A stretch of DNA of 35,123 nt. Source: a bacterium. GTDB taxonomy: Bacteria > Bacillota_I > Bacilli_A > RF39 > UBA660. The notes under the pieces are model-generated. The model searched no databases. It worked only from the letters and a program-made list of their open reading frames with translations, and was not told the origin of the DNA. Location: NCBI GenBank assembly GCA_030531425.1, contig JAUNNO010000010.1, positions 1 through 35,123 of the forward strand. Reading direction: 5' to 3'. The number at the start of each line of letters is the position of its first letter. The stretch's first letter is position 1. This document shows, piece after piece, positions 1 through 35,123 of the stretch. The position numbers and the translations under genes were made by a program.

Positions 1-71
1 ACCACATTTTATTAAATGTAGTTATCAAGTTGTATTAATAAATTGTAGATTCTTTGCAAAACGTCAAAATG

Positions 72-100
72 AGTATACAACAAAAAAAAGCATTTTGCAA
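72..100 (-). promoter_or_regulatory. Promoter firing left out of the window
   Basis: On the minus strand there is a TTGCAA -35 (95-100), a 17-base spacer and a TATACT -10 (72-77). It points toward base 1, so it probably drives a gene outside the window. An inverted repeat TTGCAAAA/TTTTGCAA (about 54-61 and 93-100) brackets the -10 box and could be an operator. The target gene is not visible. Confidence 0.5.
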
Positions 101-117
101 CACTTTTTTATATTTTT

Positions 118-831
118 TTACAAATCTACATTGTGATACACATTTTGCACATCATCAACTTCATCAAGCAAGTTTAAAAGTTTATTGAAATTCTCTAAAT
201 CTTCTCCTGTTAAAGTAATTCTTTCTTTTGGAAGCATTGCAATTTCATCTACAGTAAATTCTACATCATTTTTAATAGATGTAATTGCTTCTTTGATTTT
301 AAATAAATCATTTGGATCACCATAAATAAGTATATTTCCATCTTGATTTTCCATATCTACAAAATCAATTCCTGCATTAATTAAAGCATCCATAACATCA
401 TCTTCAGAAATTCCTGTAAATCCTACAGTACATAAGTTATCGTACATATAAGCTACGCTACCCATAGCTCCCATTTTAACTTTTGCCTTATTTATTGCAG
501 TTCTAACATCACTTACACTTCTATTTACATTATCAGTTAAACATTCTACCATTAAAGTTGACCCACTTGGTCCAAATATTTCATATGTAAGTGTTTCATA
601 ATTTTCACCACTGCCACTGTTTACTTTATCTATTGCCCTTTTAATTACATCCGCTGGTACTTGATCTTTTTTAGCTTTTTCTATTAATCTTTTTAAAGAT
701 GGATTCCCCTCTGGAGTAGTTCCACCATTTTTTGCTGCTTGATATATATCTTTGGCATACATACCATATAATTTACCTTTAGCTGCTCCTGTTTTTGCTT
801 TAGCAGCTGCTATATTAGGAAATCTTCCCAT
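118..831 (-). CDS. yebC: YebC/PmpR-family DNA-binding regulatory protein
   Basis: This 237-residue protein matches the YebC/PmpR (TACO1) family along its whole length. The hallmark N-terminus MGRFPNIAAAKAKTGAAKGK is followed by a helical domain with the KKDQVPADVIKRAIDKV segment (about residues 55-70) and two alpha/beta domains. Family members have been described as transcriptional regulators and, more recently, as factors that relieve ribosome stalling, so the cellular role here is uncertain. The start is firm: AAGGAG lies just upstream, and the ATG shares its A with the TAA stop of the preceding rnc (TAATG), so the two genes are probably translationally coupled. Length is normal for the family. 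Confidence 0.93.
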   Translation of the reverse strand: MGRFPNIAAAKAKTGAAKGKLYGMYAKDIYQAAKNGGTTPEGNPSLKRLIEKAKKDQVPADVIKRAIDKVNSGSGENYETLTYEIFGPSGSTLMVECLTDNVNRSVSDVRTAINKAKVKMGAMGSVAYMYDNLCTVGFTGISEDDVMDALINAGIDFVDMENQDGNILIYGDPNDLFKIKEAITSIKNDVEFTVDEIAMLPKERITLTGEDLENFNKLLNLLDEVDDVQNVYHNVDL

Positions 832-1505
832 TATATCACTCCTTCTTTATTTTGTGCTTTTTTAAGTGCATCATGTGCGGCTATTTGTTCTGCTTCTTTT
901 TTACTATGAGCCCTACCTTTTCCATATACTATATCATCAATTTTAACTTCTACTGTAAATGTTTTATCATGAGCCGGTCCTTCTTCATTAACTACTACAT
1001 ATTCTAAACTTTTTTTATCAGTTTGAACTAACTCTTGTAATACTGATTTATAATCATCAAAAAACTCAATAGTCTTATCTTCTATCAAAGGTATAACATG
1101 CTTATATATAAAACTTTTTACATAATCAAAACCTAAATCTAGGTACATTGCACCTATAAAAGATTCAAATATGTCTGCCACAATAGCTTTTCTATACTTT
1201 CCTCCTCTAGTCTCTTCACCATGACCTAATTTCAAATATTCATTTAATCCTAATCTAGTAGAATATTCATAATTAGCATTTTCACATACATAATGACTTC
1301 TAAGTTTTGTCATTTTACCCTCAGGATATTCTGTATTTTTATATAGATAATCACTTATAACAAGTTCCATTACAGCATCACCTAAATACTCTAATCTCTC
1401 ATAACTATATGTATTATTTTCATTAGCATAACTAGTATGTGTTAAAGCCAGATCATATAATTTTTCATTTTTATAAGGTATTTGTAACTCTTCAAGTAAT
1501 TTCAC
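831..1505 (-). CDS. rnc: Ribonuclease III
   Basis: RNase III cleaves double-stranded RNA in rRNA processing and mRNA turnover. The N-terminal catalytic domain carries the signature ERLEYLGDAVMEL (near residue 40) and the second acidic cluster DIFESFIGAMYLD (about 110). A double-stranded-RNA-binding domain occupies roughly residues 153-220 and ends with the typical KKEAEQIAAHDALKK. The longest frame opens at a GTG at 1514, but that codon lies inside the Shine-Dalgarno AGGTG. A GTG at 1505 has the spacing seen at other genes here (AGGTGA plus about five bases) and gives 224 residues beginning MKLLEEL, so I chose it; an ATG at 1511 is the alternative. It is the first gene of the rnc-yebC pair. 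Confidence 0.93.
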   Translation of the reverse strand: MKLLEELQIPYKNEKLYDLALTHTSYANENNTYSYERLEYLGDAVMELVISDYLYKNTEYPEGKMTKLRSHYVCENANYEYSTRLGLNEYLKLGHGEETRGGKYRKAIVADIFESFIGAMYLDLGFDYVKSFIYKHVIPLIEDKTIEFFDDYKSVLQELVQTDKKSLEYVVVNEEGPAHDKTFTVEVKIDDIVYGKGRAHSKKEAEQIAAHDALKKAQNKEGVI

Positions 1506-1521
1506 ACGCATCACCTATAAC

Positions 1522-1527
1522 ATTATA
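1522..1527 (-). promoter_or_regulatory. Predicted rnc -10 box
   Basis: TATAAT on the minus strand lies 16 bases upstream of the proposed rnc start. The -35 is poor (TTTATA at 17-base spacing), so only the -10 is supported. Confidence 0.4.
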
Positions 1528-1601
1528 CCAAAAAAAATAAAAAATATAAATTATTATTTAATTTTTGATACGTTTTCGCTAATTTTTATTTTATATCATT
1601 A

Positions 1602-1630
1602 TAGACTTTCTATAAAGAATTTGATACAAT
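1602..1630 (+). promoter_or_regulatory. yidD promoter, predicted leaderless
   Basis: The -35 TAGACT (1602-1607) is separated by 17 bases from the -10 TACAAT (1625-1630). Transcription would start about six bases later, at or beside the yidD ATG (1637). No Shine-Dalgarno site precedes that ATG, which fits a leaderless message. Confidence 0.5.
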
Positions 1631-1636
1631 GTTATT

Positions 1637-1843
1637 ATGAAATATATATTAATTGGATTTATAAGAATATATCAAATGTTACCATTTAGTTCACATTCAA
1701 ATTGTAAATTTATACCAACTTGTTCTAATTATGGTATAGAAGCTATAACTAAATATGGTGCATTTAAAGGAAGTATTCTTACAATAAAAAGAATATTAAG
1801 GTGTAATCCATTTTCTAAAGGTGGTATTGACCCTGTAAAATAG
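1637..1843 (+). CDS. yidD: Membrane protein insertion efficiency factor YidD
   Basis: This 68-residue protein is a typical YidD (PF01809). It has an amphipathic N-terminus IRIYQMLPF and the family core CKFIPTCSNYGIEAITKYG with its conserved cysteines. The C-terminal RILRCNPFSKGGIDPV is nearly invariant in the family. YidD sits at the inner face of the membrane and assists insertion of proteins with YidC. It normally neighbours rnpA and yidC, but neither is present here, so the gene has been relocated. There is no Shine-Dalgarno site. The stop codon is embedded in the ribosome-binding site of the next gene (TAGGAGGAT), eight bases before its ATG, so the two are cotranscribed. Confidence 0.93.
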   Translation: MKYILIGFIRIYQMLPFSSHSNCKFIPTCSNYGIEAITKYGAFKGSILTIKRILRCNPFSKGGIDPVK

Positions 1844-1851
1844 GAGGATTT

Positions 1852-2706
1852 ATGAAAAAATTAAAATTATTATTTGTTTTTATTGTTTTACTATGTTTAA
1901 CTGGTTGTTTTAAAGAAAGTTCTATGGATGATATAAATATTTTAACATCTGCATATCCAATTGAGTATGTTGTTAATTATTTATATGGCACTCATAGTAC
2001 TATAAATAGTATTTATCCTAAAGATGATGATATTAATACATTTAAAGTTACAAATGCTCTTTTAGATCAATATGTTGATAATGAACTTTTTATATTTAAT
2101 GGACTTACTGATGAAAAAAAATCTCTAAAATATATTAATAAGAAAAACAAAAATTTAAAAATAATTGATGTCACATCAAATATGAATTACGAATATAAAA
2201 AAGAAGAATTATGGTTAGATCCTAATAATTTATTAACTATAGCAAATAACATAAGAAAAGGATTTAAAGAATATATTAATAGCAAATATTTAACTAATGA
2301 AATAGATGAAAATTATAACAATTTAAAAATTAATCTAACTAGTTTAGATGGCACTTATTTTTCAACTGTAAAAAATGCTTCTAATACAACTATTGTTGTT
2401 AATGATGATTGCTTTAAAGTTTTAGAAAAATATGGAATTACTGTTATATCAATAGATCCTGATACTGCAAGTAATAAAACTATAGAAGAAGCCAAAGATT
2501 TAATTAAAAGTGGAACCTGCAATTATCTATTTATAAAATATAAAGATAATGATGATAATATAGATAGTTTTATCACTGAAACTAACGCTAAAAAATTAGA
2601 ATTATATGCATTTAATAATTTAAATGGTGTTAATACTGAAAAAAATGATTATATAACACTTATGAATCAAAACTTAGAAAATCTAAAATTGGAATTATAT
2701 AAATAA
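1852..2706 (+). CDS. ZnuA/TroA-like lipoprotein lacking metal-ligand histidines
   Basis: This 284-residue protein has a lipoprotein signal peptide with lipobox LTGC (Cys19). Its layout follows the cluster A-I metal-binding proteins of ABC importers (ZnuA/TroA/PsaA). It shows the early ITSAYPIEY-like strand, LWLDPNNLLTIANNI (about 120-134) matching the family WLDP helix, then VLEKYGITVISIDPD and a final NAKKLELYAFNNL. The positions where the family uses histidines hold other residues: DDDINTF near 58-64, EELWLDP near 118-124 and VVNDDCF near 182-188. No permease or ATPase gene is adjacent. It may have lost metal transport or bind another ligand. It is cotranscribed with yidD and ends at a bidirectional terminator. 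The fold assignment is moderate; the function is unknown. Confidence 0.7.
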   Translation: MKKLKLLFVFIVLLCLTGCFKESSMDDINILTSAYPIEYVVNYLYGTHSTINSIYPKDDDINTFKVTNALLDQYVDNELFIFNGLTDEKKSLKYINKKNKNLKIIDVTSNMNYEYKKEELWLDPNNLLTIANNIRKGFKEYINSKYLTNEIDENYNNLKINLTSLDGTYFSTVKNASNTTIVVNDDCFKVLEKYGITVISIDPDTASNKTIEEAKDLIKSGTCNYLFIKYKDNDDNIDSFITETNAKKLELYAFNNLNGVNTEKNDYITLMNQNLENLKLELYK

Positions 2707-2726
2707 AAAGGAGCTAACTCCTTTTT
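2705..2726. terminator. Bidirectional terminator between the lipoprotein gene and polA
   Basis: A perfect 9-bp stem (AAAAAGGAG / CTCCTTTTT) with a four-base loop carries A-runs and T-runs on its two sides, so it can end both converging transcripts. It overlaps both stop codons. Confidence 0.85.
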
Positions 2727-5289
2727 ATTTTGCTTGATACCAATTATCTCCATATTCTATATCTACAACTAATGGTACATCTAATGAGATAATATTTTCC
2801 ATAACACTTTTCATTAATGACGTAACTTTATCAAATTCACTCTTTTTACAGTCAACTACAAGTTCATCGTGTACTGTAACAAGTATTTTACTTTTTAAGT
2901 TGTTTTTATTAAATTCATCATATAACTTTACCATAGCTATTTTAATTATATCAGCAGCGGTTCCTTGTATTGGTGTATTAAGTGCCATACGCTCTGCACC
3001 ACTTCTTATCATATAATTTTTATTTTCTAAATCTGGTATTGTTCTAATTCTTCCATAATATGTTTTAACAAAACCGTCTTTATGCGCTTGTTTTATACAT
3101 TCATCCATATATTTTTGTATACCTGGATATGTATTATAATAGTCTTTTATAAACTTACTCGCCTCTTTTGTATCTATATTTAAATTTTCGCCCAAACCAA
3201 AACCACTAATACCATAAATAATACCAAAGTTTACTGCTTTAGCCATCCTACGCATATCTTTAGTTACTGCTTCAATTGGTACATTAAATATATCTGATGC
3301 AGTTTTTGTATGTATATCTATATTATTATTAAATGCCTCTTTCATTGATTCAATACCAGCCATACAAGAAAATATTCTAAGTTCTATTTGTGAATAATCA
3401 GCGCTTATTATTATAGAGTCTTTACTTGGTATAAAAGCTTTTCTAATTAGCCTTCCATACTCATTTCTAATAGGAATATTTTGTAAATTAGGTTCCATAC
3501 TAGAAAGTCTACCTGTACGAGTTAGAGTTTGTGTAAAAATCGTATGAATTTTATTATCATCATAAATATAATTCATTAATCCTTCTATATATGTATTATA
3601 TAATTTAGTTAATAATCTATACTCTAATATATTTTCTATTATAGGATGTTTACCTTTTAATTTTTCAAGTACATCAGCTGCAGTAGAATAACCATTTTTA
3701 CCCCTTTTACCTTTTGTAGGTAAACCTAATTTTTCAAAAAGTACATCACCTAATTGTTGTGGGGATGATATATTAAATTCACATCCTGAATAATTATATA
3801 TTGTTTTACTTAAAAGTTCTATTTTTATTTTTAAATCTTCACCCATATCAATAAGCCTAGATTTATCTACATTAAATCCAGTATATTCCATATCAGCTAA
3901 TACTTCACTTAATTTAAGTTCAACATTATAAAATAAACTATCTAATTTTTTATCTATTATTTCATTAAATAGCCTGTTCTTTACTTCATATATAAATTTA
4001 GCTTTTTTTACTGTTAACATTCTTGTATCTAGATTATTTTTTTTAATAATGTTTGAAAAAGGTATATCATAACCAAATTCCTGCGCTAAATAAGCTATAT
4101 CATCTTTTATATTATATTCTAATAAATAAGCTGCTATACAGTCATCAAATACTACATTATCAATATTTATATCAGCATATTTTAAAGCTACTAGTAATCT
4201 TTTATAATCATATGTATAAAGTTGTATTTTTGTTAAAAATTTTGGATTTTGTTTTAAAACTTCATATGGTATATATAATGAATTATTTTTATTAAATACC
4301 CCCATACCATTTATTTTAGCCTTATGATAATTATCTTGATCTAAATCTAAGTAAATAGCACAATCATCTGTTATATTTATATCATCTATACTACTTGCTA
4401 GAGTAAATTTAAAATCATCCTCTACTTCTTTATTAATATTTTTAGATAATGAATAAAACTCTAATTCATCATAAATTTCTTTTAAACCATCTTGAGGGCC
4501 TAAATATTTAATATCATCTATATTTATTTCAAGAGGTACATCTCTACATATAGTAGCAATCTCATAACTCATATAAGCATTTTTTTTGTCATTAATAAGT
4601 TTATCTTTTACTGAACCTTTTATTTTATCTATATTTTCATATACACCATCTAGTGTTTTATATTCACATAAAAGTTTTAATGCTGTTTTTTCTCCTATTC
4701 CTTTTACTCCAGGAATATTATCTGAAGAATCTCCCATTAAAGCTTTTAAATCTATTATATTTATAGGATCTATTTTCCAATCTTCTTTAAATGATTTAAT
4801 ATTATATTTAACATAATCTTTTGGTTTTAATAGTTTCATTTCAACTTGAGGAGATATTAATTGTAATAAATCTTTATCACTAGAAATAATTAATCCCTCA
4901 TAATTATCATTAGGAATATCACAATATTTTGAAAAAGTACCTATTATATCATCAGCTTCATAATTATCTATTTCATAGTATTTAATTCCCATTTTTGTTA
5001 ACATTTCTTTTGCTTTTGGAAATTGAAGTTTTAATTCATCAGGAGTTTCTAATCTTCCTTGTTTATAAAAGTCATATTTATCATGTCTAAATGTTTTACC
5101 TTTATCAAAAGCTACTAATATATAATTTGGTTTTTCCTCTTGTATTATTTTATTAATCATATTAACAAGTCCAAATAACCCGTTAGTTGGAAATCCTTTA
5201 CTATTTCTCATCATATTCCCTGAATATGCAGTAGCATAATAACTTCTAAAAAGAAGATTATTACCATCAACCATTACTATTTTTTCCAT
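2725..5289 (-). CDS. polA: DNA polymerase I
   Basis: This 854-residue polymerase fills gaps and removes primers in replication and repair. Residues 1 to about 290 form the 5'-3' flap nuclease, with VDGNNLLFRSYYA, VAFDKG, DNYEADDIIG, SSDKDLLQL and MGDSSDNIPGVKGIGEKTA. A middle 3'-5' exonuclease-like domain (about 295-440) looks inactive: the DxE position reads DLD, and the expected second-motif Asp is replaced by Lys in TYDYKRLL, as in Bacillus-type enzymes. The polymerase domain has motif A SADYSQIELRIFS (about 630), motif B RRMAKAVNFGIIYGISGFG and motif C VTVHDELVVD (about 808). Translation starts at ATG after AGGTGA. It is a single-gene unit. Confidence 0.97.
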   Translation of the reverse strand: MEKIVMVDGNNLLFRSYYATAYSGNMMRNSKGFPTNGLFGLVNMINKIIQEEKPNYILVAFDKGKTFRHDKYDFYKQGRLETPDELKLQFPKAKEMLTKMGIKYYEIDNYEADDIIGTFSKYCDIPNDNYEGLIISSDKDLLQLISPQVEMKLLKPKDYVKYNIKSFKEDWKIDPINIIDLKALMGDSSDNIPGVKGIGEKTALKLLCEYKTLDGVYENIDKIKGSVKDKLINDKKNAYMSYEIATICRDVPLEINIDDIKYLGPQDGLKEIYDELEFYSLSKNINKEVEDDFKFTLASSIDDINITDDCAIYLDLDQDNYHKAKINGMGVFNKNNSLYIPYEVLKQNPKFLTKIQLYTYDYKRLLVALKYADINIDNVVFDDCIAAYLLEYNIKDDIAYLAQEFGYDIPFSNIIKKNNLDTRMLTVKKAKFIYEVKNRLFNEIIDKKLDSLFYNVELKLSEVLADMEYTGFNVDKSRLIDMGEDLKIKIELLSKTIYNYSGCEFNISSPQQLGDVLFEKLGLPTKGKRGKNGYSTAADVLEKLKGKHPIIENILEYRLLTKLYNTYIEGLMNYIYDDNKIHTIFTQTLTRTGRLSSMEPNLQNIPIRNEYGRLIRKAFIPSKDSIIISADYSQIELRIFSCMAGIESMKEAFNNNIDIHTKTASDIFNVPIEAVTKDMRRMAKAVNFGIIYGISGFGLGENLNIDTKEASKFIKDYYNTYPGIQKYMDECIKQAHKDGFVKTYYGRIRTIPDLENKNYMIRSGAERMALNTPIQGTAADIIKIAMVKLYDEFNKNNLKSKILVTVHDELVVDCKKSEFDKVTSLMKSVMENIISLDVPLVVDIEYGDNWYQAK

Positions 5290-5305
5290 AACATCACCTA
5301 ATAAT

Positions 5306-5314
5306 ATTATAACA
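5306..5314 (-). promoter_or_regulatory. polA extended -10 promoter
   Basis: TGTTATAAT on the minus strand lies 17 bases upstream of the polA ATG. The same nine bases precede mutS and the 6072 gene. No good -35 is visible, which fits an extended -10 promoter. Confidence 0.5.
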
Positions 5315-5327
5315 GTTCAAACTAAAA

Positions 5328-5348
5328 AAAACTAGTAATACTAGTTTT
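5328..5348 (-). terminator. Terminator of the kinase-fold gene
   Basis: An 8-bp stem AAAACTAG/CTAGTTTT with a five-base loop is followed on the minus strand by eight T residues. It overlaps the stop codon of the gene ending at 5347. Confidence 0.85.
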
Positions 5349-6072
5349 AAATTCTAAATCGTCTTTTATTTAATTCAAATAATTTAGGTTTCATATCTTC
5401 TTTTTCATATTCAATTAAATTTAAATCTAAATTTTCTAATACATAATTAAAATCTATTAAATATCCAGAAGACAAAACACTAAAATATTTATTTATATTC
5501 CCATTGGAATTAAATATATAATTATTACCTCTAAGTAGGCCTGATACATCATTTTTAGGAATATCATATAAATATGAAACAAATAATGTAGCTAAACATC
5601 TAAGCATATCTATTTTAAGATTTTTATCTTTACTTATAACAATATCATCTATATCACATATTTTCATATCATTAGTACATAAATTTATTAATATATTTCC
5701 TAAATGGCAATCAAAATAACATATATCATATCTTAAAAACTTATTAAATATTTTTATAAGACTTTTACAATCTTTATATTTATTATTTAAAGATCTATTT
5801 TGTATACTTTTTAAATCACAATAATTTTTATTATAATTTAAAAATGCATATCCAACTGTTTCTTTACCATCTTTAATAATACCTAAAATTTTTATTAATT
5901 CACGAATATTACAATTATTTAAATAAACTAATTTACTAACCATTTCTTCATCTTTGTAGTAAGGTATTTTATAAAATATATTTTTATCATAATAAAGTGT
6001 ACTATTAAAATGCATTTTATCTTTATATAATTTAGTTTTATCTATATTTTCATATTTATAAATTTTAAACAT
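5347..6072 (-). CDS. Kinase-fold (APH/protein-kinase-like) protein, substrate unknown
   Basis: This 241-residue protein has no close match that I recognise. It shows the catalytic core of the aminoglycoside-phosphotransferase/protein-kinase superfamily. YFDCHLGNILI (about 119-129) has the D-x-H-x-x-N spacing of the usual GDLHPGNIL loop (Asp121, Asn126). ICDIDD (138-143) supplies a metal-binding Asp as in the DFG or IDFDD motif. A Lys in IFYKIP (Lys35) could be the ATP-binding lysine, though a glycine-rich loop is not obvious. No signal peptide or membrane segment is visible. It is monocistronic, with its own extended -10 and terminator. It could phosphorylate a small molecule or a protein, or be a degenerate kinase. 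Confidence 0.6.
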   Translation of the reverse strand: MFKIYKYENIDKTKLYKDKMHFNSTLYYDKNIFYKIPYYKDEEMVSKLVYLNNCNIRELIKILGIIKDGKETVGYAFLNYNKNYCDLKSIQNRSLNNKYKDCKSLIKIFNKFLRYDICYFDCHLGNILINLCTNDMKICDIDDIVISKDKNLKIDMLRCLATLFVSYLYDIPKNDVSGLLRGNNYIFNSNGNINKYFSVLSSGYLIDFNYVLENLDLNLIEYEKEDMKPKLFELNKRRFRI

Positions 6073-6094
6073 AATACCCCTTCTTTTGATTGGT

Positions 6095-6103
6095 ATTATA
6101 ACA
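6095..6103 (-). promoter_or_regulatory. Extended -10 promoter of the kinase-fold gene
   Basis: TGTTATAAT on the minus strand lies about 22 bases before the ATG at 6072, identical to the boxes at polA and mutS. Confidence 0.5.
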
Positions 6104-6126
6104 TATTAGTATAAATTATACAAATT

Positions 6127-6155
6127 AAAGAATGTATATTACTTATACATTCTTT
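6127..6155 (-). terminator. Terminator of the pilin-like gene
   Basis: An 11-bp perfect stem AAAGAATGTAT/ATACATTCTTT with a seven-base loop. The U-tract on the minus strand is short (CTTTAATTT), so strength is uncertain. Confidence 0.6.
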
Positions 6156-6204
6156 ATCAATTTATGATTGCAAGTTTACTGCACCATTTGACCACAAATT
6201 TTTT

Positions 6205-7587
6205 TTATTCAATAATATCACCATCAGGACAATGTACTATAGCATAAGATGGCCATAGCATTGAGTGACCTTTCCAATTTTCATCCCAATTAATTGGCTT
6301 TCCTTCGCTTTTGTTCCAATATACATTTATGACTTGACTTGATGTCCAACCTCCAAATACCATCTCTCCCATATTTGTCACACTTGATGGGATTGTTATA
6401 CTACTTAAACTAGAACTATAAGAAAATGCATAATTTCCTATACTTATTACACTTGATGGGATTGTGATACTACTTAAACTAGTACAATTACCAAATGCAT
6501 TTTCTCCTATACTTGTGACACTTGATGGGATTGTTACACTTGTTATATTTATATTAGAAGAAAATGCACCATCATCTATAGAGGTTACTCCATCTGGTAT
6601 TGCTAGATCCCCTGTTGCAGCACTTCCATCTAGTAATATATTATTCATTATCCATAAGCCATTGGTAGATTTTGTTTTTGAAGCAAGCCATGGTGTTCCT
6701 GAAAATGCAGATGATCCTATACTCGTTACGCTTTCAGGTATTGTTACACTACTTAAATTAGAACATCCATAAAATGCACTTGCACCTATACTTGTGACAC
6801 TTGATGGGATTGTAATACTGCTTAAATTAGTACATCCTTGAAATGCAGAACTTCCTATACTTGTGATACTAGATGGGATTGTTATGCTTGTTATATTAGT
6901 GGCGCCTCCCATCACTGGTTCTGAAAATGCATAATATGATATACTTGTTACATCATATATTTCATCATTTATTTTTAACTTTGATGCAATTTCTATATCT
7001 CCACTGGTTTGGGGTGTCTTACCTATAAGGTTAAAACTACTACTATAATCAATATTGCCATAATATCCATATACTGTAGCCTCACTTGAGCCAACTGGCA
7101 CATAATATACTAACTTGTTATCTACATTTATAGCTACGCCTGAAGTTGTCTCATTAATCCTTTCACCTTCTGCTATTAATTCTTTTTTAGATGATTCTAT
7201 AGTTAATTTTCCATTGGAATCATATGTTAGTGTGCCTGATTTGTATGCTAATTTTGTTGATGAAGTTTTTTCTATAATACCATTAGAAAGTGTTATTGTG
7301 CCACTTTTTGGTAGTTCTCCATCTACTGTTACATTTAATGTTTTGTCACCACAGGTTGTTATTCCTGATGTTATACTACAACTATTTGGATTAAACTCTC
7401 CATTTAAGTTTTCTTTTGCAATAGCTAGTTCTACTGCCTTTAAATAATTTTCTGCGCTCCTTTTTAGTGCCTCAGTTTTTGAGTCTTCAATAATATCTAT
7501 TATTATTGGGACTGCTATTAGAGCTATTATTGCTAATATTACTATTACGGCAAGTAACTCTATCAATGTAAATCCATTTTTTCTCAT
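6205..7587 (-). CDS. Type IV prepilin-like protein fused to BspA-type leucine-rich repeats
   Basis: This 460-residue protein begins with a class III prepilin signal: MRKNGFTLIE, predicted cleavage after Gly5, Glu10 equivalent to Glu5 of the mature pilin, then a hydrophobic helix to about residue 33. After a short pilin-like head (about 35-150), residues about 205-420 carry at least six BspA/LRR_5 repeats of the form SITIPSSVTSIGxxAFxGCTxL. The C-terminus IVHCPDGDIIE resembles ends of such repeat proteins. It is probably a surface-exposed pseudopilin with an adhesive repeat domain. Cleavage would need a prepilin peptidase, not encoded here. The start is set by AGGAGG seven bases upstream. No other pilus gene is adjacent. 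Confidence 0.88.
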   Translation of the reverse strand: MRKNGFTLIELLAVIVILAIIALIAVPIIIDIIEDSKTEALKRSAENYLKAVELAIAKENLNGEFNPNSCSITSGITTCGDKTLNVTVDGELPKSGTITLSNGIIEKTSSTKLAYKSGTLTYDSNGKLTIESSKKELIAEGERINETTSGVAINVDNKLVYYVPVGSSEATVYGYYGNIDYSSSFNLIGKTPQTSGDIEIASKLKINDEIYDVTSISYYAFSEPVMGGATNITSITIPSSITSIGSSAFQGCTNLSSITIPSSVTSIGASAFYGCSNLSSVTIPESVTSIGSSAFSGTPWLASKTKSTNGLWIMNNILLDGSAATGDLAIPDGVTSIDDGAFSSNINITSVTIPSSVTSIGENAFGNCTSLSSITIPSSVISIGNYAFSYSSSLSSITIPSSVTNMGEMVFGGWTSSQVINVYWNKSEGKPINWDENWKGHSMLWPSYAIVHCPDGDIIE

Positions 7588-7628
7588 ATTTTCCTCCTAC
7601 TTTCTAGATTACATTATTATTTTATCGC

Positions 7629-7682
7629 AAAAAAAAAAAAAAAACAAGTAATTTTTTCATAAATCATGAAAATTACTTGTTC
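7629..7682 (-). terminator. mutS terminator
   Basis: A long stem (ACAAGTAATTTT paired with AAATTACTTGT, interior CATAAATCATG) is followed on the minus strand by about 15 consecutive T residues. It lies just downstream of the mutS stop. Confidence 0.9.
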
Positions 7683-7692
7683 TTTACAGTTT

Positions 7693-10227
7693 TTATTTTA
7701 TTTCCTTTTTTAAATCATAAATAATATTTAATGCATCCATTGGAGTTATATTTAATGGATCTAAACTTTTTAACTTTTCTTCTACTACAGATTTAGTTGG
7801 CATTACAAGATCAAGTGGTAAAGATTCTTGTATTCTAATATCTCTTTTCTTTTCTTTTGATTCATAAATACTTAAAATATCTGTTGCTCTTTTAATCAAA
7901 GTATCTGGTAATTTAGCTAGTTTAGCTACATGTATACCATAACTTTTATCTATACTTCCGTCTTCTATCTTATGCAAGAATGTTACAGTACCATCTTCTT
8001 CTTTAGCTGATACATGTACATTTTTTAATCTTTTTAAATTTTTTTCTAAATCTGTTAATTCATGGTAGTGTGTAGAAAACATTGTTTTACATTTTATTGT
8101 ATCGTGTATATATTCTATTATTGCTTGAGCAAGTGCCATACCATCAAAAGTTGCAGTACCACGACCCAATTCATCAAATAATATAAGTGAAGAATCTGTT
8201 GCATTTTCTATGGCATTATTTGCTTCATTCATTTCAACCATAAATGTAGATTCCCCGCTTACTAGGTCATCTGATGCGCCAATACGAGTGTATATTGCAT
8301 CAAATACAGGAAGTGTTGCAGAACTTGCTGGAACGAAACATCCTATTTGTGCCATTATAACTGTTATAGCAAGTTGACGCATATATGTGCTTTTTCCTGC
8401 CATATTAGGTCCTGTAATTAACAATATATCTGTATTTTTTTCCATTACTATATCATTAGATACATATTCGCAGTCTAAAACTTTTTCAACTACAGCATGT
8501 CTATTATCTTTTACATTAATAATCTTTTCATCAGTTATAGTGGGTCTTATATAATTATTTTCCTCTGCTACTGTTGAAAATGATTGAAGTACATCTATTT
8601 CACTAATTACCCTAGCTACTTTTTGTAATCTTGGAATATAATCTTTTATTTTATCTCTAATACTTATAAATAATTCATACTCTAAATTAATTATTTTTTC
8701 TTCTGCATTTAAAATTAATGCTTCCTTTTCTTTTAGTATTGGGCTTATATATCTTTCGCAATTAGATAGTGTTTGTTTCCTTTCATATCCATACTCATCT
8801 TTTACTAAATAAGTTAGTCCCTTAGATACTTCTATATAGTACCCAAACACCTTATTATAGCCAACTTTTAAAGTTTTAATACCTGTTTTTTCTTTTTCTT
8901 CAGCTTCAAATTTAGCAATAAAATCTTTACCATTAGATCTAATAGATTTTAACTCATCTAATTCTTTATTATAACCTTCTTTTATTAAATATCCTTCTTT
9001 TATTCCAACTGGAGGATTCTCATAAATAGAATTTTCTAATAAATCATATAAATCATTTAAAGTCTCTATATCTTTAAACTTAATTGAAGCTAGTATATTT
9101 TTTATATCTGGTAGAACACTCAAAGAACTCTTTAATTGTAATAAATCTCTTGCATTAGCATTTCCAAAAGCTATTCTTCCACTTAAACGTTCCAAGTCAT
9201 ATACTTCATAAAGTAAATTTTTTAAATCTTCTTTTAATATAAATTCTTCTAATAAAGTTTCTACTACATCATATCTTTTATTTATTTCAATCTTATCAAT
9301 TAATGGATTTTCAATATAATCTTTAAGCATGCGTGATCCCATTGCTGTTTTTGTTTTATCAAGTAGCCAAATTAATGAGTATTGTCTTTGTTTTAATCTT
9401 AATGTTTCTGTAAGTTCTAAATTTCTTTTAGTATGAATATCCATTTTTAAATAATTTTTATTCTCTTTAACTATAGCTTTTTGTAAATGAGAAAGATTAG
9501 TCATTTTCATATTACTTACATATGTTATTAAGTGTTTAATTGTTTTAATTAATCTATTATCAGTTATATCTTCATAAATATATTTATACTCATCAATATC
9601 TAATATATCATCAAAAATAGATACTGATATTTTAAATTGATTTTTTAGTATACTAACTATATTTTTATCAAAATTAGAATCAACAACAACCTCATTTAGT
9701 CCTATACTAATAATTTCACTTATTATTTTGCTTTGACTATGACTGATTAAACTAGTATATATAACACCAGTTGATATATCTGTATAACTTATCGAATATA
9801 AATGATTAAAATCTATTATATTACCTATATAATTAAACTCATTTTCCTTTAACATATCTGAGTTCATTAAAGTACCTTTACTAATTATTTGTATTAAACC
9901 TCTCTCAACTATACCCTTAGCAGTCTTGGGATCTTCTAATTGTTCACATATACCTATTTTATAACCTTTTTCAACCATCTTTTCTATATATATATCAACA
10001 GCATGATAAGGTACCCCACACATAGGGACTTTATCATCTAATCCAGCACTTCTTCCTGTTAATGTTAATTCTAATTCTCTAGAAGTTATTATAGCATCCT
10101 CAAAGAATACCTCATAAAAATCTCCTAATCTATAAAATATTATTACATCTGGATTTTCTTTTTTTACACTAATATAATGTCTCATCATAGGTGAAACACG
10201 ACTTAGATCGACTTCAGACATTTTCAT
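7693..10227 (-). CDS. mutS: DNA mismatch repair protein MutS
   Basis: MutS recognises mismatches and small loops and recruits downstream repair factors. The mismatch-reading FxE motif lies in GDFYEVF (Phe37, Glu39). Connector, lever and clamp domains follow. The ATPase has Walker A GPNMAGKST (about 605-613), the Walker B region ILFDELGRGTATFDG and FSTHYHELTDL. A C-terminal helical segment completes about 844 residues, normal for MutS1. The longest frame opens with a GTG at 10236 that lies inside the AGGTGG ribosome-binding site. The ATG at 10227, six bases after it, is the likely start. No mutL is present nearby. Confidence 0.97.
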   Translation of the reverse strand: MKMSEVDLSRVSPMMRHYISVKKENPDVIIFYRLGDFYEVFFEDAIITSRELELTLTGRSAGLDDKVPMCGVPYHAVDIYIEKMVEKGYKIGICEQLEDPKTAKGIVERGLIQIISKGTLMNSDMLKENEFNYIGNIIDFNHLYSISYTDISTGVIYTSLISHSQSKIISEIISIGLNEVVVDSNFDKNIVSILKNQFKISVSIFDDILDIDEYKYIYEDITDNRLIKTIKHLITYVSNMKMTNLSHLQKAIVKENKNYLKMDIHTKRNLELTETLRLKQRQYSLIWLLDKTKTAMGSRMLKDYIENPLIDKIEINKRYDVVETLLEEFILKEDLKNLLYEVYDLERLSGRIAFGNANARDLLQLKSSLSVLPDIKNILASIKFKDIETLNDLYDLLENSIYENPPVGIKEGYLIKEGYNKELDELKSIRSNGKDFIAKFEAEEKEKTGIKTLKVGYNKVFGYYIEVSKGLTYLVKDEYGYERKQTLSNCERYISPILKEKEALILNAEEKIINLEYELFISIRDKIKDYIPRLQKVARVISEIDVLQSFSTVAEENNYIRPTITDEKIINVKDNRHAVVEKVLDCEYVSNDIVMEKNTDILLITGPNMAGKSTYMRQLAITVIMAQIGCFVPASSATLPVFDAIYTRIGASDDLVSGESTFMVEMNEANNAIENATDSSLILFDELGRGTATFDGMALAQAIIEYIHDTIKCKTMFSTHYHELTDLEKNLKRLKNVHVSAKEEDGTVTFLHKIEDGSIDKSYGIHVAKLAKLPDTLIKRATDILSIYESKEKKRDIRIQESLPLDLVMPTKSVVEEKLKSLDPLNITPMDALNIIYDLKKEIK

Positions 10228-10245
10228 TAATACCACCTAATTAGT

Positions 10246-10254
10246 ATTATAACA
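10246..10254 (-). promoter_or_regulatory. mutS extended -10 promoter
   Basis: TGTTATAAT on the minus strand lies about 20 bases upstream of the ATG, the same box as at polA and the 6072 gene. Confidence 0.5.
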
Positions 10255-10280
10255 TATTTTTATATTATTGAATGCAAAAT

Positions 10281-10313
10281 AAAAGGTAATTAGTATTAAA
10301 TAATTACCCTTTT
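10281..10313 (-). terminator. Terminator of the Lon-domain protease gene
   Basis: The stem AAAAGGTAATTA / TAATTACCCTTTT (one bulge) has an eight-base loop and is followed on the minus strand by ATTTTGC. It lies directly after the stop at 10316. Confidence 0.65.
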
Positions 10314-10315
10314 AC

Positions 10316-11296
10316 CTACATATTTTTTAAATAATCTATCGCATCATCTATATTAGATATACCAACTATTTTTATATCATAATTATTTTGTTTTTTTAAC
10401 TTTATTGCTTCAGTATAGTTTTCATCATTAGGAACTAAAAATATATCTGCTCCGCTTTTAACTGCGCTTTTAAGTTTATAAGATACTCCACCTATACTTC
10501 CAACAGTTCCATCTAATTCAATAGTGCCTGTTCCAACTATAGTTTTTCCTTTAGTTAAATCTTCTTTTATTAATGAATCATATATATATAAAGCTGTTAT
10601 AACACCACCACTTGGTCCAGATTCATTTTTATCTATATTAAAATTAATTTTAGGAATAGTTTTAAACTCTTTTATATTGCTTATTAATATTTCTATTTTT
10701 TTTGAATTATCATCATTTATAATATATGCATATCTTTCATATTCATGATCTTTATTTTTTACTTTTATTTTTAATTTATCATTATAATTTTTAGACTCTA
10801 CTATATTAGTAATATCTTCTTTACTATTTATGGGAATATTATCTATAGCTAATATTTCATCATTTACTTCTAAATTACTTTTTGATTTTTTATCTATATA
10901 AGTTACTATTAATTTATTAGAAACCTCTTCTATTTTTTTATTAGCTTTTTTATATGCTACATAAGTTGCATTTGAAATTGATTCATCCATCAAAAGTTTA
11001 TCTCTTAATTCATATGTTTTTGAAGTTTCATTATCTAATAATACATCTTTTTTACTTATTATTTTATAATCTTTATTAAACAAAGAAAATAGTAGAGTTG
11101 GAATACTTGCATTATATTCTTTAACATAAGCCAAATTAAATGTACCTTTACTTTTATAAGAATCTAAAATAACTTTACTAGATACATCACTAATACCTCC
11201 AGGAGCATCTATATAATAAGGAAACTTAAATGTAAAAAGTAAAAATATGCCTAAAAATACTAATATATATTTATAATTTTGTTTTATTGTTTTCAT
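10316..11296 (-). CDS. YlbL-like membrane protease (PDZ plus Lon proteolytic domain)
   Basis: This 326-residue protein has an N-terminal membrane helix (about 10-24) followed by PYYIDAPGG, typical of YlbL-family proteins. A PDZ domain spans about residues 125-185 (LEVNDEILAIDNIPINS). The C-terminal Lon-type domain has the catalytic Ser in ESGPSGGV (Ser229) and the general-base Lys in IGGVSYKL (Lys274), with the usual GTGTIELDGTVGSIGG between them. There is no ATPase domain, as expected for the family. In Bacillus, YlbL has been implicated in degrading a DNA-damage-induced division inhibitor; whether that applies here is unknown. The ATG follows AGGTGA. It has its own promoter and terminator. 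Confidence 0.92.
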   Translation of the reverse strand: MKTIKQNYKYILVFLGIFLLFTFKFPYYIDAPGGISDVSSKVILDSYKSKGTFNLAYVKEYNASIPTLLFSLFNKDYKIISKKDVLLDNETSKTYELRDKLLMDESISNATYVAYKKANKKIEEVSNKLIVTYIDKKSKSNLEVNDEILAIDNIPINSKEDITNIVESKNYNDKLKIKVKNKDHEYERYAYIINDDNSKKIEILISNIKEFKTIPKINFNIDKNESGPSGGVITALYIYDSLIKEDLTKGKTIVGTGTIELDGTVGSIGGVSYKLKSAVKSGADIFLVPNDENYTEAIKLKKQNNYDIKIVGISNIDDAIDYLKNM

Positions 11297-11317
11297 CTAA
11301 TCACCTAATATATACTT

Positions 11318-11326
11318 ATGATAACA
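11318..11326 (-). promoter_or_regulatory. Extended -10 promoter of the YlbL-like gene
   Basis: TGTTATCAT on the minus strand lies about 21 bases before the ATG. It differs by one base from the TGTTATAAT box at three neighbouring genes. Confidence 0.4.
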
Positions 11327-11352
11327 TTTTATTTTTTATTTATCAAGAAAAA

Positions 11353-11384
11353 AGATAGATTTCTCTATCTTTAAAAATCTATCT
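11353..11384 (-). terminator. Terminator of the repeat lipoprotein gene
   Basis: A perfect 10-bp stem AGATAGATTT/AAATCTATCT with a 12-base loop is followed on the minus strand by TTTTTTC. The loop repeats GATAGA, allowing an alternative shorter hairpin. Confidence 0.8.
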
Positions 11385-11388
11385 GAAA

Positions 11389-12501
11389 TTAACGGCTTTT
11401 AACAGGCTCTTCATAAGAATATTCGCCAACATCTGGAACCATTATCCCACCAACTTCTGCATATCCTTTATATCCATTAATAACCCATTGTTCATAATCT
11501 GCTTTACTTTTAAAAGTCATTCCTGAAACTTTGTATGTTCCATTTAAAGATTCTTTTTCATTTGAATTTTTAACCTTTTCATCACTAGTATTTTTTTTAT
11601 CAGAAGTGGTTTCAACTTTTTCATTTGAATTATTTTCAATTTTACTTATTGGCTTCATTATACCATCTGTATCAATACCGTAACCAGTACAACCTTGATT
11701 AATCCAATTTTGATAACTTGATTTACTTTCAAAAGTCATTCCTGAAATAGTATACGTTCCATTAGAATTAACTATACCATCTTCTTTTGGAGCTTGTGTA
11801 TCTTCAACCACTGGTTTTTTAGTAAAATACTTAGATTGTATCTCCTTATATGTATTTTCTAATACACGATCGCCTTTTTCAATTACTACATTTCCAGACT
11901 CGTCATAATATGTAGCTTCAGCAACTACAGTACCAGATTTATCGTCACTTTTTATTGTTGGGTTATCACCAACACCTTTTTCAATTAAATTTCCAGACTC
12001 ATCATAAACTTCATAGCCTTCTTTATTAACTCTTGCAGTACCTTTATTATCAACAGTAATTGTTCCACCTTTTGTATCTACAGTTGAAGTTCCAACCTTA
12101 CTAGAATTATTTAAAGCTTCACTATCTACCCAAATAGTACCATCTTTTCCAACCACTACTTTATTTGGAGCAATATTTTTTGAACTTGATATAATTTGTG
12201 ATTTTTGTGTTTCAAAAGGCAACTCGACACCTAAATCATCAAGTGATACATCTTCTATTTCTTCTGATGTTAGCGTATCTATTACATCTTCAGTAGTTTC
12301 ATTATTAGTTTTATTTTTATTATTTTTCTTATTTGAACATCCTGTAAGACCAATTATTGAACCACACCCTATTAAAAAGGCAACTAATAAAGCTACAAAA
12401 CCTTTTTTATTTGAAGATTGTTTTCTATCTTTACTTTTACCTATTTTTTTTGTTAAATAAGCTTCTAATTCCTTACTATCTTTTTGCCAATTTTTTTCCA
12501 T
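11389..12501 (-). CDS. Predicted lipoprotein/membrane protein with two C-terminal repeat units
   Basis: This protein has 370 residues from the ATG at 12501. A TTG two codons upstream extends the frame, but AAAGGAG spacing supports the ATG. A charged N-terminal stretch of about 35 residues precedes a hydrophobic segment ending in LTGC, so it is either a lipoprotein with a long n-region or a membrane-anchored protein with a cytoplasmic tail. The exported part is low in complexity. It contains two YDESGN-x-x-x-EKG copies (about 166 and 199). It also has two homologous units of about 38 residues (about 247-284 and 320-356) of the form NGTYxxSGMTFxSKxxYxxWxxxGxxGY...GIMxP. I do not recognise the unit. 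It may bind a wall or surface ligand. Confidence 0.75.
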   Translation of the reverse strand: MEKNWQKDSKELEAYLTKKIGKSKDRKQSSNKKGFVALLVAFLIGCGSIIGLTGCSNKKNNKNKTNNETTEDVIDTLTSEEIEDVSLDDLGVELPFETQKSQIISSSKNIAPNKVVVGKDGTIWVDSEALNNSSKVGTSTVDTKGGTITVDNKGTARVNKEGYEVYDESGNLIEKGVGDNPTIKSDDKSGTVVAEATYYDESGNVVIEKGDRVLENTYKEIQSKYFTKKPVVEDTQAPKEDGIVNSNGTYTISGMTFESKSSYQNWINQGCTGYGIDTDGIMKPISKIENNSNEKVETTSDKKNTSDEKVKNSNEKESLNGTYKVSGMTFKSKADYEQWVINGYKGYAEVGGIMVPDVGEYSYEEPVKSR

Positions 12502-12533
12502 AACCAAAACTCCTTTAATTAATTATGTGATAT

Positions 12534-12562
12534 ATACTAACATATAAGACTTTTTTTGTCAA
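12534..12562 (-). promoter_or_regulatory. Promoter of the repeat lipoprotein gene
   Basis: Minus-strand TTGACA (12557-12562), 17-base spacer, TAGTAT (12534-12539), about 33 bases upstream of the ATG. Confidence 0.75.
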
Positions 12563-12572
12563 TATTACAAAT

Positions 12573-12594
12573 AAAAAAAGGATTATGAATCCTT
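12573..12594 (-). terminator. topA terminator
   Basis: The 7-bp stem AAGGATT/AATCCTT with a three-base loop is followed on the minus strand by seven T residues. It overlaps the topA stop codon. Confidence 0.8.
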
Positions 12595-14613
12595 ATAATC
12601 ACAATTACTACATTTTACTATATTCTTTTTTTCTACTAACATAGAACCACATTCTCCACATTTATTTCCTGTTGGCTTATCCCAATATGCTTCTTTGCAC
12701 TTTGGATAATTATTACATCCATAAAAGACTTTACCTTTTCTACTTTTTTTCTCTATTATCTTTCCATCACATTTAGGACAATCACAAACTTCAGTAACTG
12801 TCTTTTCTTCTTGTTTTATATATTTACATTTTGGATAATTACTGCAAGCAGTAAATTCTCCATATTTTCCTTTTCTAATTACAAGTGGGCTACCACAATT
12901 AGGACAATCCTCTCCAGTTTTTTCTGCTTCTTTTTTTGGCATTGAATCAAATGCATTTTTGACACTTGGTTCAAATTGCTCATAAAAATCTTTTAAAACT
13001 TTTACATAATCAATATTTCCTAAAGCAATTTTATCTAAATCAGTTTCCATATTAGCAGTATATTCTACGTTAATTAGATGGCTAAAATATTCTTGTAATT
13101 TATCAGTTATTTCAAATCCTATATCAGTTGGAACAAATTTCTTATCCTGTATAATAGCATATCCTCGTTTTTTTATTATATCCATAGTAGTTGCATATGT
13201 AGAAGGTCTACCTATTCCAAGTTCTTCCATCTCTTTTATAAGACGAGCCTCTGTATAACGTGATGGAGGTTGAGTAAAGTGTTGTTCTTTAGTTATATCT
13301 AAAGCTACAATTACTTTTGAATTATAAGTTTCCAAAGGAGGTAAAACCTTATCTTTAGTATCTTCATAATCCTTATAAACTTTAAGATAACCATCAAAAT
13401 CTATAATTTGACCTGTTGCTTTAAATTGATAATTATTATTATCTAAAATTATTGTTGTATTTATTGTTTTTGCACTACTCATTAAAGAAGCTAGAGCACG
13501 GTAATATATTAACCTATATAATTTATACTCATCATTAGTTAAAAACTTCTTTACTTGTTCTGGTGTTCTTTCAATACTTGTTGGTCTAATACCTTCGTGT
13601 GCATCTTGAACATTTTCTTTATTTTTACTAACCTTAACATTACCTATATATTCTTTTCCATATTTTGATGAAATAAAATTATATGTAGATTTAATAAATT
13701 CATCTGATAATCTAATAGAATCAGTACGCATATATGAAATTAAACCTACTGTTTCACTTTCAATATCAATTCCTTCATAAAGCTTTTGTGCCAGTTGCAT
13801 AGTTTTTTTAGAATTAAAACCTAATTTATTTGATGAATCTTGTTGTAATGTACTAGTTGTATAAGGGGGTTTTGATTGTTTTTGCTTATTTTTCTTTTCT
13901 ACAGATTCTATTTCAAAACTATTATTTAAACTTTCTAATACTTCATTTGCTTCTGTTTCATTATTTATTTTAAAATCTTTATGATTATATGTAAATAATT
14001 CTGCTTCAAAAGATGGAAATACTGCGTTTATAGTCCAATACTCTTCTTTTTTAAAAGAATTAATTTCTCTTTCTTTATCTACAATTAATTTTAGTGCGAC
14101 ACTTTGTACACGACCAGCTGATGAACCATCTGTTTTAGACTGTATTAATCTACTTAATCTAAATCCTATAATTCTATCTAAAATTCTTCTAGTTTCTTGA
14201 CTATTAACTAGATCATTATCTATTTTTCTAGGTGTTTTAAAAGAATTAGTAACTGCTGATTTAGTTATTTCATTAAAAACTACTCTATCATAATCATCAT
14301 CATTAAGATTTAAAACTTGTTTTAAATGCCAAGATATAGCTTCTCCTTCCCTATCTGGGTCGGTTGCTAAAAAAACATGATCACATTTTTTTGATTCTTT
14401 TTTTAATTCATCTATTACACTTTTTTTACCCTTCATAGTTATATAATCAGGTTTAAAATCATTTTCTGTATCAACACCAAGTCCATATTTCCCGTGTGTT
14501 GATAAATCTCTTACATGCCCTTTACTAGATAAAACTTTATAATCACTACCTAAATACTTTTCAATTGATTTTGTTTTTGCTGGTGATTCTACTATCACTA
14601 ATTTTTTAGACAT
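12583..14613 (-). CDS. topA: DNA topoisomerase I (type IA)
   Basis: TopA relaxes negative supercoils. The N-terminal Toprim domain has VIVESPAKTKSIEKYLG and the acidic motif DPDREGEAISWH (about 85-96). The DNA-cleaving tyrosine is Tyr294 in GLISYMRTDS. Also present are SAGRVQSVAL and the PPSRYTEARLIKEMEELGIGRPSTYA region. The C-terminus carries three zinc-ribbon modules (about residues 575-676): CPNCG...CSNYPKC, CPKC...CNNYPKC and CGECG...CSNC. Total length is 676 residues, normal for Firmicutes. Translation starts at ATG after AAGGAGAG. It is a single-gene unit with a consensus-like promoter. Confidence 0.97.
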   Translation of the reverse strand: MSKKLVIVESPAKTKSIEKYLGSDYKVLSSKGHVRDLSTHGKYGLGVDTENDFKPDYITMKGKKSVIDELKKESKKCDHVFLATDPDREGEAISWHLKQVLNLNDDDYDRVVFNEITKSAVTNSFKTPRKIDNDLVNSQETRRILDRIIGFRLSRLIQSKTDGSSAGRVQSVALKLIVDKEREINSFKKEEYWTINAVFPSFEAELFTYNHKDFKINNETEANEVLESLNNSFEIESVEKKNKQKQSKPPYTTSTLQQDSSNKLGFNSKKTMQLAQKLYEGIDIESETVGLISYMRTDSIRLSDEFIKSTYNFISSKYGKEYIGNVKVSKNKENVQDAHEGIRPTSIERTPEQVKKFLTNDEYKLYRLIYYRALASLMSSAKTINTTIILDNNNYQFKATGQIIDFDGYLKVYKDYEDTKDKVLPPLETYNSKVIVALDITKEQHFTQPPSRYTEARLIKEMEELGIGRPSTYATTMDIIKKRGYAIIQDKKFVPTDIGFEITDKLQEYFSHLINVEYTANMETDLDKIALGNIDYVKVLKDFYEQFEPSVKNAFDSMPKKEAEKTGEDCPNCGSPLVIRKGKYGEFTACSNYPKCKYIKQEEKTVTEVCDCPKCDGKIIEKKSRKGKVFYGCNNYPKCKEAYWDKPTGNKCGECGSMLVEKKNIVKCSNCDYKDS

Positions 14614-14639
14614 ATAATCTCTCCTTTTTCTAATAATAA

Positions 14640-14668
14640 TTTATACACTATAAAAGTATTTTTGTCAA
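14640..14668 (-). promoter_or_regulatory. topA promoter
   Basis: Minus-strand TTGACA (14663-14668), 17-base spacer, TATAAA (14640-14645), about 27 bases upstream of the ATG. Confidence 0.8.
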
Positions 14669-14689
14669 CTAAAAAATATTAATAAAAAA

Positions 14690-14708
14690 GATAAGTTGAA
14701 AACTTATC
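14690..14708 (-). terminator. Terminator of the DUF3298-like gene
   Basis: The 8-bp stem GATAAGTT/AACTTATC with loop GAA is followed by six T residues on the minus strand. Confidence 0.8.
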
Positions 14709-15600
14709 AAATATCTAAAGTAAATATTTTAGTGTAAACACCAATTTCAACTGGCTCATTCATACTAGTCATTAAATTCAATTTACCATCTTCTGTTATA
14801 AAATATATAACTGATTCTAAATCATTTATATATCCTGCATTATATCCTTGAATTTTATAATTACGATTATAATATGATAATGAATTAAACTTATAAATTT
14901 CAATCTCTTCTTTATTAACACTATGACTTATTAAATAATCATCATTATAAAAATTTTTTATTTTATTTTCAAATAATAACTTTACATCTTCTATAGTTTT
15001 ATTATATATTTTAGCTATATCACTAGAATCTAATAACTCTCCTGTTTTAGTATTAAATACATAACCATAGTATCTAGGTACTGGTGTAGTTTCACCATAT
15101 CTTATTTTTACTACTATAACTGATACATAATCACCATAATAATAAGTCTTATATCCTAGTCTTAAACCAGCATGTTCTTCAATTCCCATTTTAAAAATAT
15201 CTTCTTGTTCCTTAGCAGTGTCATAATAAATTGTTTCTAATTTATTATTTACCACTTTTGCATCCTTACTATTAATATTTATATACGGTACAGTTAATTT
15301 AGAGTTTGATGATACATTTAACATATTATTAATCATTCTTGAATAATCAGAAGTTATAACATATGTATAACCTTCTATATCATAATCACTATCATATGTA
15401 TATGAAGCATCATATACAAAATCTTTAGTATCATCTATTTTTATTTTTAATACTTCATCTTCTACTTCTTTATTAGAATTAATATTTGAATCATCTGATT
15501 TATTCAAAACTATATATGTTAAAGCACCTCCTAAGATAATTATAATTATTATGCAAAAAACAAGTAATGTTATCAAAATTTTATTTGATTTTTCCCTCAT
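14707..15600 (-). CDS. Membrane-anchored RsiV/DUF3298-like extracytoplasmic protein
   Basis: This 297-residue protein has a short basic N-terminus and one membrane helix (about 8-32), with the remainder outside the cell. The extracytoplasmic part resembles the DUF4163/DUF3298 module of RsiV and PdaC. It has a strand-rich start with YININS (about 108-114), then a segment around GLRLGYKTYYYGDYVSVIVVK. YYGYVFNTKTGELLDSSDI (about 177-195) follows, matching the 'fd..tGk.l.l.dlf' core of DUF3298, with a helix after it. No sigma-factor gene is adjacent and the cytoplasmic tail is too short for an anti-sigma domain, so an anti-sigma role is unlikely. The function is unknown. It is divergent from the FemAB-like gene. 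Confidence 0.7.
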   Translation of the reverse strand: MREKSNKILITLLVFCIIIIIILGGALTYIVLNKSDDSNINSNKEVEDEVLKIKIDDTKDFVYDASYTYDSDYDIEGYTYVITSDYSRMINNMLNVSSNSKLTVPYININSKDAKVVNNKLETIYYDTAKEQEDIFKMGIEEHAGLRLGYKTYYYGDYVSVIVVKIRYGETTPVPRYYGYVFNTKTGELLDSSDIAKIYNKTIEDVKLLFENKIKNFYNDDYLISHSVNKEEIEIYKFNSLSYYNRNYKIQGYNAGYINDLESVIYFITEDGKLNLMTSMNEPVEIGVYTKIFTLDI

Positions 15601-15623
15601 AAATACACACTCCTAACAAATTC

Positions 15624-15652
15624 ATTATAGCAGGTAATATATAATTAAACAA
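15624..15652 (-). promoter_or_regulatory. Promoter of the DUF3298-like gene
   Basis: Minus-strand TTGTTT (15647-15652), 17-base spacer ending in TGC, then TATAAT (15624-15629). An extended -10 is present. Confidence 0.65.
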
Positions 15653-15696
15653 TATATTATAATTATTAAAAATATCATTTTACACAGGTTTTACAA

Positions 15697-15725
15697 TTGA
15701 TTTTTAATATGTTTTGTAGTAAAAT
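15697..15725 (+). promoter_or_regulatory. Promoter of the FemAB-like gene
   Basis: TTGATT (15697-15702), 17-base spacer, TAAAAT (15720-15725), 23 bases upstream of the ATG; AGGTGA forms the ribosome-binding site. Confidence 0.75.
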
Positions 15726-15748
15726 TTTAATTAGAAAAAGGTGATTTT

Positions 15749-17005
15749 ATGGAAATTAAAGAATTATCTAACGCTGAATTTAATAGTTTTACGGATTCTT
15801 TTCCATATTTTTCAATATATCAAACTAGTGAATATGGTTTTATTATGAATACACAAAACTATGAATCACTTTTTTTAGGATTGATTGATGAAAATAAAAT
15901 TCTTGCGGCTACTTTACTACTAGTTGAAAAAAAATCTATGTTTAAGTATGCATATGCACCAAAAGGATTTTTGATAGATTATAATAATAAAGAATTAGTT
16001 GAAAACTTTACAAATCTTATAAAAGAATATTTAGGTAAGAAAAAAATAATAGCTGTTAAAATAAATCCTATGATTATAAAAAGTTCTTATGACTATAAAA
16101 CTAATATGGCACATATAAATCCCAAATTTGAAGAGCAATTAGAATTTCTAAAAAGCATTGGATATTATCACTTGGGATTTAATAATCTATTTGAATCATT
16201 TAAACCTAGATATGACGCTATTATTGATCTTAATAAACCTTTGAATAGACTTTTTAATAACATAAATATTAAATTTAAAAAAAAGGTTAAAAGTGCTGAT
16301 TTATCGGGTGTTAGAATTGTAAAAGCCTCTGATAAAGATATAGATTATATATATGACCAAGTAAAAGATAAATATCCTAGAGATAAGAAATATTTTGAAG
16401 ATGTATTTTTCTTTTTTAAAAAAAGAAATTTAATTGATTATTATTATGCCAAACTAGATACCAATGCTTATTTAATTTATATACAAAAAAAATATCAAAA
16501 GCAAATGAATATTTGTAATAAAATAAATTCTAAACTATTTAAAAGAACAGGTAAAAATAATAATAAAATAATAAATAATAAAATTAATGAAGAAAAATAT
16601 TTAAATGAATTAAAAAATGAATTAGTGTATGCCACTAATCTTTTAAAAGAAAAGCCAGAAGGTGTAATACTTGCTACAATGATAATAACAAAATATAGAA
16701 ATGAAGCCTATATTTTAATTGATGGTTTTAATAAAGAATTTAAAAAAATTAATGCAAAACACTTAATGACTTGGAAACTTATAGAAAAATATTCTAAAGA
16801 AAAATTTTCTAGATTCAATTTAGGAGGTATGACGAATCCAAATATAAAAAGTGAAAAATATAATGGATTAAATGAATTTAAATTAAGCTTCAATGCAAGA
16901 TGCGTAGAATATATTGGAGATTTAGAACTTGTTACAAATAATGCTTTGTATGCTATATATAAGAATTCAAAACCAATTAGATATATATTAAAAAAAGATA
17001 AATAA
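15749..17005 (+). CDS. FemAB/MurM-type aminoacyl-tRNA-dependent peptidoglycan ligase
   Basis: This 418-residue protein has the FemABX architecture. Two GNAT-like halves begin with FSIYQTSEYGFIMN (about 21-34) and the YAYAPKGFLIDY segment (about 69-80) typical of the family. An antiparallel helical arm (about residues 250-305, Lys/Asn/Glu rich) interrupts the second half. The C-terminus has KHLMTWKLIEKY, RFNLGGMTNP and GLNEFKLSFNARCVEYIGDLELV, diagnostic of FemA/FemB/MurM. Such enzymes add amino acids from tRNA to the lipid II stem peptide to build the interpeptide bridge. The amino acid used cannot be read from the sequence. It implies that this organism makes a cell wall. It is monocistronic. 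Confidence 0.9.
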   Translation: MEIKELSNAEFNSFTDSFPYFSIYQTSEYGFIMNTQNYESLFLGLIDENKILAATLLLVEKKSMFKYAYAPKGFLIDYNNKELVENFTNLIKEYLGKKKIIAVKINPMIIKSSYDYKTNMAHINPKFEEQLEFLKSIGYYHLGFNNLFESFKPRYDAIIDLNKPLNRLFNNINIKFKKKVKSADLSGVRIVKASDKDIDYIYDQVKDKYPRDKKYFEDVFFFFKKRNLIDYYYAKLDTNAYLIYIQKKYQKQMNICNKINSKLFKRTGKNNNKIINNKINEEKYLNELKNELVYATNLLKEKPEGVILATMIITKYRNEAYILIDGFNKEFKKINAKHLMTWKLIEKYSKEKFSRFNLGGMTNPNIKSEKYNGLNEFKLSFNARCVEYIGDLELVTNNALYAIYKNSKPIRYILKKDK

Positions 17006-17019
17006 ATAATAAGTTTTAA

Positions 17020-17056
17020 AAATCTACACGTTTTTTATTTCGTGTAGATTTTTTTA
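17020..17056 (+). terminator. Terminator of the FemAB-like gene
   Basis: An 11-bp stem AAATCTACACG/CGTGTAGATTT with a ten-base loop is followed by a T-run on the plus strand. The left A-run may also serve the minus strand. Confidence 0.88.
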
Positions 17057-17092
17057 CATAATTTTTAATGTATTTTTTATTAAAGTTAATGA

Positions 17093-17126
17093 AAAAAAGT
17101 ATAACTTTTTAAAATTATACTTTTTT
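17093..17126 (-). terminator. tuf terminator
   Basis: A 12-bp stem AAAAAAGTATAA/TTATACTTTTTT with a ten-base loop. Outer arms ATTAAAGT/ACTTTAAT can extend the pairing. It lies just downstream of the tuf stop. Confidence 0.75.
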
Positions 17127-17142
17127 ATATTCACTTTAATTA

Positions 17143-18327
17143 TTATTTAATAATTTCTGAAATTGAACCAGAACCAACTGTTCTACCACCTTCACGGATT
17201 GAGAATTTAGTTCCATTTTCAATAGCAATTGGAGCTATTAATTCAACAGTCATTTCTACATTATCTCCAGGCATAACCATTTCAACACCTTCTGGTAATT
17301 CAATAACACCAGTAACGTCTGTAGTTCTGAAATAGAATTGTGGACGGTAATTTGAGAAGAATGGAGTATGTCTTCCACCTTCTTCTTTAGTTAAAACATA
17401 AACTTGTGCTTTAAACTTAGTATGAGGTGTAACAGTTCCTGGTTTAGCTAATACTTGACCACGTTCAACATCTTCACGAGCAATACCACGTAATAATACA
17501 CCAGCATTATCTCCTGATTCAGCATAATCAAGTGATTTACGGAACATTTCAATTCCTGTAACAACTGTTTTCTTAGTTTCTTTCAAACCAACGATTTCAA
17601 CTTCGTCATTAAGTTTTAATTGACCACGTTCAACACGTCCTGTAACAACTGTTCCACGTCCAGTGATAGTGAAAACATCTTCAATTGGCATTAAGAATGG
17701 TTTTTCAGTATCTCTAGCTGGAGTTTCTATCCAAGAGTCAACTGCATCCATTAACTCATCAATCTTAGAAGTCCAAGCAGCATCACCTTCAAGTGCTTTT
17801 AATGCAGATCCACGAATAATTGGTGTGTTATCTCCATCGTATCCATATTCAGTTAATAATTCTCTAACTTCCATTTCAACTAAATCTAATAATTCTTCAT
17901 CATCTACCATATCACATTTATTTAAGAATACAACCATACGAGGTACTCCAACTTGACGTGATAATAAGATATGTTCACGAGTTTGAGCCATAGGTCCATC
18001 TGTTGCAGCTATAACTAGAATAGCTCCATCCATTTGAGCAGCACCAGTAATCATGTTCTTTACATAGTCTGCGTGTCCTGGACAATCTACGTGTGCATAA
18101 TGTCTATTAGCTGTACTGTACTCAATGTGAGCAGTGTTAATAGTAATTCCACGTTCCCTTTCTTCAGGTGCTTTATCAATATTTGCGAAATCAACTTTTT
18201 CATTACCATTTTTACCAGCTAAATGAGCTGAAATAGCGGCTGTTAAAGTTGTTTTACCGTGATCTACGTGTCCAATAGTACCAATATTAACATGGGCTTT
18301 TGAACGATCAAATTTTGCTTTTGCCAT
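17143..18327 (-). CDS. tuf: Elongation factor Tu
   Basis: EF-Tu delivers aminoacyl-tRNA to the ribosome. All GTPase motifs are present: G1 GHVDHGKTT (about 19-27), [32 protein letters not shown] and the [10 protein letters not shown] loop. Domains II and III follow, with [15 protein letters not shown]-type sequence and the C-terminal [27 protein letters not shown]. The length of 394 residues is normal. AAAGGAGG lies eight bases upstream of the ATG. It is the last gene of the str cluster but has its own promoter and terminator, so it can be transcribed apart from fusA. Its codon use is less AT-extreme than its neighbours, as expected for a very highly expressed gene. Confidence 0.99.
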
Positions 18328-18360
18328 AAATTTTTCCTCCTTTATTTAATTTACATTTCC

Positions 18361-18389
18361 ATTTTATAATAAATAGCAAAAAATATCAA
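18361..18389 (-). promoter_or_regulatory. tuf promoter
   Basis: Minus-strand TTGATA (18384-18389), 17-base spacer, TAAAAT (18361-18366), in the fusA-tuf gap, about 33 bases upstream of the ATG. Confidence 0.75.
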
Positions 18390-18421
18390 TACTTTTTATT
18401 TATTTTAAAGTTTTTATTTTT

Positions 18422-20491
18422 TTAATTTCCATTTTTCTTAATTACATCTTCAGCAATGTTTCTTGGAACTTCTTCATAATGATCAAATACCATTGTAAAG
18501 TTTCCTCTACCTTGAGTATTACTTCTAAGTGAAGTTGCATATCCAAACATTTCTGATAATGGAACCATTGCATCTATTGCAAGTGCATTTCCACGAGATT
18601 CTTGACCCATAGGACGTCCACGACGAGATGTAATATCTCCCATAACATTTCCTAAATATTCATCTGGCACAATTACTTGTACTTTCATAATTGGTTCAAG
18701 AAGTACTGCCTTACATTTATTCTTAGCCTCTTTAAGTGCAAGTGAAGCAGCAACTTTAAATGCCATTTCTGATGAGTCTACTTCATGGTATGATCCATCA
18801 TATAAAGTAGCCTTAACATCTATCATCGGATATCCTGCAAGTACACCAGTCTTAAGTGCATCTTGTAAGCCTTTATCTGTTACTGGTATATATTCACGAG
18901 GAACTACACCACCAACAATAGCGTCAACAAATTCATATCCTTTACCTGGATTTGGTTCGAATTTAATTTTAACATGTCCGTATTGTCCACGTCCACCAGA
19001 TTGTTTAATATATTTACCTTCACATTCACCCTCTTGAGTGATTGTTTCACGATAAGCAACTTGTGGTTGACCAATATTAGCTTCCACATTAAATTCTCTT
19101 TTCATACGATCAACTATAATGTCTAAGTGTAATTCACCCATTCCAGCTATTATTGTTTGACCTGTTTCATGGTTTGTTGAAGCTCTAAAAGTTGGATCTT
19201 CTTCTGATAATTTTTGTAAAGCTATAGCCATTTTATCTTGATCTGCTTTTGATTTAGGTTCAACAGCAAGTTCAATAACTGGTTCAGGGAATACCATAGA
19301 TTCAAGTATACAAGGATGTTTCTCATCACATAAAGTATCTCCAGTAGTTGTATTTTTAAGTCCTACTGCTGCAGCTATATCTCCAGCAAATACTTCACTT
19401 ATTTCTGTACGGTTATTAGCATGCATTTGAAGTATACGTCCTATTCTTTCTTTAGCATTCTTTGTTGCATTTAATACATAAGAACCACTTGATAAGTGTC
19501 CTGAATAAACACGGAAGAATGATAAACGTCCAACAAATGGGTCTGTCATTATTTTAAATGCTAAAGCTGAGAATGGTTCACTATCTTTAGGATGTCTTTC
19601 AATTTCTTTTCCATCTAAATCTACACCTTTTATTGATTCAACATCAATTGGACTTGGCATATAATCAATTACAGCATCAAGTGCAAGTTTAACTCCTGTA
19701 TTTCCTAATGCAGTACCACAAAGTACTGGGAAGAATTCTACAGCAAGTGTTCCTTTTCTTATTGCTCTTTTAATTAATTCAACGCTAACTTCCTCACCCT
19801 CAAGATATTTTTCCATTAATTCATCATCAAATTCAGCAACTGCTTCAATCAAATCATTACGCTTTTCTTCAACTAAGTCTTTCATATCTTCTGGTATATC
19901 AATTATTGTAGGTTCTTCTGCTTGTTGTCTATCATAATGATAAGCTGTACGAGTTACTAAATCTATAATTCCATCAAAATCTGCTTCTGCACCAATTGGC
20001 CATTCAATAGGTTTTGCATTAACACCTAATCTTGAATCAATAGTTGATAAACTATATTCAAAATCAGCACCCATTTTGTCCATTTTATTACAGAAAAACA
20101 TTCTTGGAACTTTAAATTCAGTTGCTTGTCTCCAAACTGTTTCAGTTTGAGGTTCAACACCTGCTTGTGAATCCAATAGTGCAATTGCACCATCAAGTAC
20201 ACGAAGACTTCTTGAAACTTCAACTGTAAAATCAACATGCCCTGGAGTATCTATTATATTTAATCTGTGTCCTTTCCAATAAGCTGTAGTTGCAGCTGAA
20301 GTAATTGTAATACCACGTTCTTGTTCTTGTTCCATCCAGTCCATTTGAGATTCACCATCATGAGTCTCACCAATTTTATGGATTTTACCAGTATGGAATA
20401 ATACACGTTCCGTAAATGTAGTTTTACCTGCATCTATGTGTGCCATTATACCAAGATTACGTGTGTTTTCTAGACTATATTCACGAGCCAT
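18422..20491 (-). CDS. fusA: Elongation factor G
   Basis: EF-G catalyses translocation and, with RRF, ribosome recycling. From the ATG at 20491 it has 689 residues beginning [25 protein letters not shown], the canonical start. The frame stays open 37 codons further upstream, but that stretch runs into rpsG and lacks family sequence. AAAGGAA lies nine bases before the chosen ATG. Motifs include [34 protein letters not shown], the [11 protein letters not shown] region of domain III, and domain IV with [12 protein letters not shown]. It lies 13 bases after rpsG in the same operon. Confidence 0.99.
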
Positions 20492-20504
20492 ACTTAATTC
20501 CTTT

Positions 20505-20972
20505 CTACCATCTATAATGAGCAAATGCCTTATTAGCTTCTGCCATTCTATGTGTTTCTTCACGTTTTTTAACTGCTGCACCAGTATTATTAGATGCATC
20601 AATTATTTCATTAGCAAGATTATCAGCCATAGAATGACCTCCTCTTAATCTTGCATAATTAATTAACCAACGAATACCTAATGCTTGTTTACGATCTGCT
20701 TTAACTTCAATTGGCACTTGATAGTTTGCTCCACCAACACGGCGTGATTTAACCTCTAAAGCAGGCATTATATTTTCTAATGCTTTATTTAAAACATCCA
20801 TAGGTTCTTGTTTAGTTTTATCTTTTACTATTTCCATAGCATCATAAAAGATTGTTTGAGCTATTCCTTTTTTACCATCTTTCATTATTGTATTAATGAT
20901 TTTAGTAACTAATTTAGAACTATATATAGGATCTGCTAAAACGTCTCTTTTTACTGCACGTCTTTTACGCAT
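20505..20972 (-). CDS. rpsG: 30S ribosomal protein S7
   Basis: S7 nucleates assembly of the 30S head and contacts the E site. The 155-residue protein starts [17 protein letters not shown] and contains the conserved [25 protein letters not shown] and [16 protein letters not shown] segments, ending [14 protein letters not shown]. It is preceded by a strong GGAGG and lies 20 bases downstream of rpsL. In enterobacteria S7 autoregulates its operon; nothing here shows that directly. Confidence 0.99.
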
Positions 20973-20992
20973 TTAAATTCCTCCTTTACTTA

Positions 20993-21412
20993 TTATTTAC
21001 TTGATTTTGGTTTTTTAGTACCATATTTACTACGTCCTTTACGACGAGCTTCTATACCAGCTGTATCAAGTGTTCCACGAACAATATGATATCTAACACC
21101 GATTAAGTCTTTAACACGTCCACCACGTATCATAACTACACTGTGCTCTTGTAAGTTATGTCCTTCTCCAGGAATATATGCAGTAACTTCCATATTATTT
21201 GAAAGTCTAACTCTCGCATATTTTCTTAAAGCTGAGTTTGGTTTTTTAGGTGTCATTGTTCCAACACGAGTACATACACCACGTTTTTGTGGAGCTGTTT
21301 TATTTGTTTGAACTTTATCTTTACTGTTATATCCAATATTTAAAACAGGTGATTTACTCTTTTTTGTCTTCTTAGATCTATTTTTTCTAACTAATTGATT
21401 TATTGTTGGCAT
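20993..21412 (-). CDS. rpsL: 30S ribosomal protein S12 with a non-proline at the streptomycin-loop position
   Basis: S12 sits at the decoding centre. The 139-residue protein has [37 protein letters not shown] (with the conserved Lys56/57 region), [19 protein letters not shown] and the C-terminal RSKYGTKKP. The loop that in most bacteria reads KDLPGVRYH reads KDLIGVRYH here: Ile104 (codon ATC) replaces the near-invariant proline (Pro90/91 in E. coli numbering). Both conserved lysines linked to resistance are unchanged. It is the first gene of the str operon, with AAAGGAG upstream. Such a replacement can affect streptomycin response; the phenotype is inference. Confidence 0.98.
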
Positions 21413-21466
21413 ATTTTTCTCCTTTCTTTACACACTTCCAGGTGTTTCAAATTTATCCTAATTAAA

Positions 21467-21484
21467 GATTTGCATATGCAAATC
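21467..21484. promoter_or_regulatory. 18-bp perfect palindrome in the str operon leader
   Basis: GATTTGCATATGCAAATC lies about 12 bases downstream of the predicted transcription start and about 55 bases upstream of the rpsL ATG. It could be a DNA operator or, in RNA, part of a leader structure. A second short dyad ACAC/GTGT follows near 21431-21445. No U-tract follows, so it is not a terminator. Confidence 0.5.
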
Positions 21485-21502
21485 CAAATTAAAACCTTAA
21501 AT

Positions 21503-21531
21503 AATATAACATTTAATAATATGTTTGTCAA
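21503..21531 (-). promoter_or_regulatory. str operon promoter
   Basis: Minus-strand consensus TTGACA (21526-21531), 17-base spacer, TATATT (21503-21508). The predicted leader before rpsL is about 85 bases. Confidence 0.85.
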
Positions 21532-21550
21532 CACTTTTTTATAACAAAAT

Positions 21551-21579
21551 AAAGAAAAAAGAATGCTTTACACATTCTT
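21551..21579 (-). terminator. Serpin gene terminator
   Basis: The 7-bp stem AAGAATG/CATTCTT is followed by TTTTTTCTTT on the minus strand, just downstream of the serpin stop. Confidence 0.78.
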
Positions 21580-21590
21580 ATACTATTTTA

Positions 21591-23348
21591 TTAGCAACCA
21601 TTATATTGCATACAGTCTCTTGTGGTATCATCTTTCCATAATAATGGATTATAAACAGTTCCAGTAAACCATACCTCACCTGTTTTTTTATCTCTAATTA
21701 AAAACATATATGGCTTATCAAATGTTAAATCAATTTTTATAATAGGTACATCAAAGAAATAATCAAATAATCCACCAGAGCCTCTTCCACCAAAAGCTGT
21801 AGCCGCTGATGCCTTAATTCCATCTTGAGTAAATTCTATATTTGCTTTGTGATTAACACTGGAAATATAATTTCCGGTTAATGAAGATATTTTTGATAAA
21901 TTAGCCCTATTAGAATCAAATATTTCATTGATACCTAGTTTCTTTAAATCATTCATTAAATCTAAATTATATTCAAATTTAAATTTAGGGATATAACCCA
22001 TTATTTCTGTTATCGCATCTTTCTCTGCATTACTCATTTCTAAGGTTTTTAAATTATTTATTAAATTTTTTATTTTCTCGGCATCTATATTTTTTATATA
22101 AGTACTTAAATTTTCTTTTAATGGCATAATTCCAACATATTGTAATGTTGTTCCATCATATTCTTTTAAATCTTTAGCAAATACTTTTACATTATCATCA
22201 GTATAAAATGAAAAATCAGTGGTTTTATACATTTTGCCATAATTAGAACTTAACTCTTTAATATAATTATCAAGATAAGTATTAACAGTTCTTTCAATAT
22301 TCTCATCTGAATTATCATTATGTAAATAATTAAATAATGCAGTCTCATCTGTTTTTAAATATTCTCTATAAGCATCTCCAACAGTTTTTCTTATATTATC
22401 TTCACCTAATTTGCTAATTATATCATAATTATTTAATGATGCCTTTATACTCATACCTGATATCTCATCATTAACATTTTCAAAATTAGATTTAATAACA
22501 TCTTCATCTGAATGCCAAGAATATGAATATTTATATCCTTCTGCTTTTTCATGACTGTAGCTAGCATCAGTTCCTAGTTTTGAAATAAACTTATTTTCCC
22601 ATTCCATATCTATTGCAAGAGCATTTATAAGAACAAAATTATCATTGCTAACATCATCTAATAAATTATTAATTAAATTAAATGTATTTTTACTTACCCA
22701 ATTATTTATACTTTCTGGTGTATTAAATTCATCAAATATAACTTCTGCATTATATTTATTAATTAATTTATCGGAATAATCATTTTTTATTGATTCTTTA
22801 AATGAATTTCTAATAAATAATGCATTTGCAAGTGACATATTATTACTATTAGTATATTTGTTAGCATTATAATTTCCTATTAAACTTTTAATTTCTTCAT
22901 TAGTTGTTCCATCGGTTCCTTCATTTAACATAGCAAGTGCATATTTAATTGAAAGTGGACTATATATTTTGTTTTCTTCTTTATTTTCTAGTTGTAAAAA
23001 ATACAAGTCAAAATTTTCTAAATTATTACCTGATATCATGTATGGATTTTGTTTTGTTTCTTTATTAATTTCTGTATTTTCATTCTTGCTATCATCAAAA
23101 GTTCCATAAACTGCAAACACTATAAGTCCTAATAATAAAATTGTTATAAATATCCATAGTATTGCTTTTTTATTATTTGTTTTTTTATTATGTCCTTCTA
23201 ACTTGGATTGTGTTAATTCAACATCTTGTTGTTCTGGATCCACTTGAAGTTCAGGTTGTACCAAATATTCTTGTTGCTGAACTTCTACTGATACTTCTTT
23301 ATTTAAAGGTTCAGTAGAGTGTTCTAAATTTTTTTCTTCATTTTTCAT
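21591..23348 (-). CDS. Membrane-anchored serpin (serine protease inhibitor family I4)
   Basis: This 585-residue protein has a cytoplasmic Glu/Gln-rich tail (1-60), one membrane helix (about 62-82) and an external serpin fold. Serpin features are NKIYSPLSIKYALAMLNEGTDGTTNEEI near the start, LANALFIRNSF, an INALAIDMEWENKF strand, IPKFKFEYNLDL, and SSVNHKANIEFTQDGIKASAATAF. The hinge is rich in small residues (ASAA, with the P8 Thr), which suggests an inhibitory serpin. The reactive loop continues GGRGSGGLFD, and by counting the P1 position falls in RGSG. It ends FDKPYMFLIRDKKTGEVWFTG plus a short tail with two cysteines. The domain is longer than usual, with an insertion around 280-350. The likely role is protecting the cell from host or neighbour proteases. 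Confidence 0.9.
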   Translation of the reverse strand: MKNEEKNLEHSTEPLNKEVSVEVQQQEYLVQPELQVDPEQQDVELTQSKLEGHNKKTNNKKAILWIFITILLLGLIVFAVYGTFDDSKNENTEINKETKQNPYMISGNNLENFDLYFLQLENKEENKIYSPLSIKYALAMLNEGTDGTTNEEIKSLIGNYNANKYTNSNNMSLANALFIRNSFKESIKNDYSDKLINKYNAEVIFDEFNTPESINNWVSKNTFNLINNLLDDVSNDNFVLINALAIDMEWENKFISKLGTDASYSHEKAEGYKYSYSWHSDEDVIKSNFENVNDEISGMSIKASLNNYDIISKLGEDNIRKTVGDAYREYLKTDETALFNYLHNDNSDENIERTVNTYLDNYIKELSSNYGKMYKTTDFSFYTDDNVKVFAKDLKEYDGTTLQYVGIMPLKENLSTYIKNIDAEKIKNLINNLKTLEMSNAEKDAITEIMGYIPKFKFEYNLDLMNDLKKLGINEIFDSNRANLSKISSLTGNYISSVNHKANIEFTQDGIKASAATAFGGRGSGGLFDYFFDVPIIKIDLTFDKPYMFLIRDKKTGEVWFTGTVYNPLLWKDDTTRDCMQYNGC

Positions 23349-23405
23349 AACTCACTCCTATTCTACATTGACAATTATTTATCATGAACATATGATATCA
23401 TAAAA

Positions 23406-23429
23406 AAAAGAATATGTAAATATTCTTTT
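23406..23429 (-). terminator. Rubrerythrin terminator
   Basis: A perfect 10-bp stem AAAAGAATAT/ATATTCTTTT with loop GTAA; the minus strand ends in a T-run. It overlaps the stop codon. Confidence 0.85.
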
Positions 23430-23967
23430 AATAATTATTTGCTTTCCTTTCAAAATAGCTTTGTGGATGAGCACACACTGGACAAACCCCAGGTGCTTTC
23501 TTTCCTACTACAACATGTCCACAGTTACGACATATCCAAATGCACTCTTCATCATTAGAGAAAACTAATTCATCTTCTATATTTTTAAGTAGTTTTCTAT
23601 ATCTTTCTTCATGTTCTTTTTCAATTGCAGCTACTGCCCTAAATTTAATAGCTAATGCTTTAAATCCTTCTTCTTCTGCAGTTTTAGCAAACCCTTCATA
23701 CATATCTGTCCATTCATAGTTTTCACCTTCTGCTGCAGCAAGTAAGTTTTCAGTTGTTGTTGGTACTTCTCCTCCATTTAATTCTTTAAACCACATTTTA
23801 GCATGTTCTTTTTCATTATTAGCAGTTTCTTCAAATATAGCTGCTATTTGCTCATATCCATCCTTTTTAGCTTTAGAAGCAAAGTATGTATATTTATTTC
23901 TCGCTTGAGACTCTCCTGCAAATGCTGCCATTAAATTTTGTTCTGTTTTTGTTCCTTTTAATTCCAT
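23428..23967 (-). CDS. rbr: Rubrerythrin
   Basis: Rubrerythrin is a di-iron peroxidase that removes hydrogen peroxide in anaerobes. The N-terminal ferritin-like four-helix bundle has the ligand motifs [25 protein letters not shown] and [11 protein letters not shown]. The C-terminal rubredoxin domain has CRNCG...[12 protein letters not shown] with four cysteines for one iron. From the ATG at 23967 the protein has 179 residues. A longer frame begins at a TTG at 23988, but AAGGAGAG lies inside that extension, so the ATG is the start. It indicates an anaerobic or microaerophilic lifestyle. It is monocistronic. Confidence 0.97.
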
Positions 23968-24007
23968 AATATCTCTCCTTCTATCCAAACAAAATGTTTA
24001 CTATATA

Positions 24008-24036
24008 AGTATAACACCTAAATTTTTTTTGTTCAA
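24008..24036 (-). promoter_or_regulatory. Rubrerythrin promoter
   Basis: Minus-strand TTGAAC (24031-24036), 17-base spacer, TATACT (24008-24013), about 41 bases upstream of the ATG. I see no clear PerR box. Confidence 0.75.
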
Positions 24037-24105
24037 GCAAAATAATAATTTTTATTGTGATATTTTATTAAACATCTTAGTTTGATTGAATTATTAGTTA
24101 TTTTT

Positions 24106-24145
24106 AGATTTGATAGCGGCTTGTGAACCATAAACTATCGGAAAA
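24106..24145 (-). pseudogene. Possible C-terminal coding remnant
   Basis: A short minus-strand frame ends PIVYGSQAAIKSKNN-stop. A similar end, PIKDAVQAAIKARKN-stop, occurs near 28326-28370. They may be the tails of one unrecognised protein family left after deletions. Evidence is weak; the remaining bases of 24037-24199 show only the palindrome listed separately. Confidence 0.25.
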
Positions 24146-24150
24146 CTTAT

Positions 24151-24170
24151 TAGAACGATATATCGTTCTA
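24151..24170. repeat. 20-bp perfect palindrome
   Basis: TAGAACGATATATCGTTCTA is self-complementary over 20 bases. It lies about 30 bases downstream of the HEPN pseudogene stop and about 115 bases upstream of the rubrerythrin -35. It has no convincing U-tract on either side, so an operator or recombination site is as likely as a terminator. Confidence 0.6.
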
Positions 24171-24199
24171 TTTTAGACTAAATTGACTTTATTTCTTAT

Positions 24200-25112
24200 T
24201 TAAAATATTTTATTAACTATATTATTAATGTTTTCATCAGAAAACTTACATCTTTCCAATGTAATACAATATATGCACTTTCTTACTAATTCATATGCTA
24301 TAACCTCTATATCTGTAAAAACATCAACCTCATTTCCATGAGATATATCATTTCTTCTTTTTGAAAATTTATCTGCCAATGTGCCTTCTTTTATCTTTAA
24401 TATTTCGTAATTATTTAATAATATTTGTTTTTTATTAAATATAATATCTTTATATTTTCTTAAAGAATATGTGACTTTTTCAGGTAAAGTTCCCTCTATG
24501 TTACCTATTATCTTATTGAAATAGTCACACTCTTTTATAATCCTTTTATTAGATTTAACATCAACGCCTTTTTTTATTAATAAATTTGCTTTATTTTTTT
24601 ATTAGCCAAACACTTTAATAATGATTTCTTTACTAAGGCATATTCTTCACTAGTACTTGATTTAAACTTTGGATATAATTTATCAAATTCCGATTCAAAA
24701 GCTCTGGCAACATTAACATATTTATCATTATCTACATAATTATTATCTAAAATACTTAATGGATAATACTCTGTTAAAAAATCCTTATTTGTAACCAACT
24801 TATATAGTTTAGAAAATTTGTTATTTATATCCTCCAAATGTATTGAAGTAGTAGTTTTATCTAAATCATATTTTTCATCAAGAGCCACAAAATAGAATTC
24901 AAATTTAAATTCTTCATCTCTAATATCGTCATGTTGTATTCCATAATTAACAGGAATTATTGTAGATGCTATTACTTTATTAAACTTTATGTATTTTCTA
25001 TTATTTATAAAAGAAAAGAATTTCTTTACTTTTAAATAATATTCAACAATTTCATCTATATTCTTTTTCGTATTAAAATCAATTTCCAAATATGATTCAA
25101 CATCATGGTGTT
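24200..25112 (-). pseudogene. ApeA-like HEPN antiphage-defence gene, frameshifted and 5'-truncated
   Basis: Two frames make one protein. The upstream frame (25112-24577) has ApeA N-terminal-domain-like sequence (NIDEIVEYYLKVKKFFSFINNRKY) and FYFVALDEKYDL. The downstream frame (24593-24200) continues as KSNKRIIKECDYFNKIIGNIEG, then KFSKRRNDISHGNEV, a HEPN nuclease R-x4-H motif. The frames join if one A is added to a run of seven (24594-24600). The 5' end is also missing: the frame meets a TAA at 25111-25113, inside the inverted-repeat element. Intact ApeA proteins are abortive-infection HEPN RNases. It could be a sequencing error at the homopolymer, but the missing N-terminal part argues for a true relic. 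Confidence 0.72.
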
Positions 25113-25205
25113 AGTATAGATATATAGACACGAAAATCTGACGAAGTGATATAATAAATATCAATTTGAAAGGAGATGGTGTCTATATATCTATACTAAC
25201 ACCAT
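25105..25205. mobile_element. 101-bp element with perfect 27-bp terminal inverted repeats
   Basis: Bases 25105-25131 are the exact reverse complement of 25179-25205 (27 of 27), beginning ATGGTGTTAG and ending CTAACACCAT. The 47-base interior reads like the start of a gene on the plus strand: TATAAT near 25150, then GAAAGGAG before an ATG at 25176. The unit looks like an insertion sequence collapsed to its two ends, or a miniature (MITE-like) derivative. It separates a truncated HEPN gene from a truncated recombinase gene. Outside bases show no clear target duplication beyond a possible AT. Transcribed, it would form a very stable hairpin. Confidence 0.7.
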
Positions 25206-25435
25206 AACTATTAAATCAAATCTTCTTGCTTTTGCATCCTCTATCATTCTCATAAATTTTTTTCTTTTCTTAATAGATGTTCCTGTATACCCTCATCTAT
25301 ATATCTATCATATAGAATCCAATCAGGATTTTTCTTTAGAATATCATTATAATATTGAACTTGATTATCTAAAGCAGATAATTGAGTTTCATGTTCAGTT
25401 GAAACTCTAGCATATATTGCTATTTTCCTTCTCAT
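25206..25435 (-). pseudogene. Large serine recombinase, N-terminal fragment with frameshift
   Basis: The start (ATG after AGAGGTGA) encodes KIAIYARVSTEHETQLSALDNQ, with the catalytic Ser in ARVST, then ILYDRYIDEGI, exactly as in large serine recombinases of Firmicute mobile elements. The expected next residues TGTSIKKRKKFMRMIEDAK are encoded in the +1-shifted frame, so one base is missing near 25309. The shifted frame continues to RRFDLIV and stops at the edge of the inverted-repeat element at 25205. The remaining several hundred residues are absent. The enzyme cannot be active; it marks a decayed integrative element. Confidence 0.85.
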
Positions 25436-25505
25436 TAAATCACCTCTACAAAAAAATTATCATTTTTATAAGAATAAGTTTAGGGTGCGATAAGTTCAAA
25501 AAAAA

Positions 25506-25529
25506 GATTAATGATAAATATCATTAATC
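25506..25529 (-). terminator. Terminator of the resistance operon
   Basis: An 11-bp perfect stem GATTAATGATA/TATCATTAATC with a two-base loop, followed by eight T residues on the minus strand. It follows the aph stop directly. Confidence 0.88.
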
Positions 25530-25531
25530 CT

Positions 25532-26308
25532 TTATAAATACAATTCCATCATCAATAAATAATAATCAATTTTTTCTCTATCAGGAACAATATTTAGTTC
25601 ATTATAAAATTGCTGAATATACTCTTCACCATAATTACGTCTGATTGACTTTTCACAAATTGCTAAGTCAAACCACTTATCAGCAATTCCACACTCTCCC
25701 ACATCAATAAAACCAACAAATTTATCCTTTAAAGCAAATATATTAGGCAAACTTGTATCACCATGTGAGAAGCACTTTTCATCATTAAACTTATTTTCTT
25801 TTAAAAATCTAATGATATTTTCTAAACTTCCAAATTTTTTTAATGTTTCATCTTTTAAATCTTCTATATGAATTAAATTGTTTTTTACATTATTTTCTAC
25901 TAATGCTAACTTATAATCAATAGAAACATCAAAAGGACAATCACTAATATCAACATCATAAATTTGATTAAAAGCTTGTGCAATTACACTAATTCCTATT
26001 TTTGGATTATTTAAATAATATTCTGAGCATGCCATTTCGCCACCAACAGATTCTGTAATCAAATATTCCGTATCATCTGTATAATCATATAAAGTAATTA
26101 TAGGTACACTTAACTTATCATTAAGCCATTTAAGTTTTTCATATTCTGATGTAAGGTTGCCTTTAGATGAAATTTTAATAAAGTAAGTTTTATCTAACTT
26201 TTCAATTTCAAAAACTTGTGAATCAGAACAGCCAATACTAATTTCTTCTAATTTTGCATCTTCAATAAATGTTTTAACTTTTTCACTTAATTTATAATTA
26301 AAATTCAT
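25532..26308 (-). CDS. Aminoglycoside 3'-phosphotransferase-family kinase (APH(3')-like)
   Basis: This 258-residue protein is full length for APH(3') enzymes, which transfer phosphate from a nucleotide to kanamycin-type aminoglycosides. Lys45 in TYFIKIS is the ATP lysine. The Brenner motif is FSHGDTSLPNIF (catalytic Asp184, Asn189). GFIDVGECGIADKWFDLAICEKSIR has the metal-binding D-x-G (Asp202, Gly204) and the sequence that defines the APH(3') group. It ends KIDYYLLMMELYL. Divergence from APH(3')-III is clear, so the drug spectrum is unknown. It lies ten bases after the ABC-F gene in the same operon. Neighbouring recombinase remnants suggest acquisition by transfer. Confidence 0.88.
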   Translation of the reverse strand: MNFNYKLSEKVKTFIEDAKLEEISIGCSDSQVFEIEKLDKTYFIKISSKGNLTSEYEKLKWLNDKLSVPIITLYDYTDDTEYLITESVGGEMACSEYYLNNPKIGISVIAQAFNQIYDVDISDCPFDVSIDYKLALVENNVKNNLIHIEDLKDETLKKFGSLENIIRFLKENKFNDEKCFSHGDTSLPNIFALKDKFVGFIDVGECGIADKWFDLAICEKSIRRNYGEEYIQQFYNELNIVPDREKIDYYLLMMELYL

Positions 26309-26318
26309 TTTATGTCAC

Positions 26319-27980
26319 CTATTTTCTTCTACCATGTGAAATATTTTCAGAAGGAACTAACTTTTTTGTTTTTTGTTCTTTGAAATAATCGTAATTTCCT
26401 AAATATTGTTGAAACTTTTCATCTTCGATGTTAACTACTCTTTCAGCTAATCTATTGATAAAATATCTATCATGTGAAATAAAGAAAAGTGTTCCTTGGT
26501 ATTCACTAAGTGCCTCTTCTAACATTTCTTTTGTATCAATATCTATATGGTTTGTAGGCTCATCAAGAATTAAAAGATTAGCTTTCTTTTGAATTAATTC
26601 AAATAATTTTAAACGCACTTTTTCTCCTCCGGATAATTTACCTACTCTTTTAAATACATTCTCACCATAGAATAAAAACTTAGCTAAAGATGCTCTTAAA
26701 TGAGTCTCAGTACCATCATAAAACTTTCTAGCTGTATCTAATATTGTCGCATTCTCATCTTCAAATCTTATTTCTTGAGGAATATATCCTATTGAAACAT
26801 TGCTGCCAATTTTAATTTCACCTTGGTAAATATTATTACCATATAAAACAGCTTTAACAAATGTTGATTTACCTGATCCGTTTTTACCCATTAGGCACAC
26901 TTTCTCACCATATTTTAAATATAAATCAGCACCATCTAATATTACTTTGTCACCAACAATTATTCCTAAATCATCAGCAACCAAAACATCTTTACCAGAT
27001 CTACCATTTATTTCGAAACCTAATGGTAATTGCTTTTTAGATTCAGGTCTATCTAATAATTCCATTTTTTCAAGTTTTCTTTCAATGCAAGCAGCTCTTC
27101 TAAAGAATCTAGGATTATCGCCTCTTTCTCCCCATTCTTTTAATTTTTTTACAGCCGCTTTCATTGCTTCAATTTGCTTTTGTTGATTTTTATATTCGTC
27201 AAATTCAGCTAATGCTCTTCTTTCACTTTCTTCTAAATAATATGAATAATTACCATGATATACTTCATCCTTACCTTTATCAATTAAAACTGTTTTTGCA
27301 GCTACTTTATCTAAAAAGTATCTATCGTGTGAACTAATTATAATTGTTCCTTTATAATTAGTTAAAAACTGTTCGAACCACTCTAAAGTATCAATATCCA
27401 AATGATTTGTAGGTTCGTCCAATAACAAAATTTCAGGATTACTAATTATTAAAGATGCTAAATTAATAATAGTCTTCTCCCCACCAGAAAGTGTATTAAA
27501 GCTTCGATCTAACATATCATCAGATATTTTAAATCCATTACATATTTTACTTACTTTTTCATCTACTTCATATCCACCCATATCCATAAAGCGTTCTTGT
27601 AGTTTACTATATGTTTCAATGACAGAATTTAATTCTTCAGGAGATGCAGTAGATAATTTTTCTTCATATTCTCTTAATTGTCTTTCTAGCTTAAATATTT
27701 CTTCAAATGATTTTGTTAAAATATCTTTTACAGTAACGTTATCAGAAACTTTAGGAGGAATTTGGGATAATAAACCTATAGTAGCATTTCTTCTAATGGA
27801 AACTATTCCTTTATCTAAAGTTACTTCACCGGAAATAATCTTAAATAATGTAGTTTTACCACAACCATTTGGTCCTATCAAAGCAATTCTTTCCCCAGTT
27901 GTTGCCTCTAAATTAAAGCCATCAAAAACTTTTTTAAAACCAAAAGTCTTTTGAGCATTATTAACACTTATTTCTATCAT
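26319..27980 (-). CDS. ABC-F ATPase, probable ribosome-protection factor
   Basis: This 553-residue protein has two ABC domains and no membrane segment. Domain 1 has Walker A GPNGCGKTT (36-44), signature LSGGEKTIINLA and Walker B ILLLDEPTNHLDIDTLEWFEQFL. Domain 2 has GKNGSGKST, LSGGEKVRLKLFEL and LLILDEPTNHIDIDTKEMLEEAL. A charged linker of about 80 residues (about 245-325) containing KKLKEWGERGDNPRFFRRA is the tRNA-interacting arm of ABC-F proteins. Such proteins bind the ribosomal E site; some rescue translation from macrolides, lincosamides or phenicols, others are housekeeping. Pairing with aph favours resistance. Translation starts at ATG after AGAGGTGA. Confidence 0.9.
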   Translation of the reverse strand: MIEISVNNAQKTFGFKKVFDGFNLEATTGERIALIGPNGCGKTTLFKIISGEVTLDKGIVSIRRNATIGLLSQIPPKVSDNVTVKDILTKSFEEIFKLERQLREYEEKLSTASPEELNSVIETYSKLQERFMDMGGYEVDEKVSKICNGFKISDDMLDRSFNTLSGGEKTIINLASLIISNPEILLLDEPTNHLDIDTLEWFEQFLTNYKGTIIISSHDRYFLDKVAAKTVLIDKGKDEVYHGNYSYYLEESERRALAEFDEYKNQQKQIEAMKAAVKKLKEWGERGDNPRFFRRAACIERKLEKMELLDRPESKKQLPLGFEINGRSGKDVLVADDLGIIVGDKVILDGADLYLKYGEKVCLMGKNGSGKSTFVKAVLYGNNIYQGEIKIGSNVSIGYIPQEIRFEDENATILDTARKFYDGTETHLRASLAKFLFYGENVFKRVGKLSGGEKVRLKLFELIQKKANLLILDEPTNHIDIDTKEMLEEALSEYQGTLFFISHDRYFINRLAERVVNIEDEKFQQYLGNYDYFKEQKTKKLVPSENISHGRRK

Positions 27981-28011
27981 CGTAATTCACCTCTTTTTCA
28001 TTGCACATAGT

Positions 28012-28020
28012 ATTATAGCA
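28012..28020 (-). promoter_or_regulatory. Extended -10 promoter of the ABC-F/aph operon
   Basis: TGCTATAAT on the minus strand lies 32 bases upstream of the ABC-F ATG. No recognisable -35 lies at 16-18 bases, so the extended element probably compensates. Confidence 0.6.
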
Positions 28021-28111
28021 TAAAATCCATTAATTACACTAGATTACCAACAATTCCTTTTAAAAAGTAAATGTCTATAATAAATATGCTTTTGTAATTT
28101 AGTCTTTCAAT

Positions 28112-28168
28112 AGTTTTAGTCAAGGACAAGACGCTAGTCTTGTTTATCTTGATCCTTGACTAAAAACT
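28112..28168. promoter_or_regulatory. Branched 57-base dyad
   Basis: Outer arms AGTTTTAGTCAAGGA and TCCTTGACTAAAAACT pair with one bulged base. Between them, CAAGAC-GCTA-GTCTTG (28127-28142) forms an inner hairpin. No U-tract follows on the minus strand. Confidence 0.6.
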
Positions 28169-28189
28169 TTTATCATATAATATTTTTTG

Positions 28190-28215
28190 GCAAAAGTGCA
28201 GTCTTGTACTTTTGC
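28190..28215. promoter_or_regulatory. Hairpin sharing a loop sequence with the 28112 dyad
   Basis: The stem GCAAAAGT/ACTTTTGC has a ten-base loop that reads ACAAGACTGC on the minus strand. ACAAGACT also occurs in the 28112-28168 dyad, so alternative pairing between the two is possible. Confidence 0.5.
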
Positions 28216-28245
28216 TTATTTACTATATAATACTTTTTTTATCAT
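28216..28245 (-). CDS. Possible nine-codon leader peptide
   Basis: On the minus strand AAAGGAG is followed directly by ATG and the peptide MIKKVLYSK-stop. The stop codon abuts the 28190-28215 hairpin. The arrangement resembles leader peptides of antibiotic-inducible attenuators. However, there is no visible promoter between it and the preceding terminator, the Shine-Dalgarno spacing is very short, and the ABC-F gene has its own promoter downstream. It may be chance or a relic. Confidence 0.25.
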   Translation of the reverse strand: MIKKVLYSK

Positions 28246-28260
28246 CTCCTTTAATTACAA

Positions 28261-28285
28261 CAAAAAAAGACTATTTCTAGTCTTT
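28261..28285 (-). terminator. Terminator downstream of the radical SAM operon
   Basis: The 8-bp stem AAAGACTA/TAGTCTTT with loop TTTC is followed by seven T residues on the minus strand. It is about 225 bases past the glycosyltransferase stop, with no nearer hairpin, so it is the likely end of that operon. Confidence 0.7.
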
Positions 28286-28510
28286 CTTGTATTTTTAATA
28301 TTTCACGCTTATGCGTTCTAATTTTTTCTCGCTTTAATTGCAGCTTGTACCGCGTCCTTTATTGGGGATAGATGAACTACCTATCTATTTGCTAAAAAAA
28401 TAATTATTATTTTAAAATTAAAACACCTTCATCGTTAATACAATATGATTGTACCATCAAAGTTTTATAAATACAAATTCATCATTTGCTTCTTTACTTT
28501 ATTAAAATTT

Positions 28511-29353
28511 TTAATTTGTTTTATAACTCTTTTTCCTAATATTATATCTATTTTCAACATCTTTATAATAACTTTCTTTAGTTTCTAAAGATATAATTGT
28601 TTTATTTATATAATATTTAGCTAATTCTACCATTTCTTTTAATATTTTTAACTTATAAATAGCACATTTAGTTGAATTAGTAGATAAACTACTATCATAT
28701 TTTAAATAATGATATCCTACATAATCTATTGCCTTTAATTTACTAGATTTTGCTATAAGATACGGAGTTATAGCAAAATCTTCTAGTACACGCACATTAG
28801 GATACTGCACATCATTAAAGAGTTCTCTCTTTATTGCATAAGTCCATGGAAACGTATTTATATTTCTTTCGCCAAAACACCAAAGCAAGAAGGCTTCTTC
28901 ACCTGATATAATATCTGTTGGATTACAAGAATATCTATATAAATTTTTTCCTTGCTCATTTATAATTTGTTTTTCACCTACTGGTTCTATAACGTTTTGA
29001 AATCTTATAATATCTAAATCTAAAGTATAATATTTGTCTATTTCATGTAATAATGAAACCTCAACATAGTCATCCGGATCAACAGTCAACAAATACTTGC
29101 CTTTAGCTTTAGAAATAAGGATATTTCTTGTTTCTCCAATACCTAAATTTTCTTCGTTTCTATATACCATTAATTTATCACAAGATTTTTCTATTTCTTT
29201 TAAATATTCATATGATCCATCAGAAGAATAATCATCTACAACAATAATTTCATAATCAGAAAAATTTTGATTAATAATTGTAAAAAAATATTTCTTCAAA
29301 CATTCTATTTTATTATAAACTGGAACCATTATTGTATATTTAATCATCATCAT
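28511..29353 (-). CDS. Family 2 glycosyltransferase
   Basis: This 280-residue GT-A-fold protein has YTIMVPVYNKIECLKKYF at the start and EIIVVDDYSSDGS (about 35-47). The NLGIGETRN segment and the metal-binding TVDPDDYVE (Asp92, Asp94) follow. The second half (LEDFAITPYLI) contains the ED motif typical of GT2 enzymes. It transfers a sugar from a nucleotide sugar; the acceptor is unknown. No membrane helices are seen. It starts inside the end of the upstream radical SAM gene (14-base overlap). Three ATG codons in a row follow AGGAG, and the second or third has better spacing than the first, so the true N-terminus may lack one or two Met. It is the last gene of the nine-gene operon. Confidence 0.9.
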   Translation of the reverse strand: MMMIKYTIMVPVYNKIECLKKYFFTIINQNFSDYEIIVVDDYSSDGSYEYLKEIEKSCDKLMVYRNEENLGIGETRNILISKAKGKYLLTVDPDDYVEVSLLHEIDKYYTLDLDIIRFQNVIEPVGEKQIINEQGKNLYRYSCNPTDIISGEEAFLLWCFGERNINTFPWTYAIKRELFNDVQYPNVRVLEDFAITPYLIAKSSKLKAIDYVGYHYLKYDSSLSTNSTKCAIYKLKILKEMVELAKYYINKTIISLETKESYYKDVENRYNIRKKSYKTN

Positions 29354-30146
29354 TCTCTCCTAAGCAAAATGTTTTATTACATAGAACACATTCTCCAAAA
29401 TCATCTATAATTTTCTTATTATATTCTTCTTTTTTATTTACTAAATTTATAGCAGCCAAAATATCCCCAGAAAGTATTAACTTGAAAAAATCATCTTTCA
29501 ACTTTTTTTCAATATTATCGAAACTATCATTAATAATATTACCTAAAGGTGGAATACACTTCCAAGTGCATATATACACATCACCATTAACATCCAAAAA
29601 CAAATAAGGCGTATTAATTGTTTTGGTAGTATTCATACAATTTCGTTTTTCAATATACTTATCATTCAAATTTTTGGCTTTTCCTATATTTACAACTTTA
29701 TCTTGTACTAAAAATTTAATAACTGGTGTATTGTATGATTCATATTGCTTTAAGTTACGAACCTCTTCTAAATCTACACCGCCATCTTTATGAAATAGAT
29801 CATCTGAAAATCTTATAGAGTCAACACCCATTTTTTTAAGTTCAATAAATAGTTCTTTAGAATTTTTATTCTTATAAAAATAAATACCATTTGATTCTAA
29901 TTCTATTTTTATTTCTTTATTTTTTTCTTTTATCCTTTTGATAGTATAAAAAAGTAATTCTTTTACTAAAAAGATTTCTCCTCCAGTTAAAGTAACAGAT
30001 ATAGTACTATTTGGCATCTTTTCAACTATTTTATCAATATCTTCAAAAGACATTGTTTTTTTGTTTTTATTACTATTTAAATTCATATAACAATGTGAAC
30101 AATTAGCATTACACATCTCAGTTAAAATAATATTAAATTTATACAT
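29340..30146 (-). CDS. Radical SAM protein with C-terminal SPASM-like cysteines
   Basis: This 268-residue protein has the [4Fe-4S]/SAM-binding motif C-x3-C-x2-C at the start (TEMCNANCSHCY, Cys12, 16, 19). It also has the SAM-binding TLTGGEIFL (about 53-61) and IELESNGIYF. The C-terminal part has YLFLDVNGDVYICTWKCIPPLGNI, like the strand before a SPASM or twitch cluster, then CVLCNKTFCLGEN. Such proteins act on peptides, sugars or other small substrates. It lies nine bases after the larger radical SAM gene, with AGGTGAAG before its ATG. The reaction cannot be predicted; its partner genes suggest one shared pathway. Confidence 0.87.
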   Translation of the reverse strand: MYKFNIILTEMCNANCSHCYMNLNSNKNKKTMSFEDIDKIVEKMPNSTISVTLTGGEIFLVKELLFYTIKRIKEKNKEIKIELESNGIYFYKNKNSKELFIELKKMGVDSIRFSDDLFHKDGGVDLEEVRNLKQYESYNTPVIKFLVQDKVVNIGKAKNLNDKYIEKRNCMNTTKTINTPYLFLDVNGDVYICTWKCIPPLGNIINDSFDNIEKKLKDDFFKLILSGDILAAINLVNKKEEYNKKIIDDFGECVLCNKTFCLGENDDD

Positions 30147-30154
30147 ATCTTCAC

Positions 30155-31504
30155 CTAATAAGTCAACATAAACTCGACATCATTTAAATCATTTAACATT
30201 GATAATTGTGCTCTAATTAAATCCATAACCTGATTATCATAAATAGAACAGCAAGAAGAACATTTTTCTGGAACACATTTTCTAATTCTACACCCGTTTT
30301 CTCCATCGATTATTTCTTCTAACTCTTTTTCTTTACCTAATAATTTCCCATAATGAGAATCTTTAATATCTTTTATTTTTTCCCAATGAGTACAAATAAC
30401 TAAATTAGGCCCATATAGAATTGGTGATACTAACGAACTATAACATTGACTTGGCTTATAATTATCATCTAATTTTCTGTCATAATACATATAATCTAAT
30501 TTGCTAGGAACTTGAATATGCATTAAACCATATTTTTTATAATTTTCATTTAATTGTTTTAATTCTAAAACTGCCTCTTTATTTAATTTATATTTTTCAA
30601 TTTCTTCTCCTTCAGGAACTAGGATTTTTACTATTTGAAAACTATCTGCTCCAATTTCACCTAATCTTTTAGCAGTTTTAATATACTCTCCAACATTTTC
30701 TGGTCTCATACAGGTTCTGGCGCCTATCATTAATTCTCCTTCTCTACCATATTTTTTTCTTCTATCAACTAATTTTCGAATTAAATTCATTGCGTCATCA
30801 TAAGTAAATTCTTGATTTTTATTTTTTTGAATAGAATATTTAGAATACGCATCATTACATACACCAGGAAAACTAATTCTAACATAATATGCATATTTTG
30901 CTAAAGCATCTATTGTTTCTTCTGTCAACCTTGAACCAGAAGAAATATAAACACATCGCATATTACATTCTTCTTTTGCATATTTTATTAATTCTGTCCT
31001 ATAAGGATACATATCAGGATTACCCTCGCCAGACATTTCAAATCTCAAACTATCTAATCCCCTTTTTTTTGAATAACGAGCTATTTCTTTTAATACCTTT
31101 TTATAATGATTAATATCAAAATTTGTAAAATTCAAATTATCCTTCGCCCATTTTCTAGTATCCACAGCAAGGCAGTCTTTGCAATTAAAATCACAAAAAT
31201 TATAATCATGCGAATCTAATGACATAATAGGAAAATTTGAAATTTCACCCTTCATTTTCATTAACATAATATTAGCATAATCTAAAATGCTTAAAGGATA
31301 AAAATGTTGATTATGAATCAGGCTCAATTCAAAAATTACTTTTTGAGTACTTTTCTCTACTAATATCAAACTTTTAGCTTTCATCAGTCTTTCTTTATTA
31401 TTCAAGCAATTAATACTTCTATTTATATATTCATTAGCCTCATTTTCTATATGTTTATCAGGGATTGAATATACTACATTATTTTTATCAATCGCTATTT
31501 TCAT
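30155..31504 (-). CDS. Radical SAM protein, 449 residues, with cysteine-rich C-terminus
   Basis: An N-terminal domain of about 90 residues precedes the radical SAM core. The cluster motif is YNFCDFNCKDCLAVDTRKW (Cys104, 108, 111). FEMSGEGNPDMYPYR replaces the usual GGEP motif, and ISSGSRLTEE and VRISFPG are barrel strands. Near the C-terminus, CYSSLVSPILYGPNLVICTHWEK and CRIRKCVPEKCSSCCS supply up to seven cysteines for auxiliary clusters. I could not assign it to a named subfamily. The start is the ATG at 31504; a TTG one codon upstream is unlikely. It overlaps the end of the preceding DUF402 gene by 17 bases, so translation is coupled. Confidence 0.85.
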   Translation of the reverse strand: MKIAIDKNNVVYSIPDKHIENEANEYINRSINCLNNKERLMKAKSLILVEKSTQKVIFELSLIHNQHFYPLSILDYANIMLMKMKGEISNFPIMSLDSHDYNFCDFNCKDCLAVDTRKWAKDNLNFTNFDINHYKKVLKEIARYSKKRGLDSLRFEMSGEGNPDMYPYRTELIKYAKEECNMRCVYISSGSRLTEETIDALAKYAYYVRISFPGVCNDAYSKYSIQKNKNQEFTYDDAMNLIRKLVDRRKKYGREGELMIGARTCMRPENVGEYIKTAKRLGEIGADSFQIVKILVPEGEEIEKYKLNKEAVLELKQLNENYKKYGLMHIQVPSKLDYMYYDRKLDDNYKPSQCYSSLVSPILYGPNLVICTHWEKIKDIKDSHYGKLLGKEKELEEIIDGENGCRIRKCVPEKCSSCCSIYDNQVMDLIRAQLSMLNDLNDVEFMLTY

Positions 31505-31970
31505 CAAAATTCACCACTTTCTTAATTTTTAAAATCAAATTTTTCATATCTAAATTTAATTTCATAATTTTTTCTAAACTGTGCTTTAAATATCCATCAT
31601 CATTAATCAACTTTTCTCCATGATATACCTTATCTTTACCATTTACCTTTACATATGACAAACCTAAATCTTCATAAACCGGTATATTATCTTTAATATC
31701 ATTATTTTTAGTAACTGTATAATATTCTTCTATAATATTTAAACTACTATCTAAAAATAAGCGACATATATAATAATCATTTAAATTAACTATTTCAACT
31801 ATATAATAATCATTATCTATTAATTTAATTTCTTCTCCAAATTCCACAAGAGAAAAAGGATTTACAATTTTTACAATTTTTTTTATTATAATTACTTCAT
31901 TATCATTTTTATATAAATATAACTTATATTCACTAACATCTCTAAGATATGTACTTGAACTATACTTCAT
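31488..31970 (-). CDS. DUF402-like protein B, divergent paralogue
   Basis: This 160-residue protein is homologous to the gene just upstream: TYLRDVSEY matches TYLRHVSEY, then NPFSL, IDNDYYIVEI, LFLDSSLNIIEEYY and IPVYEDLGL. These follow the DUF402 (FomD/Ntdp) beta-barrel, whose members hydrolyse nucleotides or nucleotide adducts using several acidic residues. This copy lacks the C-terminal LDEEELENAY-type block and has KSL/KIM-rich helices instead, so it may be non-catalytic. It starts 11 bases inside the end of DUF402 copy A, with AAAGGAAT before its ATG. Stop codon TGA. Confidence 0.7.
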   Translation of the reverse strand: MKYSSSTYLRDVSEYKLYLYKNDNEVIIIKKIVKIVNPFSLVEFGEEIKLIDNDYYIVEIVNLNDYYICRLFLDSSLNIIEEYYTVTKNNDIKDNIPVYEDLGLSYVKVNGKDKVYHGEKLINDDGYLKHSLEKIMKLNLDMKNLILKIKKVVNFDENSD

Positions 31971-32469
31971 CTAATAATTCCTTTACATCTAGATTCAAGT
32001 ATTTATTACTATGATTTTTTATTTCATCTAATAATTTATTTTTTGTTTCAATAGCAATATTATATGTATCAGAATCTATTAAATTATTTTGATAAGCATT
32101 TTCCAATTCTTCTTCATCTAAAACTTCTACGTTATTGTTTGTAATAGTAATATCTAAATATAAATCATCATAATAAGGTATTTTACTATCTAGATCAATT
32201 CCACAACCATTTGTTATATCAATATAACGTTCAATTAAATTTTTTTCACTATCTAAGTATGCTCTAATAGCATAATTCTCATTTTTGGGTAATATTTCTA
32301 TTATATAATAATTATTATCTATTACTTTTAAACCATTACTTAAAATAAACGGATCTGTTTTTATTATCTTTTTCTTTACCAGATAATAATCATCATTTGT
32401 AAAAGAAAATTCTATTATATATTCACTAACATGTCTTAAATATGTTTTACTTAATAATTTTTTTCTCAT
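31960..32469 (-). CDS. DUF402 (FomD/Ntdp-like) protein A
   Basis: The frame is open from 32586, but the first 39 residues are hydrophobic run-off over the preceding gene. The likely start is the ATG at 32469 after AAAGGAAGAG (169 residues, MRKKLLSKTYLRHVSEY). It fits DUF402 well: DNNYYIIEILPKNENYAIRAYLD, ERYIDITNG, then IPYYDDLYLDI (about 98-107), VEVLDEEELENAYQNNLI (about 114-131) and a final helix. DUF402 proteins known include S. aureus Ntdp (nucleoside tri/diphosphatase) and FomD (hydrolysis of a cytidylyl phosphonate in fosfomycin synthesis). Here the acidic residues are kept, so it is probably an active metal-dependent phosphohydrolase. It overlaps the neighbouring genes at both ends. 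Confidence 0.82.
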   Translation of the reverse strand: MRKKLLSKTYLRHVSEYIIEFSFTNDDYYLVKKKIIKTDPFILSNGLKVIDNNYYIIEILPKNENYAIRAYLDSEKNLIERYIDITNGCGIDLDSKIPYYDDLYLDITITNNNVEVLDEEELENAYQNNLIDSDTYNIAIETKNKLLDEIKNHSNKYLNLDVKELLDEV

Positions 32470-32938
32470 ATTTTTTACACTCTTCCTTTCCATATAAATC
32501 ATATCCTTTATTGCATAATAAATTATAATATAGATAATCATAATAAGAATTTGTTGGGTTAGGAATAATAACCTCTGACCATCCATAATTTAAATATGAG
32601 GCTATAGCATTATTAATTACACCGTTTAAATGGTCATCACAATAAACAATTTTATTTTGACCACAATGCATCACTTGCAAAGCATGCAATCTCATAATCA
32701 TGTAGTCTTTATAATCTTTAATAAAATCATTAATATAACTATTATAATAATTTCCCTCAATAAATTTTTTTGCCATTTCTTCATGAAAACGTGCATATTC
32801 TTTAGTTAACATTTCTCCAGTTTGTAATATATATCCCTTCGGAATATATAATTCCCTATTATATCTATCGTTTGGATACTTACTATTATCAAATTTTAAA
32901 CTGTTTCCTATTATATATATTCCATTATTTTTTTTCAT
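32447..32938 (-). CDS. Hypothetical protein, 163 residues
   Basis: I do not recognise this protein. It is soluble, with no signal or membrane segment. It has an N-terminal strand-like part (GIYIIGNSLKF), IPKGYILQTGEMLTKEYARFHEEM, a YNSYINDFIKDYKDYMIMRLHALQVM helical region, KIVYCDDHLNGVI and YGWSEVIIPNP, and a Lys/Glu-rich end. Aromatic residues are frequent. The ATG at 32938 follows AGGTGA. It lies between the phosphoesterase (10-base gap) and DUF402 copy A (23-base overlap), so it belongs to the operon and is probably required for its function. Short length and lack of catalytic motifs would fit a small partner or binding protein, but that is a guess. Confidence 0.7.
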   Translation of the reverse strand: MKKNNGIYIIGNSLKFDNSKYPNDRYNRELYIPKGYILQTGEMLTKEYARFHEEMAKKFIEGNYYNSYINDFIKDYKDYMIMRLHALQVMHCGQNKIVYCDDHLNGVINNAIASYLNYGWSEVIIPNPTNSYYDYLYYNLLCNKGYDLYGKEECKKYEKKIIK

Positions 32939-32948
32939 TATAAATCAC

Positions 32949-33491
32949 CTATAAATTAATATTTTCAATAATATTATCATTAATATCATATATTGTTATT
33001 GTTTTATTTTCATAGATAGCATACGTAGGTGCATAATTATTTTTAGGTAAAGAAATTGAACCTACATTTATATATGTCATATCCTTATCTTTTTTTATAA
33101 ATGGAATATGTTCATGACCATAAACTAATATTCCTTTGTGATTAAATTTTCTATTTTTTTCAAAACTATATTCATTTCCATGTGTAATATATATATCTAA
33201 TCCATCGGTATTAATTAAGGAAAGTCCACTGCAAATTGGAAAATCACTAGCCTTTACATCTACGGAACTATCACAATTTCCCATCATACATATTAATTTA
33301 TCTTGATGTTTTGTTAAAAAATCAAAAACTTTTTTACTACTAATTTTATATTTATTATCATATGATGGCCCAGCATAATATAAGTCACCCAAACATACTA
33401 ATTTATCTATTCTTTCGTTTTTTATTTTCTTTTCTATTATATTAAGATTAGTTGCTATACCATGTATATCCGAAATAAATAAAATTTTCAC
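32949..33491 (-). CDS. YfcE/MJ0936-family metallophosphoesterase
   Basis: This 180-residue calcineurin-like phosphodiesterase has every metal-binding motif: SDIHG (Asp8, His10), CLGDLYYAG (Asp36), MMGNCDS (Asn72), YITHGNEY (His104) and VYGHEHIPF (His126, His128). INVGSISLP follows. Family members cleave simple phosphodiesters in vitro and mostly lack a known substrate. The start codon is GTG, sharing a G with the TAG stop of the upstream kinase-like gene (TAGTG), with AAGGTGA as ribosome-binding site. It sits in an operon of nucleotide-related folds, so a nucleotide or sugar-phosphate diester is a reasonable substrate guess. Confidence 0.9.
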   Translation of the reverse strand: MKILFISDIHGIATNLNIIEKKIKNERIDKLVCLGDLYYAGPSYDNKYKISSKKVFDFLTKHQDKLICMMGNCDSSVDVKASDFPICSGLSLINTDGLDIYITHGNEYSFEKNRKFNHKGILVYGHEHIPFIKKDKDMTYINVGSISLPKNNYAPTYAIYENKTITIYDINDNIIENINL

Positions 33492-34309
33492 TATATCACC
33501 TTCTTTTTTACTTTATAATCCAATTTATATTCTTCATCATTAACATTAACATACAGTTCGTTATACAATATTTTATAATTTATATTATTGTTATTCAAAA
33601 AATTAAATAATCCATTATAATACTTTTTTACCGTTGTATAGTCGGATAAATCTTTATTCTCTAGAAAAAGTCTTCTAAGTAAATACTCTTCAAATTTTAG
33701 TAACATTAATAATTTATCATTAAAACTATTAATGTTTAAAAAATCAAATTCATCAACCTTACGCCTAATAAATTCTCTATTAGCTGTTAATTTATCATTA
33801 AAACTATCACTAACAATAATATTTATAATATTATCTAAAGATGCATCTGTATTCAAACAATTATCAATAAATATAGCATTAAAATCGCTTAAATATGAAA
33901 AATTTTCTGTATGAAATCTATTAAATACATTTTTTGTAGTGTCATTTCTTGTTAATACCCTTAAATATCTTGTTGATAAATCACAGTCTACATATAATTT
34001 TAAAATATTAAAACCAGTAACTTTCTCTATTTTTTTTGTATCACCAGAAACAAAAATTGTATTATTACTAATATTATTTTTTAAAATTCCATAATAAAAT
34101 CCGTTTCTTATTTTATACTCAACAAAATCATTTTTAGCAATATATTCTTCAAATTTTTCCTTAGTTATAAAGAAATAATCTATCCCATCTATTTCCCAAT
34201 CTCTAATTGGTCTTGTAGTATAACCAACATTTCTTTCGAAACCTAAATGATATAATTTATTTGCTAAATATGATTTCCCAGCACCATTTTTACCTATAAT
34301 CTCTATCAT
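33491..34309 (-). CDS. Guanylate-kinase-like P-loop protein with a novel C-terminal half
   Basis: This protein has 272 residues. The N-terminal about 165 resemble guanylate kinase: P-loop GKNGAGKS (6-13), VGYTTRPIRDWEIDGIDYFFITKEKFEEY (about 28-56) corresponding to the GMP-binding TTRxPRxGExxGxDYxF, and then VEYKIRNGFYYGI. DLSTRYLRVLTRND fits the lid. Ordinary Gmk is about 200 residues and ends soon after; here about 100 more residues (about 170-272) are helical and unlike any domain I know. It might phosphorylate a nucleotide analogue, or use the fold for another phosphotransfer as PhnN does. It ends one base into the phosphoesterase gene. AAAGGAG precedes its ATG. Confidence 0.78.
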   Translation of the reverse strand: MIEIIGKNGAGKSYLANKLYHLGFERNVGYTTRPIRDWEIDGIDYFFITKEKFEEYIAKNDFVEYKIRNGFYYGILKNNISNNTIFVSGDTKKIEKVTGFNILKLYVDCDLSTRYLRVLTRNDTTKNVFNRFHTENFSYLSDFNAIFIDNCLNTDASLDNIINIIVSDSFNDKLTANREFIRRKVDEFDFLNINSFNDKLLMLLKFEEYLLRRLFLENKDLSDYTTVKKYYNGLFNFLNNNNINYKILYNELYVNVNDEEYKLDYKVKKKVI

Positions 34310-34313
34310 ATTA

Positions 34314-35123
34314 CTACTCCTTTATCAGATACACACTGGCAGTTTCATTGCTTTTCAATATATTTTCTACAGTATATAACAAATCATTTTCAAATATGGA
34401 AGCACAATCATCACATTCAGCACCACATTTACTTGTAATATTTTTATACTTATTAAAATCGAAATAGTTTGAACTCCAGTTTTCAAAATCATTAAATATC
34501 TTATTAACTTTGCACGGAATAATTTTATCTCTAAATAAATATGGTTTCATATAACAAGAATAACATTTTTTGGAATTTCTTTCATCCAATTCAAATCTAG
34601 GATAATATAATGTTGTCAAATCTTTGACGCTTATAAATTTAGTACAACTATAATTATTATATTTATTCTCTAAAGTTCTAATTAAATTTTGTACATTAAT
34701 ATCAACCTTTTCATTATTGTGATCAATCGGTAATAATTCCTTAGATACCTGAAATATATCAACATTCAATTTAATAAAATCATTAATCATTTTTTCATAT
34801 AATAAAACTCTATGTATGCTTAAGTATGTCTTAATATGTACTAATGCATTATTTGATTTTAATTGTTGAATCAACAATAATTTTTTTAAAAAATCTTTAT
34901 ATAAATTATCTGTTAAATCACTTGGTAAAAATATTTTAAAATAAGTAACAAATTTAAATTTTTGTACTAAAAAATTAGGAATATTTATTAAATTTTTAAT
35001 ATTTAGACTTACCAAAACACTTTTATTATAAAAATATTCTATAATTTCACCCATTTTTATTAATTCTGCTTCACTATAATTTTTATTAATAAATATTTCA
35101 ACAGCTTTTAAATATTTAAATCT
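34314..35123 (-). CDS. Radical-SAM/SPASM-like protein, C-terminal part (runs off the window)
   Basis: The frame stays open from the stop at 34314 to the window edge at 35123 (269 codons). An internal ATG lies at 35054 but has no good ribosome-binding site, so I treat the gene as partial. The visible part has alternating strand/helix segments like the second half of a radical SAM barrel (VLVSLNIKN, YFKIFLPSDL, ALVHIKTYLSIHR, VDIFQVSKELL). It ends with cysteines in CYSCYMKPYLFRDKIIPCKVN and KCGAECDDCASIFEN, resembling a SPASM cluster and the C-terminus of the 449-residue radical SAM protein in the same operon. The C-x3-C-x2-C motif would lie beyond the window. Confidence 0.65.
   Translation of the reverse strand, partial: RFKYLKAVEIFINKNYSEAELIKMGEIIEYFYNKSVLVSLNIKNLINIPNFLVQKFKFVTYFKIFLPSDLTDNLYKDFLKKLLLIQQLKSNNALVHIKTYLSIHRVLLYEKMINDFIKLNVDIFQVSKELLPIDHNNEKVDINVQNLIRTLENKYNNYSCTKFISVKDLTTLYYPRFELDERNSKKCYSCYMKPYLFRDKIIPCKVNKIFNDFENWSSNYFDFNKYKNITSKCGAECDDCASIFENDLLYTVENILKSNETASVYLIKE

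Follow-up and report, generated by a model that had tools for sequence, protein, structure and literature searches.

Described systems nearest to the cluster

Radical SAM clusters often flag unusual chemistry. One precedent for such an enzyme in the company of a DUF402 protein is fosfomycin synthesis, in which the radical SAM enzyme Fom3 and the DUF402 hydrolase FomD are encoded in a single biosynthetic cluster. The roles of DUF402 run from nucleotide hydrolysis, in the nucleoside di/triphosphatases (Ntdp/SA1684, Bph and FomD), to RNA cleavage, the domain having been shown to be a ribonuclease in RNase W (PMC11602121). Prokaryotic viperins have a radical SAM core and sometimes sit beside nucleotide kinases; YydG and other SPASM-type maturases carry a CX3CX2C motif and C-terminal cysteines. 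A precedent of a different kind is Dph1-Dph2, two paralogous Fe-S proteins of which one is catalytic and the other supporting (PMC11048331).

The cluster we describe lies in a window of 35,123 nucleotides, the whole stretch of DNA that was analysed, which is also an entire contig (C91). Like the fosfomycin cluster, it joins radical SAM enzymes to a DUF402 protein. Unlike it, the cluster has two DUF402 proteins, one of them degenerate, and a degenerate radical SAM partner, and its nine products gave no Pfam or NCBIfam match to B12-dependent radical SAM proteins, B12-binding domains or phosphonate genes. As those are missing and only one DUF402 copy keeps the metal residues, the fosfomycin precedent on which the first-pass annotation had leaned is a weak one. 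With the nucleoside phosphatases and RNase W the cluster shares the Pfam family and, in one copy, the acidic metal-ligand positions, but it differs in its tandem pair, the second member of which is mostly without ligands. The kinase-like gene beside a radical SAM core recalls the viperins, from which the cluster differs by missing the family cut-off, by its SPASM-like C-terminal cysteines and by its degenerate paralogue. One of its enzymes has the motif and C-terminal cysteines of YydG, but falls far under that family's equivalog cut-off, with no precursor peptide between the operon genes. The likeness to Dph1-Dph2 is one of working mode, an analogy without any claim of kinship, and Dph1-Dph2 differs by its non-canonical radical SAM chemistry. 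Our literature search returned no paper joining DUF402 with radical SAM and none with the cluster's gene set, so the earlier remark that no described system has this set still holds for the literature searched.

A nine-gene operon

The cluster consists of nine minus-strand open reading frames (Table 1), all overlapping or abutting, with gaps of 10 bases or less. From gene 1/2 through gene 8/9 the junctions are +4, -1, +10, -23, -11, about -17, +8 and about -8 to -14 nt, which bears out the overlapping nine-gene operon first proposed. Purifying selection acts on every one of the nine, degenerate members included (omega 0.08-0.30). Gene 1 runs off the end of the contig. At the related locus L006 a NUDIX gene extends into the start of gene 1; L007 and L009 carry a DUF4422-type gene (recognised by Pfam in L007, by similarity in L009) after the glycosyltransferase gene. 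Because these genes adjoin the cluster there, the full operon may be larger than the nine genes seen here. An Rfam search of the window gave no match.

Table 1. Genes of the cluster and the limit of the shared block, in window coordinates.
Feature	Position	Strand	Support or remark
Gene 1, pseudo-rSAM (degenerate radical SAM paralogue)	34314..35123	-	5' end cut by contig end
Gene 2, guanylate-kinase-like P-loop protein	33491..34309	-	PF00625, 59.4 bits
Gene 3, YfcE-type metallophosphoesterase	32949..33491	-	NF006988 (PRK09453), 148.1 bits
Gene 4, 163-aa protein	32447..32938	-	no known family
Gene 5, DUF402-A, 169 aa, metal ligands kept	31960..32469	-	PF04167, 45.2 bits
Gene 6, DUF402-B, 160 aa, most metal ligands lost	31488..31970	-	alignment with DUF402-A
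Gene 7, rSAM1, 449 aa, ATG at 31504	30155..31507	-	PF04055, 39.7 bits
Gene 8, rSAM2, 268 aa, with C-terminal cysteines	29340..30146	-	PF04055, 54.2 bits
Gene 9, GT2-family glycosyltransferase, accessory	28511..29353	-	PF00535, 84.8 bits
Left limit of block common to L006 (another genus)	28360..28511	.	blastn

Pfam supports the glycosyltransferase, both radical SAM cores, the guanylate-kinase-like protein, the metallophosphoesterase and DUF402-A.

Two radical SAM enzymes and a degenerate paralogue

Both rSAM1 and rSAM2 exceed the PF04055 cut-off of 29.5 bits. The CX3CX2C motif of rSAM1 (C104/C108/C111) and five further cysteines (C354, C371, C415, C418 and C419) are invariant in seven homologues; its C-terminal region is cysteine-rich and SPASM-like, and its omega is 0.08. 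In rSAM2 the motif is C12/C16/C19. The named family closest to rSAM2 is YydG (TIGR04078), at 77.4 bits against a cut-off of 300, and its PDB matches include 8ai3. Viperin (NF038283) scores 40.2 and 43.2 bits with the two enzymes, under its cut-off of 180, and pVip is the best PADLOC match of both, at 40 and 45 bits. The predicted structure of rSAM1 (pLDDT 63) gave generic fold matches, with viperin, SkfB, SuiB, BlsE and DesII tied at Z of about 13.4-14.1, so similarity of radical SAM fold is not discriminating here. Searches of solved structures with rSAM1 and with pseudo-rSAM returned nothing significant.

Up to three radical SAM proteins had been expected. Two are intact, and the third is a paralogue of rSAM1 that has lost the motif and kept its C-terminal cysteines. 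The rSAM1 profile recovers it at E values of 5e-9 to 6e-13, and hhalign pairs the two at a probability of 98.2% (E 5.5e-14). The full-length relative of gene 1, in L006, has 363 residues, and the conserved cysteines are the equivalents of its C281, C284, C298, C331 and C334. Because none of the aligned homologues has CX3CX2C at the first barrel strand, the gene 1 product is predicted not to be an active radical SAM enzyme. A CX3CX2C look-alike near the C terminus of the L006 protein (C327/C331/C334) is not kept in L007 or L009.

A DUF402 pair

The first-pass annotation listed two DUF402 proteins, and two there are: A by PF04167, above its cut-off of 23.9 bits, and B, which has no Pfam match of its own, by alignment with A. 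The 208-residue reading frame for DUF402-A proved over-extended, its relatives beginning at the ATG equivalent to position 32469. B copies are 29-40% identical to the L006 DUF402-A, and the A and B copies part in the tree with support of 99/98. With metal-ligand residues taken from the RNase W paper (PMC11602121) and an alignment to RNase W DUF402 chains, DUF402-A has acidic residues at the positions of D420, D424 and D437; the equivalents of D424 and D437 are gone in DUF402-B, the omega of which is 0.21. At the second metal site RNase W lacks an acidic residue, whereas DUF402-A has one, as phosphatases do. The sole significant PDB matches of the A6 profile are the DUF402 domains of FAU-1/RNase W.

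The remaining genes

The kinase-like product of gene 2 is extended at its C terminus by about 100 residues and scores 63.4 bits with guanylate kinase TIGR03263, under the cut-off of 160.45. Its P-loop, GKNGxGK, and the stretch TTRxxR...E....DYxF are invariant in five homologues. Gene 3 exceeds the NF006988 cut-off of 117 bits and scores 76.3 bits with the Pfam metallophosphoesterase family. The 163-residue protein gave no significant match in Pfam, NCBIfam, PADLOC or PHROG, and none in a solved-structure search; its predicted structure (pLDDT 42) was set aside. It is 53-94% identical among relatives, with an omega of 0.10. A weak match to it in genome G988 lies within a larger, phosphoesterase-looking reading frame and is probably chance. 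The gene 9 glycosyltransferase, above the PF00535 cut-off of 23.3 bits, is 58-60% identical to its counterparts in L007 and L009 and 38% identical to one in L032, where it adjoins another rSAM1. Its absence from the variant cluster of L031 places it outside the core.

A block that moves between genera

The cluster is well supported as a conserved unit that has moved between genera as a block. Gene order is the same in four further genomes (L006, L007, L009 and L034, the last cut by a contig end), with a variant in a fifth, L031, that lacks the phosphoesterase, the 163-residue protein and the glycosyltransferase and has a second A-type DUF402 in place of B; cluster and variant together span four genera. 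Against L006 the window matches at 92% from 28360 to 35123, and the match stops at the left limit in Table 1. Nucleotide identity between genera (G000 vs G863) is 95.2% for rSAM1 and 77.3% for rpoB; within the window's own genus (G000 vs G003) it is 72.2% and 83.7%, respectively. The early view that these genes act together is thus supported by a neighbourhood that recurs in four genera and has been transferred laterally.

The cluster is also patchy. Seven of 386 family genomes have rSAM1, and the five that have pseudo-rSAM are all among them. Class- and phylum-wide samples held rSAM1 (E 1e-20) and the 163-residue protein (E 1e-4) only in the window's genome. No rSAM1 relatives turned up in collections of phages, plasmids or viruses, and viral contigs gave no relatives of the 163-residue protein or pseudo-rSAM. 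The L009 cluster adjoins integration genes, and that of L006 adjoins ICE-like HTH-ParB genes.

What the operon may make

Our preferred reading, to which we give a little less than an even chance, is a laterally mobile operon for one cytosolic small-molecule pathway that acts on a nucleotide or nucleotide-linked substrate and uses catalytic/degenerate pairs. The guanylate-kinase-like protein, DUF402, the YfcE-type phosphoesterase and, in L006, the NUDIX protein would phosphorylate and cleave a nucleotide or nucleotide-linked intermediate, which the radical enzymes would modify. In line with this reading, rSAM1 relatives elsewhere have as neighbours a kinase-like P-loop gene plus a pair of NUDIX genes (L033) or a GT2 gene (L032). 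The glycosyltransferase, with the DUF4422 protein where present, might supply an optional last step, adding a sugar or moving the product onto a glycan. Catalytic rSAM1 would pair with pseudo-rSAM, and catalytic DUF402-A with DUF402-B, the degenerate partner being structural or regulatory in each; we infer such heteromers by analogy with Dph1-Dph2. The L031 variant, lacking the phosphoesterase, the 163-residue protein and the glycosyltransferase and with an A-type copy for B, suggests that those parts are replaceable. Substrate and product we likewise infer: kinase-like and phosphoesterase folds serve many substrates, so the word nucleotide rests on family resemblance. The nucleotide-linked pathway first suggested still seems the best reading.

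It is unlikely that the operon instead serves a surface glycan, with radical SAM enzymes making an unusual NDP-sugar that the GT2 and DUF4422 transferases load onto a capsule or wall polymer. The GT2 gene occurs in the window and at L006, L007 and L009, two of these loci also have DUF4422-type genes, a related GT2 adjoins rSAM1 in L032, and the NDP-sugar radical SAM enzyme DesII is one of the tied fold matches; yet L031 keeps the core without any transferase, and the operon has no gene for NDP-sugar synthesis, a flippase or a polymerase. Less likely still is a RiPP pathway, in which rSAM2 and rSAM1 would mature a ribosomal peptide tailored by the remaining genes. The nearness of rSAM2 to YydG, a peptide epimerase, and the place of SuiB and SkfB in the leading group of rSAM1 fold matches speak for it, but 77 bits is far from 300, and kinase-like and DUF402 proteins would be unexpected. 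Because the operon genes overlap or abut, there is no space between them for a precursor gene in the window, L006, L007 or L009, and no leader-binding or export gene was recognised among the nine.

Anti-phage defence, by a mobile cassette making a modified antiviral nucleotide as viperins do with nucleotide kinases, we consider improbable. Patchy, horizontal occurrence beside integration or ICE-like genes would suit it, as would the pVip matches and the kinase-like gene, but the viperin cut-off is missed (40-43 vs 180 bits), rSAM2 scores as high or higher with other radical SAM families, and no protein tested strongly matched a known defence family. Very improbable, to our minds, is RNA modification or processing, with DUF402 as a ribonuclease and the radical SAM pair modifying RNA. 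That the A6 profile's significant PDB matches are all to DUF402 domains of FAU-1/RNase W, where DUF402 is a ribonuclease, favours it; no RNA-binding domain was detected, the second-site acidic residue of DUF402-A resembles phosphatases rather than RNase W, and patchy occurrence speaks against a core RNA function.

To return to the nucleotide-linked pathway, its boldest form strikes us as doubtful, if less so than any of these rivals: a new pathway traded horizontally among gut Bacilli, the product of which, whether antibiotic, signal or antiviral, would be a modified nucleotide made by a heteromeric radical SAM enzyme with one subunit lacking the SAM-binding cluster, alongside a matching catalytic/degenerate DUF402 heteromer. 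What draws us to the locus is its compactness, its passage from genus to genus within an uncultured gut family and its two catalytic/degenerate pairs kept under purifying selection. These pairs allow the idea of heteromeric radical SAM and DUF402 enzymes to be put directly to the test, and DUF402 gains a new genomic setting.

A conserved cluster with a degenerate paralogue

Our window is contig C91 in full, from a source assembly of 1.3 Mb in 98 contigs, which is why the start of gene 1 is absent. Its relatives are labeled uncultured Bacilli, 'Candidatus Faecisoma' and uncultured Tenericutes, and we therefore place it in a small-genome gut lineage of the Bacilli. Reading the ORFs bore out the nine minus-strand genes with tight junctions described in the first-pass annotation. 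Pfam and NCBIfam assigned a GT2 protein, two radical SAM cores (rSAM1, the 449-residue protein, and rSAM2), a guanylate-kinase-like (Gmk-like) protein and a phosphoesterase of the YfcE type. DUF402-A was named by Pfam, and gene 1, the 163-residue protein and DUF402-B had no significant match in either database. The suggestion of up to three radical SAM proteins stands for the two cores; gene 1 is a degenerate paralogue of rSAM1 without the CX3CX2C segment, and we call it pseudo-rSAM.

The gene-neighborhood search that the annotation proposed showed the cluster to be conserved. Scanning genomes with rSAM1 turned up regions L006, L007 and L008 and, from the window's own genus, genome G003 (region L009). 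L006, L007 and L009 share one order: pseudo-rSAM, Gmk-like, YfcE, a protein of about 145-165 residues, DUF402-A, DUF402-B, rSAM1, rSAM2, then GT2. L009 has a methyltransferase gene inserted between rSAM2 and GT2, and in both L007 and L009 GT2 is followed by a DUF4422-type gene (assigned in L009 by translation similarity). Region L034 carries genes 1 to 7 up to the contig end. The L031 variant has a 281-residue protein in place of YfcE and the 163-residue protein, carries two A-type DUF402 copies and no B, and lacks GT2. From comparison of the shared order with this variant, the core is pseudo-rSAM, Gmk-like, two DUF402 proteins, rSAM1 and rSAM2.

rSAM1 occurs in 7 of 386 family genomes sampled (6 of 150 genera when the more complete genomes are tallied). 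Pseudo-rSAM occurs in 5 genomes, each of them one of the 7. With the window's genome set aside, all four pseudo-rSAM genomes fall within the six rSAM1 genomes of 385, a chance of about 2e-8 by simple counting of genomes that are not independent. Elsewhere (L008, L032 and L033), rSAM1 has no adjoining pseudo-rSAM.

The proteins and a possible pathway

rSAM1 and gene 1 align along the length of gene 1 (hhalign 98.2%, E 5.5e-14), and the rSAM1 profile recovers gene 1 in its own genomes. Five cysteines are kept towards the C terminus of gene 1 (C281, C284, C298, C331 and C334 in L006). With the CX3CX2C segment lost and these cysteines kept, pseudo-rSAM may hold an auxiliary Fe-S cluster and should not cleave SAM. 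We rejected a CX3CX2C look-alike at 327-334 of the L006 protein; its location is the C-terminal site, and conservation does not extend to its first cysteine. rSAM1 itself has the motif and conserved C354, C371, C415, C418 and C419. Both rSAM1 and rSAM2 belong to the radical SAM superfamily and scored below the viperin family cut-off, and rSAM2 also scored below that of the YydG equivalog. The structural model of rSAM1 (pLDDT 63) shows a radical SAM barrel that viperin, SkfB, SuiB, BlsE and DesII match about equally, so the modeled fold points to no one substrate.

DUF402-A tested as a DUF402 member, and the solved relatives found were RNase W chains. In RNase W, metal ligands N404, D420 and D424 are conserved and D437 is a further one (PMC11602121). 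From the motif we inferred that the chain numbering is shifted by three residues relative to the paper's; with that offset, the RNase W chain alignment places an acidic residue of DUF402-A at each of the four sites (YIDI, DDLYLDI, VLDEEEL). DUF402-B keeps only the D420 equivalent in the window, and one or none in other copies; the A and B copies separate with support of 99/98.

Comparison of the window with L006 gave dN/dS values of 0.08-0.30 across all nine genes, with 0.16 for pseudo-rSAM and 0.21 for DUF402-B. These degenerate copies are therefore maintained rather than decaying.

The Gmk-like protein keeps its P-loop and TTRxxR...E....DYxF signature and scored under the guanylate kinase equivalog cut-off, so its acceptor may be other than GMP. 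YfcE and GT2 both tested as members of their families; structure prediction gave no usable model of the 163-residue protein.

The most economical reading of the cluster is a cytosolic pathway acting on a nucleotide-type substrate; we infer this substrate, the order of steps and the heteromers, whereas the analysis shows which parts make up the cluster, that they are linked, that they are transferred and that they are under selection. The Gmk-like protein would phosphorylate the substrate, rSAM1 with pseudo-rSAM, and rSAM2, would perform radical chemistry on it, DUF402-A/B and YfcE would cleave or trim, and GT2 would be an optional last step. An experimental precedent exists in Dph1-Dph2, a radical SAM heterodimer where the cluster of one subunit is described as regulatory, not catalytic (PMC11048331); we liken it to the rSAM1/pseudo-rSAM pairing by analogy only. 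The first-pass annotation knew of no described system with this set, and our literature search likewise found no paper joining DUF402 with radical SAM, nor the wider gene set. We filed it as a radical SAM biosynthetic cluster.

Transfer between genera

The window's genus (g1) is not that of L006 (g245), yet DNA identity between the two is 95.2% for rSAM1 and 91-93% for YfcE, Gmk and rSAM2, against 77.3% for rpoB. Within a genus the relation is reversed: rSAM1 72.2% and rpoB 83.7% between the window's genome and G003, and 76.2% and 86.2% between G863 (the genome of L006) and G1122. Fourfold-degenerate sites concur (79% for rSAM1, 51% for rpoB between the window's genome and G863), and the block common to the window and L006 stops at window 28360. 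The cluster has been transferred between genera. In G003, a serine recombinase and an IS110-type transposase, read from translations, lie near it. HTH and ParB genes precede the L006 cluster. In the window's genome, genes 70% identical to these stand first in a conjugative-element-like set.

Coordinates of features in the window and related regions
Feature	Region	Coordinates	Content
Gene 1 (pseudo-rSAM)	window	34314-35123	minus strand
Replacement protein	L031	7868-8713	281 residues; belongs to no known family
Island around rSAM1 relative	L033	328-12290	two aminotransferases, two ATP-grasp enzymes, ABC importer, P-loop kinase-like protein, APH-like kinase, two NUDIX proteins
rSAM1 relative and following genes	L008	10001-15040	245- and 793-residue proteins (no Pfam match), Phage_30_3-family protein
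Conjugative-element-like set	L036 (contig C88)	24000-36504	element type by reading
Genes right of G003 cluster	L009	9487-13476	replication-initiator-like gene, serine recombinase, short ORF resembling penicillin-binding protein end (by reading only); suggests an integration site
Repeat upstream of ABC-F gene	window	28059-28238	~180 bp; strong predicted RNA structure (z -5.3); copies of 81-92% identity elsewhere in this genome (contigs C47 and C68) and in genome G009, with unrelated genes downstream; resembles a small element of mobile or repeated palindromic type
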